NCBI RefSeq assembly: GCF_004834005.1
Contig: NZ_STFF01000014.1
Location: forward strand, 62,001-126,000
Reading direction: 5' to 3'
From: Niastella caeni
Lineage (GTDB): Bacteria > Bacteroidota > Bacteroidia > Chitinophagales > Chitinophagaceae
Length of the DNA stretch: 64,000 bases
The translations under genes and the position numbers were made by a program. Below, in pieces: positions 1 to 64,000 of the stretch. How positions within the stretch are numbered: position 1 is the first letter of the stretch; each line of letters begins with the position of its first letter. Below the pieces are notes generated by a model. It saw nothing but the letters and a program-made list of their open reading frames with translations. It was not told the origin of the DNA and did not search any database.

Positions 1-28
1 AGGTATAAATTTTGAACGTAGCATATAC

Positions 29-256
29 ATGCAAAAAAATAAAACCCAAAAGGCAGACCTGAATGATCAGGTCCATAGCGAGTTTGAAACCAGTATTGGA
101 AATAATTTCGATGTTGTACGCGAAGAAGGGGAGAAAAGAGACAAGAAAAAGGATGAAGCAGGGCCGCTCAATCAGTTGCCGGATGAAGATGCTGTTAAAA
201 ATGAAGAAGTTGCAGGGGAACACCTGCCAAAGATGGATGCTGATGAAAAAAGTTGA
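29..256 (+). CDS. small acidic hypothetical protein
   Basis: 75 residues, highly charged (rich in Glu, Asp and Lys), with no signal peptide, membrane segment or cysteine. It begins at an ATG after an AT-rich stretch containing TATAAATTTTG, which resembles a Bacteroidota -7 element. I do not recognise a family; it is probably soluble and disordered. The last codon and the TGA stop lie in the left arm of an intergenic inverted repeat (251-363), so the natural C-terminus may have been reshaped by that repeat. It sits about 125 bp upstream of the ABC exporter gene on the same strand. Moderate certainty that it is real, because only composition and a plausible start support it. Confidence 0.5.
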   Translation: MQKNKTQKADLNDQVHSEFETSIGNNFDVVREEGEKRDKKKDEAGPLNQLPDEDAVKNEEVAGEHLPKMDADEKS

Positions 257-363
257 CAGGTTAACAAGTTAATAGGTTGACAAGTTAACAAATAATTAGT
301 GGGCTGAGCCTGAGGATTACCTTGTGTACCTGTGAGCCTGTTAACTTTTCTAACTTAACTTCG
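251..363. repeat. inverted-repeat intergenic element, GTTAAC-type arms
   Basis: Left arm (251-290) is a degenerate tandem of AAGTTAAC/AGGTTGAC units. Right arm (about 338-363) carries the complement (GTTAACTTTTCTAACTTAAC). A core of about 48 bp separates them. The left arm includes the stop of the small acidic gene. The right arm ends about 20 bp before the likely TTG start of the ABC exporter, so codons read upstream of 382 would be repeat-derived. Confidence 0.65.
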
Positions 364-381
364 CCACTCAAATTCCTGCGG

Positions 382-2205
382 TTGAAACATCTAAAAGCGC
401 TTAATCAGTATTTCTGGAAATACCGGTACCGGTTGTGTTTAGGTATTCTCTTTATCATTATTTCCAACTACTTCGCCGTACTGGCCCCCCAGGTCACCGG
501 CTATGTGTTCGATGTGGTGCAACGGGCTTTTGGCATTGAACCTAAGAAGTCGGCCGTTCAATACGACTGGCTGGTGAACCAGTTCATTCATTTTGCCGAA
601 CAAAACAGGACCATTTCCGTGATCGCTCTTTGCGGTATCACCATCCTGGTGCTGGCACTCATCCGCGGCATTTTTATGTTCCTTATGCGGCAGACAATCA
701 TTGTCATGAGCCGCCATATTGAGTACGATCAAAAGAACGCCATCTTTAAACAATACCTTACCCTCGATACCAATTTTTATAAAACCCACAGTACCGGCGA
801 CCTCATGAACCGCATGGCTGAAGACGTAAGCCGGGTAAGAATGTTCACCGGTCCGGCCATTATGTATTTTATTAACCTGGTGTCGTTGATCTCACTGTCG
901 GTTTATTATATGGTAAAGAAAGATGCGCTGCTCACCCTGTACGTGTTAGCGCCATTACCCATTTTGGCCGTAACTATATATGTAGTAAATACTATTATTA
1001 ATAAAAAGAGTGAACGGATCCAGGCATTATTAAGTGATCTTACTACCAATGCCCAGGAATCGTATTCCGGTATCAGGGTAATCAAGTCGTTTGTGCAGGA
1101 AAAGGCCATGTTCGAATTCTTTGATAAGAACAGCGAGGAATATAAGACCAACGCCATTGCGCTGGCCAAAACGGAAGCGCTGTATTTTCCTTCCATGACC
1201 TTGCTCATTGGTCTTAGTACCTTGCTTACCATCATGATAGGCGGCATTTACGCCATTTACGGCGAGCATAAAATTGGTATGAGCACCATTGCCGAGTTTG
1301 TGATGTATATTAATATGCTCACCTTCCCGGTTGGCGCTATCGGGTGGACGGCCAGCATGATACAACGTGCGGCCGCTTCGCAAAAGCGCATTAACGAATT
1401 CCTGCATACCGATCCGGTTATTGTTAATCCGCCCAACCCCATTAAGCCTGCTTTGCAGGGCAGCATTGTTTTTGATAATGTTGATTTTGTTTACCCCAAT
1501 ACCGGAATTCAGGCGTTGACGCATTTCAACCTGCATATTAAGAAAGGGCAGAAGATTGCCATCATCGGTCATACCGGCAGTGGTAAAACCACCATTGCGC
1601 AATTGTTATTACGCATGTACGATCCTTCGGTGGGTAATATCAGCATCGATGGCACCGACCTGCGTCAAATGGACCTGCAGGAACTGCGCCGCCAGATCAG
1701 CTATGTGCCGCAAGACGTTTTCCTGTTCAGCGATACCATTAATAATAACATCCTGTTTAGCCCGGGCGGGAATACCAATTCAGAAACTGTAACCAGGGCG
1801 GCCCGTTATGCCAGTGTGGAAAGAGAAATAGAAGGTTTTCACGACAGATACGACACCATGGTAGGGGAGCGGGGTGTTACGCTTAGCGGCGGACAAAAGC
1901 AACGTATTTCCATTGCCCGCGCGCTGGCCAAAGACCCGCAGATCGTGGTGTTCGACGATTGCCTGAGCGCCGTTGACGCCCGCACCGAAAAGGAGATCCT
2001 CGGTAACTTAAGTATATATCTTCAACATAAAACCGCGATCATAATTACCCATCGCATATTCACCCTTTTTGATTTTGACACCATTGTTGTGCTCGATGAA
2101 GGCAAGATTGTTGAGACCGGAACACATAACGAATTATTATCATTGAATGGTTATTATGCGTATTTATACGAACAACAGCTTCAGCAGGAGCGGGAAGAAA
2201 GCTAA
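382..2205 (+). CDS. ABC transporter ATP-binding/permease protein (MsbA/MdlB-type exporter half)
   Basis: About 607 residues with the standard exporter fold: an N-terminal six-helix transmembrane domain (first helix YRLCLGILFIIIS) and a C-terminal ATPase domain. The ATPase has Walker A GHTGSGKTT, Q-loop YVPQDVFLF, signature LSGGQKQR, Walker B IVVFDD, D-loop SAVDA and H-loop THR. It should work as a dimer in the inner membrane, exporting a lipid or drug-like substrate. Oddity: the residue after the Walker B Asp is Asp, not the usual catalytic Glu, as in the degenerate site of heterodimeric exporters. No partner half is in view. I chose TTG at 382 (reading MKHLKALNQYF) because that is where family-like sequence starts; the open frame extends to 322, but that part is repeat arm. 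The substrate cannot be inferred. Confidence 0.9.
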   Translation: MKHLKALNQYFWKYRYRLCLGILFIIISNYFAVLAPQVTGYVFDVVQRAFGIEPKKSAVQYDWLVNQFIHFAEQNRTISVIALCGITILVLALIRGIFMFLMRQTIIVMSRHIEYDQKNAIFKQYLTLDTNFYKTHSTGDLMNRMAEDVSRVRMFTGPAIMYFINLVSLISLSVYYMVKKDALLTLYVLAPLPILAVTIYVVNTIINKKSERIQALLSDLTTNAQESYSGIRVIKSFVQEKAMFEFFDKNSEEYKTNAIALAKTEALYFPSMTLLIGLSTLLTIMIGGIYAIYGEHKIGMSTIAEFVMYINMLTFPVGAIGWTASMIQRAAASQKRINEFLHTDPVIVNPPNPIKPALQGSIVFDNVDFVYPNTGIQALTHFNLHIKKGQKIAIIGHTGSGKTTIAQLLLRMYDPSVGNISIDGTDLRQMDLQELRRQISYVPQDVFLFSDTINNNILFSPGGNTNSETVTRAARYASVEREIEGFHDRYDTMVGERGVTLSGGQKQRISIARALAKDPQIVVFDDCLSAVDARTEKEILGNLSIYLQHKTAIIITHRIFTLFDFDTIVVLDEGKIVETGTHNELLSLNGYYAYLYEQQLQQEREES

Positions 2206-2261
2206 ATCGAGTCACAAATGGGGATAATTAAGGGAAATTACTTCGTAAAATGCTAATGAAA

Positions 2262-2292
2262 TTTTGTTGATTCTAAAACAATATTATATTTG
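2262..2292 (+). promoter_or_regulatory. Bacteroidota-type promoter of the PUR-like gene
   Basis: TTTTG at 2262-2266 and TATATTTG at 2285-2292 match the -33 TTTG and -7 TAnnTTTG elements recognised by the primary sigma factor of Bacteroidota. The spacer from TTTG to the -7 box is 18 bp. It lies 50 bp upstream of the ATG at 2342. This is the clearest promoter in the window. Confidence 0.75.
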
Positions 2293-2341
2293 TAACGCTT
2301 TTTTTTGTGAAAATTTGATAATTGTTAACTGCAAAACTTAA

Positions 2342-2770
2342 ATGACTGTGGCGTACGAAAACAACGACAAACGTATGGAAAGCGTTTATAGCAAACGCAT
2401 AAGAGCTGGGAAAAGAAGAACCTACTTCTTTGATGTGAGGGCTACCCGTGGAAATGACTACTACATTACCATTACGGAAAGCCGCAAAAAATTCAACGAA
2501 AACGGGTACGACAGGCACAAGATCTTCTTGTACAAGGAAGATTTCAACAAATTCTTAAAGGCATTGACTGAAGCGGTAGATTATGTTAAGACTGAATTGA
2601 TGCCCAATTTTGATTTTGACGCCTATAACCACGATCAAGTTGCAGAAAACGATATCGATGATATTGCCGCTGAAGCTGTTGCTCCAACCCCGGCTTTACA
2701 GGTAAACACCGCTTCGAGCAATGGTGCTGGTTCAGCCGCTGATGCTGGTGAAGAAGTTGATAAATGGTAA
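2342..2770 (+). CDS. PUR family DNA/RNA-binding protein (DUF3276)
   Basis: 142 residues. Residues about 10-100 match the small PUR-alpha-like family (DUF3276) found across Bacteroidota: the SKRIRAGKRRTYFFDV start, the NDYYITITES strand, and a basic segment ending in FLKALTEAVDYV. The C-terminal about 40 residues are acidic and Ala-rich, probably disordered. PUR domains bind single-stranded nucleic acid; the bacterial proteins' physiological role is not settled. It stands alone, between a strong promoter and a good rho-independent terminator, so it is probably a highly expressed single-gene unit. Confidence 0.88.
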   Translation: MTVAYENNDKRMESVYSKRIRAGKRRTYFFDVRATRGNDYYITITESRKKFNENGYDRHKIFLYKEDFNKFLKALTEAVDYVKTELMPNFDFDAYNHDQVAENDIDDIAAEAVAPTPALQVNTASSNGAGSAADAGEEVDKW

Positions 2771-2796
2771 TTCATATAAAGCTATTATGATCTAGC

Positions 2797-2822
2797 AAGC
2801 TCCCGAAAGGAGCTTTTTTTTA
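2797..2822 (+). terminator. rho-independent terminator after the PUR-like gene
   Basis: Stem AAGCTCC / GGAGCTT around a CGAAA loop, followed by a run of T residues. Confidence 0.85.
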
Positions 2823-3325
2823 TTTTAAGGCAGTGAAGGTTTATGGGTGAAGCATCTCTTAAGTATGGTTCATTTTTGAATTAGTCACCGGTTTCCGGTT
2901 CCCGGGCTCTTAGAGCATATGCTGTTTGCCCATAATCAACCTGTAATTAATTTGAACCCCGGTAACTGGTACCTGGTAACCGGTAACTGAAGTAACTGGC
3001 AACTACAACCGTAATTATTATACCTATAACTAACTTCACTTTTCTTGTCATAAACCCCATATCCATTGTATTAAACCAGGTTGTCGTGATTTCCTGTCAA
3101 AATAAGCACCAATCGGGTTGATTCTTATGCCTTTATTGCACTGGCATTAAACTTGACATATATGGCAATTGCCTTCAATTCATGGTATTTTAAGCAAGAG
3201 TATGTTATTTTGTCACAGATAAACTTAGAAAGATTCGTTCCATGAACAAATTTTCATTATGCCCCTGGCAATGAAAATTCATTCATGGTAAGAGCCATCT
3301 GGCCTAAAAAAATTAATAATCACAG
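2823..3325. other. 500-bp intergenic region before lon
   Basis: No coding region is supported. It contains one inverted-repeat element (2884-3006) and an AT-rich stretch that must carry the lon promoter. A TATTTTG motif near 3210 is only an approximate -7 box. Confidence 0.6.
2884..3006. repeat. inverted-repeat intergenic element, GGTAACCGGTAAC-type arms
   Basis: Left arm (about 2884-2907) holds CACCGGTTTCCGGTTCCCGG. Right arm (about 2957-3006) holds several degenerate copies of GGTAACTGGTACC and GGTAACCGGTAACTG, complementary to the left arm. The same vocabulary recurs at 5930-6034 and as a lone arm at 26638-26656. Confidence 0.6.
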
Positions 3326-5728
3326 ATGAAAGAAGCGAAAATATTATTCACGCCAGAAGATGAAATGGACTTTATTCCTATTATCCCTCTCAATGAGAAT
3401 GAAGGAGATAACAGCGCCGATATAGTCATTCCGTCGGAATTGGCCTTGTTGCCATTGCGGAATACTGTATTGTTCCCTGGTGTAGTTCTGCCTATAACCG
3501 TGGGGCGCGATAAAAGCATAAAAGCCGTAAATGACGCCTATAAAGCTGACAAACTGGTTGGCGTTATAGCGCAAAAAGACAGTAATGTAGAAGATCCTGC
3601 CATTACCGACCTGGAAGATATTGGAACCGTTGCCAAGATCATTAAAATGATCAAAATGCCTGATGGCGGCACCACCGTTATCATTCAGGGTAAACGCCGG
3701 TTCAAGGTCTCTGCGATCACCACCGAAGAGCCTTATTTCAAAGCCCGGGTAGAATTGCTGGAAGAAGATGAAGCTCCCAAGAACGAAGATTTTAATGCCT
3801 ATGTAGCGAATATCAAGGAACTGGCCGGGCAAATCATTCAGCTTTCGCCCAATATTCCTTCCGAAGCTTCCATCATTTTACGCAATATTGAAAACCCGTC
3901 CTTTCTTATTCATTTCATATCCAGCAATTTAAATACTGACCTGGTAGAAAAGCAGAAGCTGCTGGAATTGAATAATATCGAAACCCGGGCCGATCTGTTA
4001 ATGAAACTGCTGCAACGCGAATTGCAGTTTGCCGAGCTAAAGAATAAGGTTACTACCAAAACCAAGACCGAGCTCGATAAACAACAGCGCGAGTATTTTC
4101 TGCAACAGCAAATGAAGAGTATCAAGGAAGAGCTGGGCGGCGATACCAACGAGCGCGAAATAAAGGAAATGCAGAAGAGGGCGGAAGCCAAGAAATGGCC
4201 CGAATCTGCCAAAGAAATGTTTAAAAAGGGGATTGAAAAGCTGGAGCGTATGCACCCCAGCACGCCCGATTACTCTGTGGTGTACAATCACCTCGACCTC
4301 ATGCTCGACCTGCCCTGGCAGGAATGTACAGAGGACCAGTACGATCTGAAGAAAGCGAAAAAGGTGCTCGACCATGACCATTACGGTATGGAAAAAGTAA
4401 AAGAACGCCTGCTCGAATACCTGGCCGTACTGAAGTTGAAGGGTGATATGAAAAGCCCCATTCTTTGCTTTGTAGGCCCTCCGGGTATTGGTAAAACCTC
4501 TCTGGGCCGCAGCATTGCAACGGCTATTCAACGTAAATACGGCCGTGTGAGCCTGGGCGGTTTGCACGATGAAAGTGAAATTCGCGGTCACCGTAAAACC
4601 TATATCGGTGCCATGCCCGGCCGTATCGTTCAAATGATCCGCAAACTCAAATCATCGAACCCCGTCCTCATTCTCGATGAAATTGATAAAGTAGGGAACG
4701 ATTTCCGGGGCGACCCGTCCTCAGCCCTGCTCGAAGTGCTTGACCCAGAGCAAAACAACTCCTTTTACGATAATTACCTCGAACTGGAATATGACCTTAG
4801 CAAGGTATTGTTCATTGCTACGGCGAATGATATCAATAACATTCAACCTGCATTGCGCGACCGGCTCGAGATCATTAACCTGAGCGGGTATGCGGTGGAA
4901 GAAAAAGTGCAGATCGCGAAAAGGCACCTGGTGCCCAAGCAAAAAGAAGCGCATGGGTTGAAGAAGTTAGATTTTAAAATAGGCGATACCGTATTGCAAA
5001 AGATCATTCAGGATTATACCCGGGAAAGTGGCGTACGTGAGCTGGACCGTTACCTGGCTTCCATCATGCGGTATGAAGCAAAAGAATATGCAATAAAAGA
5101 GCAGGTAAAAAGCACGTTAACCGAACGCGATATAGAGAAGATCCTGGGCAAGCCAAAATATAACAACGAAATATATAAGGTAGCCAACATTCCCGGTGTG
5201 TCTATAGGATTGGCCTGGACGTATGTAGGCGGTGATATTCTGTTTATGGAAACCAGCCTGAGCGATGGCAAAGGCGATCTGAAACTGACCGGTAACCTGG
5301 GCAATGTGATGAAGGAAAGCGCTACTACCGCGTTAACTTACCTGCAATCCAATGCTAAAAAGGTAGGCATTGATAATAGTTTGTTTGAGAAGAAAAGTAT
5401 TCATGTGCACGTGCCCGAAGGCGCGGTACCGAAAGATGGTCCCAGTGCAGGTATCACTATCATGACCTCCATTGCATCGGCGTTAACCGGTAAACGGGTA
5501 AAACCATATCTGGCTATGACGGGTGAGATCACCCTGCGCGGTCAGGTGTTGCCGGTAGGGGGTATTAAAGAGAAAGTTTTGGCAGCCCGCCGCGCCGGTT
5601 TAAAAGAAATTGTTCTTTGCTGGCAGAATGAACGCGACATTAAAGAAATTGATACCGCATTTATCAAGGGCTTAACCTTTCACTATGTAAAGACCATGCA
5701 GCAGGTGTTGGAAATTGCGTTGGGCTAA
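3326..5728 (+). CDS. lon: ATP-dependent Lon protease
   Basis: 800 residues, full length for LonA. Order: N-terminal substrate-binding LON domain (about residues 35-240, starting [15 protein letters not shown]), a helical linker with a coiled-coil-like stretch (about 245-330), the AAA+ ATPase (Walker [10 protein letters not shown] near residue 382, Walker [11 protein letters not shown]) and the serine protease domain. The catalytic Ser is in PKDGPSAG (about residue 707) and the catalytic Lys in GGIKEK (about 748). It degrades misfolded and regulatory proteins in the cytoplasm. A monocistronic unit is likely, since it has a long leader region and its own terminator. All key residues are present. 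Confidence 0.97.
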
Positions 5729-5891
5729 GCTAAACGCTTAACGCAAAATGCAATTGCCAGAAGCCCTGCGTCCTTTAATAGGATTTTAATGTATTCTTTT
5801 CTGAACATCATTGAACAAATAGATATTGAACCCTGTTAATAATTATTCAACCGAGATTTTTTTTCATGTTGGTTGTTTTAAGGGTTAAAGA

Positions 5892-5921
5892 AATTCCTCC
5901 ATGTCAATGGAGGAATTTTCG
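5892..5921 (+). terminator. rho-independent terminator after lon
   Basis: Perfect 11-bp stem (AATTCCTCCAT / ATGGAGGAATT) with loop GTCA, followed by TTTTCGTTT. It lies 164 bp past the lon stop. Confidence 0.75.
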
Positions 5922-5929
5922 TTTATACA

Positions 5930-6034
5930 GGTCGCCTGTTCCCGGTTGCCAGGCATTAAGGTCCAGCATTTCCGCCAATAGTCAAGCAGTCAATTATTTC
6001 AGTCGGGTAACCGGCACCCGGTAACCGGCAACTA
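5930..6034. repeat. inverted-repeat intergenic element, GGTAACCGGCAAC-type arms
   Basis: Left arm (5930-5952) includes TGTTCCCGGTTGCCAGG. Right arm (6004-6034) is a tandem of CGGGTAACCGGCAC and CGGTAACCGGCAAC. A core of about 50 bp lies between. Same motif family as 2884-3006. It ends 26 bp before the porQ start. With the lon terminator it accounts for most of the 332-bp lon-porQ gap; the rest is featureless AT-rich DNA. Confidence 0.6.
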
Positions 6035-6060
6035 GTTTTTTTTAGCTATTTTCGTCAGGC

Positions 6061-7131
6061 GTGTCAAGACGACTGTATATATTACTTTTTTTATTTATCC
6101 TTGCCCGAACTCATGCACAAACATTGGGCGGCAGTACGGTTTATAACTTTTTACAACTTTCCAATACACCCCAGTTGACCGCTTTAGGCGGGATTAACAT
6201 TTCCAATCAAACCGCTGATATTGGCCTGGCCTTTAACAATCCGGCTTTATTACGTGCTGCCATGCACACCCATACCTCCATGGTGTTTAATTCGTTTTAT
6301 GCGGGTATAAAGAACTATCACGTGATGGCAGGGTTTCGCAATGAACCCCTTAAGACCACGTTTGCGGCAGGGGTTAACTATTTCAGTTATGGTTCCATGG
6401 CCGAAACAGATATTTCGGGTAACGTATTGGGCAATATGCGTCCTTCCGATTATGTAGTACAGGTAAGCGCCGCCCGTCAATATGGGGAGCGCTGGCATTA
6501 TGGCGTAACGGCCAAGTTCATTCATTCTTCGTATGGTATCTATCGTTCTTCAGGGGTGGCCATGGATGCGGGTATTACCTACTTCGATTCGGCCCATTTG
6601 TGGCAGGCATCCCTGGTTGCCAAAAACATGGGGGCGCAGCTAAAGCGGTATGCCGGCAGCAGCGCGGGCGATCTGCCGTTCGACCTGCAATTGGGTATTT
6701 CAAAACGCCTGGCACATGCGCCGGTACAGTTCTCGCTTACACTATTTCAGTTGCACCGTTTTGATACTCGTTATAATGACACTTTATTTACAAACGAATT
6801 AGGCGGGGCGCAGGATAGCAAGGAAAAAAAATATATATTTGACAAGTTTTTCAGACATGTTATACTGGCCGTGCAGTTATACGTTGGTGATAAAGTTGAA
6901 ATAACTGCCGGTTATAATTACCTCCGCCGCAAAGAATTAAATATAACGAACGCCGGCAACGGATTAAACGGTTTTTCAATGGGTGTAGGCGTTTTGTTTA
7001 AAAAAATCCAGATCCGCTACGCGAGGAGTTATTATCAAAATAACTCTTCATATAACCAATTCGGCTTAAACCTCAGGCTAAACGATTATTTCGGCTCAGG
7101 CGGGCTTTTTAACACCGCAGGAAATAAGTAA
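6061..7131 (+). CDS. porQ: type IX secretion system protein PorQ
   Basis: 356 residues with an N-terminal signal peptide (LYILLFLFILARTHAQ). The mature start GGSTVYNFLQLSNTPQLTAL followed by GGINISN is the hallmark of PorQ, and the rest is alternating beta-strand sequence as in outer-membrane barrels of the PorV/PorQ type. PorQ anchors the attachment complex (PorU, V, Q, Z) that handles type IX cargo at the cell surface. The start is GTG at 6061, directly ahead of the signal peptide; no upstream ATG fits. Its presence implies a type IX secretion system elsewhere in the genome. No other por gene is adjacent. Confidence 0.87.
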   Translation: MSRRLYILLFLFILARTHAQTLGGSTVYNFLQLSNTPQLTALGGINISNQTADIGLAFNNPALLRAAMHTHTSMVFNSFYAGIKNYHVMAGFRNEPLKTTFAAGVNYFSYGSMAETDISGNVLGNMRPSDYVVQVSAARQYGERWHYGVTAKFIHSSYGIYRSSGVAMDAGITYFDSAHLWQASLVAKNMGAQLKRYAGSSAGDLPFDLQLGISKRLAHAPVQFSLTLFQLHRFDTRYNDTLFTNELGGAQDSKEKKYIFDKFFRHVILAVQLYVGDKVEITAGYNYLRRKELNITNAGNGLNGFSMGVGVLFKKIQIRYARSYYQNNSSYNQFGLNLRLNDYFGSGGLFNTAGNK

Positions 7132-7254
7132 TTGTTTCCCCTTAATTATTATTAACCGCTTTCCTTAAAGTTTTAAAATTTAAGGGATATGGAATGTTGT
7201 TTATCCCACAAAATCAGTAATCTTAATTTTTGCCATTAATTAAACCTTTTCTTA

Positions 7255-7665
7255 ATGATCAAAGTGATTATAGCAGATGATCACAAACTGGTACGGGAGG
7301 CCTGGAACCTGCTGCTCAGCAGGGATAAACGGCTTTCTATTATTGCCATATGCGAGAACGGATTCCAGGTTATTGAAGCCTGTAAGACGCTTTCGCCAGA
7401 TGTTGTTTTGATGGATATCAACATGGAGCCAATTAGTGGTATCGACGCTACCAAGGCTATCCGTGAATTTACCGATGACATCCGCATCATCGGCATTTCG
7501 GTTCATACCGATCTTCCTTATGTAAATGCCCTGATGCATGCGGGCGCTAATGGTTATGTTACCAAAAACTCTTCCGGTGAAGAAATGATAAGAGCTATTA
7601 TGCTGGTGATGGATGGACAGCAGTATTTCTGTAAAGAGATTGTTGATATTTTGGGGGCGGTGTGA
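7255..7665 (+). CDS. receiver-only response regulator (NarL-type REC domain)
   Basis: 136 residues forming one complete CheY-like receiver domain. It has the acidic pair in VIIADDHKLVREAW, the phosphorylatable Asp in VVLMDINM (about residue 59), Ser/Thr in the GISVH strand, and Lys in YVTKNSSG. The sequence style is that of NarL/LuxR-type transcription factors, yet there is no C-terminal helix-turn-helix. The frame stops at GAV and an intergenic repeat (AGCTGCAAGC type) starts within about 10 bp. Either it is a genuine stand-alone receiver that works by protein contact, or the DNA-binding half was lost. No histidine kinase is adjacent. Confidence 0.85.
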   Translation: MIKVIIADDHKLVREAWNLLLSRDKRLSIIAICENGFQVIEACKTLSPDVVLMDINMEPISGIDATKAIREFTDDIRIIGISVHTDLPYVNALMHAGANGYVTKNSSGEEMIRAIMLVMDGQQYFCKEIVDILGAV

Positions 7666-7671
7666 GGGGAA

Positions 7672-7736
7672 AGCAGCTGCAAGCTCCACGCAATACAGCT
7701 GAAAGCAAAAAACTGTAAGCTTAAAGCAAATGCAAA
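7672..7736. repeat. single-arm repeat, AGCTGCAAGC/AGCTGAAAGC type
   Basis: A degenerate tandem of the motif AGCTGCAAGC / AGCTGAAAGC / CTGTAAGCTTAAAGC begins just after the stop of the receiver gene. No complementary arm is seen next to it. The same vocabulary forms the large element at 28549-28996. Confidence 0.5.
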
Positions 7737-7751
7737 ACTTACTTAAATAAT

Positions 7752-7793
7752 AAAGTCCGAAGCCAGTTTTTTCTGTTGACTTCGGACTTTTGT
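7752..7793. terminator. bidirectional terminator between the receiver gene and bioB
   Basis: Perfect 11-bp stem AAAGTCCGAAG / CTTCGGACTTT, extended by CAG/CTG inside, with T-rich sequence on both strands. It serves two convergent genes. Confidence 0.8.
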
Positions 7794-7821
7794 ATTTCTT
7801 ACCTCTTACTTCGCAATGCTA

Positions 7822-8796
7822 TTATCCAACAAGTTCTTTCTCTTCTTTAAAAGCTTCTCTCGGAGTCAACCCCAACAAATCAAACATCGCTTTGTCTTCA
7901 TCGAAAGAAGGGTTGGGCGTGGTCAATAACTTCTCACCGGTAAAGATGGAATTAGCCCCGGCCATAAAGCACAATGCCTGGTCAGAAACGCTCATGGTTG
8001 CGCGGCCTGCACTTAAGCGAACCATCGCTTTAGGCATTAAGATGCGGGCCGTAGCGATCATCTTCACCATATCCCATACATCTACCTGCTGATTATTTTC
8101 CAATGGGGTGCCGGCTACCGGTACCAGTGCATTAATGGGCACGCTTTCAGGATGTTCGGGCATGGTGCTCAGCGTATGCAGCATTTTAATTCGGTCGGCA
8201 TGTGTTTCGCCCAATCCCACAATACCACCGCAGCAAACAGAGATACCGGCTTTGCGCACGTTATCAAGCGTATCGAGGCGGTCGTTATAGGTGCGGGTTG
8301 AAATAATTTCTTTATAGTATTCTTTAGACGTATCTAAGTTATGATTGTAGGCATATAAACCGGCATCGGCCAGTTTTTGGGCTTGTGATTCGGTGAGCAT
8401 ACCCAGCGTACAGCACACTTCCATGCCCATTTCATTTACGCCCTTCACCATGTCTATAACGCGGTCGAAATCGCGGTTATCCCTTACTTCACGCCAGGCG
8501 GCGCCCATGCAAAAACGGGTTGAACCGGCGGCCTTTGCTTTGGCAGCGTATTCCAACACCTGGTCTTTTTGCATTAATGCATGTACATTAACACCTGTAT
8601 TATATCGGGCTGCCTGGGGGCAATAGGCGCAGTCTTCAGAACAGCCTCCGGTTTTTATGGAAAGCAGCGTACAAACCTGTACTTCGCCGGTGTTATTATA
8701 CTGCCGGTGAGCGCTGGCAGCACGATAAATGAGGTCGAGCAGCGGAGAATTATAAATTTCCTGTATTTCTTCAATTGTCCAGTCGTTTCTGATCAT
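7822..8796 (-). CDS. bioB: biotin synthase
   Basis: 324 residues, the usual length for BioB. A radical-SAM enzyme that inserts sulfur into dethiobiotin to make biotin. The CxxxCxxC cluster motif is seen at C52, C56 and C59 ([12 protein letters not shown]); the SAM-binding GAAWREVRD and the auxiliary cluster region ([19 protein letters not shown]) are present, as is the C-terminal [14 protein letters not shown]. It starts only 15 bp after the stop of the sulfatase-fold gene on the same strand, so it may be the last gene of that operon, though the functions do not match. No other bio gene is in the window. Confidence 0.96.
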
Positions 8797-8811
8797 GCTG
8801 TTTTCAATTAA

Positions 8812-10326
8812 TTAATGGCGAATATACACCGTTGAATCTTTTAATAAAGGTAGGGGTGCATTAAAATATTTTCGCAAAATAACCCGAAAAGTATTAACGG
8901 AAGAAATACTGTCGTACAAACCGGTATACTGCTGATCGGGAAAATATATAGCATTTAAGTTGCTGAATTCCAGTTGTTTCAGGTTTTTAGGAAATTCACG
9001 GTACCCATGATCGCTTTGAATGATGATGACCCGCGGGCGGTTGCCCGGCTTTAGTAATTGGGTTACAATATTTCTGATCACGGTGTTCGTATGCTTTAGT
9101 TGGGAAAGATAGCTTGCCTTTTTATAACTGTTGTTATGCCAGGTTGAATCAGGAGTTAAGTGCCCGGTACTGTCGAATAAATAAGGTTTGTGCGGCAACA
9201 TAAAATGGGAATATACAAATGCCGGTTTTTTGTGTTGCTGACCGGCAATCTGCATTAATTGCTTGTATGTGTTTTGTAGCTGTTGCAAACTCAACCGGCT
9301 GTTTGCGGTATTTTCTTCAATAAAACGGCTGCTGTTAAAAGTTAATTGTTTAATGCCAGCCTGCCAGCCAATATCATTTATCAGACGTGATGGTAAAGTG
9401 GGGCTCATCAAAATCGCTTTCTTATTGCTCAGATAACTGATGCTTTGACGCGGCTTATCACCAGGTATAGGAAAAAAAGATTGATTTATGATGGTATAAC
9501 CTAATTGCTGAAACAAACGGCACACCGGGTTGTTTTTAATGGTTTTTATTCCCTCGCAATATAACAGCAAATCAATTTTTTGATCAAATGCACGTTGGTG
9601 GTAGTCCATATTCAGTATACTGCCTATGGAAAAAGACGTATAATTATAATTGCTTTTTGCGTGGGCGACATTGTAAAATCCATGGGTGCGAAAAAATGAA
9701 TCCAAAGCACTGTTGTCGTATTGCCAAAAATGTTGTAACGCATCCGAACCAGCATATCCATCAAAGACAATATAATGCACATCTGGTTTTATACAACTAT
9801 CGCATGGGGGCAGTTGCGGCAGATCGCCGTTCGATTGATGAAGTGCAGTGAATGTTTTCTCAGGAAGCGTTTTTATCACCAATTGTATGCATTCCACTAT
9901 TACCAATATGATCAGCAGCGTATTTAAATACAGAAAGAACCGGTATGGCGGCGCCTTCTTTTTCCGGCTGGAAATAAATAGAAAGACACCGATGGCAACT
10001 ATTAATGGCAACAGGTATTTGTAATGAGCTAAAAACGGAATGTATTTCTCAATAAATAAGTAGATAGTGGAAAAAAAGAAATAAACAATTTCCAGGTAAA
10101 AGAAGGTCATGGCATATTGTACCCACGATGCCTTAATATAACGAATGGCAAGAAACAATAACACGGGCAAGCCAAGCATCCATGCTGTTACTGGTATAAA
10201 CAGATCCTTCAGCGTAAGCATGGGGTAATACTCCGTTACCATGTGCAGTAAATAGAATACAGGTAAGAGTATCAGAAACAAACTGCTTTTACCAAGCCTT
10301 TCTTGTATATTTTGAATGATCTTCAT
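8812..10326 (-). CDS. membrane-anchored sulfatase/phosphoethanolamine-transferase-fold protein
   Basis: About 504 residues from the ATG at 10326 (MKIIQNIQERL), chosen because it follows the methyltransferase stop by 22 bp; the frame is open further upstream but overlaps that gene. The N-terminal about 170 residues hold roughly five transmembrane helices. The C-terminal domain has alkaline-phosphatase-superfamily motifs: YIVFDGYAGSDA (metal-binding Asp), SHFMLPHKPY and IIIQSDHGYRE (metal-binding Asp-His). The layout recalls LTA-synthase and phosphoethanolamine-transferase relatives acting on the periplasmic side on glycolipids or surface polymers. The substrate is unknown. Second to last in a minus-strand cluster with a tiny membrane protein, a methyltransferase and bioB. 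Confidence 0.75.
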   Translation of the reverse strand: MKIIQNIQERLGKSSLFLILLPVFYLLHMVTEYYPMLTLKDLFIPVTAWMLGLPVLLFLAIRYIKASWVQYAMTFFYLEIVYFFFSTIYLFIEKYIPFLAHYKYLLPLIVAIGVFLFISSRKKKAPPYRFFLYLNTLLIILVIVECIQLVIKTLPEKTFTALHQSNGDLPQLPPCDSCIKPDVHYIVFDGYAGSDALQHFWQYDNSALDSFFRTHGFYNVAHAKSNYNYTSFSIGSILNMDYHQRAFDQKIDLLLYCEGIKTIKNNPVCRLFQQLGYTIINQSFFPIPGDKPRQSISYLSNKKAILMSPTLPSRLINDIGWQAGIKQLTFNSSRFIEENTANSRLSLQQLQNTYKQLMQIAGQQHKKPAFVYSHFMLPHKPYLFDSTGHLTPDSTWHNNSYKKASYLSQLKHTNTVIRNIVTQLLKPGNRPRVIIIQSDHGYREFPKNLKQLEFSNLNAIYFPDQQYTGLYDSISSVNTFRVILRKYFNAPLPLLKDSTVYIRH

Positions 10327-10348
10327 GGGTTGTTTATCGGAAAGCTGG

Positions 10349-11725
10349 TTACCGTTTTCTTCGCATCCTGTATAAAATGCGGTGAGTGCCAGGTACAGGT
10401 ACCTGTTCGATAATATCGAAATGCGTAGAGAAATAACGCTCAAAATGCGACTGATCGTAGTCTACAAAGGTATCAGGCCTGCTTTTCAGCATCTGCTGCA
10501 CTTTTTCATCTTCTTTTGGTACAAATTCAATGATGAGTTCAGGGGCAATACTATTGAAATAGTCAGCCAGTACAGGTAATGAAATGTTTTTACCAATAAC
10601 CAGGTGATGAACGAGCGCCAGGGCTGCTACCAGGTCAGTCTTGATTCGATCGTGAAAAGCGGCGCGTTCCTGGTTGTTGAAACCGATCGCGGGGGAGGGG
10701 TTGGCAATATCCAGGATCAGCGGCAGAATGTTGTCGATGTTATTTTTCTTCACCTCCTGGTACAGTCTCGAAATACAGCGGTTATCTGCATCGGTGGCAA
10801 TCACCTGCATCTGGTAGCTCGCAAATAACCTGGAGAAATAACCATCATTGGCGCCAAGGTCCAGCACGCTACGGGCTTTGCTGTTTTGGCAAAACGCCCG
10901 TACGATCTTGTCTTTCTCCTGCAGGTAATCCTTGCTCAGGATCGTATCCTCATAATAATTGCTCCACGTGGTTTTATACGTTTTATTATTTGGGAAATTG
11001 GCAATGATGTTGGTCAAATGGCTGATCACATCCAGCAGCTTCTTTTTACTAAAAGCTGCGGTGTGTTTGTTAGCCGCCCTTGTACTGGTTGAGGTGGTGT
11101 GCTGCAGGTACACATGCAACCACACGCCCAGGCTCAGGCGGCTTTTAAGTGGCAATAGCTTGGCTATAAAGTCAACCGGTATGCCATCGATATAAGTGCT
11201 GAGTATTCTTTGTATATCGCTTTTTAAGTAATGCTCCAGGTATAAGGGAAACAAAAAACATTGACAGAACTGGCGGTAGGCGATCCAGGGTTGTTTTGGA
11301 TCGTACGTATCGAACGACAGGGTGTCGATGAAGATTGGCCGCCCTTTATGAAATTGAATGTTATACGGTGTGGCGTCTTTGAGTATCATGCCATGCTGTA
11401 AAGATGTTTTCAGCACAGTAAGGGTAAGCAAAGCTGCATCCTGCAACTGTTCAAAACACCATTCGTATGGGTAAGAAATAGTTTGAAGCCGTTCGGGCAA
11501 CAGGGTAGTGTACCATTCCTGCGAATTGGTCATATTTTCGACCACCTCTACATGGGGAATTAGCCGTTGTTGGCTTAGCAGTTGTTTGTACAGGCCGGAT
11601 TCCATCAACTGGCGGTATTGCGCAGCATAGTACTGATTTACCTGCCGGTAAATTTTCCCTTCTGCTTCAAATACATAACCCGAGGGATCTTTAAATGATG
11701 AAGGATGACGTGTATAGCTTGTCAT
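10349..11725 (-). CDS. SAM-dependent methyltransferase with kinase-like N-terminal half
   Basis: 458 residues. C-terminal half: class I methyltransferase with motif I VLDLGANDGYFSRLF (about residue 277) and an acidic motif II region (VIATDADN). N-terminal half (about 1-230): LKDATPYNIQFHKGRPIFID resembles the catalytic loop and metal-binding Asp of kinase-like phosphotransferases (D-x4-N, then ID), but a clear glycine-rich loop is not visible. The target is not evident; proximity to membrane proteins suggests a cell-envelope glycan or lipid-linked substrate (inference). Its ATG overlaps the stop of the upstream 61-residue gene by 4 bp (ATGA), showing translational coupling. Confidence 0.72.
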   Translation of the reverse strand: MTSYTRHPSSFKDPSGYVFEAEGKIYRQVNQYYAAQYRQLMESGLYKQLLSQQRLIPHVEVVENMTNSQEWYTTLLPERLQTISYPYEWCFEQLQDAALLTLTVLKTSLQHGMILKDATPYNIQFHKGRPIFIDTLSFDTYDPKQPWIAYRQFCQCFLFPLYLEHYLKSDIQRILSTYIDGIPVDFIAKLLPLKSRLSLGVWLHVYLQHTTSTSTRAANKHTAAFSKKKLLDVISHLTNIIANFPNNKTYKTTWSNYYEDTILSKDYLQEKDKIVRAFCQNSKARSVLDLGANDGYFSRLFASYQMQVIATDADNRCISRLYQEVKKNNIDNILPLILDIANPSPAIGFNNQERAAFHDRIKTDLVAALALVHHLVIGKNISLPVLADYFNSIAPELIIEFVPKEDEKVQQMLKSRPDTFVDYDQSHFERYFSTHFDIIEQVPVPGTHRILYRMRRKR

Positions 11726-11907
11726 TTAGTAATATCTTCCCCCTCTGCATCCTCTTTTTTAGGCTTCCAGAAAAATGCTTTGATTCTCCACCAGATGTTT
11801 TTGAAATAGAACAAAGCCCCTACGATAGCGGCAATGATCATCTGTATCAGATAACTGCCACTACCGGGATCAACGTATAATAAAAAGATATTAGTGAACA
11901 CCGACAA
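11722..11907 (-). CDS. small membrane protein with DPGSGS motif
   Basis: 61 residues: a short start, the motif YVDPGSGSYLIQ, one hydrophobic helix (MIIAAIVGALFYF), then an amphipathic basic segment (WWRIKAFFWKPKK) and an acidic tail. Probably a single-pass inner-membrane protein. It overlaps the methyltransferase gene by 4 bp, so the two are co-translated, and heads the cluster. The start is uncertain: TTG at 11907 or GTG at 11901, with no convincing Shine-Dalgarno. The function is unknown; the coupling suggests it anchors or partners the methyltransferase. Confidence 0.7.
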   Translation of the reverse strand: MSVFTNIFLLYVDPGSGSYLIQMIIAAIVGALFYFKNIWWRIKAFFWKPKKEDAEGEDITK

Positions 11908-12028
11908 ATTTTAAAAATAAAAGTAAATAAGAAAATGGTAGGTAAAAAATATTGTTTATTTTATTGATTTTTAGAAATTAAAAGAGCTATTTTGCCCGTT
12001 GGCAGGTGCTCATATTGCCGCTTTTTGT

Positions 12029-13327
12029 ATGGTCAGGAATAAGCGATTTATACTTTGTTTAATACTATTTCTTTTAGTAGCCGCTTTGAATTTTATTGCC
12101 AGAAAAGAAATGGACTTTTCCTATGCCGTTGTGCCGGGTTATAATCACCTGTATGATTTGAATGAGCAAATAAGAATAACCCGTTTCACTCATAACGATC
12201 ACCGTTCGGTTTCTATTGCCTTTAGCGGAAGTGCCATAAAAAAAGTAAACGAGTTTAAGGTTTATCATAACAATGTTTTACTCACTGAGGTTAAAGCCCC
12301 GGAGCTTACATTTCAACCATTGCCGGGTGGAAGGAAATATTATATCAAGGTTAATGATCTGCCCGGCGATGTAATTATTGAAATGGACCATACGCCCGAT
12401 TCTGTATACAGAAAGGCGGGAAATTCAGGCGGCGGAGCTTTTGAAGTAACCGGTTCAAACATTCCCATTGAATCAGGACATACTTATAGCGTTAATGACT
12501 GGGCATTGACTTTTGATGATTTTAACAGCGAGGCCGACAATAAAGAGGCGGCGCTTTATTTAAAGGATTCAATGAATATAATGCCTGATGACAGTTCGGC
12601 AGAACGGGTTTTAAAAATAACCCATTTTGTTTTGCAAAGAGTTAAAGGCATGGATGGTGTTCCTAATGATGCTTTGTTTACGTTATCACCGGTTAACCAG
12701 TTAAAGTATGTTCAGGCAGGAAAATCAAAATTATGGTGTGGCAACTATACATCAATATTCGCATTTTTTGCCTGTAAAGCAGGGGTTCCTGTGCGCCTTG
12801 TCAGTTGCGGAGATGGCATAAATGGCAATATCTCTACTGGGGGGCACGTCTTTGCTGAAGTATGGTTGAAAGAAATTAACCGCTGGTCGTACGTTGATCT
12901 TTTGGCAAGAACAGTATCAATAAAAAAAGGCGATCAGTTTTTAAATGTGATCGATGTATCCCGTTTGTTGAAATACCCTGGTGATGATCCTGACCTGGTG
13001 GCGGCTTATTTTGATGGAGATAGCATAGTGCAGAAGCCATTTAGCCAGGTAGCTCATACGGCCCGGTATTATTTTCACAAAGACAATTCGTTCAGGTTCT
13101 ATTTTAACGATTTCCTAAAAAGGCAAATCCCTAAAAATTTGCTTGAACGGGGAAAAAAGATCTTTTATACCAGGCCGTATTATGCTATGTATGGAGACAA
13201 TCTTGCGATTGGACAATCGCAATTTATGTTCAGAATAATTACCACTTACGGGCTATTCTTATTGCTGGCGCTCTGTTTGTTTTTCGGCTTCAAAAGCTTC
13301 AGAAAACATAAAGCTGCCATCAAATAG
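12029..13327 (+). CDS. transglutaminase-like membrane protein
   Basis: About 432 residues from ATG 12029 (MVRNKRF); a TTG 30 bp upstream is open but unlikely. It has an N-terminal membrane anchor (FILCLILFLLVAALNF), a beta-rich domain (about 25-135), then a transglutaminase-like cysteine-protease core. Catalytic Cys is in KLWCGNYTS (about residue 237), His in GGHVFAEVWL and Asp in WSYVDLLA. A second membrane helix is near the C-terminus (YGLFLLLALCLFFGF). The catalytic domain would be periplasmic. Such domains cleave or cross-link peptides; the substrate is unknown. It is transcribed divergently from the methyltransferase cluster. Confidence 0.72.
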   Translation: MVRNKRFILCLILFLLVAALNFIARKEMDFSYAVVPGYNHLYDLNEQIRITRFTHNDHRSVSIAFSGSAIKKVNEFKVYHNNVLLTEVKAPELTFQPLPGGRKYYIKVNDLPGDVIIEMDHTPDSVYRKAGNSGGGAFEVTGSNIPIESGHTYSVNDWALTFDDFNSEADNKEAALYLKDSMNIMPDDSSAERVLKITHFVLQRVKGMDGVPNDALFTLSPVNQLKYVQAGKSKLWCGNYTSIFAFFACKAGVPVRLVSCGDGINGNISTGGHVFAEVWLKEINRWSYVDLLARTVSIKKGDQFLNVIDVSRLLKYPGDDPDLVAAYFDGDSIVQKPFSQVAHTARYYFHKDNSFRFYFNDFLKRQIPKNLLERGKKIFYTRPYYAMYGDNLAIGQSQFMFRIITTYGLFLLLALCLFFGFKSFRKHKAAIK

Positions 13328-13341
13328 TCGCCTCATTACTA

Positions 13342-14457
13342 TTACAAATAGCTCAGATTTGTTTTAGGCGTTAGCGTTAATAAAGTCTCGTACATTAATT
13401 GAATGGTTTTCTCTATATCGCTTTTGTGCAGCATTTCAACAGTAGTATGCATGTAGCGTAATGGAATAGAGATCAAAACAGATGGGCAACCGTCGTTGGC
13501 ATAGGCGAAGGAGTCGGTGTCGGTGCCTGTGCTGCGCGAAACCGTGCGCATTTGTACGGGTATATTTTTCTTTTCCGCTACGTCCTGTACCAGGTTCAGC
13601 AGCTTGTTATGCACGGCCGGACCAAAAGCCAGCGAAGGCCCTTTCCCGCAACTTACATCCCCTTCAATGATCTTATTGATCATGGGCGTATAGGTGTCGT
13701 GCGTAACATCAGTTATGATGGCCACATTGGGTTTTATGCGGCGGGCAATCATTTCTGCACCGCGTAAACCAACTTCTTCCTGCACGGCATTAACTACGTA
13801 TAAACCAAAAGGTAATTGCTTTTTGTTTTCTTTCAACAGCCTGGCCACTTCAGCGATCATAAATCCGCCAACACGATTGTCAAAGGCGCGGCCAATTAAA
13901 TAATCATAAGCCAGCTCATCAAAACCGTCCTGGTAGGTAACCACGGCGCCGACATGAATGCCCAGTTCTTCAACTTCTTTTTTCGAGCGTGCACCGCTGT
14001 CGAGGAACAGGTTTTCCACTTTGGGTTGCGGGTCTTTTGCATCGGGGTTATGTAACCGGGTATGAATAGCCGGCCAGCCAAAAACGGCTTTTACCGGTCC
14101 TTTCTTCCCATGAATAAATACCCGTTGTCCGGGCGCTATAATATGATCAACACCGCCATTGCGCTTCAGGTACACCAGCCCTTCCGGTGTGATGTAGTTT
14201 ACAAACCAACTGATTTCATCAGCATGGGCTTCAATAACCACTTTAAACTCGGCTTTAGGATTGATGATACCCACTGCCGTGCCGTAAGGGTCAACAAAAG
14301 TGGTGTCAACCAGCGGAGTTATATAGTCTAACCATAATTTCTGTCCGCTGCTTTCAAAGCCAACAGGCGAAGGGGTATTGATATAGGTCTTAAGGAATTT
14401 ATATGATTTTTCCGGGAGTGTGGAGGCAGCAGGAGCGGTCGATTTACTTTTAGCCAT
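13342..14457 (-). CDS. M42 family metallopeptidase (glutamyl aminopeptidase/endoglucanase-M type)
   Basis: 371 residues, normal for M42. Dinuclear-metal aminopeptidase motifs are visible: VVIEAHADEISW (metal His and Asp), YLIGRAFDNRVGG (bridging Asp), VVNAVQEEVGLRGA (catalytic Glu and metal Glu) and a C-terminal YMHTTVEM (metal His). Cytoplasmic, forms large oligomers in known members, and trims peptides from the N-terminus. Last of three same-strand genes (lipoprotein, UbiA-like, M42) with gaps of 25 and 68 bp, so it may be in an operon with unrelated partners. Confidence 0.9.
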   Translation of the reverse strand: MAKSKSTAPAASTLPEKSYKFLKTYINTPSPVGFESSGQKLWLDYITPLVDTTFVDPYGTAVGIINPKAEFKVVIEAHADEISWFVNYITPEGLVYLKRNGGVDHIIAPGQRVFIHGKKGPVKAVFGWPAIHTRLHNPDAKDPQPKVENLFLDSGARSKKEVEELGIHVGAVVTYQDGFDELAYDYLIGRAFDNRVGGFMIAEVARLLKENKKQLPFGLYVVNAVQEEVGLRGAEMIARRIKPNVAIITDVTHDTYTPMINKIIEGDVSCGKGPSLAFGPAVHNKLLNLVQDVAEKKNIPVQMRTVSRSTGTDTDSFAYANDGCPSVLISIPLRYMHTTVEMLHKSDIEKTIQLMYETLLTLTPKTNLSYL

Positions 14458-14525
14458 ATTTACTGTATTAAAAGGTAAAACCCTGTTCTATATATGATAA
14501 AATTATTGATTTAATTGGCGCAAAA

Positions 14526-15368
14526 CTACTTATTTGGAATGAATATAGTCAATAGCGACGAAAACATCATTAATCCATCCAGTACAAAGTAGTACAGGTA
14601 GTCGCTAAAATTCTTTTTAGCCAGGGGATATAATGCGGCTACAATAGCCCCGGGAATAAGCAATAGAACAATGGTTGCCGCAGAAAGTTGGTAGAAATAT
14701 AACCCGATTGTGCTTACTGTAAACCCGAGTAACGAAAGCGCAAACAGGTTGTTGATGCCTCTTTCGTTAAAATAGGTGATCATGCTGCGAATACCCGCTT
14801 TTTTATCATAATCCCGGTCGCGGTAATCGAAAATGATGCAAATGGCATAAATCAACAGGAAACGGCTTAAACAAAATAACAAGGCTGCTTCGTTCCAGTG
14901 ATGGTTGTCAATGGCAATGGGAAGAAAAGTGGTTACATACATCCATACAAAGGCCAGGAACAGCGTTTTGCCAACAGCGATCCTGCTAAGCCAGGCAAAA
15001 GGGCCAAATTGCAATTTGGGGGCAGAATAGAGAAAGGTAAGCAGTACTGCGCCACTCAGCCAGAACCAGTGTGCTATAAAATGAAAGAAATACCAGGCTG
15101 AAACCACGGCGCCAATTGCGGTCAATACCAGGTGCAGGGTTTTATGTTGTTGTGTCCATTGCACCCGCGCGTTTTCGCTGGTTGCGTTGGCGCTCAGGTA
15201 CCAGTGAAAGTTATAACTGCAAAGGGTAGAAGCGAATACAAAAACCAGGTAACCGGTATAGTCGTACTGCAAATGAAGCAATTGGTTACATTGAACTACC
15301 ATCAGCAAGGCACAACCGGCAATAAAACAACTGGTGAACAGGAACCAATCAAATAAATATTTAATCAT
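14526..15368 (-). CDS. UbiA-like polytopic membrane protein
   Basis: 280 residues with about eight transmembrane helices. The motif DYRDRDYDKKAGIRS near residue 185 is the second Asp-rich signature of UbiA prenyltransferases. The usual first NDxxDxxxD motif is not seen; at the equivalent place the sequence reads CSYNFHWYLS. So the family call rests on topology plus one motif, and prenyl transfer through the normal two-metal site is doubtful. It is 25 bp downstream of a small lipoprotein gene and 68 bp upstream of the M42 peptidase gene. The function may be diverged. Confidence 0.65.
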   Translation of the reverse strand: MIKYLFDWFLFTSCFIAGCALLMVVQCNQLLHLQYDYTGYLVFVFASTLCSYNFHWYLSANATSENARVQWTQQHKTLHLVLTAIGAVVSAWYFFHFIAHWFWLSGAVLLTFLYSAPKLQFGPFAWLSRIAVGKTLFLAFVWMYVTTFLPIAIDNHHWNEAALLFCLSRFLLIYAICIIFDYRDRDYDKKAGIRSMITYFNERGINNLFALSLLGFTVSTIGLYFYQLSAATIVLLLIPGAIVAALYPLAKKNFSDYLYYFVLDGLMMFSSLLTIFIPNK

Positions 15369-15393
15369 CCTTCAGCCGGGAATTCAAACAGTG

Positions 15394-15861
15394 CTAATTA
15401 AACCGTTCTACAACAATATTGTCGGTAATTACGGTATCGCCTACGTTACCGCTTTTATCTTTCAGCACGATCTTGAAATTTAAGGTGTCTGGTTCTCTGT
15501 CATTGGGAGCGCCCGGTTGATTCCTGGCTTTTTGAGCGGTTACCAGGTATTCATTGTAAGTAAGGGTTATTTTGATGTCGCCTTTTGTTTTTTCGGGAAA
15601 ATCAGGCAATTTAAAGGGCAGGTAAAAGTTGTTTAGTACCGGTACCTGAACGCTGTTGAGCCGTGATTTTATTAAAAAAATAGAATCAACATCCCCTTGT
15701 TTATCTGTGAACTCCAGTTCCATTACCATACTGCTTTGCAGGGGAACCTGGGTTGGAGTGATAGATTTTATTGTAACAGAAGGAGCGTCCTGGAACTTAT
15801 CTTTGCTGCAGGCGACAAACAGTATCAGGGAAAGGGCGCTATATAAAACAAGCTTTTGCAT
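15394..15861 (-). CDS. hypothetical lipoprotein
   Basis: 155 residues with a lipoprotein signal peptide (LVLYSALSLILFVACSK, lipobox ending at the Cys near residue 18). The mature part is beta-rich: ITPTQVPLQSSMVMELEFTD and a C-terminal DKSGNVGDTVITDNI look like Ig-fold or cadherin-like strands. Likely attached to the outer or inner membrane on the periplasmic side. No recognised family. First gene of the minus-strand trio with the UbiA-like and M42 genes; a perfect -7 box (15881-15888) lies just upstream. Confidence 0.65.
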   Translation of the reverse strand: MQKLVLYSALSLILFVACSKDKFQDAPSVTIKSITPTQVPLQSSMVMELEFTDKQGDVDSIFLIKSRLNSVQVPVLNNFYLPFKLPDFPEKTKGDIKITLTYNEYLVTAQKARNQPGAPNDREPDTLNFKIVLKDKSGNVGDTVITDNIVVERFN

Positions 15862-15880
15862 ATGTTTTAATTATCGTGTA

Positions 15881-15888
15881 CAAATTTA
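15881..15888 (-). promoter_or_regulatory. candidate -7 box for the lipoprotein gene
   Basis: On the minus strand this reads TAAATTTG, a perfect TAnnTTTG, 20 bp ahead of the ATG at 15861. A TTTG -33 element at standard spacing was not found, so this is a weak call. Confidence 0.4.
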
Positions 15889-15913
15889 TAAGCCAAAAGT
15901 CTGTAATTAATTT

Positions 15914-16900
15914 ATGATTTGTGAAATAGAAGATAAAATTTTTACCGTTGAACAGGCTGATTTTGAACAATTGGCGCTCGACGTTTTCCAATTCCAATAC
16001 AATAATAATGCTATTTATCAGCATTACGTAAATGCGCTGTCAATAGTTGGGTCAAATGTGCGGTCTATTGACCAGATCCCCTTTTTACCCATCCGTTTTT
16101 TTAAGACTACCGACATAAAAACCACTGTTTTTGAACCGGAAGCCGTTTTTGAGAGCAGCGGCACCACCCAAACCGTAAACAGCCGGCATTATGTAAAAGA
16201 TCTGAATATGTACCGCCGCAGTTTTTTACAGGCCTGGGAGCAGTTTTATGGACCTGTTACCGACTGGTGTGTTATCGGGTTATTGCCTGCTTACCTCGAA
16301 CGCCAGAACTCTTCGCTGGTGGTAATGGTCAATGAAATGATCAAACTCAGCCGGCACGCCCACAGCGGATTTTATTTATATGAACATGAGAAGCTGGCGG
16401 CCGTTTTACAGGAACTTGAAAAGCAGGGACAGAAAACCATATTAATCGGCGTTACATTCGGCCTGCTCGATTTTGCAGAGAAATATCCCATGCCGTTACA
16501 ACATACTGTAGTAATGGAAACTGGTGGCATGAAAGGCCGCCGCCGGGAAATGACAAGGGAAGAAGTGCACTTGTTGCTAACGACAGCCTTTCAAACCCAT
16601 GCTATTCATTCAGAGTATGGCATGACCGAACTGTTATCACAAGCCTATTCATACGGGGATGGTGTTTTTAATTGTCCGCCCTGGATGAAAGTATTGGTGC
16701 GGCAGGATGATGATCCGCTCGATGTTCGGTTATCCGGCAGCGGTGTAATAAATGTAATTGACCTGGCTAATTTATATTCCTGTTCTTTTATTGCTACCGA
16801 TGATGTAGGCATTGTTACAGCCGATGGAAGTTTTGAGGTGTTGGGGAGGGTTGATACGAGCGATATCCGTGGATGTAATTTGTTAATTGCCGGGGTGTAG
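15914..16900 (+). CDS. LuxE-like acyl-protein synthetase/acyl transferase (ANL fold)
   Basis: 328 residues. The start FLPIRFFKTTDIKT followed by the Ser/Thr/Gly-rich loop FESSGTTQTVNSRHY matches the nucleotide-binding loop of LuxE-type acyl-protein synthetases. HSEYGMTELLSQAY is the Y-G-x-T-E motif of ANL enzymes, and DDVGIV with EVLGRVDTSDIRG gives the late ANL Asp/Arg motif. It would activate a fatty or aromatic acid as acyl-AMP and pass it to a thiol. In Bacteroidota such stand-alone genes often sit near lipid or pigment genes; no such partner is here. Divergent from the lipoprotein gene with a 52-bp shared promoter region. Confidence 0.78.
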   Translation: MICEIEDKIFTVEQADFEQLALDVFQFQYNNNAIYQHYVNALSIVGSNVRSIDQIPFLPIRFFKTTDIKTTVFEPEAVFESSGTTQTVNSRHYVKDLNMYRRSFLQAWEQFYGPVTDWCVIGLLPAYLERQNSSLVVMVNEMIKLSRHAHSGFYLYEHEKLAAVLQELEKQGQKTILIGVTFGLLDFAEKYPMPLQHTVVMETGGMKGRRREMTREEVHLLLTTAFQTHAIHSEYGMTELLSQAYSYGDGVFNCPPWMKVLVRQDDDPLDVRLSGSGVINVIDLANLYSCSFIATDDVGIVTADGSFEVLGRVDTSDIRGCNLLIAGV

Positions 16901-16960
16901 ATTTTAACAGCTCGTAATGCAACGATCGTACCTTGTTAACAGTCAAAAGAAAAAAAACGT

Positions 16961-17332
16961 ATGAAGAAGATATTCTTTGTTTTGCTTGCATTGCCAATTT
17001 TTGCGTTTAAATGTAGTAAGAAGAATACCAGGGATGGTTATCTTGAGGGCAAGGTAATACGGGCTTCCTGTGCCAGCCTGGTGGTACAGGTATTGAATGA
17101 CGATACCGTTGGTGAAGATGGTTGGAAGGACATGAAGAACAACAACGCTGTTTATGATAATGTGTTTTCAGTTACCAACGCATGTAAGGTCGCTGATAAA
17201 TTAAGCGCTGGTACAACCTTTTATTTTAAAGTTACTCAACCGGTACCAAATGATTGTGTGTATTGTATGATGTTTGATGCGCCGCCAAATGCGAAATATG
17301 ACATCACTGATATTTCCGTAACAGGAAAATAA
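16961..17332 (+). CDS. hypothetical small secreted protein or lipoprotein
   Basis: 123 residues: basic start, hydrophobic stretch (IFFVLLALPIFAF) and a Cys after it (KCSKK), so probably a lipoprotein. The mature part has several Cys (SCASL, NACK, DCVYCM) that may form disulfides. No family recognised. It lies 60 bp after the LuxE-like gene on the same strand and is followed by a strong terminator. Confidence 0.6.
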   Translation: MKKIFFVLLALPIFAFKCSKKNTRDGYLEGKVIRASCASLVVQVLNDDTVGEDGWKDMKNNNAVYDNVFSVTNACKVADKLSAGTTFYFKVTQPVPNDCVYCMMFDAPPNAKYDITDISVTGK

Positions 17333-17352
17333 ATTGCCATCCCCGAACGTAC

Positions 17353-17395
17353 AAAGGTGTGCCATGCTATTAAAAGTGTGGCACACCTTTGTTGT
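17353..17395 (+). terminator. rho-independent terminator
   Basis: Perfect 12-bp stem AAAGGTGTGCCA / TGGCACACCTTT with a 14-nt loop, followed by GTTGTT. The T-run is short, but the stem is strong and sits 20 bp after the stop. Confidence 0.65.
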
Positions 17396-17413
17396 TAATG
17401 TTCATGTTAATAT

Positions 17414-17433
17414 GAAGTTATTTTTGTAACTTC
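17414..17433 (+). promoter_or_regulatory. -7 box embedded in a palindrome upstream of the cupin gene
   Basis: TATTTTTG at 17419-17426 is a perfect TAnnTTTG box 38 bp before the ATG. It lies inside the perfect inverted repeat GAAGTTA-N6-TAACTTC (17414-17433). A repressor bound there would cover the -7 element. No clear TTTG -33 at standard spacing. Confidence 0.45.
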
Positions 17434-17463
17434 AGGAACTGCCCGTTTTAATCAAATACATTT

Positions 17464-17940
17464 ATGGAGATCAAAGTAACTCACGGCTTTAAAATAGAAG
17501 CCGGCCAGGATCGCTTTAATGAGAAAGTAACTTTTTTAGGCGGAACATATGAATGTAAAGTGTCAGCCAATGATAGCCGGGGAGGTATTTGTGTGTACGA
17601 TACTTTCAATATGGATAAAGAAGGACCGCCATTTCATTTTCACTATACGCAGGATGAGTGGTGTTACATCCTGGAAGGTGAATTTGTTTTCAAGGTAGGC
17701 GATGATATTTTTAATGCCAAAGCAGGCGATGCTGTTTTTGCACCCCGGCAAATTCCCCACACGTATTCAAGGGTCAGTGAAACAAACGGCAGAATACTCC
17801 TGGTATTTCAACCAGCCGGCACCATGGATGAATTCTTTCAGCAGGCCGGTCAGTTGCCCAACGGTACGTTACGTGATTTTGAACGATTGTACCGCATTCA
17901 TGGCATGGAAATAGTTGGCCCGCCGTTGAAGTTTGAATAA
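17464..17940 (+). CDS. cupin domain protein
   Basis: 158 residues with one cupin barrel: motif 1 in PFHFHYTQDEWCYILEGE (metal-binding His, His, Glu) and motif 2 in GDAVFAPRQIPHTY (His). No fusion partner. Small cupins of this kind are dioxygenases, isomerases or sugar-binding proteins; the substrate cannot be told. Convergent with the Gfo/Idh/MocA gene (44-bp gap). A palindrome over its -7 box suggests local repression. Confidence 0.8.
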   Translation: MEIKVTHGFKIEAGQDRFNEKVTFLGGTYECKVSANDSRGGICVYDTFNMDKEGPPFHFHYTQDEWCYILEGEFVFKVGDDIFNAKAGDAVFAPRQIPHTYSRVSETNGRILLVFQPAGTMDEFFQQAGQLPNGTLRDFERLYRIHGMEIVGPPLKFE

Positions 17941-17984
17941 AAGCCATTCCCTAACCTTCTCCGATGGAGTGGAGAAAACCCATA

Positions 17985-19055
17985 TTACCGATAAGCAACA
18001 GGAAGTAAACCTGTACAGGAAATGGTGCTTTGTTTTTGATGGCTTTCAAAAGCCAGTTCAATCAGGCGGATCGTGTTATAACCATGTTCTATTCTTTCCC
18101 GCACCGGCTTTTTGTTTACAATGCTTTCCTGTAAATTTTTATAATACGCGGCATAATCGCCTTTGAGAGAAGGGTAGCGCTCACGAATTATTTTTCCCGC
18201 TACTTCTGTATGCAGTATGCCATAAATGTCTTCTTTTTCTTTCCCCCAATCTTCGCCAACAGGTAAAGCGCCTGCACGCAGCAGGGTTTCCTGTGGGTCT
18301 TCGCCCGATTTTACAAATGATCCGTGGGTACCATGAATTAAATAACGCGGTCCGGGTTCGCGCACCAACATACCGGCTTGCAGTATCACTTTCAAAAAAC
18401 CATAATCAAGCCGCAGGTCAAAATAATCATCAACTCTGGCATGCTGGCGTTGCTTGCGAATATCTGCTGCTATTGTGTTGGGTAGGCCAAACAAGTACAA
18501 TACCTGGTCAAGCAGGTGCGGACCAAGATCGAACAAAATGCCACTGCCAGGTAATTCATGTTCGCGCCAAGCCTGGGGGCGCGCTTCTGCGCGATAGCGA
18601 TCGTAATGTCCTTCAAAAGTGTGTACTTCGCCCAACAGTTTTTTATCGAGGACTTCCTGGATGGTCAAAAAATCACTTACATAGCGGCGGTTCTGGTAAA
18701 CGCTCAATACTTTTCCGGAGCGATGACCGATATCGGCCAATTGTTTGGCTTCAGCCGATGTATTGGTGACTGGCTTTTCCAATACCACATGCTTGCCGGC
18801 TTCCAGTGCAGCTTTTGCGTAGGGGAAATGCGTTTCATTGGGCGTAGTGATCACTACCAGGTCGATGGCATCATTTTGCAACAGCTCATCAATGCTTCTA
18901 ACCACCTGAACATCGGGAAACTTCTCCTTCGACTCCTGTTTATGTCGTTCTACTACGCTTACTAATTTATAATTGGGGTTGGTAGAGATAAACGGGGCAT
19001 GAAATACTTTTGCTGAAATACCGAAGCCAACGAGGCCAACTTTGATAGTATTCAT
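17985..19055 (-). CDS. Gfo/Idh/MocA family oxidoreductase
   Basis: 356 residues. N-terminal Rossmann fold with GLVGFGISAKVFHAP (residues 7-21) and the family signature EKPVTN (93-98) carrying the catalytic Lys; the C-terminal alpha/beta domain holds GSGILFDLGPHLLDQ, whose DxGxHxxD arrangement is typical. It oxidises or reduces a sugar or inositol-like substrate with NAD(P). Resembles the YdhF/scyllo-inositol-dehydrogenase-like subgroup, but the substrate is not inferable. The ATG at 19055 is 43 bp from a two-armed repeat separating it from the D-threonine-aldolase-like gene. Confidence 0.87.
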   Translation of the reverse strand: MNTIKVGLVGFGISAKVFHAPFISTNPNYKLVSVVERHKQESKEKFPDVQVVRSIDELLQNDAIDLVVITTPNETHFPYAKAALEAGKHVVLEKPVTNTSAEAKQLADIGHRSGKVLSVYQNRRYVSDFLTIQEVLDKKLLGEVHTFEGHYDRYRAEARPQAWREHELPGSGILFDLGPHLLDQVLYLFGLPNTIAADIRKQRQHARVDDYFDLRLDYGFLKVILQAGMLVREPGPRYLIHGTHGSFVKSGEDPQETLLRAGALPVGEDWGKEKEDIYGILHTEVAGKIIRERYPSLKGDYAAYYKNLQESIVNKKPVRERIEHGYNTIRLIELAFESHQKQSTISCTGLLPVAYR

Positions 19056-19097
19056 GAGGAATTTTTCTTATAATGTATCATTTGTGAATTTAATATC

Positions 19098-19259
19098 AGT
19101 TTATGGTTTGTGGTTTATGGTTTGTTGTTCTTTTATTCGGGATAAATAATAGTAATCAATCTTCACGACTATTCTGCATTCCTTATCAGGAGCTAAGCAC
19201 CAGTCTGCGGGCTTGCGTATAGAGCAAACCACAAACAACAAACCGCAAACTACAAACTA
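19098..19259. repeat. inverted-repeat intergenic element, GGTTTGTGGTTTATGG-type arms
   Basis: Left arm (19098-19132) is a tandem of TTTATGGTTTGTGG-like units; right arm (19223-19259) is the complement (ACAAACAACAAACC and CAAACTACAAAC). The core is about 90 bp. The right arm includes the TAG stop and last two codons of the adjacent minus-strand D-threonine-aldolase-like gene. Related elements: 34703-34870, 53690-53806, 55503-55540 and 62478-62511. Confidence 0.75.
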
Positions 19260-20359
19260 ATCGTTCTGTTCCTGGCCACAATCTTCCACTCGCCACTAAC
19301 CTTTCCGTTTTCAACGGTATAAGCGCTGTCGTACAAGGCTACGGTGGGGCAAACATGATGCGGGATGCCGTACAACACATCGCCAGGTTGATAGCCATGG
19401 CCTTCGCCTGCATGCAATACAAGGTGCTCTTCACTTTGCGAAACAGGTTGCAGGTTCGGTGCATCGAGGAAGTAAACCCGTTTGCTGATATCGTTTTCTG
19501 CGGCTATTGACTTATGACCGAGGTCAACACAAATATGGGTAGAATTGGGTAATGAAATAACACGCGTTACCACCAATGCTGCCGGATGAAAGGGTTGCTC
19601 CGTGCATTGATCGAGATAGCTTTGGTCCCAGAAAACAAATGTACCCGGACTGCATTCCACCCCAGCGCGTTTGGCATGAACGGGAAAGCTGGGCGTTCCG
19701 CCGGCAATGATCTTTATATCTGAATAGCCTGTCGATTGCAATGTTTTTTGCATGGCTTCTACTTTGGCAAATGCTTCATTACTGGCAGTTCTGCGTTCTT
19801 CCAACGTGCCGCGGGTATGTCCATCGTAGGCATGCAACCCCATCATCGCTAAACCGCTTGCCTGCGCACAATATTTATATAAGGCAACAGCTTGCTCCCC
19901 GGGTGCAATGCCGGTTCGGTTCTGTCCAACATTCAGATCGATATAAACGGAAATGGTAGCACCTGCAGCTACAAACTCACGGGCAATAGCCTCGGCGCTG
20001 GTTGTATTGTCAATAAGACAGGCAAAATGAGTACTGGGATATTGTTGCGTCAACTGAACAAAGCGTTGTAGTTTGGGGCCGATAGGCTGATAAGCCAGTA
20101 ACACATCGGATGCTCCACACATGGCCAGCATTTCTGCTTCTGCAATCGTAGCGCATTTGAATTTGTTGATGCCGGCAGCCAGCATTAGTTGCGTTACTTC
20201 TTTTGTTTTATGGGTTTTTGCATGTGGGCGCAGTCGCTGCGGATCATCGATCATGCGCTTGATCGTATAAATGTTTTCTTTTACCCGTTCAGGATATATG
20301 ACCAGGGCCGGAGAATCCAGTTCATCGATGTTCTCAATGAGATACCATTTTTTTTGCAT
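19250..20359 (-). CDS. D-threonine-aldolase-like PLP enzyme (alanine-racemase fold)
   Basis: 369 residues. N-terminal alanine-racemase-type TIM barrel with the PLP Lys in RPHAKTHK (Lys48); a C-terminal domain with HVCPTVALYD, whose His and Cys belong to the metal site of D-threonine aldolases. Reaction expected: D-threonine or a related D-3-hydroxy-amino acid to glycine plus aldehyde, or a dehydratase variant. It follows the GntP permease gene by 50 bp on the same strand, so the pair may import and cleave one substrate. Its last codons and stop are inside an intergenic repeat arm. Confidence 0.85.
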   Translation of the reverse strand: MQKKWYLIENIDELDSPALVIYPERVKENIYTIKRMIDDPQRLRPHAKTHKTKEVTQLMLAAGINKFKCATIAEAEMLAMCGASDVLLAYQPIGPKLQRFVQLTQQYPSTHFACLIDNTTSAEAIAREFVAAGATISVYIDLNVGQNRTGIAPGEQAVALYKYCAQASGLAMMGLHAYDGHTRGTLEERRTASNEAFAKVEAMQKTLQSTGYSDIKIIAGGTPSFPVHAKRAGVECSPGTFVFWDQSYLDQCTEQPFHPAALVVTRVISLPNSTHICVDLGHKSIAAENDISKRVYFLDAPNLQPVSQSEEHLVLHAGEGHGYQPGDVLYGIPHHVCPTVALYDSAYTVENGKVSGEWKIVARNRTISL

Positions 20360-20409
20360 TAGAGTTTGTTTGGATGGCGACCAAAGGTAATAAATGTGCA
20401 GAACCGGCT

Positions 20410-21726
20410 TTAAATAAAGATATCCATGATCAAAACGCCGATAAGCCCCGCCACCGAAACGATCGTTTCCATCATCGACCAGGATCGAATGGTATCCTTT
20501 ATACTGAGGTTGAAGTATTCTTTGTACATCCAGAATCCCGAATCGTTCACATGCGAAAACAACAAGCTGCCTGCGCCGATCGATAACACCATCAGGTTAG
20601 GATTGACATGCATTTGGGGAATGACCGGTCCAATGATACCAGCGGCTGTTAAGCCGGCTACAGTAGCTGAGCCAACACATATCCTGATCATGCCGGCTAT
20701 TACCCAACCCAGGATCAGCGGATGTATCTGCCATCCTTTTATGCTTTCGGCAATCGTCATACTTACGCCACTGTCGGTAAATACCTGTTTCAAAACACCT
20801 GCCCCTGCCACTATCAATAAGATCAGGGCTACATCCTTAACAGCTTCTCCATAAATGTCCATGATCGCTTTCATAGACCTCCCAGTGTGAAGGCCTAAAG
20901 TATATGTGGCAATCAGCAGCGAAAGCAACATCACCATATTGGGATCGCTTATAAAAAGAACGAATTGTTGTGAAGTGCCTGACAAAGGAATAACAAGGGG
21001 AATGATTGTGGTGATGGTTATCAGCAAAACGGGCAGCAGGGCTGTTAAAAAACTATTTGCGGCATTGGGCAACTGGTCGGCAGCGAATTGTTTGGGTTGA
21101 AAAGTTTGTAAGGGGGTACTGCGAATATGCTTCAGCGTTTTTGAGAATAATGGTCCGGCAATAATGATGGAAGGAATGGCCAGGATAATGCCATATAACA
21201 GCGTTAGCCCCATATTGGCTTTTAACTGTGTTACCAGGGCAGTAGGCGAGGGATGCGGCGGTAAAAAGCCATGGGTTACCGATAAAGCGGCCAGCATGGG
21301 CAAGCCGATATATACCGCTGGCAATTTATATTGGTAAACTACCGAAAAGATCAGCGGCACCATTAACACAAAGCCCACATTGTAATAAAGTGGTATGCCA
21401 ACCACAAAACCGGTTACCATTAAAGCCCATTGCAAATGTTTTTGACCAAATGTGCGCATGAGCACCTGGGTGATCTTTTGTGCAGCGCCGCTGTCGGCTA
21501 CCAGTTTACCCAGCATGGCGCCCAGTCCGATGGTAATAACGAGCGAGCCAAGCATTTCCCCAATGCCTTTTTGTACGGTGGCCGGAATTTTATCCATCGG
21601 TATGCCCAGCAAAATAGCTGCTTTTATAGATACGATCAAAAATGCCAGAAAGGGATTGAGTTTTGCCCAGGATATAAGCAAGACCAACGCTATGATGCAA
21701 GACAGGACTATTAATAATGTACTCAT
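20410..21726 (-). CDS. GntP-family permease (gluconate/hydroxy-acid:H+ symporter)
   Basis: About 438 residues from the ATG at 21726 (MSTLLIVLSC), preferred because upstream codons are polar and unlike the family. About 12-14 transmembrane helices. GntP family sequence is clear in GEMLGSLVITIGLGAMLGKL, HGFLPPHPSPTAL and SHVNDSGFWMYKEYF. It imports gluconate or another hydroxy acid with protons. Pairing with a D-threonine-aldolase-like gene suggests a hydroxy-amino acid or its derivative (inference). No gluconate kinase is nearby. Confidence 0.87.
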   Translation of the reverse strand: MSTLLIVLSCIIALVLLISWAKLNPFLAFLIVSIKAAILLGIPMDKIPATVQKGIGEMLGSLVITIGLGAMLGKLVADSGAAQKITQVLMRTFGQKHLQWALMVTGFVVGIPLYYNVGFVLMVPLIFSVVYQYKLPAVYIGLPMLAALSVTHGFLPPHPSPTALVTQLKANMGLTLLYGIILAIPSIIIAGPLFSKTLKHIRSTPLQTFQPKQFAADQLPNAANSFLTALLPVLLITITTIIPLVIPLSGTSQQFVLFISDPNMVMLLSLLIATYTLGLHTGRSMKAIMDIYGEAVKDVALILLIVAGAGVLKQVFTDSGVSMTIAESIKGWQIHPLILGWVIAGMIRICVGSATVAGLTAAGIIGPVIPQMHVNPNLMVLSIGAGSLLFSHVNDSGFWMYKEYFNLSIKDTIRSWSMMETIVSVAGLIGVLIMDIFI

Positions 21727-21888
21727 GGTGAATGGACGATGGTTGTAATGGTACCGGTTAAACGAATTCCCCATTGAGGGGTTTTATTTTCCCCGTACTA
21801 ATATACCTAAAAAGATGTAAAGGCTCCGCGAAATGAAAAATTAGGAATGAAGAACAGAGGAATCCCTGCCTTTTCTTAATTTGGTGTT

Positions 21889-22896
21889 ATGGATTCGATT
21901 ACGCATATAGTATTAGGCGCTTGTATTGGTGAGCTTTTTATTGGTAAAAAAGCCGGCCGGCGGGCCTTGTTGATGGGCGCGGTGGCGCAGAGTTTGCCCG
22001 ATATTGATTTTGTTGCTTCTTTCTGGATGTCGCCTACCCGCGACCTGATCGCGCATCGCGGCATTACCCATTCCTTATTGTTCGTATTGCTCGTTACCCC
22101 TTTATTGGCCTGGCTGGCCGACCGGTGGCGACGGCCGCATAATATTACTTTTTCTACCTGGCTTTGGTTTTTTGCAGTGGAGTTATTGACGCATTTGACG
22201 TTAGACAGCTTCAATGCCTATGGTACCGGTTTGCTGGAACCCTTCTCGCGCCGCCGGTATGCCATGCATGCCATGTTCGTGGCCGATCCGTTGTTTACTA
22301 TTGTGCCTACGATTGTTGCCATTGCCTTGTTGTTCATGAAATCGGACTACAAAAGAAGACGCTGGACGGTCTTTGCCATCGGCTGGTGCTTTTTCTATTT
22401 GGCCATCGATGTATTTAATAAAGCCATTGTGGAGGGCGCCGTAAAACGCGTAACCAAACAGCATAATATTGAATACCGCCGGTATTTTATTACACCAACA
22501 CCGTTGAATAACCTGTTATGGTATGTGGTGCTGGAAGATGACAAGGGCTACCATATCGGTTACAGGTCGGTGTTCGATACTAAGTCAAATATTGATTTCG
22601 CCTATTTCAAACGCAACGATTCATTGTTGAATCCCGTAAAGGACCTTGAAGAATTAAAAGACCTGTTTATCTTCTCGCAGGGGTTTTATACTATTGAAAA
22701 GGAGGATAATGTCCTAGTGTTCAACGATCTTAGGTTTGGTCAGCGGGTAGGCTGGTATAAACCCAATGCTACATTTGTTTTTCATTACTATCTGCAACGG
22801 CCTTATGACAATAACCTGGTGGTGCAGCGGGGCCGTTTTGCCAATTGGGACAAAGCGGCGTTTCTTTCTATGCTTCATAGAATTAAGGGAGAGTGA
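21889..22896 (+). CDS. membrane-bound metal-dependent hydrolase, YdjM/DUF457 type
   Basis: 335 residues. It starts MDSITHIVLGACIGELF and carries SLPDIDF and HRGITHSLL, the His/Asp motifs of the YdjM (LexA-regulated, inner-membrane) hydrolase family. Four to five transmembrane helices lie in the first about 190 residues; the C-terminal about 140 residues are soluble and not recognised. The reaction is unknown. It is convergent with the phospholipase D gene; the 28-bp gap contains a short GGTGAATGGTGA motif used by repeats elsewhere. Confidence 0.8.
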   Translation: MDSITHIVLGACIGELFIGKKAGRRALLMGAVAQSLPDIDFVASFWMSPTRDLIAHRGITHSLLFVLLVTPLLAWLADRWRRPHNITFSTWLWFFAVELLTHLTLDSFNAYGTGLLEPFSRRRYAMHAMFVADPLFTIVPTIVAIALLFMKSDYKRRRWTVFAIGWCFFYLAIDVFNKAIVEGAVKRVTKQHNIEYRRYFITPTPLNNLLWYVVLEDDKGYHIGYRSVFDTKSNIDFAYFKRNDSLLNPVKDLEELKDLFIFSQGFYTIEKEDNVLVFNDLRFGQRVGWYKPNATFVFHYYLQRPYDNNLVVQRGRFANWDKAAFLSMLHRIKGE

Positions 22897-22924
22897 TCGA
22901 TGGTGAATGGTGATACAAACTAAA

Positions 22925-24094
22925 CTATCGTTGTTTAAAATAGAAAGTAAATAAATAAAATATAATACGTACGAGCCAGTAGGAGCAGTATTGAATGGCC
23001 CGTTGAAAGAGATTGTATTTTTTATTGTAGTCTTCCTCCGTTACCTGCACACAATCATTTGCCATAATGGATTCCAGTTGCTGCTGCACATGGGTGGCAA
23101 ATTCCGCATCATTTACATCAATGTTCAGTTCCACACTGGCATAGGCGCTAATGTCATTTACATTATAGGAGCCAATGGTAACCCATTTATTATCCCGCGT
23201 GGCCAGTTTACCATGTAATATCGATTTGGAATATTCATAGAGTTTGATATTGCGTTTCAGTAACCAGCGGTACATATACCGTTCGGCATGTTTGGCCAAT
23301 GGAACATCCGATTTTTCCGCTACAATAACGCTGATATCGATTTTACGTTTGGCAGCTCTCGATAAATGATGCCTGATAATAGTGCCGGGTAAAAAATAGC
23401 CCGACATGATGACCACCTTCGATGTGGCTTTTTTCAACATCTCAATATAACTCCGCGAGATCTGGTTCTTCCTTTTTACCCAATCGTTTCGCCGGATGCG
23501 AACGGGGCTGTTCCCGGTAGTGGGTATCTCAGGAAGTTCATGCCGCAGGCTTCTTTTTAAAGCTATCTGACCAGGGCGGGCCCACACATTGATACATATT
23601 TTATGCAATTCAGCCGCAATCGATCCTTCCATATATAAAGCCCAGTCAAGCCAGGCGGGGTTGTTGTCGGTATCATTGTACCGGTTGCTTATATTGATGC
23701 CGCCTATCAATCCATAATAACCGTCCACCACCAGTACTTTATGGTGCATGCGGCGGCCAAAATAAAAGTGTTCGCTTTTTAACAGGGGTTCGAAAAAGCG
23801 GAAATGTACACCGTTCGATTGCAGTTCTTTTATAAACGCGGGCGACAATTCTTTTGAAGCATAGCCATCGGTCAACAGGTACACTTTCACGCCTCGTTTG
23901 GCAGCTTCCATTAAAGCGGAAGCGACCATTCTTCCGGTTTCGTCATCTTCATAAATGTACACCTGCAGGTGTACAGTATGTTGCGCCTGATCGATCAGCC
24001 GGGTAAGAACAGTGAAATACTCCTTTCCACCCCTGACCAGTTTGACTTTATTTTGCTGAACGTATGAGGATTGTTTTTTTAAACCGCGCAACAT
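22925..24094 (-). CDS. phospholipase D family protein (cardiolipin-synthase-like)
   Basis: 389 residues with two HKD motifs: HHKVLVVDGYYGLIGGIN (first) and LHGKLATRDNKWVTIGSYN (second), each with the following Gly/Ser-Asn sequence. This is the core of bacterial cardiolipin synthases and related phosphatidyl transferases. The usual N-terminal double transmembrane segment of Cls is missing; instead a short hydrophobic segment is at the C-terminus (YCSYWLVRIIFYLFTFYF), so it may be tail-anchored. It starts 61 bp after the FecR stop and may be co-transcribed. Confidence 0.85.
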   Translation of the reverse strand: MLRGLKKQSSYVQQNKVKLVRGGKEYFTVLTRLIDQAQHTVHLQVYIYEDDETGRMVASALMEAAKRGVKVYLLTDGYASKELSPAFIKELQSNGVHFRFFEPLLKSEHFYFGRRMHHKVLVVDGYYGLIGGINISNRYNDTDNNPAWLDWALYMEGSIAAELHKICINVWARPGQIALKRSLRHELPEIPTTGNSPVRIRRNDWVKRKNQISRSYIEMLKKATSKVVIMSGYFLPGTIIRHHLSRAAKRKIDISVIVAEKSDVPLAKHAERYMYRWLLKRNIKLYEYSKSILHGKLATRDNKWVTIGSYNVNDISAYASVELNIDVNDAEFATHVQQQLESIMANDCVQVTEEDYNKKYNLFQRAIQYCSYWLVRIIFYLFTFYFKQR

Positions 24095-24155
24095 AGCGCC
24101 AAGCTACAAAAATATTTCAAGCGGCGTAGAAGTGCAATGCAATAAGCTGGTATGA

Positions 24156-25385
24156 TTATTTTTTACCTGGATGGATTGTTATGATCCGTTTGGAGATAGT
24201 GAAGGTAACACCTCCGGTGTATTCGAGCATTTGCAGCACTTTTGTTATGTCCGACTCCCGTTGAACTTCTCCACTGAAATGTAAAGAGGGAACTCCGGGT
24301 TCGTATACAACATCCATATCGTACCACCGGGCCAGTTCGTTCATGACCATTTTCAGCGAGGTATTGCGGAAAACGAACTCGCCGTTCTTCCAGGCTATTT
24401 CCTGTTTTACATCTGCCTCTTCAACGGTAACGGTGCTATCGGACGCAACGAGTTTTTTACCGGGCGTTAGCAGCTTGCTTTGGTTATTCCGGTTTACTTT
24501 TACCAGGCCTTCCACAACGGTTGTTTGTGAACGATTGTCTTCTTTGTAAGCAGAAATATTAAATGAAGTGCCTATTGCCTGCACTTCCATATTATCTACG
24601 TTTACAGTGAATGATTTTTTTACCCCTGTATTGGGCATGGTTGCAGTTGCTACTTCAAAGTAAGCCTCGCCGGTAAGAACTACCCGGCGGTCGTTGGTGG
24701 TAAAATGAACTGGGAACTGAAGGGTTGAAGCGGAGTTCAACCATACTTTGGAGCCATCTTCCAAAACTACCTGGTACTCGCCGCCGCGGGGAGTACGAAG
24801 GGTATTAAGTCCGGATGTGGTTTCAGCGGCGCCAGATAATTTATAAACGAGTTCACCATTTTGGTTTTTAAGAATAGCAACATTCCCTTGTTGGGCAATA
24901 TTACCATCATTCATTTCATTGAGTACGACGTTTGACCCATCGGCCAGGATCAACACTGCTTTTTTTGTATCGGGTTGTGCGCCCGGAGATTTTTTTTGTG
25001 CAACAATAGCGGATCTGGGCTTAGGCTTTTCCGCAGTATTTGTATTTAATGCAAAATAAGTAATACCACCTGCCACCACCAATAGCACCGCGGCAACCAT
25101 ATATGGCCAGATCCTGAAGTATACCCGTGTGCGGGTTACTTCAGGGGAGAAGAGCTTTTGCGCTAACTTTTCATAAGCCTGGTTATGGTCATAGGTCTGC
25201 AATTCATTGAGGTCGTAGCCCAGTTTTTCTTCATCCATCAAATCTTCATATAATAAAAAGTTATCACCATCCTCCTGAAGCCAGGTATCCAGCTCCTGCC
25301 GTTGATCAACGGTCAGTTTATCCTGCATATCCCTGACAATGAGAGAGGCGATGTGTGACGCTTTTTCTATTTGATGTTCTTTCAT
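24156..25385 (-). CDS. FecR-family anti-sigma factor
   Basis: About 409 residues from ATG 25385 (MKEHQIEKAS). Order: N-terminal cytoplasmic sigma-binding region (about 1-95), one transmembrane helix (MVAAVLLVVAGGITYF), periplasmic FecR domain (LRTPRGGEYQVVLEDG ... VVLTGEAYFEVA), and a C-terminal DUF4974-like STN domain (LKMVMNELARWYDMDVVYEP). It holds an ECF sigma factor inactive until a TonB-dependent transducer signals. Its likely sigma partner is at 27635-28258, unusually 2.2 kb away. No STN-bearing SusC follows; the next gene is a phospholipase D. Confidence 0.92.
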   Translation of the reverse strand: MKEHQIEKASHIASLIVRDMQDKLTVDQRQELDTWLQEDGDNFLLYEDLMDEEKLGYDLNELQTYDHNQAYEKLAQKLFSPEVTRTRVYFRIWPYMVAAVLLVVAGGITYFALNTNTAEKPKPRSAIVAQKKSPGAQPDTKKAVLILADGSNVVLNEMNDGNIAQQGNVAILKNQNGELVYKLSGAAETTSGLNTLRTPRGGEYQVVLEDGSKVWLNSASTLQFPVHFTTNDRRVVLTGEAYFEVATATMPNTGVKKSFTVNVDNMEVQAIGTSFNISAYKEDNRSQTTVVEGLVKVNRNNQSKLLTPGKKLVASDSTVTVEEADVKQEIAWKNGEFVFRNTSLKMVMNELARWYDMDVVYEPGVPSLHFSGEVQRESDITKVLQMLEYTGGVTFTISKRIITIHPGKK

Positions 25386-25505
25386 AAGACTAAGTTTACT
25401 TCTTAAATATGGCAAGCTAAAGGTCCGGATTTCCTCCACAACAATTGCCGGCTGCTACAAATACGCCCACCAGAAATGGTGTTGCATATTGCTATTATTG
25501 TAAGA

Positions 25506-25519
25506 ACAACAATTGTTGT
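25506..25519. promoter_or_regulatory. 14-bp perfect palindrome upstream of fecR
   Basis: ACAACAATTGTTGT, 121 bp ahead of the FecR start. Possible operator or cruciform site; no protein is known to bind it. Confidence 0.3.
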
Positions 25520-25950
25520 GATTTGTACTAAAGGGTTTGGATAAATTTTTAATGAATTCACAGGTTTGCAAAATATTATTCAATAATTGGGTAGGAATGC
25601 TAATGGTATAGCTATAATACCTGGGGTTTACGTTAATATATTCGTAAAGTCCTGGTAGGTTGCAGGGATGGTTTTGCCGGCTTCCTGGTGTTTACTACTA
25701 ATCGGTACGATGAATGCATGTAGCCGGTTTGAAATAGACACCCCTCTAATATTATAAAACAAATTATGTTTACGTTTGGCCTAAACAAAATTGAAAAAAT
25801 GTAAAAGGATATGATTGTAATCAAGCAAAGTATAGATATTGTTAATATGAACAGGTTAGAATTGACCAGATTGGGGTATTTGGGGAGAGAAGAAAAAGCC
25901 GAAAGCTATCGGAGCGAGTAGCTGGTGGGGAGGGAAGAAAGTGGCGTAGG

Positions 25951-26515
25951 GAAAGCGAGTGGTAAGTGGCGAGTGGCTAGTAGGGTGAAGAAAGTTATTG
26001 AGTTAATGGGTTTGTAAGTTGGTTGAAAGGGGAGTAGCGAGTAGGGGGGAGGAAGAAAGTTAATGAGTTAGTGGGGTTCGTAAGTTGGGTGAAAGGGAAA
26101 GCGAGTGGTAAGTGGCGAGTGGCTAGTAGAGTGAAGAAAGTTATTGAGTTAATGGGTTTGTAAGTTGGGTGAAAGGGAAAGCGAGTGGTAAGTGGCGAGT
26201 GGCTAGTAGAGTGAAGAAAGTTATTGAGTTAGTGGGGTTCGTAAGTTGGTTGAAAGGGAAAGTGAGTAGGAAGTTGCGAGTGGCGAGTAGGGGGAGGAAG
26301 AAAGTTATTGAGTTAATGGGTTTGTAAGTTGGGTGAAAGGGAAAGTGAGTAGGAAGTAGCGAGTGGCGAGTAGGGGGGATGAAAGTTTTTGAGTTAGTGG
26401 GTTTGTAAGTTGGTTGAAAGGGAAAGTGAGTAGGAAGTAGCGAGTGGCGAGTAGGGTGAAGAAAGTTATTGAGTTAATGGGTTTGTAAGTTGGGTGAAAG
26501 GGGGAGTAGGGGAGG
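25951..26515. repeat. 80-bp tandem array with alternating A/B units, C-depleted
   Basis: Seven units start at about 25987, 26052, 26133, 26213, 26297, 26379 and 26458 (spacings 65, 81, 80, 84, 82 and 79), preceded by half a unit at 25951. Each unit joins a segment like GTTATTGAGTTAATGGG to one like GCGAGTGGTAAGTGGCGAG. Units alternate between GAGTTAATGGGTTTG (A) and GAGTTAGTGGGGTTCG (B), giving a higher-order period near 160 bp. The plus strand is almost without C (3 of 80 in the unit at 26133). Not CRISPR: there are no unique spacers. Confidence 0.9.
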
Positions 26516-26654
26516 AAGAGGGTCCTTTATTTTGTGAGTCTATAAGTGAGTGAAAGTTGAAGAGCTGATAGTAAGTAGAGGGTGGCGAGCAAGAAGGGAA
26601 AGCAATAGACAAATAGAAGTAACTATTGCCCGATCGCTGGTAACTGGTAACTGG

Positions 26655-26687
26655 TAAAAAAAGAAAAGCCGGGTAAGACTACCCGGC
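26655..26687 (-). terminator. rho-independent terminator (minus strand)
   Basis: Perfect 8-bp GC-rich stem at 26668-26687 with a U-rich tail on the minus strand. Confidence 0.7.
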
Positions 26688-26740
26688 CGTGGGGGATTCC
26701 TGCGCCTCTTCTGTACCAGGAAGAGGGATAATTGATGCAC
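26655..26740 (-). ncRNA. possible small structured RNA or leader ending in a terminator
   Basis: On the minus strand, from about 26740: hairpin CCTCTTC / GAAGAGG, then a perfect 8-bp hairpin (GCCGGGTA / TACCCGGC, tetraloop) followed by TTTTCTTTTTTT at 26667-26655. Two consecutive hairpins with a U-tract and no downstream gene for over 1 kb suggest a short independent transcript. No promoter was identified, so it could be only a terminator. Confidence 0.3.
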
Positions 26741-27021
26741 ATGAGGAATGCGAATGAGAAAAAAACTACCTAAAGTTTAGGATATAATAATGTATTGAAA
26801 CCATACCAGGCAATTACTGCCTATACGGATAGACGTAACTAAACAATAAAAAGCTAATCAGAAATCCTTTGGAAATTTTTACTACTAATGAGGAGCCTGC
26901 AGATACTTGTTGTTCTTAAATACACATATATGTTTTGCGTATTTAAAGGATGGAGGTTTAATACTTGCCTAAGAAGGCGGGTAATAAGGGTAATAAATTT
27001 ATAGAGATGTTCTTAGTTTTT

Positions 27022-27049
27022 AAAAAAAAGGGAGAGTAGAAACACTCCC
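27022..27049 (-). terminator. rho-independent terminator (minus strand)
   Basis: Stem GGGAG-x-GT / AC-x-CTCCC (one mismatch, loop of 4) followed on the minus strand by eight U. Confidence 0.75.
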
Positions 27050-27150
27050 TTGTAGTGACCCAACCAAACAGTCACATGAGATTCCCGCTCGACGCTCCGT
27101 CCTTCTCGTCTGGCTGAAAGAACGAAAAGTGCGGATGTATAACATCGGGC
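27022..27150 (-). ncRNA. candidate small RNA between two terminators
   Basis: Read on the minus strand, about 130 nt bounded upstream by one terminator (27155-27176) and ending in another (27022-27049). Inside are potential stems GATGT/ACATC, CGTTCTT/AAGGACG and GTGAC/GTCAC. There is no open reading frame of note. No known RNA family is recognised and the promoter is not clear. Confidence 0.3.
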
Positions 27151-27154
27151 GGAC

Positions 27155-27176
27155 AAAAAAGGCCTTTTGTAAAGGC
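27155..27176 (-). terminator. rho-independent terminator (minus strand) downstream of the sigma gene
   Basis: Stem GCCTTT / AAAGGC with loop ACA, followed on the minus strand by six U. It lies 459 bp past the sigma-factor stop. Confidence 0.6.
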
Positions 27177-27634
27177 TAACTGTTCATTTATTGTTCAGGG
27201 TTAATTTAGAAGCAATTCACACCAGCATACACATACCCGATACGTTATACTACCAGGTTGGTACCTCCCAACTTCTTTTAACCCCTAGCACTTGTAAACA
27301 ATCATTTCACCATAAACAGCTATTTTACTTCTTATTTACTGTTACACGGGCTTCATCTGAATTCGTACAACAGTTGCTGTATGATCTTAAATATTATTTA
27401 ATAAAATTGCCAAAGTGTTTTAAATGGCTATACTTTAATAGCAATACTCATTAAATCTATTTAAGTGTAAAGAGCTTTTTATATCCCGCACGGCCGAATA
27501 AGTAATTATCAGTTTAGTATTAAAACAACTTTTCGTGCCTTTATTACTATTCCAAATGAAAAAAAATTTAATAAATTTCTATAAATGGGTATTTACACCT
27601 ATTTGTGGGTTGCAATTTTGCTGAAAACTGATGT

Positions 27635-28258
27635 TTAGGCAGGTAATTGCAGGTTTTGGCAGTTGTCGGAGGTGGCCCTTAAGATGGTACATAGTATGAG
27701 GAAAGTCATTAAATCGCGGTCGCGAAGCTTTATTTTTAATAATTGTATGGCCCTTGCCTTTTGATTTTTAACGGTATGCACCGATATCTGCAGCAGATCT
27801 GCTATTTCCTGGTTTTTTAATCCTTCCAGGTATCCCAGCTTTAATACTTTACCGCATTGTTCGGGCAGGTTATCAATTTCTTTCATTATTTCCTTCAACA
27901 CTTCGGCCCTTATCATTTCATTCAAAACAAATTCTTCTTTTTCGCCCGTTATATAAGCCAGTTGCTTTTTACTCAGTGAATCGCGTTTGGCTTGCTTTAA
28001 ATGATTGAGGCAGGCATTGCGTACGGTGATGTACATAAATGCCTTTATGTTCTGCAGGCTTTCAAAGTCGGTTCGCTTATGCCATAATTTTATAAAAGAT
28101 TCACCAACAATATCTTCTGCGGCGGCTCTGTCGGTCAGCAGCCGATCGGCAAATAAACATAAAGGATTATAGAACTGCTTTAACAGCGATTGTAAAGCAT
28201 CGGGATCTCCTTGCTGGAAAGATTCAATGATTTCATTGCTCAACGGAAGTGAACGCAT
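27635..28258 (-). CDS. ECF RNA polymerase sigma factor (sigma-70 family)
   Basis: 207 residues. Region 2 is seen in FYNPLCLFADRLL ... AAEDIVGESFIKLW ... IKAFMYITVRNACLNHL (about 27-95). Region 4 is seen in NLPEQCGKVLKLGYLEGLKNQ and EIADLLQISVHTVKNQKARA (about 135-175). The C-terminal tail is hydrophobic (DLMTFLILCTILRA), as is common in Bacteroidota ECF factors paired with FecR. It should direct transcription of a SusC-type gene on signal from its FecR (likely 24156-25385). Target genes are not adjacent. The normal sigma-FecR adjacency is broken by 2.2 kb. Confidence 0.93.
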   Translation of the reverse strand: MRSLPLSNEIIESFQQGDPDALQSLLKQFYNPLCLFADRLLTDRAAAEDIVGESFIKLWHKRTDFESLQNIKAFMYITVRNACLNHLKQAKRDSLSKKQLAYITGEKEEFVLNEMIRAEVLKEIMKEIDNLPEQCGKVLKLGYLEGLKNQEIADLLQISVHTVKNQKARAIQLLKIKLRDRDLMTFLILCTILRATSDNCQNLQLPA

Positions 28259-28982
28259 TAGGACGATTGTTTTTTGCTAACCTAGATAATAAAAGTTCGA
28301 TTAATTTACAATGAGTTACGGTAAATAATAAACGCATTACGGATATGGCATGCTTATTCTTTGTTTCTGGTTATCAGGTTGCAATTCCATGGGGATTCCG
28401 GGTAAAAATTCGATAAAATAAGATAAGGTGTAAGTTGAGATGCAGTTATTGCCGGAGAATATGGCAAAACTACCGAAAGCGATTTATGCGTCTAATGTAC
28501 TGAATAAATTGAAAGCAAACACAACAAGTATAGATTAAGGTGAAAAAACAGCTATAAGCTTCAAGCCGTAAGCTGCAAGCGAATACACGCTGCAAGCCTC
28601 ACGCGAATACAAATATGGCTGCAAGCTGCAGCTCCGAAAGCTAAAAGCAAATACAAATAAAACTAACAGCCATCAGGCAAAAACAATATTGCCTAACAAA
28701 TTAAACGCCTTTGTTTTGCTCGTGGTGTATAGATATTTATTTTTTCTGGCAAAAATCGTGCAGAGGTAACGTGGAGATCTTCTTCGGTTTAGTCCTTGTG
28801 CTTTGTGCTTTCTTTGGCTTTAGCGTGAAGCGTGCGGCGTTCAGCGTGTAGCATATCTTCCGGCTTTGCTTTCAGTCTTGAGCTTTCAGCATTAGGCTTT
28901 GGCGTGCAGCGTGTAGCGTGCGGCTTGAGCGTATCTTCCGGCTTTGCTTTCAGCTTACAGCTTTTAGCTTGCAGCCTTCTCC
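28259..28982. other. 724-bp intergenic region dominated by a large repeat element
   Basis: No coding region is supported. The first about 290 bp are AT-rich and should include the sigma-gene promoter (minus strand). The rest is the AGCTGCAAGC-type inverted-repeat element listed separately. Confidence 0.6.
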
Positions 28983-28996
28983 CTACAGCTTACAAC
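28549..28996. repeat. large inverted-repeat element, AGCTGCAAGC-type arms
   Basis: Left arm (28549-28660) is a degenerate tandem of AAGCTGCAAGCG-like units. Right arm (28800-28996) holds many copies of the complementary vocabulary (GCTTGCAGC, CAGCTTACAGCTTTTAGC, GCGTGCAGCGTGTAGCG). The core is about 140 bp and contains the small hairpin AGGCAA / TTGCCT. The right arm has an internal direct repeat: CCGGCTTTGCTTTCAG near 28859 and again near 28938. The right arm supplies the last residues (SCKL) and stop of the RES toxin gene. Confidence 0.75.
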
Positions 28997-29420
28997 TAAC
29001 TACGTCTATAATTTTTACTGCACTAATTAGTGGGTGTAAAGTGTTCAACACAAAATTGAATTCCTGGTTGATCATTACTGAAGGGACTTTTAGTAACAGG
29101 CATTCCTGATTCAATAATAATTCGGAACCCATATCCCGGCTTTTATTATTATGCGGTCGTTGAAACCAGTCGGCTGGTAATTCATCGATGGTGAGTTGCC
29201 GCATGGAATGTTCGGGTACATCAATGGTAGTAAATGAAAGGGCAGGTGGCAGGGTTTCTATGGTTGAATGAGACACATATTCCAATAACGACAAAGCCCG
29301 GCTTTCTGCCAGGTAAATACAAGGGGTGCCCTCATGGTTCCATCGACCACCATTCAATTTGGCGCCCATTCCTGTTAGGTCATGGGCATGTTTTGTCTTT
29401 CCAATCCGGTAAAGCCGCAT
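28983..29420 (-). CDS. RES-domain toxin (putative NAD+ phosphorylase)
   Basis: 145 residues, the usual size. It begins MRLYRIGKTKHA and has GGRWNHEGTPCIYLAESRA and LSLLEYVSH, which carry the Arg, Glu and Ser that name the RES family. Characterised RES toxins degrade NAD+ by phosphorolysis. The antitoxin gene is 18 bp upstream on the same strand (RES-Xre pair). The last five codons and the stop (28983-28997) lie in an intergenic repeat arm, so the C-terminus may be slightly changed, but the domain looks complete. Confidence 0.9.
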   Translation of the reverse strand: MRLYRIGKTKHAHDLTGMGAKLNGGRWNHEGTPCIYLAESRALSLLEYVSHSTIETLPPALSFTTIDVPEHSMRQLTIDELPADWFQRPHNNKSRDMGSELLLNQECLLLKVPSVMINQEFNFVLNTLHPLISAVKIIDVVSCKL

Positions 29421-29438
29421 AATACAAAAGCCGTTATA

Positions 29439-29975
29439 TTAATTTACACCGTATTCAATACGGCCTAATTCTTTTTTTACTTCTTCAATACCGTATAAAG
29501 TATCCAGCAGCTCCAATGGCGCTTTATTGCCCAGGGCAATGCTTGGTTTTTTTAGCCAGGTGTTAAAAAGGTCCTTGCTTTCAAACACATCCTGACCATA
29601 GCAAATGAGTTCCGCTAAAAGCATTATGCGTTCGCTGGTAGGCAGGTCGAATTTATCATCGCCTTTCTTTTTAATAAGCGTAGTGCGGGAAACAGATAAC
29701 AGGTTACTTAAGGTGTGGTAATCGAGATCGGTTTCCGATTTAATGGCTTCCAGTTGCTTTTTGGTGATGCCATTTCGAACGATGCCGATCTTATACTGAG
29801 AAGTTAATGACTCAAAGTTGAATGGCCCGTTTTGGGCTTGCCTTTCCCGGGTAGTAAAAACCGGTGAAGGCACTGAGAGGGTACTTGTTTCCGTATGTTC
29901 ATCCGGTAATGGTTGGCCGGAATTTTTACCAATAAGGAGAGGGGTATTTGCGTGGGGGTTTTTGTTGCCTGCCAT
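29439..29975 (-). CDS. Xre/MbcA/ParS-type antitoxin of the RES toxin
   Basis: About 178 residues from ATG 29975 (MAGNKNPH); a TTG 21 bp upstream would place the start within a palindrome and is less likely. An unstructured N-terminal about 50 residues is followed by the Xre-like HTH (ITKKQLEAIKSETDLDYHTL ... SVSRTTLIKKK) and the C-terminal toxin-binding domain (ERIMLLAELICYGQDVF ... FNTWLKKPSIALG). It binds and neutralises the RES toxin and normally represses its own operon. First gene of the two-gene unit. Confidence 0.88.
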   Translation of the reverse strand: MAGNKNPHANTPLLIGKNSGQPLPDEHTETSTLSVPSPVFTTRERQAQNGPFNFESLTSQYKIGIVRNGITKKQLEAIKSETDLDYHTLSNLLSVSRTTLIKKKGDDKFDLPTSERIMLLAELICYGQDVFESKDLFNTWLKKPSIALGNKAPLELLDTLYGIEEVKKELGRIEYGVN

Positions 29976-29977
29976 AA

Positions 29978-29994
29978 GGTTAATGGTTTTAACC
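29978..29994. promoter_or_regulatory. candidate antitoxin operator
   Basis: Perfect inverted repeat GGTTAA-N5-TTAACC directly before the antitoxin ATG (29975). The position fits autoregulation by an Xre-type antitoxin. Confidence 0.45.
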
Positions 29995-30090
29995 AAAGCT
30001 AGGTAACTTTTTTCCCTTTATGAATTTATAATGAAGCTTCCCGCTATTTTTTGATTTAAAGCAATTTATTTGATGTCCTTAGTCTGTTCG

Positions 30091-31122
30091 TTATAGTGAT
30101 AACCTTTGTGTAAGGTAGAAGGGGATTTCAATATGCTCGGTAGATTGCTCCAGTATAAGCTGTGCTGTTTTTTCTCCCATCATCTGAAAATCAGTTGAAA
30201 TGGTGGTGATGCCATTCAGGATGATCTTCTTGAGCGGTGTTTCGTTATACGATATCACGCCAACATGCTTGCCTACCTTTAATTTAGTGGCCAGTATTTT
30301 TTCAATCAATATCACCAGGTCGTTTTCCATGAGGTTGATAAATACTTCGCCTTCCTTGATAGGTTCATTGGCAATGTCGTGCACTACCTTATAATTAAAT
30401 GCATACTGCTGGCAGAAGCGGTAAAAACCCTTTAATATCTCAACAGGGTGATACGTGTATTCGGGGAAGATGATCTTTATGGTATGGTATTTACTCAGCG
30501 GTTCCAGCGATTGTTCCAGTGCTTCATAAATATCTTTTTCAAAATTTTCATACACCGCACCGTATTTGCCTTCCACGCCCGGTACCAGCTTATCCATCAG
30601 GATAAGCTTTTCTTTTGGCAGGGTATTGATGATCTCCACGGCGTTTTCGCCTCCGTCGAGGAAATGCGGGATGATCACATAATGACTGTAGTCGTTTTTC
30701 TTATTATGAATAAGCCGTTTGAAAAAAGCAAAGTCGTTATTATATATATAGAAGTCGATGGAAGCCATTTCGCCCAGGGAGGCAACAAAGGCATCGTATA
30801 TAATTTTCTTGTGCGGGCTCAGTTTATTAAAAAGCAGGAAGATCTTCAGGTGTTGCCCAACTTCTGTATTCTTTACAAAGTAACCTTTACCGGGCACCGA
30901 ACCCAGGATGCCGATCTTTTTCAGGTGTTTATACCCTTTTTCCGCAGTATCACGGGAGATCTCAAATTCAAAACTCAGCTCATTGATCGAAGGCAGCAGT
31001 TCGTCTTTCTGGATCTTACCCTCGCCGATAGCCTTGATAATGGAATTGGCAAGCTGCAGGTACTTGGGGGTGGCAGAGTAATAATCGATAAATAAGTGCT
31101 GAAATATGGAATCTTTCTTCAT
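30091..31122 (-). CDS. GntR-family regulator of rhamnose genes (LacI-like sensor domain)
   Basis: About 343 residues from ATG 31122 (MKKDSIFQH). N-terminal winged helix of the GntR family (ATPKYLQLANSIIKAIGEG ... LPSINELSFEFEISRDTAEK ... GSVPGKGYFV, about residues 12-78), then a periplasmic-binding-protein-like sensor domain (about 85-330) as in LacI regulators. This mix is typical of Bacteroidota sugar regulators. Divergent from rhaT across 269 bp, so it most likely controls the rhamnose operon with L-rhamnose or a derivative as effector (inference). Upstream in-frame codons to 31257 fall in a repeat arm and are not counted. Confidence 0.85.
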   Translation of the reverse strand: MKKDSIFQHLFIDYYSATPKYLQLANSIIKAIGEGKIQKDELLPSINELSFEFEISRDTAEKGYKHLKKIGILGSVPGKGYFVKNTEVGQHLKIFLLFNKLSPHKKIIYDAFVASLGEMASIDFYIYNNDFAFFKRLIHNKKNDYSHYVIIPHFLDGGENAVEIINTLPKEKLILMDKLVPGVEGKYGAVYENFEKDIYEALEQSLEPLSKYHTIKIIFPEYTYHPVEILKGFYRFCQQYAFNYKVVHDIANEPIKEGEVFINLMENDLVILIEKILATKLKVGKHVGVISYNETPLKKIILNGITTISTDFQMMGEKTAQLILEQSTEHIEIPFYLTQRLSL

Positions 31123-31144
31123 TGTGCAATTACTAAATGGCGCT

Positions 31145-31275
31145 ATGGCTTGGATGGTTCGATGGCCTGATTGTTTGATGGTTATTCCTTCAATTTTCAG
31201 GTCGTTGATTTTTGGCAAGCTGCCGGAAATTCGAAAACACAACCCTTGAGCAATCAAACAATCAAACCATCAAAA
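31145..31275. repeat. inverted-repeat element, GATTGTTTGATGG-type arms (regulator-rhaT gap)
   Basis: Left arm (31145-31183) holds CTTGGATGGTTCGATGG and GATTGTTTGATGG. Right arm (31246-31275) holds the complement CAATCAAACAATCAAACC. The core shares a 28-bp segment with the element at 36657-36775, in the opposite orientation (20 of 28 positions identical, no gap): TCAGGTCG ... AAGCTGCC here. Confidence 0.75.
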
Positions 31276-31298
31276 TTAGGCGGTTTTCATGAAAAAAG

Positions 31299-31309
31299 AC
31301 CATGATGGT
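31299..31309. promoter_or_regulatory. short palindrome in the regulator-rhaT gap
   Basis: ACCAT-G-ATGGT, 83 bp ahead of the rhaT start, outside the repeat element. Possible operator for the GntR regulator; weak because the arms are short. Confidence 0.25.
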
Positions 31310-31391
31310 GCATGACGGGCTAATAATCGGTATCTTATACTTTCACCTTTTTAATCCGGCATAGGCTGGCCATATTGAAAAAACGCTACAA

Positions 31392-32480
31392 ATGAATGCT
31401 ATTCTTGGAGTTATATTCCATTTTTTAGGAGGTTTCGCGTCTGGAAGTTTTTATATACCGTACAAAAAAGTTAAAGGTTGGGCCTGGGAAAGTTACTGGA
31501 TTGTGGGAGGGCTTTTTTCGTGGTTAATAGTGCCACCGTTAGCAGCCTGGCTTACCATCCCTAACTTTTCAGAAATTATCAGTAAGGCTGGTGGTGCAGT
31601 GATAGGGTATACGTTCTTGTTTGGGATCCTGTGGGGAATTGGTGGTTTAACGTATGGCCTTGGGGTTCGTTACCTGGGGGTTTCATTGGGCAGCAGCATT
31701 ATCCTGGGCCTTTGCATGGTGTTCGGTTCCCTTATCCCTTCCATATATTATGATATTTTCCCTGCTGAAGGTAAAGATACTTTTAGTGCATTGGTCGGTA
31801 ATAGCTGGGGCCAGACCGTTTTACTTGGATTGGCTGTATGTATTATAGGTATTATCATTTGTGGAAAAGCCGGAACCCGTAAAGAAAAAGAGTTGTCGAA
31901 AGGCGGTACCGATCCACATGGCATAGCGGCAAAAACGGAATACAAATTCGGGTTGGGCTTACTGGTATCCATCATTTCCGGCGTATTGAGCGCCTGTTTC
32001 AATTTTGGGTTAGAAGCCGGTAAACCCATGGCCGATGTAGCCAATACATTATGGAAGGCTGGCCATGCCGGTGAGGGCGAATTCCTGTATCAGAACAACG
32101 TGACATATGTGGTGGTGTTATGGGGCGGATTGACCACCAACTTTATATGGTGTATGATCCTGAACGCCCGTAATAAAACTTTTGGCGATTATGCCAATAA
32201 GAAAACACCGCTGCTAAGCAATTATGTGTTTGCGGCACTGGCCGGTACAACATGGTTCCTGCAATTCTTTTTTTATGGCATGGGAGAAAGCAAACTGGGC
32301 AATGGCCCCAGCAGTTGGATCCTGCACATGGCCTTCATCATTTTAACAGCCAATGCGTGGGGATTGATCTTGAAAGAATGGGCTGGCGTAAGCAAAAAAA
32401 CTAAAACAACGGTTATTACAGGCATTATTACCATCATCTTATCTGTATTACTGGTTGGATATGGTAATTCGCTGAAGTGA
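31392..32480 (+). CDS. rhaT: L-rhamnose:H+ symporter RhaT
   Basis: 362 residues, ten transmembrane helices. Family sequence is plain from the start (FHFLGGFASGSFYIPYKKVK) through GGLTYGLGVRYLGVSLGSSI and the C-terminal NGPSSWILHMAFIILTANAWG. It imports L-rhamnose with a proton across the inner membrane. First gene of a rhamnose operon (rhaT, rhaEW, rhaM, rhaI, kinase), divergent from the GntR regulator. Confidence 0.94.
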   Translation: MNAILGVIFHFLGGFASGSFYIPYKKVKGWAWESYWIVGGLFSWLIVPPLAAWLTIPNFSEIISKAGGAVIGYTFLFGILWGIGGLTYGLGVRYLGVSLGSSIILGLCMVFGSLIPSIYYDIFPAEGKDTFSALVGNSWGQTVLLGLAVCIIGIIICGKAGTRKEKELSKGGTDPHGIAAKTEYKFGLGLLVSIISGVLSACFNFGLEAGKPMADVANTLWKAGHAGEGEFLYQNNVTYVVVLWGGLTTNFIWCMILNARNKTFGDYANKKTPLLSNYVFAALAGTTWFLQFFFYGMGESKLGNGPSSWILHMAFIILTANAWGLILKEWAGVSKKTKTTVITGIITIILSVLLVGYGNSLK

Positions 32481-32485
32481 TAACG

Positions 32486-32538
32486 GAGGTGTGCCACCAC
32501 GGTTATCCTGGCCGTAACAAACGAACCGTGACACGCCT
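32486..32538. repeat. imperfect hairpin in the rhaT-rhaEW gap
   Basis: Arms GAGGTGTGCCACCACGGTT (left) and AACCGTGACACGCCT (right) pair imperfectly around a core of about 18 bp. It could attenuate or process the operon transcript; no U-tract follows. Confidence 0.5.
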
Positions 32539-32574
32539 AAGAAAACATTTAAACGAATAAATAAAGATCAGACT

Positions 32575-34698
32575 ATGTCAGCAACAAGTGCAGTAAAGTT
32601 TAAGCATGTAAGCTATTTGTGGGACGATGCCAAAGCGGCTTCCCTGAAAGGTGATGAAGTAGCATTGTTAATTTACCGGAGTAATTTGCTGGGCGCCGAT
32701 CTGCGTCTTACAAATTACGGTGGTGGCAACACATCTTGCAAAGCCATCGCCAAAGACCCCCTGACCGGAAAAGAAACCGAAGTAATGTGGATCAAAGGAT
32801 CGGGGGGCGACCTGGGCACTATGAAGAAGAGCGGCCTTGCTGCCTTATATGTTGATCGTTTACGCAGCCTGAAAAATGTTTATCGTGGTATTGATCATGA
32901 AGATGAAATGGTAGAACTGTTTAACCATTGCATTTTTGACCTGGCGTCAAAAGCGCCCTCTATCGATACCCCGCTGCATGGGTTCCTTCCATTTAAACAC
33001 ATCGATCACCTGCATCCTGATGCAGCCATCGCTATTGCTGCTGCTAAAGACGGTAAAAAAATAACACAGGAATTATTCAATGGTACTATAGGCTGGGTTG
33101 AATGGCAACGTCCTGGTTTCGACCTTGGGTTGAAACTGGCTAAATGCCTGGAAGAAAACCCCGGCATCCGTGGCATTATGCTCGGTTCGCATGGTTTGTT
33201 CACCTGGGGCGATACGGCGTATGAAAGCTACATCAACACCCTGGAGGTAATTGAACGTTGTGCAGAATTCATTGAAGAAAAAGTAAGCAAACAGAAAGCT
33301 GTTTTCGGTGGCGCTAAAGTTACTTCGCTGCCTAAGGAACAACGTACAGCACAAGCAGCCGCGCTGGCGCCTGTGTTGCGCGGTTTCTGTTCGAGCTACC
33401 AGAAAATGGTTGGCCATTTTACCGACGATGAAAGAGTATTGAATTTTATCAATTCTAAAGATCTCGACAGGCTGGCGCCCATGGGTACAAGCTGTCCCGA
33501 TCACTTCCTGCGTACCAAGATCAGTCCGCTGGTGTTGAGCCTGACACCTGGCGAAGACCTGAGCGACGTAAGCAAAATAAAAGAGAAACTGACGCCGCAA
33601 TTCGAAGCATACCGCGCTATGTATGCCGACTACTACAATACCTGCAAACATCCTGACAGTCCGGCTATGCGCGACCGCAACCCGGTGGTGATCCTGTACC
33701 CGGGTGTAGGTATGTTCACTTTCTCAAAAGATAAGCAAACTGCCCGTGTGGCCGCAGAATTCTACATCAACGCCATTAACGTAATGCGTGGCGCAGAAGC
33801 CATTTCTTCTTATACTTCATTGCCCCGTCAGGAGGCTTTTAATATCGAATACTGGTTACTGGAAGAAGCCAAGCTGCAACGTATGCCCAAACCCAAAGCA
33901 TTATCGGGCCGCATTGCGCTGGTTACGGGTAGTGCCGGTGGTATAGGCAAAGCTATAGCCAAAAAATTCGCCGACGAAGGCGCTTGTGTTATCATCAACG
34001 ACAACGATGCTGCCCGCCTCGAAGGTGCTAAAGAAGATTTCAATAAATCATACGGTAAAGACGTATTTGCCGCTGTTGTACTGGATGTTACCAGTGCAAA
34101 AGATATTAAGAATGCAACCGATGCTGCGGCGCTCGCTTTTGGCGGATTGGATATTGTGGTGAACTGCGCCGGTCTGTCAATTTCAAAACCCATAGAAGAG
34201 CATACCGAAAAAGACTGGGACCTGTTGTACGATGTATTGGTGAAAGGCCAGTTCTTTGTTACGCAGGCTGGGGTAGAAGTGATGCGCAAACAGGCTATAG
34301 GTGGCGATGTGATCAACATCGTGAGCAAGAATGCTTTGATGAGCGGTCCGAACAATGCCGGATACGGTTCTGCCAAAGCTGCCCAGTTGCACCTGAGCCG
34401 CCTGAATGCAGCCGAATTAGGAAAAGACAACATTAGGGTGAACGTAGTGAACCCCGATGCGGTTATCAGTGACAGTAAAATATGGGAAGGTGCATGGGCT
34501 GAAGGCAGAGCCAAGGCCTATGGCGTTAAAATAGAAGAATTACCTGCTTACTATGCCAAACGTACCTTGCTCAATGAAATTATCTTACCCGAAGATATTG
34601 CTAATGCCTGCTTCGCCGTTACAGGAGGTTTGTTGAATAAATCGACGGGGAATGTAATTAACGTTGATGGCGGTGTTGCTACAGCGTTTGTACGATAA
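32575..34698 (+). CDS. rhaEW: bifunctional rhamnulose-phosphate aldolase / L-lactaldehyde dehydrogenase
   Basis: 707 residues, two enzymes fused. Residues about 1-430: class II aldolase with metal-binding His in HGFLPFKHIDHLHPD and GSHGLFTWGD; cleaves L-rhamnulose 1-phosphate to DHAP and L-lactaldehyde. Residues about 440-707: short-chain dehydrogenase with TGSAGGIGKAIA (nucleotide loop) and YGSAKAAQ (catalytic Tyr and Lys); oxidises lactaldehyde. This is the known alternative to RhaD plus a separate dehydrogenase. All active-site motifs are present. Flanked on both sides by hairpin elements. Confidence 0.92.
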   Translation: MSATSAVKFKHVSYLWDDAKAASLKGDEVALLIYRSNLLGADLRLTNYGGGNTSCKAIAKDPLTGKETEVMWIKGSGGDLGTMKKSGLAALYVDRLRSLKNVYRGIDHEDEMVELFNHCIFDLASKAPSIDTPLHGFLPFKHIDHLHPDAAIAIAAAKDGKKITQELFNGTIGWVEWQRPGFDLGLKLAKCLEENPGIRGIMLGSHGLFTWGDTAYESYINTLEVIERCAEFIEEKVSKQKAVFGGAKVTSLPKEQRTAQAAALAPVLRGFCSSYQKMVGHFTDDERVLNFINSKDLDRLAPMGTSCPDHFLRTKISPLVLSLTPGEDLSDVSKIKEKLTPQFEAYRAMYADYYNTCKHPDSPAMRDRNPVVILYPGVGMFTFSKDKQTARVAAEFYINAINVMRGAEAISSYTSLPRQEAFNIEYWLLEEAKLQRMPKPKALSGRIALVTGSAGGIGKAIAKKFADEGACVIINDNDAARLEGAKEDFNKSYGKDVFAAVVLDVTSAKDIKNATDAAALAFGGLDIVVNCAGLSISKPIEEHTEKDWDLLYDVLVKGQFFVTQAGVEVMRKQAIGGDVINIVSKNALMSGPNNAGYGSAKAAQLHLSRLNAAELGKDNIRVNVVNPDAVISDSKIWEGAWAEGRAKAYGVKIEELPAYYAKRTLLNEIILPEDIANACFAVTGGLLNKSTGNVINVDGGVATAFVR

Positions 34699-34702
34699 AT
34701 TA

Positions 34703-34870
34703 CAGTTTGTGGTTTATGGTTTGTTGTTGCTCCGCGCTTTGAGATGATCGATTAAATTCGGTCTCTCGCAATTCGAATGTTTGAATGGTGTAAGATTGCC
34801 ATTGTTCGAGGAGCCGCACCTGAAATAACCACAAACCACAAACTACAAACCACAAACTACAAACCAGAAA
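34703..34870. repeat. inverted-repeat element, GGTTTGTGGTTTATGG-type arms (rhaEW-rhaM gap)
   Basis: Left arm (34703-34728) holds GTTTGTGGTTTATGG; right arm (34827-34870) is a tandem of ACCACAAACTACAAACC units. The core is about 95 bp and starts with CGCGCTTTGAG, an 11-mer shared with the element at 53690-53806. It begins 5 bp after the rhaEW stop and ends 8 bp before the rhaM ATG. Confidence 0.8.
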
Positions 34871-34878
34871 CAATTACC

Positions 34879-35190
34879 ATGCGTGTTGCATTCAAAATGA
34901 AGTTATTCCCGGGAAACGAAGCTGAGTACAAAAAACGCCACGATGCTTTATGGCCCGAACTGGAACAGTTACTGCATGCAACCGGCATCAGCGAATATTC
35001 CATCTTTTTAGATGAAACCACCAACAGTCTGTTTGGCGTTTTGAAAATTCAGGACCCGGCCGCATTGGATAATTTACCAGCTCACCCCGTTATGCAAAAA
35101 TGGTGGGCGTATATGAAAGATATTATGGAAAGCAATGCTGATAATTCACCTGTTTCTACTCCACTTAAGGAAGTTTTTTATTTGCCTTAG
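34879..35190 (+). CDS. rhaM: L-rhamnose mutarotase
   Basis: 104 residues, the exact family size. MRVAFKMKLFPGNEAEYKKR, HDALWPELEQLL and the C-terminal WWAYMKDIM match RhaM (YiiL), which interconverts rhamnose anomers for the isomerase; the family's active-site His and Trp positions are present. I chose ATG 34879 over an open frame from 34777, since the earlier codons are repeat arm and the family starts here. Third gene of the rhamnose operon. Confidence 0.93.
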   Translation: MRVAFKMKLFPGNEAEYKKRHDALWPELEQLLHATGISEYSIFLDETTNSLFGVLKIQDPAALDNLPAHPVMQKWWAYMKDIMESNADNSPVSTPLKEVFYLP

Positions 35191-35210
35191 CCATTGGTGC
35201 ATGTAGCAAC

Positions 35211-35309
35211 AGATTTTGGGATTTCGGGATTTGGGGATTTTGAGATTTGTCGCGAGGTTTAATTCAAAAGAGATCTCAAAATCACTAAATCTCAAAATCA
35301 GAAATACCC
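35211..35309. repeat. inverted-repeat element, GGGATTTTGAGATTT-type arms (rhaM-rhaI gap)
   Basis: Left arm (35211-35249) is a tandem of GGGATTTCGGGATTTGG and GGATTTTGAGATTTG; right arm (35270-35309) holds the complement ATCTCAAAATCACTAAATC and TCTCAAAATCAG. The core is only about 20 bp. The left arm is almost without C, the right almost without G. Confidence 0.8.
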
Positions 35310-35375
35310 AGTAAGTATCTTTGTTGCTCAAATGTTTCAGGTCATTAACAATCATCTCTAAAAAAACGATTGCAT

Positions 35376-36650
35376 ATGCAGATCGAAAAATATAAAATAG
35401 ACGAACTTAACAATAGCCTCCTCAAAGAACATAAACGCCGGTTCGATTTTGCCGCAGAAGGTGTTACCGGTTTAGATAGCATTCTCAAGAAATTAGTCGA
35501 CTTTCAAATAGCCATTCCCAGTTGGGCATTAGGCACAGGGGGAACCCGCTTCGGTCGTTTTTCAGGTGGCGGCGAACCGCGCACGCTCGAAGAGAAGATC
35601 GAAGACGTAGGCCTGCTGCACTCGCTCAACAAGAGCGGCGGCGCAATTTCCCTGCACATTCCCTGGGATATTCCAAAAGACGCCAAAGCAATTAAAGCGC
35701 TGGCAGCCCAACACGGCTTGCGTTTTGATGCCGTTAATTCCAACACGTTCCAGGACCAGCCCGATCAAAAGCTGAGCTATAAATTCGGTTCCCTGCAACA
35801 CGTTGATAAAGCAACCCGCAAGCAAGCCATCGAACATAACATAGAAGTAATTAAACAGGGGGTAGAACTGGGCTCAGATTCTATCACGGTTTGGTTATCG
35901 GATGGTTCCTGCTTCCCTGGTCAGTTGAATTTCCGCAAAGCATTTCAACGTACGCTGGAAAGCCTGCAGGAAATTTATGCCGCATTACCCGGGAACTGGA
36001 AGATGTTTGTAGAGTACAAAGCGTTTGAACCTAATTTTTACTCAATGACGGTGGGCGACTGGGGGCAATCCCTGCTGTATGCCAGCAAACTGGGGCCCAA
36101 AGCGTATACGCTGGTCGACCTTGGCCATCACCTGCCCAATGCCAACATTGAGCAAATTGTAGCCCTGTTGCTGAGCGAAGGAAAGCTCGGTGGATTCCAC
36201 TTCAACGATTCCAAATACGGCGACGACGATTTAACGGTAGGCAGCATTAACCCTTACCAGTTGTTCCTCATATTTAATGAGCTGGTGGAAGGTATGGATG
36301 CCCGTGGCATGCAACATGCTACCGACCTCGGCTGGATGATCGACGCATCGCACAACGTAAAAGATCCGCTTGAGGACCTTTTACAATCAGTAGAAGCCAT
36401 CAAGATCGCTTATGCACAGGCGTTGCTGGTTGATACAAAAGCATTGCAAGCCGCCCAGGATGCCAGTGATGTGGCAAAAGCACAGGAAATTCTGCAACAG
36501 GCATATCGTACTGATGTACGTCCATTAGTAGCAGAAGCCCGTTTGCGTGCCGGAGGCGCTTTGCAGCCATTGCAATTGTACCGTCAGTTGAAAGTAAGGG
36601 AGAACCTTATTAAAGAGAGAGGACAGAAGACAGTAGCTACAGGATTATAA
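35376..36650 (+). CDS. rhaI: L-rhamnose isomerase, RhaI type
   Basis: 424 residues from ATG 35376. A TIM-barrel sugar isomerase resembling the Pseudomonas-type rhamnose isomerase rather than the E. coli RhaA. Metal-site and substrate motifs are seen in MFVEYKAFEP, VDLGHHLPN and GGFHFNDSKYGDDDL. It converts L-rhamnose to L-rhamnulose in the cytoplasm. Fourth gene of the operon, between two repeat elements of different motif families. No RhaA is in view, so the operon uses the alternative isomerase. Confidence 0.92.
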   Translation: MQIEKYKIDELNNSLLKEHKRRFDFAAEGVTGLDSILKKLVDFQIAIPSWALGTGGTRFGRFSGGGEPRTLEEKIEDVGLLHSLNKSGGAISLHIPWDIPKDAKAIKALAAQHGLRFDAVNSNTFQDQPDQKLSYKFGSLQHVDKATRKQAIEHNIEVIKQGVELGSDSITVWLSDGSCFPGQLNFRKAFQRTLESLQEIYAALPGNWKMFVEYKAFEPNFYSMTVGDWGQSLLYASKLGPKAYTLVDLGHHLPNANIEQIVALLLSEGKLGGFHFNDSKYGDDDLTVGSINPYQLFLIFNELVEGMDARGMQHATDLGWMIDASHNVKDPLEDLLQSVEAIKIAYAQALLVDTKALQAAQDASDVAKAQEILQQAYRTDVRPLVAEARLRAGGALQPLQLYRQLKVRENLIKERGQKTVATGL

Positions 36651-36656
36651 TTTTAA

Positions 36657-36775
36657 GTGGTTTGATTGTTTAATTGTTTGATGGTTAGGTTCCCGGAATT
36701 CGGGCAGCTTACACAGGATCGGCGATCTGAATTTTCAGCAAAGAGCCATCGAACAATCTAACCCTCAAGCCATCT
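36657..36775. repeat. inverted-repeat element, GATTGTTTGATGG-type arms (rhaI-kinase gap)
   Basis: Left arm (36657-36687) TGGTTTGATTG and AATTGTTTGATGG; right arm (36745-36775) CATCGAACAATC and TAACCCTCAAGCCATC. The core is about 57 bp; its reverse complement aligns without gaps over 28 bp to the core at 31190-31225 (TCAGATCG ... AAGCTGCC). It starts 7 bp after the rhaI stop. Confidence 0.75.
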
Positions 36776-36798
36776 TTTTTGAATTTCGACTTTCACGA

Positions 36799-38208
36799 AT
36801 GAACAAAATCCCCGTCATAGCAATATTTGATATTGGCAAAACCAATAAGAAGTTATTTCTGTTTGATGAACAGTATAACATTGTGCTGGAGAAAAGTGAA
36901 CAGTTTGCTGAAGTTACCGATGAAGATGGAGATGCCTGCGAAGATCTGGCAGCCCTCACCAAATGGGTATATGCATGCTTGCAGGAGGTATTTAATGAGA
37001 AGAAATACCTGGTACGCGCACTTAACTTCAGTACCTATGGCGCCAGTTTTGTACATATTGATAAAGAAGGAAAGGCAGTAGCTCCTTTATACAATTACCT
37101 GAAACAGTTTCCTGCCGACCTGCAGGAAGGCTTCTACAAAAAATATGGCGGTGAGATCTCCTTTTCCATCCATACCGCTTCACCGGTGTTGGGTAACCTG
37201 AATTCAGGCATGCAGTTATACCGCCTGAAGTATGTTAAACCCGAACTGTTCGATCGTATTCATTATTCCCTCCATTTACCGCAATACATGAGCTACCTGG
37301 TAACAGGCCGCGCGTATTCAGATATTACCAGCATTGGCTGTCATACCGGCTTATGGAACTTTCCGCAGAACCATTACCACGAATGGATCTATCGCGAAGC
37401 CATCAATGAAAAGCTGGCGAACATTTTTCCGTCAGATCAATTGATGCCCTCGCAATGGCAGGGACAGGCCTTGCTGACGGGCGTAGGCTTGCACGACAGC
37501 TCTGCCGCATTGATCCCATACCTGTTTCACTTTTCTGAACCTTTTGTGCTGTTATCAACCGGTACCTGGTGCATTAGCCTGAACCCGTTCAATCAAACCA
37601 GGTTGACGTATGAAGAATTGCAGCAGGATTGCCTTTGTTATATGGAATACCGTGGCAAACCGATAAAAGCATCGCGCCTGTTTGCCGGGTATGAACATGA
37701 ACAACAAACGAAGCGGCTGGCTGCTCATTTCAATGTAGCCCCCGATTATTATAAAACGGTGGCGTTTAACGCCGACCTGTTACCCGGATTGGTCAACACA
37801 GCCGAAACTACAGCCGACAGCAAAGCCGGTAAAACCGCCATGGTGCAGGAATCGGCATTTGGCGCACGCAACCTCAACAGCTTTGCCACTTACGAAGCCG
37901 CGTACCACCAGTTTATGGCCGACCTTATGACGCAGCAGGTAGCTTCCCTGAACCTTGTGCTGCATAACAGTCCGGTTAAAAAAATATTCGTCGACGGTGG
38001 GTTTAGTAAAAATCCGCTGTACATGAACCTGCTGGCAAATGCATTCCCCACGCATGAAGTATACGCCGCCTCTATGGCGCAGGCATCGGCGATGGGCGCC
38101 GCTTTGGCGGTTCATTCATCCTGGAACAAAATTTCTCCCTCTTCTGATTTGATTGAATTGAAGGCATATAGTGAGAAGGCAACGAGGCAACAAGGCATAA
38201 ATGCTTAG
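36799..38208 (+). CDS. FGGY-family carbohydrate kinase (rhamnulokinase)
   Basis: 469 residues. FGGY kinase fold: phosphate-1 motif FDIGKTNKKLFLFD at the start, a mid-protein SIGCHTGLWNF, catalytic base region HDSSAALIPYL, and C-terminal adenosine motif IFVDGGFSKNPLY. Position in the operon after rhaT, rhaEW, rhaM and rhaI makes it the L-rhamnulose kinase, giving rhamnulose 1-phosphate for the fused aldolase. It is diverged from E. coli RhaB, so I give no symbol. Last gene of the operon, closed by a strong terminator. Confidence 0.88.
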   Translation: MNKIPVIAIFDIGKTNKKLFLFDEQYNIVLEKSEQFAEVTDEDGDACEDLAALTKWVYACLQEVFNEKKYLVRALNFSTYGASFVHIDKEGKAVAPLYNYLKQFPADLQEGFYKKYGGEISFSIHTASPVLGNLNSGMQLYRLKYVKPELFDRIHYSLHLPQYMSYLVTGRAYSDITSIGCHTGLWNFPQNHYHEWIYREAINEKLANIFPSDQLMPSQWQGQALLTGVGLHDSSAALIPYLFHFSEPFVLLSTGTWCISLNPFNQTRLTYEELQQDCLCYMEYRGKPIKASRLFAGYEHEQQTKRLAAHFNVAPDYYKTVAFNADLLPGLVNTAETTADSKAGKTAMVQESAFGARNLNSFATYEAAYHQFMADLMTQQVASLNLVLHNSPVKKIFVDGGFSKNPLYMNLLANAFPTHEVYAASMAQASAMGAALAVHSSWNKISPSSDLIELKAYSEKATRQQGINA

Positions 38209-38220
38209 AGTAGGCAAAAA

Positions 38221-38252
38221 GAATCCCGGCGGTACCGCCGGGATTCTTTTTG
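38221..38252. terminator. bidirectional terminator between the kinase and susD
   Basis: Perfect 12-bp stem GAATCCCGGCGG / CCGCCGGGATTC, with five T on the plus-strand side and five A before it (five U on the minus strand). It separates convergent genes. Confidence 0.9.
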
Positions 38253-38282
38253 CTGATATATGAAAATCTGGAATTTTTACAA

Positions 38283-40241
38283 TCAATAGCCTGCGTTTTG
38301 CTGCGATTGTTTTTCATCTGGGGTCAAAGGCTTGCCATTTGAATGTATTCCATCGAGGTAAGTTTGTGGAATAGGTCTTAGTAAATGGTAATCCTTGATG
38401 TTAGGTGCAGCCTGCGAGTTAAATGCTTTTACTCTTTGTACCAGTGTTTTTGTTCTTGAAAGGTCTTCCCAGCGCTTATACTCACCGCAAAGCTCACGTG
38501 AACGTTCATTCAATACAAGCGCCAGCATTCTGTCATATGTGCCACTTATCCCTAACGTGGAGATCACATATTCATCACCGGCCGGCAATGCGTTAATGTC
38601 TGTAATAACCAGGCTGGCCGAGGCGGCCGTGGTTACTGGAATATTGTTCGATTCATAATAGGAATTCTCGGCCATGAAAGAGTTGATCGTTGGGCTTTGA
38701 CCTGAAGTGGAGGCACCCAGCGCGCCACCGCCATCATAATATCCGGCCCGGTCTTCTCCGCTTACAAACTGGGCTCTTGCACGAACTGTATTAATATAAG
38801 GCAATGCATCGGTATAAGCGCCGGTGCCTGCTTTTGCAAGCCTGATCTTTGCTTCGGCAGCAATTAAATAAGTTTCTGCACTGCGGGCGAGGTTCAGGTC
38901 ACGCAATCCCCGGGTTTCATTAAAACCTATTCTTGAACCATCCATATGTTTGCTGCACGAAGGAAACCGCACGTCTGCCTCCATGGCGCCGTTTGTTGTT
39001 CTGCCTGCAGGGAAAGCAATATAGGCGTTCGGAATTGTTTTGCCTGTTTTAGAATATACAACAACGTCATTCAGTTTAAAACTGGCGAAGCGATTATCCC
39101 CGGGTTGATTGATAATGTAGATGATCCCCAGATCGCCGTTGACATAATAATTGCCTGCAGACTTGTTCAACCTGCTTTTTGTTCTAAAGCTTTTCCAGAA
39201 CCGGGAGTCGTTTACCTGGTCATATACTCTATACAAATAATAATTGGTGCGCAAACGGCTGAATGGTCTGTCGCCTGTAACATCACGTTGCATTTGGGGT
39301 ATATCGTCATAACGCGATGCCCAATATAGGTGTTGCTGGTTTGTGCCGTTGGTAGAAACATCTGCAGTGAATTGCGCCGAAAGGATCAGTTCTGGCAGCC
39401 TTTCGTTGGCGCCATCGGGGCCGGTATATTTCCACAGGTCGGCAAAATTAGCCGTCAACGGATGCCGGGAAATAACTTCATCACACAAAGGTACGATGGC
39501 AGCAAGGTCGGCTGCTTTAGTAGATGAATTCCATGAATCATTGATCTCACTGGCGCGGAAAAGATAAGCTTTTGCCAGATAGTGTGCTACCGCATCTTTT
39601 GTGATCTTTGCAGGTGCATTGGAATTTGGCAACAGATTATAAGCCTGTTTAAAATCATCGATGATCTGTTTGTAAATTTCTTCAGGCGAGGCCCTTGTAA
39701 ATTCCTTTTCAACAGTTGTGCTGGGTACGGTCTTCAGTGGTACGGCGCCATACTGCGAAACCAGTCGCAGGTAACAGTATGCCCTAAGAAAATATCCTTC
39801 TCCCAAAGCCACTTTTTTTATGGCATCTGATCCGGAAGCACTGGCTGTTGCATTCTGAATAAGCAGATTTGCATCGCCTATGCCAATATACAGGTTATCC
39901 CACTGTGCGTTGGCGAACTGGGTATTTCCGTTATTTATGGTAACAATAGACCTAAAGCCACCATCATAGTTATTCCATACGCCATTCGACCCATCGCCAC
40001 CTACCATAAACTCATCAACACCGTAGGTTTGGGTACAATATGCCCACTCAGCGCTAAAAGGCAGATTGAATACCTGGTAATAAGTACCTGTGGCCAATTG
40101 CAGAATACCGGCATCGGTTTTATAAAACTCCATACCTCTTGCCGTAGTAAGTTCCTCTTTCAGAAAGTCTTTTTTGCAGGATGACATAAAGATCAAACCC
40201 GAAAAAAGAGATATATTAATTATCAGCTTTACTTTTTTCAT
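38283..40241 (-). CDS. SusD/RagB family outer-membrane glycan-binding lipoprotein
   Basis: 652 residues, longer than the common 500-600. Lipoprotein signal (LIINISLFSGLIFMSSCKK, Cys near 22), then the SusD N-terminal region (FLKEELTTARGMEFYKTDAG), TPR-like helices (LGEGYFLRAYCYLRLVSQYG) and the C-terminal family end (LALVLNERSRELCGEYKRWED ... LLRPIPQTYLD). It caps the SusC barrel and captures oligosaccharides at the cell surface. It follows susC by 30 bp, so they form one operon. Island context suggests rhamnogalacturonan oligomers as ligand (inference). Confidence 0.93.
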   Translation of the reverse strand: MKKVKLIINISLFSGLIFMSSCKKDFLKEELTTARGMEFYKTDAGILQLATGTYYQVFNLPFSAEWAYCTQTYGVDEFMVGGDGSNGVWNNYDGGFRSIVTINNGNTQFANAQWDNLYIGIGDANLLIQNATASASGSDAIKKVALGEGYFLRAYCYLRLVSQYGAVPLKTVPSTTVEKEFTRASPEEIYKQIIDDFKQAYNLLPNSNAPAKITKDAVAHYLAKAYLFRASEINDSWNSSTKAADLAAIVPLCDEVISRHPLTANFADLWKYTGPDGANERLPELILSAQFTADVSTNGTNQQHLYWASRYDDIPQMQRDVTGDRPFSRLRTNYYLYRVYDQVNDSRFWKSFRTKSRLNKSAGNYYVNGDLGIIYIINQPGDNRFASFKLNDVVVYSKTGKTIPNAYIAFPAGRTTNGAMEADVRFPSCSKHMDGSRIGFNETRGLRDLNLARSAETYLIAAEAKIRLAKAGTGAYTDALPYINTVRARAQFVSGEDRAGYYDGGGALGASTSGQSPTINSFMAENSYYESNNIPVTTAASASLVITDINALPAGDEYVISTLGISGTYDRMLALVLNERSRELCGEYKRWEDLSRTKTLVQRVKAFNSQAAPNIKDYHLLRPIPQTYLDGIHSNGKPLTPDEKQSQQNAGY

Positions 40242-40271
40242 TTTCTTGATTTTTAATGGTAAGCGTTGAGG

Positions 40272-43200
40272 TTAAAATGATGCGTTCAATCCAAAGGTGA
40301 TACCCCTGTTGAAAGTAGCGCCATTAAAAGCAGGAGTAACTGTAACTACATCCATATCGAGCTGGTCGATCTTCGAAAACAACATGCCCGGGTTAGCGAT
40401 CTGTACATACGCTTTCAAATTCGACAGGCCTGTTTTTTTCAACGCATTGCCGGTTAAACTGTATCCCAAGGAGATATTACGGATCTTAATAAACGAAGCA
40501 TCTTTATAGCCCAACACCACAGAGTAGGGATCACCAGTTGCTTCAGTATGTATGGGCTTCTGGTAGTCAGCATTCATATTGTTCTCATTATAATAATTGA
40601 TCTTCCGCTGTGTGCCACGCGCAGTTTGGGCTTCGCCGCCCGTGTTATACAGGTATTTCAAACGGCCGTATAGAAAAATGGAAAATTCAAATGATTTATA
40701 TGAAACCGTATTGGTCATTCCAACTATCCATCTGGGTCTTGTATTGCCAATGATCACCCGGTCATTATTGGGGTCTATCTTTTTGTCGTCATTGATATCA
40801 ACTGGTCTGGCGCTTCCTGCGGTGAAAGTACTTCCATTTGCGTTAAACTGCCTGTAAGCAGCTGAATCTGCAAGATGCCAGATACCGGCACCCTGGAAAT
40901 TGTAGATCACTTCAATAGGCTGACCTATGAACCAGTTATTAACAATGTCATCCTGCTTTCCGTTCGACAATGAAACGATCTTGTCTCTTTGGTAAGAGAT
41001 ATTGGTAGTTGTTATCCAGTTAAAATTTTTTGTTCTGAAATTAACAGTTGTTAAACTCAGGTCGATCCCTTTATTGGCAGTTTCGCCAACGTTTGCAAAT
41101 GTTGTTGTATAACCGGTAACAGTAGGGATAGACATTTGCATTAACAGGTCTTTTGTGCTTGATTTATATACATCCAAACTACCGGTGATCCTTCTGTTCA
41201 GCACGGAAAAGTCGATACCTACATTATATTGAGTCGTTTTTTCCCAGCCTAACGACTGGTTGGCCAACGTTAGTGAAGGAATGGCGCCGGGCGTTATTGT
41301 TGATGTGTATGGGTAAAAGAGAGAGGTAAGAGGCCCCTGTGTGGCATATGGATTGATTGCCGAGTTACCGGTAACGCCCACCCCAAATCTTAACTTGAGG
41401 TCATTTACCCAGGTTGTATTTTGCATGAAATTCTCTTCGTTCATTTTCCAGGCAACAGCCATAGAAGGGAACCAGGAATATTTATGTCCTTCGGCGAGTT
41501 GGGAGGCGCCATCACGCCGGGCAGATACTGTAAGCACATATTTGTCGTTAAAAGTATAGTTTATACGGGCCATAAAAGACTGCAACTGGCTCTCAGTAAG
41601 ATTCGACGAGTAAGCGGTGAGGTTACTAGCCGGAATATAGCTTTTTGACAATGCATTCCACCGCTGGCTTCCAAACGCGATACCGTTTGCAGCGATAAGA
41701 CTACTGTCTGTTTTAAATTTAGTCTGGCTCCCCAGTAACGTGAGCCCGAAATCATGTTTGCCGATGGTTTTATTATAATATATCAAATGATCGAGGGTAT
41801 AGGAGAATGTTTGCGCCTTTGCCAGCGAAGCAGAATTTGAACCACTACTGATAACAGAATTAGCGTCTATATACGTTCCATCGCGATAGGTAGAAAAGTC
41901 TGGCCCGAAATTCACCCTGTATTTCAAACCCTTCAGAGCAGAATGAATGGAGCCAAAATCAAGCTGGCCATAAAAGCTACCGAAAGCGCGAAGGGTTGTT
42001 CTTTGGTCCTGGTTCATTGTCCACTCTTCAGCCACATTCTTAAAGGCGATATCCCCGCCCGGGTTAATGATCCTTACCCCGTTGGAATCATATGGCACCG
42101 CATAAGGGAACAGCGCCCTCGCGGATTCAAAGATGCTTTGCGACGACTGTACCGTTGTGGCGCCTGTTCTTGATTGGCCGTATTCCTGTACACTGTAGGC
42201 AACTGTAATGTTAGTACCGAACGAAAACCATTTGGTAGCATTTACGTCAACATTTACGTTTGCATTATATCTTCTAAAGCTTTGTCCCTTTTGGGTGCCA
42301 GTATTGTCCAGGTATCCGAATGACCCATATGCTTTTGCTTTTTCACTTCCGCCACTAACGCTCAAGGTCAGGTTCTTTGTAATACCCGTTTGGCTTACCA
42401 TCCCGAACCAGTCGGTTGTTTGCACCTGGGATCCATCCCATTTTCCCGAAGCCCAGCCCCTGGCAATATTTGCCCAGGCCGAAGGGTCGCTGGTGGCAAG
42501 GAAAATGGTCCTGTCGAAATTAATATTGGGTTGATCGCCACGGGGATTTACAGCCGGGTTCTTGTAATAATAGGCCCAGCGGCGAAAGGTGATATATTCT
42601 TCGGCATTGAACATTTCCATTCTGTTCACAATCTTCTCTGCAGTAGTAGCCAGGTTCAAATTCAATGATGTTTTACCGGCCTTGCCCTGTTTGGTAGTAA
42701 CGATCACCACCCCATTGGCGCCACGCGAACCATAAATGGCCGTGGCAGAGGCGTCTTTCAGCACATCGATCGACTCTATATCATTAGGATTTAAGTATTC
42801 GATGCCGCCGGTCATCAACGGAATTCCATCTACAACATACAATGGCGAATTGGAGGCTGTTAAAGAACGTACCCCCCTTACATTAACGGTTGCCATGGTG
42901 CCAGGACGTTCACTGGAGGTAATATCAACACCGGCAACCTTTCCCTGCATCGCCTGCAGGGCATCATTTACAGGTCGCGACTTGATGTCTTTTTCATTGA
43001 TGCCCGCAACGGCGCCTGTTACGTCCCGCTTTTTTACGGCGCCATAACCAATAACCACTACCTGGTCCATGGTGTTGTCAGAAGCGCTCAAAGTTACATT
43101 TACCTGGGCTTTGTTCTCTATTGGCACTTCTTTGGCAGTGAATCCAACAGAACTAAATACAAGTACTGAACTTCCTGACGGAGCATTAATGGAGAATGTT

Positions 43201-43394
43201 CCCGCCCCATCTGTTACGGTGGCGATTTTGGAACCCTTAACCTGTACCGTTACACCTTGTAACGGAGTACCTGCATTGTCAGTTATTTTACCGGTTACTG
43301 GAAAATTGCTTTGTGCAAAGGAGAAGATGGCAAAAATGTTAAGTAGCGAAATGAGAAGGACATTTCGCCTGATAGCGATAGAATTTTTCATCAT
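40272..43394 (-). CDS. SusC/RagA family TonB-dependent outer-membrane transporter
   Basis: 1040 residues. Signal peptide (LLISLLNIFAIFSFAQ), then a carboxypeptidase-regulatory-like domain (VTGKITDNAGTPLQGVTVQV, about 30-110), TonB box region and plug (VVVIGYGAVKKRDVTGAVAG ... NVRGVRSLTASNSPLYVVDG), and a 22-strand barrel ending in an aromatic-rich strand (FNRGITFGLNASF). It imports oligosaccharides together with the SusD protein. There is no STN domain at the N-terminus, so it is not the direct partner of the FecR at 24 kb. It is transcribed opposite to the enzyme genes on both sides. Confidence 0.95.
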   Translation of the reverse strand: MMKNSIAIRRNVLLISLLNIFAIFSFAQSNFPVTGKITDNAGTPLQGVTVQVKGSKIATVTDGAGTFSINAPSGSSVLVFSSVGFTAKEVPIENKAQVNVTLSASDNTMDQVVVIGYGAVKKRDVTGAVAGINEKDIKSRPVNDALQAMQGKVAGVDITSSERPGTMATVNVRGVRSLTASNSPLYVVDGIPLMTGGIEYLNPNDIESIDVLKDASATAIYGSRGANGVVIVTTKQGKAGKTSLNLNLATTAEKIVNRMEMFNAEEYITFRRWAYYYKNPAVNPRGDQPNINFDRTIFLATSDPSAWANIARGWASGKWDGSQVQTTDWFGMVSQTGITKNLTLSVSGGSEKAKAYGSFGYLDNTGTQKGQSFRRYNANVNVDVNATKWFSFGTNITVAYSVQEYGQSRTGATTVQSSQSIFESARALFPYAVPYDSNGVRIINPGGDIAFKNVAEEWTMNQDQRTTLRAFGSFYGQLDFGSIHSALKGLKYRVNFGPDFSTYRDGTYIDANSVISSGSNSASLAKAQTFSYTLDHLIYYNKTIGKHDFGLTLLGSQTKFKTDSSLIAANGIAFGSQRWNALSKSYIPASNLTAYSSNLTESQLQSFMARINYTFNDKYVLTVSARRDGASQLAEGHKYSWFPSMAVAWKMNEENFMQNTTWVNDLKLRFGVGVTGNSAINPYATQGPLTSLFYPYTSTITPGAIPSLTLANQSLGWEKTTQYNVGIDFSVLNRRITGSLDVYKSSTKDLLMQMSIPTVTGYTTTFANVGETANKGIDLSLTTVNFRTKNFNWITTTNISYQRDKIVSLSNGKQDDIVNNWFIGQPIEVIYNFQGAGIWHLADSAAYRQFNANGSTFTAGSARPVDINDDKKIDPNNDRVIIGNTRPRWIVGMTNTVSYKSFEFSIFLYGRLKYLYNTGGEAQTARGTQRKINYYNENNMNADYQKPIHTEATGDPYSVVLGYKDASFIKIRNISLGYSLTGNALKKTGLSNLKAYVQIANPGMLFSKIDQLDMDVVTVTPAFNGATFNRGITFGLNASF

Positions 43395-43447
43395 GGCAGC
43401 ATGAATATTTAATTAGTCAGCGTAATTTATCTTATCCAGCCCCTAAA

Positions 43448-43508
43448 ATCATCCTGCGCCATCCTGTTTGAATAAACGCTGTTCAGGATAGAACAGGATT
43501 GTGATGAT
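43448..43508. repeat. inverted-repeat element, ATCCTGTT/AACAGGAT arms
   Basis: ATCATCCTGCGCCATCCTGT on the left, CAGGATAGAACAGGATTG and ATGAT on the right. ATCCTGTT / AACAGGAT pair perfectly over 8 bp and ATCAT / ATGAT close the stem. Related single-arm sequence is near 53847 (CTCAGGATGCAACAGGATAG). With the next entry it fills the 298-bp gap before the GH105 gene. Confidence 0.65.
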
Positions 43509-43536
43509 AGAGTGGGCTTTTATTTTTAATGTTTCC

Positions 43537-43680
43537 GTTGCAGGTTCCAGGTTTCAAGTTTCAGGGGGCATAAACTTGATTTTGAGTTTTTGGAATAAAC
43601 CCCTGTAACCTGTATCTTGTAACCTGTAACATATTGTTTATAACGTGATATTATTCACCATTCACCATTGACCATTCACG
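43537..43680. repeat. inverted-repeat element, GGTTCCAGGTTTCAAG-type arms, plus CACCATTCACCATT arm
   Basis: Left arm (43537-43568) GCAGGTTCCAGGTTTCAAG; right arm (43597-43632) CCCTGTAACCTGTATCTTG and TAACCTGTAACAT. A separate lone arm of CACCATTCACCATTGACC at 43655-43678 ends about 14 bp before the GH105 ATG. Confidence 0.65.
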
Positions 43681-43692
43681 ATAAGCAACCAT

Positions 43693-45039
43693 ATGAACAA
43701 AATAACAAGCTCACTTCTCGTATCAGTGTTTATAGCTACGACGACTTTCTCCCAGGGCAAACCCGGCACCGACGTTACCGCACCATTACATGCCTTACAA
43801 CCCGATTATCCCGTGCCATATAATGCAATGAGTGAAGGCGACATCAAAAAAGTGCTGGATAAAGTATATACGTATCTCGATGCTGTTACCCCGGCGCACA
43901 TGATCAACCGGCAAAACGGACAGGAAGTGACCGATGCTTCTCAATTTGATACAACGTATGGTATAAAACCCGGCGATTTCCGGCTTACTGCTTACGAGTG
44001 GGGCGTTACTTACAGCGGGATGTTACTGGCGGCTGAAACCAGCGGCGACAGCCGGTACAGCGAATACGTAAAACAACGCTTGTCGTTTATCGCCAAATGG
44101 GTACCTGCTATAAAAAAGAAAGTGGCCGATGGTTCCTTAAAAGGCAATTATGTATTTCGTCAACCCATTGAACCGCATGCGCTGGATGATGCCGGCGCCG
44201 TATGCGCAGCAATGATCAAAGCTACGCGCAGCGGTTTGAATACAGAGCTTCGCCCGCTTATTGATAATTTCATCAACTACATAAGCACGAAAGAATTTCG
44301 TTTGCCCGATGGTACGCTGGCGCGCAACCGGCCGCAGAAAAATACCATCTGGTTAGATGATCTGTATATGAGCGTGCCCGCGCTGGCGCAAATGGGAAAG
44401 CTCACAGGTAAAACAGTGTATTATGATGATGCAGTAAAACAGATCCGCCAGTTTACCCAGCGCATGTTCGATAAAGAAAAGGGATTGTACATGCATGGCT
44501 GGGTACAGGATATGAACCCGCATCCGATGTTTTACTGGGGGCGCGCCAATGGCTGGGCTATTATGGCCATGGTAGAATTGCTGGATGTACTGCCGGAGAA
44601 TCATCCCGGCCGTTCATTTGTATTACAGCAATTACAGGCGCATGCAAAAGGATTGGCGGCGCATCAATCGGGTTCAGGCTTCTGGCACCAGTTGCTGAAC
44701 CGCACCGATTCGTACCTGGAAACATCGGCCACCGCTATTTATGCATACTGCATTGCACATGCCTGCAACAAGGGTTGGCTCGATGCAAAGGCATATGCGC
44801 CTATGGCAATGCTGGCCTGGAATGCAGTGACTACGAAAGTAAATGCAACCGGACAGGTAGAAGGAGTTTGTGTGGGAACAGGCATGGCGTTCGATCCGGC
44901 GTTTTATTATCATCGCCCGGTGAATGTGTATGCTGCGCATGGCTATGGACCGGTGTTGCTTGCGGGAGCGGAGATGATAAGACTCGTTAAGAATAATCCA
45001 TTCAAGATTAACGACAGTTCACTGCAGTATTATAAGTAA
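43693..45039 (+). CDS. GH105 unsaturated rhamnogalacturonyl hydrolase
   Basis: 448 residues with a signal peptide (SLLVSVFIATTTFSQG). An (alpha/alpha)6 barrel of family GH105: YTYLDAVTPAHMIN, YEWGVTYSGMLLAAE, HALDDAGAVCAAM, TIWLDDLYMSVPALAQMG, YWGRANGWAIMAMVELL and GSGFWHQLLN are all family-like. It removes the unsaturated galacturonic acid left at the non-reducing end of rhamnogalacturonan fragments after lyase action. First gene of the plus-strand enzyme run. Its stop codon (45037-45039) abuts a repeat arm. Confidence 0.9.
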   Translation: MNKITSSLLVSVFIATTTFSQGKPGTDVTAPLHALQPDYPVPYNAMSEGDIKKVLDKVYTYLDAVTPAHMINRQNGQEVTDASQFDTTYGIKPGDFRLTAYEWGVTYSGMLLAAETSGDSRYSEYVKQRLSFIAKWVPAIKKKVADGSLKGNYVFRQPIEPHALDDAGAVCAAMIKATRSGLNTELRPLIDNFINYISTKEFRLPDGTLARNRPQKNTIWLDDLYMSVPALAQMGKLTGKTVYYDDAVKQIRQFTQRMFDKEKGLYMHGWVQDMNPHPMFYWGRANGWAIMAMVELLDVLPENHPGRSFVLQQLQAHAKGLAAHQSGSGFWHQLLNRTDSYLETSATAIYAYCIAHACNKGWLDAKAYAPMAMLAWNAVTTKVNATGQVEGVCVGTGMAFDPAFYYHRPVNVYAAHGYGPVLLAGAEMIRLVKNNPFKINDSSLQYYK

Positions 45040-45131
45040 TTAGTTCGTAAGTTATTGAGTTATTAAGTTCATAAGTTCTTTGGTTCATTACTTACTAACT
45101 CATTAACTAAATAACTCAATAACTAAGAAAC
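45040..45131. repeat. inverted-repeat element, GTAAGTTATTGAGTTA-type arms
   Basis: Left arm (45040-45085) is a tandem of GTAAGTTATTGAGTTATTAA-like units; right arm (45087-45131) holds TAACTCATTAACTAAATAAC and TCAATAACTAAG. Almost no core. The right arm ends 7 bp before the ATG of the acetylesterase gene, so a folded hairpin would cover its ribosome-binding region. Same vocabulary as 52667-52744 and the 25951-26515 array. Confidence 0.8.
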
Positions 45132-45138
45132 GGTTGCT

Positions 45139-46470
45139 ATGAAATTGATAGGTGTCTCACTATTGCTGATTACAACTATAATTGCTAAATCCCAAACCAC
45201 AAGCTACAAATTCGACTTTGGTATTAACAAAGCAGCCAAAGGGTATATCGCCGTTACACCAACTACTACCTTCTCATACAAGACCGGTTATGGTTTCGAT
45301 CAGGGATCGGAAGTACAAGCTATCGATAGGGGCGGCAACGCATTGACCGGTGATTACATTACCAGCTCAAAGCCTTTTTATTTCTCTGTAAAATTGCCCG
45401 ACGGTAATTATGATGTAAAAGTAATGCTGGGCGATACCAAAGGAAATTCAGCTACCACCGTTCGTGCAGAATGCAGACGTTTGATGCTGGAAAACATTCG
45501 CACAGACTTTGGTAAACTGGTTACAAAAACTTTTACAGTTCATGTAAAAGACAGCATGATCCGCGATGCGAAACAGGCTGTGATCAGTAATGTGAAGCTG
45601 AAACCACGTGAAGGCAGTTACCTGCATTGGGACAACCTGCTTACACTTGAATTCAACGACTCAGTGCCTAAAGTATGTGCGGTAGAGATAACACCAAATA
45701 AAAAAGCAACGACCATCTTTCTGGCAGGGAACTCAACGGTTGTTGATCAAAGCCGCGAACCCTGGGCGGCGTGGGGGCAAATGATCCCGCGTTTTTTTGA
45801 ACCCGGAACTATTGCCGTTGCCAATTATGCCGAATCGGGTGAAACGATGAAAGCCTTTGCAAGGGAGCGTCGCCTTGAGAAAATATTTAGCTTGTCGAAA
45901 CCCGGTGATTATTTATTTATCGAATTCACGCACAATGATCAGAAACCTGGCGGCAATCATTTAGACCCGTTCACAACGTATAAACAAACCATCAAAGAAT
46001 GGGTTGCCGGGGCCCGCAAAAGAGGCATGACGCCGGTGCTGGTGACCTCTATGCATCGGCGGAACTTTGATTCAACCGGGCATATTATAAATACACTGGC
46101 CGATTATCCGGAAGCTATGCGGCAAACGGCGGCTGAAGAAAAAGTAGCGTTGATAGATCTGAACGCCATGAGTAAAACATTATTCGAAGCCTGGGGACCG
46201 GAGCAATCGCTCAGGGCTTTTGTGCATTATGCTGCCAATACGTTTCCCGGTCAGGACAAGGCATTGGCCGATAACACGCATTTCAGCCCGTATGGCGCGT
46301 ATGAGCTGGCGCGATGTGTTGTAAAAGGAATGGCTGAAGCCAGGTTGCCTATTGCAAAATACCTGGTGAAAGAAAAGATCGCGTTTGATCCGGCGCATCC
46401 CGATGCTGTAGAAAGTTTTTATTGGCCATTGAGCAGCTTTGTAACTGCTGTGAAACCGGATGGAAATTAG
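45139..46470 (+). CDS. rhamnogalacturonan acetylesterase (SGNH, CE12-like) with N-terminal binding domain
   Basis: 443 residues, signal peptide about 1-18. Residues about 20-175 form a galactose-binding-like beta domain (YKFDFGINKAAKGY ... LLTLEFND). The SGNH hydrolase domain follows: block I FLAGNSTVVDQ (nucleophile Ser), block III FTHNDQKPG, block V DNTHFSPYG (Asp and His). It removes acetyl groups from galacturonic acid in rhamnogalacturonan, opening it to lyases. Lies between the GH105 and GH78 genes. A second, shorter acetylesterase is at 57427. Confidence 0.88.
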   Translation: MKLIGVSLLLITTIIAKSQTTSYKFDFGINKAAKGYIAVTPTTTFSYKTGYGFDQGSEVQAIDRGGNALTGDYITSSKPFYFSVKLPDGNYDVKVMLGDTKGNSATTVRAECRRLMLENIRTDFGKLVTKTFTVHVKDSMIRDAKQAVISNVKLKPREGSYLHWDNLLTLEFNDSVPKVCAVEITPNKKATTIFLAGNSTVVDQSREPWAAWGQMIPRFFEPGTIAVANYAESGETMKAFARERRLEKIFSLSKPGDYLFIEFTHNDQKPGGNHLDPFTTYKQTIKEWVAGARKRGMTPVLVTSMHRRNFDSTGHIINTLADYPEAMRQTAAEEKVALIDLNAMSKTLFEAWGPEQSLRAFVHYAANTFPGQDKALADNTHFSPYGAYELARCVVKGMAEARLPIAKYLVKEKIAFDPAHPDAVESFYWPLSSFVTAVKPDGN

Positions 46471-46956
46471 GGGAGTAAAGAGAATGAAAAATGAAGAATG
46501 AAAAATAAGAAATGAGAAAGTGAAATCCATTGCCGAATAGAGAACAGAAAGTACAAGTGAGTGACACAACAGGCGGCGATAGTAGTACCGTAAGCCGGCA
46601 AATAACCAATATGCAATAAGCAATAAATAATAGGGAACAATTGGCATCTGGAAACTAAATGGTAACCGGCAATTGGTTTCACGTTTGCCGTTTCACGTTT
46701 CACGATTCATCCCGATAGCTATGGGGACCGATTCACGACCTATTTGCCGTTTCCCATTTTTCTTCTTACTTTGACCTCGCCCAGCGGGGAACAGTCCCCA
46801 ACATTATTCCCCTGATATTATTACTATAGGTGTATTCGTATATTTACGAATGCCAATTTTGCTTTAATATAATAATGGTTAACTTATAGCGTTTTCTGTA
46901 GAGGATTTCGCAATTAGTCCATAAAACAAAATCCGTTCAATATCTTATAAGGCATT
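46471..46956. other. 486-bp intergenic region before the GH78 gene
   Basis: No gene. It holds an AATGAAAAATGAAG lone arm (46479-46522) with a possible partner TTTCCCATTTTTCTTC near 46750, mixed short repeats (GCAATAAGCAATAAATAA near 46612; CACGTTTGCCGTTTCACG near 46680), the perfect hairpin GGGGA-ACAG-TCCCC (46786-46799), and a palindrome (46834-46851). The promoter of the GH78 gene should lie in the last 120 bp. Confidence 0.55.
46834..46851. promoter_or_regulatory. palindrome upstream of the GH78 gene
   Basis: Perfect inverted repeat ATTCGTA-TATT-TACGAAT, 106 bp before the ATG. A good size and spacing for a dimeric regulator; no second copy was noticed elsewhere in the island. Confidence 0.4.
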
Positions 46957-49758
46957 ATGAAAAAAAGTACACTCATCACCTCTTTCTTAGTGTTGGTTGG
47001 TATAGTACCCGTTTTCTCACAAACTGCAAAACCCGTCGTGGTAAATCCGCGTGTTGAAAACCTTACCAATCCAGCAGGTATTGAAACACTGCAACCCCGG
47101 TTAAGCTGGCAAATAACAAGTACTGGAAGAAGCGTTATGCAAACCCGGTATCGCATCCTGGTGGCCGACGACCCGTCGAAACTAACGTTGGCTACGGGTA
47201 ATATGTGGGACACAAAGGAAGTGAACAGCGAACAGTCGCTGTGGGTACCTTATGCCGGCAAACCCCTGCAGGCTGGCCAAACCTATTACTGGAAAGTAAT
47301 GGTATGGGACAACCAGGGTGGTATGTCGGAATGGAGCAGCGATACGGCCAGGTTTCAAATGGGATTGATGCAACCCGCCGACTGGAGCAATGCACAATGG
47401 ATCGGCTATGATGAACTGGATGCGGCCAAACGGTATGTACCCGGTATTCATATGCCAGGTAATAGCAAAGAATATAAGTCAATAGTTAGCGGAAATCACG
47501 TATTGCCTTTATTACGTAAAAACTTTGCTGTAAGCAAACCGGTTAAAAAAGCAACTGCTTTTATTACCGGTTTGGGACAATATGAATTGCATATCAATGG
47601 TGTTAAAGCAGGCGATCAGTTTTTATCGCCCGGCTGGACCAATTACGATAAACGCGTTTTGTATAATGTGCTGGATGTAACCAGCCAGGTAACCAATGGC
47701 AACAATGCCATTGGCGTTATGCTTGGTAATGGATTTTTCAACGTGCCCAATGAGCGTTACCGCAAAACATTGCTGGCTTATGGAAATCCAAAGCTCATTA
47801 TGAAATTAGTGGTGGAATATACAGATGGCACGAAGTCGGAAGTTATTTCAGATAATAGCTGGAAAACAGCGCCAGGCCCGATCACATTTTCGAGTATCTA
47901 TTCCGGTGAAGATTACAATGCCACCCTTGAACAGGATGGTTGGGATAAAGCCACTTTCAACGATGGCGCGTGGAAAGCTGCCGTAGTGGTTAAAGCGCCT
48001 GCTGGCAAGCTGGTTGCTGAAACCGGTGCCCCGGTGAAAGTGATGACCACGTTTGCGCCACAAACCTGTGCGAAGAATAGTGATACAACCGTACTGTTCG
48101 ATTTTGGTCAGAATGCAAGCGGTATTATAAAAATTACTGTACGTGGACAAAAAGGGCAGGTGATCCGCATTCATCCCGCTGAACTGCTTACCCAGGAAAA
48201 AAGGGTGAACCAAAAGAACAGCGGAAAACCTTATTACTATTCTTACACCTGTAAAGGAACCGGTGATGAAGAATGGACACCCCGCTTTTCATACTATGGT
48301 TTCCGCTACGCAGAAGTTTCGTATGCTGCACCGGATACTATTAAAGGGAAAAAGCTGACGGCTGTAATTACTGATATAAAGATGTTGCATACACGCAATG
48401 CTGCACAGCAGATCGGTAAGTTCGAATGCCGGGATGATCTGTACAATGAAACCTATGCACTGATCGATTGGGCCATTAAAAGCAATATGCAAAGCGTGCT
48501 GAGTGATTGTCCGCACCGCGAGAAGTTAGGTTGGTTGGAACAAACGTACCTGATGGGCGAATCGATCCATTTCAATTATGATATTTACGCCTTGTATAAA
48601 AAGATCGTAGCCGATATGATGGCCGATCAGGTGGCAGATGGACTGGTGCCTGCCATTGCACCCGAGTATGTGCTGTTTGATAAAGACACAAAAGACTTCC
48701 GCGATTCACCGGAGTGGGGTAGTGCTTCGGTAATTCTACCCTGGCTTATTTACCAATGGTATGGCGACAAAACCGTCATGCAGGAAGCCTGGCCCATGAT
48801 GACGAAATATGCGGCTTACCTGAAAAGCAAATCCAATGGAAATATCCTGTCGCACGGTTTGGGCGACTGGTACGACCTGGGACCGAATCCGCCCGGATTG
48901 TCGCAGTTAACACCAAAAGAGCTCACCGCTACAGCAATCTATTATTATGATCTCACTTTGCTATCGAAGATGGCGAAGATGTTAGGAAAAGGAGCGGAAG
49001 AAAATCAGTATGCATCTCAGGCTGCCGAAGTTAAAAAAGCCTTCAATGCCAAATTCTATAATGCAGGTTCTAAAAAATATGCAACTGGCAGTCAAACGGC
49101 AATGACCATGCCTTTGGCTGTAGGACTGGTAGAAGATGCCAATAAAGCAGGCATAATTGATGCCTTGAAAACCGACATCATTGCCAATGAGAGCGCGCTG
49201 ACAGCCGGCGATATTGGCTTTCACTTCCTTGTAGACGGGTTGACAAAGAACGGTAATGCACAAATGATATATGATATGACCAGTGATCGAAAGACGCCGG
49301 GTTATGGTTTTCAGTTAGACAAAGGCGCCACTGCATTGACCGAATCATGGGCTGCGTTGCCAGAAGTATCGAACAACCACCTGATGCTGGGGCACCTGAT
49401 GCAATGGTTCTTCGACGGGGCCGGTGGTATTAAACAGGAAGATACCTCTGTTGCCTATAAGAATTTCATCATTGCACCCGAGCCGATCCTGGGATTGGAT
49501 AAAGGAAATGTTTACTTTAATTCGCCCTACGGAAGAATTTATTCTGAGTGGGACCACCAGTACTCATTCCACGTATTTACCATACAGATCCCTGTAAATA
49601 CAACGGCTACCGTTTACCTGCCCACACCGCCTAACAAGACCATTTTGGAAAGCAATACGCCATTGGCGATGCACCGCGAAATAAAACCGCTGGGTTATAT
49701 GAATGGACGGCAGGTGTTCAAACTGGGATCGGGGAAGTATAAGTTTATTATAAGATAA
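46957..49758 (+). CDS. alpha-L-rhamnosidase (GH78)
   Basis: 933 residues with signal peptide (LITSFLVLVGIVPVFSQ). Order: N-terminal Fn3-like domain (PRVENLTNPAGIETLQPRLS), carbohydrate-binding beta domains (FITGLGQYELHINGVKAGD, LSPGWTNYDKRVLYNV), the (alpha/alpha)6 catalytic domain with the GH78 signature DCPHREKLGW (about residue 517, catalytic Glu), and a C-terminal beta domain (YGRIYSEWDHQYSFHV). It releases terminal L-rhamnose from rhamnogalacturonan fragments in the periplasm or at the surface, feeding the rhamnose operon. Closed by a strong terminator. Confidence 0.94.
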   Translation: MKKSTLITSFLVLVGIVPVFSQTAKPVVVNPRVENLTNPAGIETLQPRLSWQITSTGRSVMQTRYRILVADDPSKLTLATGNMWDTKEVNSEQSLWVPYAGKPLQAGQTYYWKVMVWDNQGGMSEWSSDTARFQMGLMQPADWSNAQWIGYDELDAAKRYVPGIHMPGNSKEYKSIVSGNHVLPLLRKNFAVSKPVKKATAFITGLGQYELHINGVKAGDQFLSPGWTNYDKRVLYNVLDVTSQVTNGNNAIGVMLGNGFFNVPNERYRKTLLAYGNPKLIMKLVVEYTDGTKSEVISDNSWKTAPGPITFSSIYSGEDYNATLEQDGWDKATFNDGAWKAAVVVKAPAGKLVAETGAPVKVMTTFAPQTCAKNSDTTVLFDFGQNASGIIKITVRGQKGQVIRIHPAELLTQEKRVNQKNSGKPYYYSYTCKGTGDEEWTPRFSYYGFRYAEVSYAAPDTIKGKKLTAVITDIKMLHTRNAAQQIGKFECRDDLYNETYALIDWAIKSNMQSVLSDCPHREKLGWLEQTYLMGESIHFNYDIYALYKKIVADMMADQVADGLVPAIAPEYVLFDKDTKDFRDSPEWGSASVILPWLIYQWYGDKTVMQEAWPMMTKYAAYLKSKSNGNILSHGLGDWYDLGPNPPGLSQLTPKELTATAIYYYDLTLLSKMAKMLGKGAEENQYASQAAEVKKAFNAKFYNAGSKKYATGSQTAMTMPLAVGLVEDANKAGIIDALKTDIIANESALTAGDIGFHFLVDGLTKNGNAQMIYDMTSDRKTPGYGFQLDKGATALTESWAALPEVSNNHLMLGHLMQWFFDGAGGIKQEDTSVAYKNFIIAPEPILGLDKGNVYFNSPYGRIYSEWDHQYSFHVFTIQIPVNTTATVYLPTPPNKTILESNTPLAMHREIKPLGYMNGRQVFKLGSGKYKFIIR

Positions 49759-49800
49759 GCTGCAAGCGAAGGCAAGAAAAGAAATTTTAATTAATATAAA

Positions 49801-49832
49801 GCGTTCCGGTTAGCCGGGACGCTTTTTTTTTG
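49801..49832. terminator. rho-independent terminator after the GH78 gene
   Basis: 9-bp stem GCGTTCCGG / CCGGGACGC (one G-U) with a 4-nt loop and a run of nine T. The genes on either side are convergent. Confidence 0.88.
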
Positions 49833-49861
49833 TGGCTATAAAAAAACTAACCGATAATCAA

Positions 49862-50497
49862 TTACTTTATCGGCAACAGATCCTTTTCTATTCGTTTTCT
49901 CAATGTTTCATAATCCTGTTCGGTGTGCCATTTGGCTTTTTGTGCAACCAAAATATTTACGCGTGTGCCTTGTTGTATGGTAACTTTGAACAATTTTTCC
50001 TGCAGTTCCCATTTGCGTGTTTTCGGATAATTATTGGAGGTAAGAATTAGGATGTCCCAGTCGCTTTGCGCGTCATAAGCGCCTTTTGCGCGGTTGCCGA
50101 AGAGCATTAATTCGGCGTCGGGGATCTCAGTGGTTATTATGGCTTTTAAAGTGGCCAACGTTTTTTTATCGAGTATTTCCTGTTCGGTTTCTTCAAATAT
50201 AGACCCATACCCATCTGTAAGCAGGAATTTTTTTACAATAGCCCGGAATACTTTATTAGGCGGCACTTGCAGCAATTCGCAGGCACGCTGCTTTAGCCTG
50301 GGGTCTGCGGTAATTTTTTTGGCGGATATGATGGCAAATTGCATTCGTTCGTTAGCGTCCTTTTGTTTTTGGGAAAGCTTCCTGCCACTCATATCTGGTA
50401 CAGCAGTTACTACAGTTTTATCCTTGTACTGCTTTACGACCAGGTTCTTCAACTTTCCTGAGACGCCGGTTAATAAAGGGTTACCTGTTACGATCAT
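49862..50497 (-). CDS. nucleotidyltransferase-domain protein with extra N-terminal module
   Basis: 211 residues. C-terminal half (about 115-211): a small pol-beta-type nucleotidyltransferase with LMLFGNRAKGAYDAQSDWDI, i.e. the G-N/S-R-A-x-G and S-D-x-D metal-binding pattern of MNT/KNTase proteins. N-terminal half (about 1-105): SGKLKNLVVKQYKDKTVVT and SGRKLSQKQKDANERMQFA, which resembles small Bacteroidota proteins of unknown function. A fusion of the two is unusual. Stand-alone NTases often belong to HEPN toxin-antitoxin pairs; no HEPN gene is adjacent. It interrupts the catabolic island on the opposite strand. Confidence 0.7.
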   Translation of the reverse strand: MIVTGNPLLTGVSGKLKNLVVKQYKDKTVVTAVPDMSGRKLSQKQKDANERMQFAIISAKKITADPRLKQRACELLQVPPNKVFRAIVKKFLLTDGYGSIFEETEQEILDKKTLATLKAIITTEIPDAELMLFGNRAKGAYDAQSDWDILILTSNNYPKTRKWELQEKLFKVTIQQGTRVNILVAQKAKWHTEQDYETLRKRIEKDLLPIK

Positions 50498-50711
50498 GGC
50501 TTGTTAGTTTTAATAGAATATAAGCAAAAATCATTATATAATCATCGAAAATCCATGATTATTCCATTTATCCTTCATTATTTAATGGAAGATGAATGGA
50601 GAATGAATGGAGAAATAATGGGAATATAATGATAAAATAATGATGGTATACACCCTGAACCTTACAAGGTAAAAGAATTCCTGGCCTATAAATTATCCGT
50701 ATTTTGTAAGC

Positions 50712-51722
50712 ATGTTGAACCCAACCATTGTTGTGCCGGCTGCGGACATGCAGCAACTTTTCAATTCCATTTTATTAAAGCAAGGTTTTACGGCCGAGCG
50801 CGCGCTGGCCTGCGCCGAGCTGTTTACCAATAACAGTATCGACGGCGTATATACCCATGGCGTTAACCGCTTTCCCCGGTTTATAGAATATATTCAGAAA
50901 GGATACATCGATATCCATGCAACCCCTTCTTTAAAGCACCAGTGGGGTGGGGTACAGCAATGGGATGGCAACCTGGGACCGGGTCCGCTGAATGCCATAC
51001 ATGCCACGAACAGCGTTATGCAACTGGCGCAACAGCATGGCATCGGTTGTGTAGCGCTCGCCAATACCAACCACTGGATGCGCGGGGGAAGTTATGGCTG
51101 GCAGGCGGCCAAAGCAGGTTTTGCATTTATCGGCTGGACTAACACCACCAACCTGATGCCTGCCTGGGGAGCGGTGGACAATAAGCTCGGGAATAATCCA
51201 CTGGTAATGGCATTGCCGTATGAGCAGGAAGCCATTGTGCTGGATATGGCTATGTCGCAATATTCGTTTGGCGCCCTGGAGCTGGCCGATATGAAACAGG
51301 AACAGTTACCGGTATACGGTGGGTTCGATATCAAGGGTCAGCTCACGACCGATCCCGGCGCCATTCGCGCCTCCCGCCGGCCTTTGCCTATCGGTTACTG
51401 GAAAGGCGCCGGATTGGCCTTGTTGCTGGATATACTGGCGGCGGTTCTTTCGGGCGGATTATCGGTTCATGAAGTGGCAAAACAGCAATCAGAAATGTCG
51501 GTCTCACAGGTATTCATTGCCATTGATATCAACAAGCTGGGCAATCATTCGGCAATAGCGCAGGTGGTTCAAAATATCATTGCAGATTATCATCGATCAA
51601 TACCAGAAAACAACAGGTCCATCACGTTTCCCGGCGAACGGGTAATGCAAACGCGGCAGCGAAACCTGCAACACGGTATACCGGTGGTAAAGGAAGTTTG
51701 GGAGCAGGTGAAGGGATTGTAA
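50712..51722 (+). CDS. Ldh2/malate dehydrogenase family oxidoreductase (3-dehydro-L-gulonate 2-dehydrogenase-like)
   Basis: 336 residues. Family sequence: FTNNSIDGVYTHGVNRFPRF, LGPGPLNAIHATNSVMQLA, ANTNHWMRGGSYGWQAAKAG (catalytic His), GNNPLVMALPYE and YWKGAGLALLLDILAAVLSGG. Enzymes of this type reduce 2-keto or 2,3-diketo acids with NAD(P)H; the closest known activity is on 2,3-diketo-L-gulonate. Placed among pectin genes, it may handle a uronate-derived keto acid (inference). No signal peptide, so cytoplasmic. Confidence 0.85.
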   Translation: MLNPTIVVPAADMQQLFNSILLKQGFTAERALACAELFTNNSIDGVYTHGVNRFPRFIEYIQKGYIDIHATPSLKHQWGGVQQWDGNLGPGPLNAIHATNSVMQLAQQHGIGCVALANTNHWMRGGSYGWQAAKAGFAFIGWTNTTNLMPAWGAVDNKLGNNPLVMALPYEQEAIVLDMAMSQYSFGALELADMKQEQLPVYGGFDIKGQLTTDPGAIRASRRPLPIGYWKGAGLALLLDILAAVLSGGLSVHEVAKQQSEMSVSQVFIAIDINKLGNHSAIAQVVQNIIADYHRSIPENNRSITFPGERVMQTRQRNLQHGIPVVKEVWEQVKGL

Positions 51723-51855
51723 GCTGAATATTTTTGTCGTATTCGCTGCATGCCTTTGCAACAAGTTTTCCCCATTGTCATGAACAGGAACAATATTTGG
51801 TTTTATATTAAATCACGGATGGTGTGATATTAATTTAAAATTTAATTTAATCGCT

Positions 51856-52302
51856 ATGAAACCTTACCAGTTTCTTCCGTTGTTGTTAAGCGCTTTGTTT
51901 GCCTGTGGCAGAAGTGATAAAAAGCAGGCGCCGATGCCCATTCAGGCCCCGCCCACCATCGCAACGATCAATAACATTCCCGGCGCAGAATCATTCGACA
52001 GCTTCAATACGCAATTTCATTCCGATTCCAGCTTCCAGCTTACAAGAATTCCCTTCCCCATAGATGGACAATGTGTTAACGACCTGGAGAATACCAGATG
52101 GTCAAAAAAGAACTGGGAGTTTTTAAAAACACCGGTCAGTCTTACCCCCGATACAACAGAATGCAGGCATAGCCTTACCATGACCGATTCAATGGTCACT
52201 GAAAAATTCTGGATCGATCAGAGTGGCTTCAAAGTAGAGCGCCGGTTCAAGCTCAAAAATGGCAAGTGGTTCCTGGTGTATTACGACGACATTAACATGT
52301 AG
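51856..52302 (+). CDS. hypothetical lipoprotein
   Basis: 148 residues with a lipoprotein signal (YQFLPLLLSALFACGRS, Cys near 17), a Pro-rich linker (APMPIQAPPTIAT), then a compact domain with two Cys (GQCVNDLEN and TTECRHSLTMTD). No family recognised. It is followed after 41 bp by a small membrane protein; neither has an obvious link with pectin use. Confidence 0.6.
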   Translation: MKPYQFLPLLLSALFACGRSDKKQAPMPIQAPPTIATINNIPGAESFDSFNTQFHSDSSFQLTRIPFPIDGQCVNDLENTRWSKKNWEFLKTPVSLTPDTTECRHSLTMTDSMVTEKFWIDQSGFKVERRFKLKNGKWFLVYYDDINM

Positions 52303-52343
52303 CTATTCAACCATTATTTTATAACCTGTCACATCTTCCTCCC

Positions 52344-52652
52344 ATGCGAAACAATTGGCCTTATTTTATCGTAGCGTCTTTTCTCAATACCTTATTGGTA
52401 ACCGGAGCTTTCATCGAATTCAAATTACGCGGTATTGCCGTTATTGACCAGCAACCAGGTTCTGTATGGCGCGATATCGATCCCTTTCAGTTTGCTTCCT
52501 GTATGTTTGTACTGAGCTTCCTGGTAATAGTAGCCATTATTGGTATAAAAGACCTCGTTACCAGGATCATTTCCAAGCTGCATTCCTTTAATGAAAGTCT
52601 GGCTACTACGCAGCCAACAGCTAGTCAATTTGCAATTGACAATGGGCAATAA
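52344..52652 (+). CDS. hypothetical two-helix membrane protein
   Basis: 102 residues: one helix near the start (YFIVASFLNTLLVTGAFI), a short polar loop, a second helix (FASCMFVLSFLVIVAIIGI), then a basic tail. The last codons (about SQFAIDNGQ) read through CAATTTGCAATTGACAATGG, which looks like a short repeat of the intergenic kind, so the natural C-terminus may have been extended. No family recognised. Confidence 0.5.
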   Translation: MRNNWPYFIVASFLNTLLVTGAFIEFKLRGIAVIDQQPGSVWRDIDPFQFASCMFVLSFLVIVAIIGIKDLVTRIISKLHSFNESLATTQPTASQFAIDNGQ

Positions 52653-52666
52653 AGCAAGTAAAGACA

Positions 52667-52744
52667 ATTAGTTAGTAAGTTATTAAGTTTGTAAGTTAAT
52701 AGGTTAAGAACTCAAGAACTAAATAACTCAATAACTAACTAACA
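52667..52744. repeat. inverted-repeat element, GTAAGTTATTAAGTTTGTAAG-type arms
   Basis: Left arm (52667-52706) is a tandem of AGTAAGTTATTAAGTTTG-like units; right arm (52708-52744) holds AACTCAAGAACTAAATAAC and TCAATAACTAACTAACAT. Almost no core. The right arm ends 2 bp before the ATG of the GH43-like gene (52747), so the hairpin would cover its translation start. Confidence 0.8.
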
Positions 52745-52746
52745 TA

Positions 52747-53676
52747 ATGAAAATATCTTGTTGGTTTCTCCTCCTCGTGGCCCAGTTCTCCATCGCCACT
52801 GCACAAAATAAAAAATCCATATATCTTTTTTCCTATTTCAAAGGCAATGGTGAAGATGGTCTGCACCTCGCGTACAGTACCGATGGCTTACAATGGCAGC
52901 CATTGAATAATGACAGTTCCTTTTTAACACCAACTGCCGGAAAAGACAAGTTAATGCGCGACCCATGCATCATTCGCGGAGCCGATGGCTTGTTCCATAT
53001 GGTTTGGACGGTAAGCTGGAATGAACGCACCATCGGCTACGCCAACTCAAAGGACCTGGTGCATTGGAGCGAACAACAGGCCATCCCGGTGATGGAGCAT
53101 GAACCAACCGCACTCAACTGCTGGGCGCCTGAGATCTTTTATGATGCCGATACAAAGCAATATATGATCTATTGGGCCACTACCATTCCCGGGCGTTTTC
53201 CCAAGGGCGATTCTACCGGCGACAACAAATACAACCACCGCTTATATTATGTAACTACCAAAGACTTTACCACCTTCAGTAAAGCCGCTGTTTTGTACGA
53301 CCAGGGCTTTAATGTCATTGATGCCACCATTCAGAAAAGTGATAAGCAGTACGTGATGTTCCTGAAAGATGAAACGCGCTATCCGCCGCAGAAGAATTTG
53401 CGCATTGCCTACAGCGACTCCTTAACGGCAGGCTACGGCACGCCTTCCAGCCCCATTACCGGTCAATATTGGGCAGAAGGGCCCACCGTATTAAAACAGG
53501 GCGACCAGTGGATCGTATATTTTGATAAGTACACTCAACACCAATACGGGGCCATTACCTCAAACGACCTGGTTAACTGGACGGAGATCTCAGATAAACT
53601 GGTGATGCCGAAAGGAATTCGCCATGGAACGGTATTAACAATTACTAAGAAAGAATTGCGTAAGTTACTTAGATAG
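52747..53676 (+). CDS. GH43-like five-bladed beta-propeller glycosidase
   Basis: 309 residues, signal peptide (WFLLLVAQFSIATAQN). A single beta-propeller domain: SYFKGNGEDGLHLAYSTDG, MRDPCIIRGADGLFHMVWT, APEIFYDADTKQYMIYWAT and YWAEGPTVLKQGDQWIVYF. The Asp of RDP and the Glu of EGP match catalytic positions of GH43-type enzymes. Likely trims arabinose or galactose from rhamnogalacturonan side chains (inference). First gene after a hairpin that covers its start; followed by another repeat and the GH28 gene. Confidence 0.8.
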   Translation: MKISCWFLLLVAQFSIATAQNKKSIYLFSYFKGNGEDGLHLAYSTDGLQWQPLNNDSSFLTPTAGKDKLMRDPCIIRGADGLFHMVWTVSWNERTIGYANSKDLVHWSEQQAIPVMEHEPTALNCWAPEIFYDADTKQYMIYWATTIPGRFPKGDSTGDNKYNHRLYYVTTKDFTTFSKAAVLYDQGFNVIDATIQKSDKQYVMFLKDETRYPPQKNLRIAYSDSLTAGYGTPSSPITGQYWAEGPTVLKQGDQWIVYFDKYTQHQYGAITSNDLVNWTEISDKLVMPKGIRHGTVLTITKKELRKLLR

Positions 53677-53689
53677 TGGTCTTAACAAT

Positions 53690-53806
53690 AAGTTTATGGT
53701 TTATTGTTTGTTGTTTATGGCTGCTGGCGCGCTTTGAGCCTGCTGACTGGGCATATGAGTTTCGCCCTAATGAACCACAAACCATAAACCACAAACCACA
53801 AACTGA
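53690..53806. repeat. inverted-repeat element, GTTTATGGTTTATTG-type arms
   Basis: Left arm (53690-53719) GTTTATGGTTTATTG and TTTGTTGTTTATGG; right arm (53772-53806) AACCACAAACCATAAACC and ACAAACCACAAACTG. The core of about 52 bp contains CGCGCTTTGAG, the same 11-mer as in 34703-34870. Confidence 0.75.
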
Positions 53807-53915
53807 ACTTTATAGCTCAAAAGCAACAATTAAGAACATAAGGGGCTCAGGATGCAACAGGATAGTGGGCGACCCGTTTCACCTAATTTTACAAGCCTTA
53901 ATGGTTGCGTAGCTC

Positions 53916-55403
53916 ATGATGAAACGGTTGACTTTACTGAAATTTGCCATATTGGCCTGTATCGCCTGTAATATTGTGATTCCCGCAATCGGTCAGCCGG
54001 TTGCCAAACAAGACAAATTACTGCCGGGCAACAAAGAACCTGCCTGGATTAAGCAAACAGGCGCCCGTAAATTCCCTTCCTCCAAAAAGAAATTCTCCGT
54101 TGATCAGTTCGGGGCCATACCCGATGGACAAACGCTGTGCACGAAAGCCATCCAGGCTGCCATTGATGCCTGTGCCAAAGCGGGCGGTGGTATCGTGGTG
54201 TTTGCCCCCGGCAGCTATGTAACCGGTGCGCTTTTTTTGAAAAGCAATGTGCAGTTGCAGATCGATAAAGAGGTTGTGCTGCTCGGCAGCCAGGACTTTG
54301 CCGATTACCCCGAGATCAATACCCGTATTGCAGGTATTGAAACGCAATGGCCAGCGGCGCTCATTAACGTCATCAATCAAACCAATGCGGCCATCACCGG
54401 CAGTGGAACCATTGATGCCCGTGGTAAATTCTGCTGGGATAAATACTGGGCCATGCGCAAGGAATATGAGCCCAAAGGCTTGCGCTGGATTGTTGATTAC
54501 GATTCCAAACGCGTACGCACCATTCTCGTACAAAATGCAACAGATATTTCTATTAAAGGAATTACTATTAAGAATGCCGGCTTCTGGACAGTGCAATTGC
54601 TGTATTCATCGCATCTTACCGTGGATGGAATTGTTATTCGCAACAATGAAGATGGAAAAGGTCCGAGTACCGATGGGGTAGATGTAGATTCTTCTTCATG
54701 GGTGCTGATCGAGAACTGTGACATCGATTGCAATGATGACGATTTCTGTTTAAAAGCCGGCCGCGATTGGGATGGACTACGGGTGAACAAGCCGACAGAG
54801 TATGTGGTAATTCGCAATTGTTTGGCCCGTAAAGGGAGCGGCTTATTAACCCTGGGTAGCGAAACTTCGGGCGGCATTCGCCACGTGTATGCTTATAATT
54901 TATATGGTAAAGGCACCAGTAATGGATTACTTATAAAGTCGGCTACCACCCGGGGAGGAACCATAGAAGATATACATTTCCGCAACATACAAATGGATAG
55001 TGTAGGCACCGCCTTCTCATTTACCATGAACTGGAACCCTGCCTACAGTTATTCTTCTTTACCGGCAGGATACAACTATGATTCATTACCGAAGCACTGG
55101 AAAGTATTGCTTACCAAAGTAGAACCGGTTGAAAAAGGCATTCCACATTTCAGGCAGGTATATATCTCTGATATAAAAGCAGTGGGGGTGAAAAGGGTGG
55201 TAACTGCAACAGGATTAAAAGAATCTTTGTTACAGGATTTCCATTTTAACAATGTGCAGGTGCAGGGAAATACAGCAGGTTCGGTAAATTATGGCGGCGG
55301 CTGGGTCTTTAAAAATGTATCTATAAAAGGCGCGGATGGTGAGAAACTGCTGGTGAATAATTCGAATGGCATGCAACTGGAAGAAATGAAGAATGAAAAG
55401 TAA
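53916..55403 (+). CDS. GH28 polygalacturonase-type glycoside hydrolase
   Basis: 495 residues, signal peptide about 1-25. Right-handed parallel beta-helix: it starts FSVDQFGAIPDGQTLCTKAI, then STDGVDVDSSS, CNDDDFCLKAG (catalytic Asp pair) and SGGIRHVYAYN (catalytic His). It hydrolyses galacturonide bonds in homogalacturonan or rhamnogalacturonan. ATG 53916 or 53919 are both possible. The last five codons and TAA (residues KNEK, 55388-55403) read through an AATGAAGAATGAAAAG repeat arm. It precedes the PL11 gene by 138 bp. Confidence 0.92.
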   Translation: MMKRLTLLKFAILACIACNIVIPAIGQPVAKQDKLLPGNKEPAWIKQTGARKFPSSKKKFSVDQFGAIPDGQTLCTKAIQAAIDACAKAGGGIVVFAPGSYVTGALFLKSNVQLQIDKEVVLLGSQDFADYPEINTRIAGIETQWPAALINVINQTNAAITGSGTIDARGKFCWDKYWAMRKEYEPKGLRWIVDYDSKRVRTILVQNATDISIKGITIKNAGFWTVQLLYSSHLTVDGIVIRNNEDGKGPSTDGVDVDSSSWVLIENCDIDCNDDDFCLKAGRDWDGLRVNKPTEYVVIRNCLARKGSGLLTLGSETSGGIRHVYAYNLYGKGTSNGLLIKSATTRGGTIEDIHFRNIQMDSVGTAFSFTMNWNPAYSYSSLPAGYNYDSLPKHWKVLLTKVEPVEKGIPHFRQVYISDIKAVGVKRVVTATGLKESLLQDFHFNNVQVQGNTAGSVNYGGGWVFKNVSIKGADGEKLLVNNSNGMQLEEMKNEK

Positions 55404-55540
55404 GGAATGAAAAATGAAAAAGTGAAGCCTGCGCAACGGCCAGGAGATAAATGCAGGGTCCACAATTGGGATATTTGAAAAATTGCGGCCATGTGGAACG
55501 AGTGAACCACAAACCATAAACTACAAACCATAAACTGAAA
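55387..55540. repeat. two adjacent lone repeat arms between GH28 and PL11
   Basis: First arm (55387-55428): a tandem of AATGAAGAATGAAAAG and GGAATGAAAAATGAAAAAG, including the GH28 stop. Second arm (55503-55540): GAACCACAAACCATAAAC and TACAAACCATAAACTG. Each lacks its complementary partner, as if one half of each of two elements had been lost. The PL11 ATG follows 1 bp after. Confidence 0.65.
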
Positions 55541-55541
55541 G

Positions 55542-57425
55542 ATGCTTCGCCCATATAAAATATTATTTCTCCTGCTATTAATGTTGCCAATAGCCACTTT
55601 TTCTCAACGGCAAATGGAATTTCTCAACAGGGGTATTGTTGCTTCGCCCGATGGAAAAGGAAATATGTTTGTGAGTTGGCGATTGCTGGCGACAGATAAA
55701 GAAAATATTGCCTTTAATTTATACCGTTCGGCCAATAATGCCAAAGCTGTTAAATTAAATACAACGCCCATCACTGCAGTTACTTCATGGCTCGATGAAA
55801 AAACAGATTCTACTCAATCATATACATACCAGGTTGCAGCCATAGTAAATGGCAAAGAAATTACAGATGCCCGCATCTGTACAGTGAAGGCCGCTGCACC
55901 AGGTTATATTTCCATTCCTTTAAGAACGCCGGCAGGTTATACGCCCAATGATGCCAGCGTAGGCGACCTGGATGGCGATGGTACATACGAGATCATCTTA
56001 CACCAGGCAGGCAAGGGCCATGATAATTCACATCATGGTATAACCGATCCGCCCGTCTTCCAGGCGTATACATTAGATGGTACTTTCCTGTGGCAGATAA
56101 ACCTTGGTAAAAACATTCGCGAGGGCGCGCATTATACCCAGTTCATGGTGTATGACCTCGATGGCGATGGTAAAGCCGAAATAGCTATGAAAACGGCGGA
56201 TGGCACCATCGATGGACAGGGAAAAGTAATAGGTGATTCCACAAAAGATTATCGCAATAAACAGGGCCGCATTTTAGAAGGCCCTGAATTTCTGACCATA
56301 TTTGATGGTCAAACGGGTGCTGCTGTGTTCACTACTGAATATGTTCCCTTACGTGGCCGTATAAACGGTTGGGGAATTGGAAGGACCGATAATTATGGCA
56401 ACCGTGTCGACAGGTTCCTGGCTTGCGTTGCTTACCTCGATGGCGTACATCCCAGTTTGGTGATGTGCCGCGGATATTATGGTCGCAGTGTGCTGGCCGC
56501 CTGGGACTATAAAGACAAAAAACTAACCCAACGCTGGGTGTTTGATACAGAAAAAGGCTATCCTGCCTTTGCCGGGCAGGGCAATCATAATTTATCGGTA
56601 TCAGATGTTGATGGCGATGGCAGAGATGAAATTGTATACGGACAAATGACTGTTGATGATAATGGCAAAGGATTGTATACTACTGGCATTGGTCATGCCG
56701 ATGCACTGCATGTATCTGACCTCGATCCTGAACGACCCGGACTGGAAGTGTTTGGTACGCAGGAGCGTTTTGGTGATGCCGGCGCTAATTTCCGGGATGC
56801 CAAAACAGGCGACGTGATCTGGAAGAAGCCATCTATTGCGGCCGGTGAAGATGGCGAAGGCCCTGGCCGTGCGCTGGCGTTGGATATAGATCCCCGTTAT
56901 AAAGGGTATGAATGTTGGGTAGCAGGCGCGGGCATTACCGGCTTGTTCGATTGCAAGGGAAATCAGATCGCTGAAAAAACGCCTGCATGTAATATGGGGA
57001 TTTTCTGGGATGGCGATGTGTTGAGTGAGATCCTCTCCGGTTCATTCGTTGGTAAATGGGATTATGCAACCAGCAGTACCCGTAAAATGTTTGATGCAAG
57101 AGATTTTGATTGTATGCATAACAATGGCACCAAGGCCAATCCTTGCTTGTCTGCTGATATATTGGGCGACTGGCGCGAAGAAATTATTTATCGTACCAGA
57201 GATAATCAGCAGCTCCGCATTTTTACAACCACTATTCCCACTACGTATAAGTTTTATACCTTAATGCAGGATCCGCAATACCGGCTCAGCATTGTATGGC
57301 AGAATGTTGCTTATAATCAACCGCCGCATACAGGTTTTTATATGGGCGAGGGAATGAACCCTCCGCCTCATCCGTCAATCACTATCATTGAACCCCGTAA
57401 TAACGACAATGCAAAAAATAAATAG
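55542..57425 (+). CDS. rhamnogalacturonan lyase (PL11)
   Basis: 627 residues, signal peptide (ILFLLLLMLPIATFSQR). Eight-bladed propeller of family PL11: EFLNRGIVASPDGKGNMFVS, VGDLDGDGTYEIILHQAGKG, VYDLDGDGKAEIAMKTADGT, AGEDGEGPGRALALDIDP and SADILGDWREEIIYRTRDN. The DxDGDG segments bind calcium, as in known PL11 enzymes. It cleaves the rhamnose-galacturonate bond of the RG-I backbone by elimination, producing the unsaturated ends removed by GH105. The stop (57423-57425) is 1 bp from the next ATG, giving tight coupling. Confidence 0.95.
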   Translation: MLRPYKILFLLLLMLPIATFSQRQMEFLNRGIVASPDGKGNMFVSWRLLATDKENIAFNLYRSANNAKAVKLNTTPITAVTSWLDEKTDSTQSYTYQVAAIVNGKEITDARICTVKAAAPGYISIPLRTPAGYTPNDASVGDLDGDGTYEIILHQAGKGHDNSHHGITDPPVFQAYTLDGTFLWQINLGKNIREGAHYTQFMVYDLDGDGKAEIAMKTADGTIDGQGKVIGDSTKDYRNKQGRILEGPEFLTIFDGQTGAAVFTTEYVPLRGRINGWGIGRTDNYGNRVDRFLACVAYLDGVHPSLVMCRGYYGRSVLAAWDYKDKKLTQRWVFDTEKGYPAFAGQGNHNLSVSDVDGDGRDEIVYGQMTVDDNGKGLYTTGIGHADALHVSDLDPERPGLEVFGTQERFGDAGANFRDAKTGDVIWKKPSIAAGEDGEGPGRALALDIDPRYKGYECWVAGAGITGLFDCKGNQIAEKTPACNMGIFWDGDVLSEILSGSFVGKWDYATSSTRKMFDARDFDCMHNNGTKANPCLSADILGDWREEIIYRTRDNQQLRIFTTTIPTTYKFYTLMQDPQYRLSIVWQNVAYNQPPHTGFYMGEGMNPPPHPSITIIEPRNNDNAKNK

Positions 57426-57426
57426 C

Positions 57427-58227
57427 ATGGCTACCAACAATAAGCGCAGGAAATTGATCCGTTCATTCGTCACCGGCGGATTGCTCGTTCTTTTAACTTC
57501 TTTTATTTTATTGACAGCACCCAGGCCAACCTTATACATTATTGGCGACTCCACCGTGAAGAATGGTGATGGGAGAGGTGGAAAAGATATGTGGGGTTGG
57601 GGAAGCTTTATGGCCGATCGTTTTGATACCACCCGCATCCAGGTGCAAAACCATGCTATCGGTGGCCGAAGCAGTCGCACCTTTATTACAGAAGGCCGTT
57701 GGGACCGCATTCTGGAGCAATTGAAACCCGGCGACTTTGTGATCATGCAGTTTGGGCACAATGATGCGGGGCCGCTCGATGATACTGCGCGGGCAAGAGG
57801 CACCATAAAAGGAATTGGTGAAGACAGCACTGCTATTTATAATCCAATTCGTAAAGTGAATGAGGTAGTGCATACCTACGGCTGGTATATGCGAAAATAT
57901 ATAAATGAGGCAAAAGCCAAAGGGGCTATTCCCATTGTATGTTCACCTGTGCCGAGGAATAATTTCAAGAATGGGAAAACAGAGCGGGCAAATGGCAGCT
58001 ATGGCAAGTGGGCCGGGGAAGTAGCCAAAGCAGGTGATGCGTTCTTCATTCCGTTAAACGATCTTATTGCCGATCAGTACGACGCGCTGGGCGCTGATTC
58101 GGTAAAGCATTTCTTCCCTGTAGATCATACCCATCCCAATAAAAACGGATCTACGTTGAATGCCGATCTGGTGGTAAAAGGGATCAAAGAATTGAAAAAA
58201 TGCGAGCTTAAAAAATTCCTGAAGTAA
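57427..58227 (+). CDS. rhamnogalacturonan acetylesterase (SGNH, CE12)
   Basis: About 266 residues from ATG 57427; in-frame ATGs at 57388 and 57409 overlap the PL11 gene. Signal-anchor (FVTGGLLVLLTSFILLTA), then block I YIIGDSTVKNGDG (nucleophile Ser), block II HAIGGRSSRTF, block III MQFGHNDAGPLD, block V VDHTHPNKNG. Deacetylates rhamnogalacturonan. Its stop overlaps the next ATG by 1 bp (TAATG). Together with PL11 and the GH2-like gene it forms a tightly packed trio without intervening repeats. Confidence 0.92.
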   Translation: MATNNKRRKLIRSFVTGGLLVLLTSFILLTAPRPTLYIIGDSTVKNGDGRGGKDMWGWGSFMADRFDTTRIQVQNHAIGGRSSRTFITEGRWDRILEQLKPGDFVIMQFGHNDAGPLDDTARARGTIKGIGEDSTAIYNPIRKVNEVVHTYGWYMRKYINEAKAKGAIPIVCSPVPRNNFKNGKTERANGSYGKWAGEVAKAGDAFFIPLNDLIADQYDALGADSVKHFFPVDHTHPNKNGSTLNADLVVKGIKELKKCELKKFLK

Positions 58228-61124
58228 TGCCGATAATACAAAAGCTTGCCTGTACACTGATTATAATCACAGCATGGGTAAATGCCGCTGTTGCGCAATC
58301 GGTTTCCCTGGCCGGCAAATGGCAGTTCCAGATCGACCGGAACGATGTGGGTATAAAGGAGCAGTGGTTCAATAAAAAGCTGGAAGATAATATTCAGCTA
58401 CCCGGTTCCATGCTCACCAATGGCAAAGGCGATGACGTGACTGTGCAAACAAAATGGACCGGCAGCATTTACGATAGTAGTTGGTTTTTCAATCCGCGCA
58501 TGGAGAAATACCGGCAACCCGGCAACCTGAAATTTCCTTTCTGGCTCACCCCGGCAAAGTATTATGTGGGAGCTGCCTGGTACCAGAAAGAAGTAACCAT
58601 TCCCGCCAACTGGGGGGGCAAACACATTGAGTTGTTCCTGGAACGATGCCATACCGAAACCACTGTTTGGATAGACGGGAAAGAAGCAGGAATGCAGAAC
58701 AGTCTCGTAGCGCCGCATGTATATGATCTTACAAAATTGTGTGATCCCGGGGATCATGTGATTACCATCCGGGTCGATAACCGCATTAAAGCGATCAATG
58801 TAGGTCCTGATTCGCATAGCTTAACCGATCATACCCAGGGTAACTGGAATGGTATCATTGGAAAAATAGCATTGAATGCAACACCGATGGTGCATATTGA
58901 AAATGTTCAGGTGTATCCTGATGTGCCCAACAACCAGGCGATAGTGGAAGTAAAAGTAAAGGGATATCAGGCTGGTAACGCTAAAGTAACGCTGACCGCT
59001 TTATGTTTTAACACGAAAAAGGTCCACCGCGTGCCCATCGTAACCGGAATAGTTCCATTGAATAAGGATACATCCACTTCGCAACAGTTTACGTTGCCCA
59101 TGACTGAATTTGTTCAATTATGGGATGAGTTCAATCCGGCTTTATATCAACTGAAGGTTTCCCTGCAAGCGCCCAATGGTGAGAAACACCAAAAAGTAGT
59201 GACGTTTGGAATGCGGTCATTCAAGATCGTTGGTACCGGCTTTACCATCAATGACCACCCGGTATTCTTACGTGGCACCGTTAATAATTGTGAGTTCCCG
59301 TTGACCGGTTTTCCGCCTATGGATGAAGCCGGCTGGATCCAACAGTTCAAAACGGCCAAAGCACATGGCCTGAACCATATGCGGTTCCATAGCTGGTGCC
59401 CGCCCGAAGCGGCATTCATCGCGGCTGATAAAACAGGGTTCTACCTGCAACCCGAAGGACCGGGTTGGGTGAACCATGGCACCTCATTAGGTGATGGCCG
59501 TCCGGTTGATAAGTACATGTATGATGAAACCAACCGCATGGCCAACTGGTATGGCAATTATGCTTCGTTCTGTATGGAAGCGCCCGGTGGTAATGAACCG
59601 GCAGGCCGCAACCAGGTAAAATTCCTCACTGATTTTATTCACTACTGGCAGTCGAAAGATAAGCGGCGCGTATATACCGGGGCGTCAGTGGGCAATAGCT
59701 GGCCCCTGGTGCCTGAAAACGAATATATGGTAAAGGCCGGTGCGCGTGGATTGAGTTGGGTGAACGCCCGTCCGGAAAGTGATTCGGACTATCATAACAC
59801 CGTTCAGAAATTCAATGTGCCCTACGTGGTGCATGAGATGGGACAGTGGTGCGCGTTCCCTGATTTTAACGAGATCACCCGGTTCAACGGTGTATATAAA
59901 GAAAAGAATTTCGAATTGTTCAGCGAATTGCTGGCCGACCACGGCATGTCTCACCAGGCAAAACAGTTTCTGATGGCCAGTGGCAAACTGCAGGTGCTGT
60001 GTTATAAGAATGAAATTGAAAAAGCCATGCGCACCAAAGGATTGGCCGGCTTTCAATTGCTGGGCTTGCAGGATTTTCCAGGTCAGGGTACGGCGTTAGT
60101 TGGGATGTTGAATGCCTTATGGCAAAATAAACCGTATGCAACGCCGCAGGAAATAAAGCGCTTTTGTAATGCGGTGGTGCCGCTTATTCGAACATCTGAA
60201 TTTGTTTACACCAGTAATCAACTATTGTCGGCGCAGATAGAGTTGTTCAATTATGGAAGCAGTGTATTGAAAGATGCATTGATCAACTGGGTGTTAAAAG
60301 ACAGCACAGGTAAAGTGATCACAAAAGGAAGGTTTGATAAGAAGGATTACGCAATAGGAAACTGCGTGCCGGTTGGCAGTATTGCTTATCCATTATCAGG
60401 AATAAAAACGCCTATGCGCCTGAACCTGGATATATCTATAGCCGGTACCTCTTACGGCAATGACTGGAATATTTGGGTATTCCCGCCTGCTGTACCGGAA
60501 ATCGCGACCAGCAGCGAAGTATATTATTGCGATACGCTGGATGAAAAAGCGGCTTCTCTGTTGCAAAGCGGTGGTACGGTGTTTTTACAGGCCGCGGGAA
60601 AGATCGTAAAAGGAAAAGAAATTGTAAATTACTTTACTCCTGTATTCTGGAATACCAGTTGGTTCAAAATGCGCCCGCCCCATACCTTAGGTGTTTTATG
60701 TGATCCCAACCATCCGGCCTTTGCTGATTTTCCCGCAACCTACCATAGCGATCTGCAATGGTGGGATGTAGTGAATAAAGCACAGGTCATGCACCTGGAA
60801 GATTTCCCGAAAGAGTTCAAGCCGGTTTTACAGCCGATCGATACCTGGTTTTTAAACCGCAAGCTTGCGTTGTTACTGGAAGCCAGAGTGGGGAAGGGCA
60901 AACTGTTATTGTGCAGTGTTGATCTGAAGAACGATCTGGCCAACCGCCCCGCTGCGCGGCAATTGTTGTTCAGTTTACAGCGCTATTTACAATCCAAATC
61001 GTTTGATCCAAAAGCAACGATCGAATTGTCGGCTGTACAGGCCCTGTTCACGCAGCCCTCCCGTGAAACCTGGGATGGGCATACGAAAGACAGTCCGGAT
61101 GAGCTGAAGCCGAAATTGAATTAA
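58227..61124 (+). CDS. GH2-like glycoside hydrolase (beta-galactosidase/glucuronidase superfamily)
   Basis: 965 residues, signal peptide (LACTLIIITAWVNAAVAQ). Sugar-binding jelly roll (SLAGKWQFQIDRNDVG ... WYQKEVTIPANWGGKHIEL), Ig-like domain, then a TIM barrel with FLRGTVNNCEFPLTG and MRFHSWCPPEAA. Candidate acid/base is Glu457 in APGGNEPAG and candidate nucleophile Glu537 in VVHEMGQWCAF. C-terminal about 250 residues are extra beta domains. Likely releases galactose, arabinose or glucuronate from RG-I side chains; the exact sugar is unknown. Translationally coupled to the acetylesterase gene. Confidence 0.85.
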   Translation: MPIIQKLACTLIIITAWVNAAVAQSVSLAGKWQFQIDRNDVGIKEQWFNKKLEDNIQLPGSMLTNGKGDDVTVQTKWTGSIYDSSWFFNPRMEKYRQPGNLKFPFWLTPAKYYVGAAWYQKEVTIPANWGGKHIELFLERCHTETTVWIDGKEAGMQNSLVAPHVYDLTKLCDPGDHVITIRVDNRIKAINVGPDSHSLTDHTQGNWNGIIGKIALNATPMVHIENVQVYPDVPNNQAIVEVKVKGYQAGNAKVTLTALCFNTKKVHRVPIVTGIVPLNKDTSTSQQFTLPMTEFVQLWDEFNPALYQLKVSLQAPNGEKHQKVVTFGMRSFKIVGTGFTINDHPVFLRGTVNNCEFPLTGFPPMDEAGWIQQFKTAKAHGLNHMRFHSWCPPEAAFIAADKTGFYLQPEGPGWVNHGTSLGDGRPVDKYMYDETNRMANWYGNYASFCMEAPGGNEPAGRNQVKFLTDFIHYWQSKDKRRVYTGASVGNSWPLVPENEYMVKAGARGLSWVNARPESDSDYHNTVQKFNVPYVVHEMGQWCAFPDFNEITRFNGVYKEKNFELFSELLADHGMSHQAKQFLMASGKLQVLCYKNEIEKAMRTKGLAGFQLLGLQDFPGQGTALVGMLNALWQNKPYATPQEIKRFCNAVVPLIRTSEFVYTSNQLLSAQIELFNYGSSVLKDALINWVLKDSTGKVITKGRFDKKDYAIGNCVPVGSIAYPLSGIKTPMRLNLDISIAGTSYGNDWNIWVFPPAVPEIATSSEVYYCDTLDEKAASLLQSGGTVFLQAAGKIVKGKEIVNYFTPVFWNTSWFKMRPPHTLGVLCDPNHPAFADFPATYHSDLQWWDVVNKAQVMHLEDFPKEFKPVLQPIDTWFLNRKLALLLEARVGKGKLLLCSVDLKNDLANRPAARQLLFSLQRYLQSKSFDPKATIELSAVQALFTQPSRETWDGHTKDSPDELKPKLN

Positions 61125-61250
61125 TCCTTCGACTCCGCTCAGGACTCGACTCCGCTCAGGACTCGACTCCGCTCAGGAATCGACTCCACTCAGGACTCGA
61201 CTCCGCCCAGGACTCGTTTTCACAACCCTGAGCGTAGCCGAAGTGTCGAA
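61125..61250. repeat. 17-bp tandem repeat with inverted closing arm
   Basis: Five direct copies of CGACTCCGCTCAGGACT start at 61130, 61147, 61164, 61181 and 61198 with one to two changes each. A single inverted copy, CCTGAGCGTAGCCGAAG (61227-61243), can pair with any of them (best with 61127-61143). The element begins directly after the GH2-like stop codon (61122-61124). 17 bp is not a multiple of 3. Confidence 0.9.
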
Positions 61251-61288
61251 ACGCTGCATTAAATAAGTAATTCGCTAATCAGGTAATT

Positions 61289-62431
61289 ATGTCATATAAA
61301 ATGAAATTGTTGTTAGCTGGTGCATTGATGTTGGCGACTGCGTTACAGGCGCAAAAAGCGCCTTCAAAGAAAAGCGTATTGAAAGTAATGCGGTTGACCA
61401 ACCAGTATTTCATGAACAAATGGCCTGACCCCGGAAAAAGCATTATCACCAATAGAGAACGGCCCAGTAACATCTGGACCCGCGCCGTGTATTACGAAGG
61501 GTTGATGGCCTTGTATGCTATTGATAAGAAGAAGGAATACCTTGATTATGCCATTGACTGGGGCACAAAGCATAAATGGGGCCTGCGCGATGGTATTCAA
61601 ACCCGTAATGCAGATAACCAGTGCTGTGGTCAAACTTACATTGACCTGTACCTGATGGATAAAAAAGAAGAACGCATCAAAGACATAAAAGCGTCTATTG
61701 ATTTAATGAAAGGTACAGAGAAAGTGGATGACTGGAACTGGATCGATGCTTTGCAAATGGCTATGCCGGTATTTGTACGCCTGGGAGTAATTTATAATGA
61801 TACCAGCTATTTCAGCCGTATGTATGAAATGTATGCGTTCAGCAAATACAAACATGGCGAGAAGGGGTTGTACAATACCGCCGAAAAGCTGTGGTGGCGC
61901 GATAAGGATTTCGATCCGCCTTATAAAGAGCCGAACGGCGGTAATTGTTACTGGAGCCGGGGTAATGGTTGGGTAGTGGCGGCGTTGGTGCGCACTATGG
62001 AGATGCTGCCAAAAACAGATCCTCACTATAATGAATATTTGCAGGATTATAAAGACATGCTGAACGCCCTGATCCCATTGCAACGCACCGATGGTTTCTG
62101 GAATGCGAGCCTGGCCGATTCAACCAATTATGGGGGCAAGGAATTGACCGGCACCGCGCTGTTCGTGTATGGTATGGCCTGGGGCATTAATAATAATGTA
62201 ATCGATGCAGCTACCTATAAACCCATTATGCTGAAAGCATGGGATGCCATGATGAAGGATTGCATTCACGCCAATGGTATGCTGGGCTATGTGCAGGGAA
62301 CAGGTAAAGAGCCAAAGGATGGCCAACCGGTTACCTATGATAAGATCCCCGATTTTGAAGATTACGGACTGGGCTGTTTTTTATTGGCAGGCAGTGAGGT
62401 GTATAAATTGAAGAACAAGGAACGGTATTAA
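61289..62431 (+). CDS. GH105 unsaturated rhamnogalacturonyl hydrolase (second copy type)
   Basis: 380 residues, signal peptide (LLLAGALMLATALQAQ); ATG 61289 or 61301. Compact GH105 barrel: RPSNIWTRAVYYEGLMALYA, TRNADNQCCGQTYIDLYLM (catalytic Asp region), DDWNWIDALQMAMPVFVRLG, NCYWSRGNGWVVAALVRTM and QRTDGFWNASLADS. It differs clearly from the 448-residue GH105 at 43693, so the two are probably not a recent duplication and may prefer different oligomer lengths. Followed by a lone repeat arm and the GH31 gene. Confidence 0.92.
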   Translation: MSYKMKLLLAGALMLATALQAQKAPSKKSVLKVMRLTNQYFMNKWPDPGKSIITNRERPSNIWTRAVYYEGLMALYAIDKKKEYLDYAIDWGTKHKWGLRDGIQTRNADNQCCGQTYIDLYLMDKKEERIKDIKASIDLMKGTEKVDDWNWIDALQMAMPVFVRLGVIYNDTSYFSRMYEMYAFSKYKHGEKGLYNTAEKLWWRDKDFDPPYKEPNGGNCYWSRGNGWVVAALVRTMEMLPKTDPHYNEYLQDYKDMLNALIPLQRTDGFWNASLADSTNYGGKELTGTALFVYGMAWGINNNVIDAATYKPIMLKAWDAMMKDCIHANGMLGYVQGTGKEPKDGQPVTYDKIPDFEDYGLGCFLLAGSEVYKLKNKERY

Positions 62432-62477
62432 ACAGTGAACTTTTGAACTATGCATATAGTCAACGATCACGCATAAA

Positions 62478-62511
62478 AAACCAGAAACAATAAACTATAA
62501 ACCAGAAACCA
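62478..62511. repeat. lone repeat arm, AAACCAGAAACAATAAAC type
   Basis: Tandem of AAACCAGAAACAATAAAC and TATAAACCAGAAACCAAG, the right-arm vocabulary of the 34703-34870 family, with no left arm. It ends 6 bp before the GH31 ATG. Confidence 0.55.
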
Positions 62512-62517
62512 AGTTGC

Positions 62518-64000
62518 ATGATCAGGAGAATGTTGCTGGTATTGACAGGTATGGTGTTTTCATTGGTGCTCTCAGCCCAACAAAATGCAGGCAATTATCA
62601 GTCGGGTTTTAAACAGGAAGGCAATCGCTTTTATTTCACCAATACCAATAGCAGGGCGATCATTGAGTTTTGTACGCCTGCCATGTTCCGGGTAAGGGCC
62701 AGTTGGGCAGACGGTTTTGCCGCCAACGAACCCTGGATGGTTACGCAATATAATTTTCAACCGGTGGCTGTAACTGCTCAGCAGAACGCCGGTTTTTTTT
62801 TATTGACCACTTCTCAGTTGAAAGTAAAGGTGCTGCGATCACCTTTCCGCGTGGAAGTGTATAATGCAAAAGGAGAATTGTTGTCGGCCGACAACAGCCT
62901 ATACAAAAATGCAGATACGATCGGCTGTGTAAAGAAGCTGGGCGCCGATGAACATTTCTTTGGCTTTGGCGAGCGGATGGATTTTCTGGATCGCCGTAAA
63001 AAGAAACTCACGCTCAATGTAGGCCGTGGTAAAGGATTGCCGCATGCCGTGGGCGCCTATAATGTGCTGGAAGCAAATTATAGTCCCATCCCGTTCTTCA
63101 TGAGCAACAAAGGCTATGGTATCTTCTTTCACAATGCACATCCTACCAGGTGGGATATGGGCGCTACCGATGCCAATGCCTACCGCTTCAGTGCCGATGG
63201 GGGAGAACTGGATTATTACTTTATATATGGGCCTGCATTTCCTGCGTTGCTGATGCAGTATACTGCCCTTACCGGTCGCTCGCCTTTGTTACCCAGGTTT
63301 GCATTAGGACTGCATGTGGGCACGTACTCCGGCGGCACCTGGGGACATGAACAAAATACTTCTGATCAATACGTCATTGAATTGGCCAGGAAGCTGCGCG
63401 AAATGGGTATTCCTGCCGATCTGTTGTGGCTCGATAGCACCTGGCGCATTTTTGGCAAAACCGGCGGTAAAGGCGCTACTTCTTTTGAATGGCGAGAAAC
63501 CTTTAAGGATCCTGCTGCCATGTTCGATAGTTTGTATGCGATGAACTACAGCATGGTAGGCTTGCACTTGCGGCCTCGATTTGATAATGGTAACCGGCTT
63601 CAATTGCTGGATACCGCCCAGAAATTAAAGTATACATACCCTGAAGGCAATTATGCCGGCGAGTTTGTGAACTTCTTCGACTCGAATGCCGTGAACTGGT
63701 GGTGGCAGCATGGCGTAATGCGGGTAGCTTCTATTGGCGCCAAATTCTTAAAGACCGATGAAGGCAGCGCTTTTGGCGCTTTGGCCAATGAAAGTGAAAA
63801 AACAGGTCCTCAGGGAAAAGACATATCAGCACTGCACAATGTATTTCCAATCGCGTATGCAAAAGCGCCTTTTGAAAAATTCCAGCAATTCAATCGGCTC
63901 CGTGGCCTGAACCATACTCGCGAAGGCTATGCCGGCATCCAACGCTATCCGTTCATTTTTGCGGGTGACTGGCCCAGCGAGTGGCAGTATTTTGCCCCGG
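62518..64000 (+). CDS. GH31 family alpha-glycosidase (3' end cut by the window)
   Basis: At least 494 residues; the frame is open to the window end. Signal peptide (MLLVLTGMVFSLVLSAQ). N-terminal GH31 beta domain with HFFGFGERMDFLDRR and SPIPFFMSNKGYGIFFHNA, then the TIM barrel (ALGLHVGTYSGGTWG, DLLWLDSTWRIFG). Likely nucleophile Asp414 in FLKTDEG and acid/base Asp484 in FAGDWPSEW; the spacing is close to that of E. coli YicI alpha-xylosidase (416 and 482). It should cleave an alpha-linked side-chain sugar. ATG 62518 follows a lone repeat arm. Confidence 0.88.
   Translation, partial: MIRRMLLVLTGMVFSLVLSAQQNAGNYQSGFKQEGNRFYFTNTNSRAIIEFCTPAMFRVRASWADGFAANEPWMVTQYNFQPVAVTAQQNAGFFLLTTSQLKVKVLRSPFRVEVYNAKGELLSADNSLYKNADTIGCVKKLGADEHFFGFGERMDFLDRRKKKLTLNVGRGKGLPHAVGAYNVLEANYSPIPFFMSNKGYGIFFHNAHPTRWDMGATDANAYRFSADGGELDYYFIYGPAFPALLMQYTALTGRSPLLPRFALGLHVGTYSGGTWGHEQNTSDQYVIELARKLREMGIPADLLWLDSTWRIFGKTGGKGATSFEWRETFKDPAAMFDSLYAMNYSMVGLHLRPRFDNGNRLQLLDTAQKLKYTYPEGNYAGEFVNFFDSNAVNWWWQHGVMRVASIGAKFLKTDEGSAFGALANESEKTGPQGKDISALHNVFPIAYAKAPFEKFQQFNRLRGLNHTREGYAGIQRYPFIFAGDWPSEWQYFAP

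Follow-up and report, generated by a model that had tools for sequence, protein, structure and literature searches.

Heptamers of the short tandemly repeated repetitive (STRR) class lie in the intergenic DNA of cyanobacteria. Tracts of degenerate 7- and 8-nt words, as described below, are known in simpler form from a few bacteria. Intergenic heptamer direct repeats were reported in Beggiatoaceae, Cyanobacteria, and five Bacteroidetes, where several heptamers form larger assemblages and close relatives share the neighbourhood but not the repeats (MacGregor 2015, PMC4679880). Among long simple sequence repeats of 5-11 nt, heptanucleotides are the commonest in most prokaryote genomes, and polymerase slippage was proposed as their origin, according to the account of that work given in the same paper (Mrazek 2007, cited in PMC4679880). 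G-rich heptamer repeats of Xanthomonas and Nostoc form G-quadruplexes, and heptanucleotides of Calothrix are mentioned in the same source (PMC4692102). Our literature search for such repeats in Chitinophaga and Niastella found no relevant description.

The window analysed here is a stretch of 64,000 nucleotides from Niastella caeni (positions 62001-126000 of contig NZ_STFF01000014.1; the source genome comprises 8.1 Mb in 17 contigs). It carries a non-coding 80-bp tandem array (25948..26517, minus strand) in the ~2.2-kb spacer between an ECF sigma factor gene (27635..28258, minus strand) and a fecR-like anti-sigma gene with FecR and FecR_C domains (24156..25439, minus strand). Relative to the flanking genes, the minus strand of the array is the sense strand; it is rich in C and poor in G. 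No long open frame runs through the array on either strand, and a coding origin was ruled out for this reason. The array is a degenerate, second-level form of the known intergenic heptamer repeats. It resembles the repeats of MacGregor (PMC4679880) in that both are intergenic, consist mainly of 7-nt units, differ among relatives with the same neighbourhood, and build larger assemblages from several heptamers. Those repeats are near-perfect copies of one heptamer (TAACTGA), whereas here many degenerate 7- and 8-nt words occur, frequently as hairpin arms, and are organized into a second-level 80-bp tandem unit. Because its words are degenerate and not near-perfect copies of a single word, the array was assigned to the same kind in the wider sense, not to the simple repeats of the TAACTGA type. 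The simple repeats of Mrazek 2007, as far as they are outlined in PMC4679880, also differ, since definitions of simple repeats do not accommodate units as degenerate as these, and the array repeats with an 80-bp unit. Heptamers in intergenic DNA are common to the array and STRR repeats, but phylum and words differ. The array and the Xanthomonas/Nostoc repeats (PMC4692102) are both strand-asymmetric and intergenic; unlike the latter, the array contains no short-loop G-quadruplex motif.

The array spans ~570 bases and starts with a 7-mer half unit (25948..25992, minus strand), a tract of 7-nt words reading YACTCGC on the minus strand, followed by seven units of ~80 bp. A motif search located seven GAGTTA cores, at 25999 (A type), 26064 (B), 26145 (A), 26225 (B), 26309 (A), 26390 (B', a hybrid), and 26470 (A), with spacings of 65, 81, 80, 84, 81, and 80. 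The sequence-only reading had described this order of A and B cores, the sixth being a hybrid, in seven full units plus a half unit. The first 8-nt word core (25991..26030, minus strand) reads CAACTTAC-AAACCCAT-TAACTCAA-TAACTTTC on the minus strand, where the array unit joins this 8-nt-word tract to a tract of 7-nt words (CTACTCGCCACTCGCTACTTC...). Units 1 (65 nt) and 7 (62 nt) are shortened. With tandem units in the 10-100 bp range that are 85-98% identical to one another, the array has the form of a minisatellite (VNTR) locus. TRF gave a period of 81 (5.6 copies, score 673, 90% matches) and, as a second solution, a period of 164 (2.8 copies, score 723). A satellite-like period of ~160 bp had been proposed, and this holds for the ~24-nt core, which alternates between A and B; it does not hold for the other ~45 nt of the unit, which occur without alternation in one version in units 1-3 and in another in units 4-6. 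Mean unit identity was 0.91 between neighbours vs. 0.93 between next-neighbours, and A+B dimers are not more alike over the whole unit, as they are in a higher-order-repeat satellite. Such a pattern of unit similarity points to duplication and conversion acting locally, not to a clean dimeric satellite. Within the A-type core, 24 nt are identical across all four A units.

The plus strand proved to be almost without C, as claimed: positions 25951-26515 (565 bases) contain 242 G, 164 A, 141 T, and 18 C. Among 8435 500-bp windows of an 864-kb genome sample, none outside the array came near its low count of either C or G (15 C), the next-lowest there being 50, which makes the array the most C-poor stretch of the sample. 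The GC skew was 0.60 in the 1-kb bin of the array and at most 0.17 in all other bins.

Genome statistics were obtained from this 864-kb sample (10.7% of the genome), in which genes were called simply by codon usage, and from searches of the whole genome. The sample contained 230 word tracts, which make up 10-11% of intergenic bases and ~0.3% of coding bases; such tracts can escalate into satellite-like arrays. Periods 7 and 8 and their multiples dominate the periodic intergenic DNA, with 171 period-7 tracts (8395 bases, 7.7% of intergenic bases) and 63 period-8 tracts (3365 bases, 3.1%). Lags of 5, 6, 9, and 10 accounted for fewer than 200 intergenic bases each (each under 0.2%), and period 11 showed a small excess (1.0%). 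In coding DNA, periods 7 and 8 reached about 0.2% and 0.1%, and first-order Markov sequences yielded 42 and 268 bases, respectively. The same two periods were found in the intergenic DNA of the congener G004; among other genera of the family, one of four (G018) had period 7/8 tracts and the other three hardly any. Tracts were present in 147 of 403 spacers. Their words are degenerate, most often with four conserved positions of seven. A complementary arm within 250 bp accompanied 67 of the 230 tracts (~29%), at a score reached by 3% of random pairings. Of 50 arms in co-directional and convergent spacers, 44 follow one order, in which a G/T-rich arm precedes an A/C-rich one.

Intergenic hairpins of degenerate 7/8-nt words were seen at 45040-45133 and 52661-52746 in the window and at 10217-10315 in L078. 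The two hairpins at 45040 and 52667 belong to this word-arm type and fold well (z -4.6 and -2.9). They had been said to use the vocabulary of the array, and exact shared words of 15 nt and 13 nt support this; shuffled arrays shared a word of 8 nt on average, and 13 nt at most, with the 45040 hairpin. We found no complementary arm near the array, in agreement with the sequence-only reading: the best inverted scores were 15-16 within ~6 kb vs. 17-21 elsewhere in the window. A hidden complementary arm was rejected since scores within ~6 kb were no better than those in the rest of the window.

The units of the array are made of genome-wide words. Both unit halves, with periods of 7 or 8, consist of words of the tracts seen across the genome, including ACTCGCC/AACTCAAT words and words found, e.g., at L068 14767 and L073 7236. 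The suggested one-armed expansion of the same repeat vocabulary fits the finding that 11.5% of the array 12-mers recur in other word tracts vs. 0.19% for shuffled sequence, a 60-fold enrichment; coding DNA showed no excess. A search for the unit elsewhere in the genome, as had been proposed, found the composite once only, with pieces of 28-74 bp matching elsewhere. Other composite arrays of this genome have units of 40 bp (three copies, L069) and 63 bp (2.6 copies, L107). A 78-bp composite repeat (1.9 copies) of GCTTTCAGC/AGCGTGCAGC words was noticed at 28816-28968, in the spacer between the sigma and RES genes, with imperfect inverted partners at 28557-28604.

On the sense (minus) strand, the spacer consists of conserved block 1, conserved block 2, a variable stretch with the array, and the fecR leader. 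Block 1 (27020..27193, minus strand) is a candidate non-coding RNA and contains two terminators (27162-27176 and 27032-27049); ~130 nt of it are nearly invariant in ten congeners, with an intrinsic terminator at the end. No Rfam family matched block 1 at gathering score, and the one weak match in a conserved block (Termite-leu, E 0.084) was far below the cut-off. This block and the orthologous spacers in L082-L090 may hold an undescribed non-coding RNA or leader. Block 2 (26660..26787, minus strand), a candidate non-coding RNA or leader, ends in a strong intrinsic-terminator hairpin (GGCCGGGTAGTCTTACCCGGCT-TTTCTTTTTT, 26667..26688, minus strand) that is kept in 10/10 genomes and precedes the array on the sense strand. 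The block 2 hairpin GGCCGGGTAGTCTTACCCGGC was seen in all ten congeners. The conserved fecR leader region (approximately 25440..25850, minus strand) closes the spacer on the far side. In the sense direction, two candidate non-coding RNAs and three terminators thus precede the array, and the fecR leader follows it.

By alignment search of contigs with the sigma factor, the nearest relatives with the same genes were found in Niastella and Longitalea (Chitinophagaceae). Nine congeners share the gene order GntR-(Xre-RES)-sigma-fecR-PLD-YdjM, two of them without Xre-RES, and the sigma-fecR spacer measures 1.5-2.4 kb in all congeners. The window encodes a RES-domain toxin and Xre/MbcA/ParS antitoxin pair at 28983-29996, which G002 and G009 lack at the same place. 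A search for the composite array in 59 relatives matched only short pieces. The conserved flanks enclose different repeats: a word tract was present in the sigma-fecR spacer of 9/10 genomes (one genome per species, with related genomes counted as independent), and the words differed in each; G001 had no tract. Examples of these words are GGCAATAGACAATAG and CAACTGGTCAACTAG in G003, AACCACAAACAACAAACC in G005, GCCTTCAGCTTTCAGCC in G007, and GAACTATGAACT in G002. As a base rate, tracts were found in 6 of 16 spacers of at least 1 kb in this genome and in 3 of 16 in G004. Arrays of larger units but other sequence occur independently at the same spot in G003 (83 bp, 1.8 copies), G007 (49 bp, 2.2 copies), and G009 (17 bp, 4.2 copies). 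A separate 91-bp array (4.0 copies) with a different sequence occupies the orthologous position in G006 (L084). The unrelated words suggest separate origins at this spacer, although they may also descend from a single ancestral tract with fast turnover. Ten congeners with the same gene order and different words in one spacer make the birth and turnover of repeats directly testable. In the convergent PLD-YdjM spacer (L082-L086, L089), tracts with differing words were noticed in six of the seven congeners where the spacer is at least 60 bp.

We consider it probable that the array arose when word-repeat DNA was secondarily amplified in tandem, in a spacer that is insulated and under weak constraint. 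The starting material would have been an 8-nt-word tract (AACTxxxx type) beside a 7-nt-word tract (YACTCGC type), both without complementary arms and both of the arm type usually found second. Ordinary tandem duplication, with subsequent slippage or unequal exchange, may then have multiplied the ~80-bp composite to about seven copies, and later conversion among the copies would explain why the core alternates beside flanks that do not. The strand asymmetry follows because both tracts are arms of the A/C type, and these lie in the usual orientation and position of such arms, second and nearer the downstream gene. With three terminators ahead of it and the fecR leader behind, the site is insulated, and this may be why the array has persisted; length and sequence there are consequently probably under weak constraint. 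The array is real and extreme; most likely it acts as a spacer and not as a new machine. Three findings count against a neutral spacer. The sense strand of the variable stretch has C>G in 9/10 species (C/G is 0.96 in G001), and its composition may be constrained. The 24-nt A-type core is identical in four units while the rest diverges, and this could reflect selection as well as conversion. Tracts at this one spacer, in 9/10 species, exceed the base rate, and repeats could be wanted there.

A further reading, which we consider unlikely, is that certain spacers, here sigma-fecR and the neighbouring PLD-YdjM spacer, are persistently re-filled in each species with unrelated 7/8-nt words and tandem arrays. 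If this were true, there would be an active word-generating process with a fixed step of 7-8 nt that favours the 3' ends of transcription units, and perhaps the C>G sense composition would be preserved to serve Rho-dependent insulation.

Rho itself enters a related reading, in which the array would serve as an insulator that loads Rho in the manner of a rut site: transcripts reading through from the sigma/ncRNA side would turn C-rich, G-poor, and unstructured, and Rho would bind them and terminate transcription before fecR. We regard this as unlikely, although the sense RNA of the array has the C-rich, G-poor, and unstructured character of a rut site, being nearly structureless (MFE -4.3 kcal/mol for 565 nt). 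The sense RNA of the variable stretch is also C-rich (C/G 7.4), the prevalence of C over G in 9/10 species despite differing words fits a factor such as Rho that reads composition rather than sequence, and Rho is encoded in the genome. However, single-arm tracts in co-directional spacers showed no sense bias across the genome (60 with C>G vs. 52 with G>C, and 13 vs. 13 in G004). A general rut role for single-arm tracts was rejected on this lack of orientation bias, and for the same reason Rho-dependent insulation was kept as a rival and not as the main account. In addition, the three intrinsic terminators already upstream of the array leave little read-through to be expected, and the G001 spacer, with neither a tract nor an excess of C, does not conform.

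Much less probable are G-quadruplexes or R-loops on the G-rich plus strand with a local effect on replication or transcription. The strong strand asymmetry and the runs of G are suggestive, and the plus strand as RNA folds better than shuffled sequences (z -5.5), but this fold consists largely of G-U and A-U pairs between repeat words. The G-structures anticipated by the sequence-only reading found no support: motifs of four G-runs of at least 3 with loops up to 7 nt numbered zero in the array, vs. 0.6 on average in shuffled arrays, and a single motif appeared with loops up to 12 nt. R-loops are favoured by G-rich RNA and not by C-rich RNA. Transcription from the flanking genes across the array is expected to give C-rich RNA, which speaks against the R-loops proposed earlier, at least in the sense direction.

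We give equally little credence to a putative sequence-specific binding array through which a transcriptional or RNA-binding regulator would control fecR. The identical A-type core in four units and the adjoining conserved fecR leader would suit such a function, but the A-type core is present at this spot in 0/9 relatives despite the conserved leader and genes, and the 91-bp array of G006 differs in sequence.

An assembly artefact, the danger named by the sequence-only reading, is highly improbable even in a draft genome of 17 contigs, where repeats are error-prone, because the units differ from one another (85-98% identity, distinct lengths), the array lies well inside its contig (88 kb into its 161 kb), and relatives carry comparable arrays at this position. 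Phage and plasmid records gave no match to the array, and an origin from a mobile element, phage, or plasmid was rejected on this ground and on its single occurrence. Near-perfect tandem repeats of 17 and 16 bp were also observed, at 61129-61216 in the window and at 10953-11032 in L107 (TCGACTCCGCTCAGGAC / CGGCTCCGCTCAGGAC).
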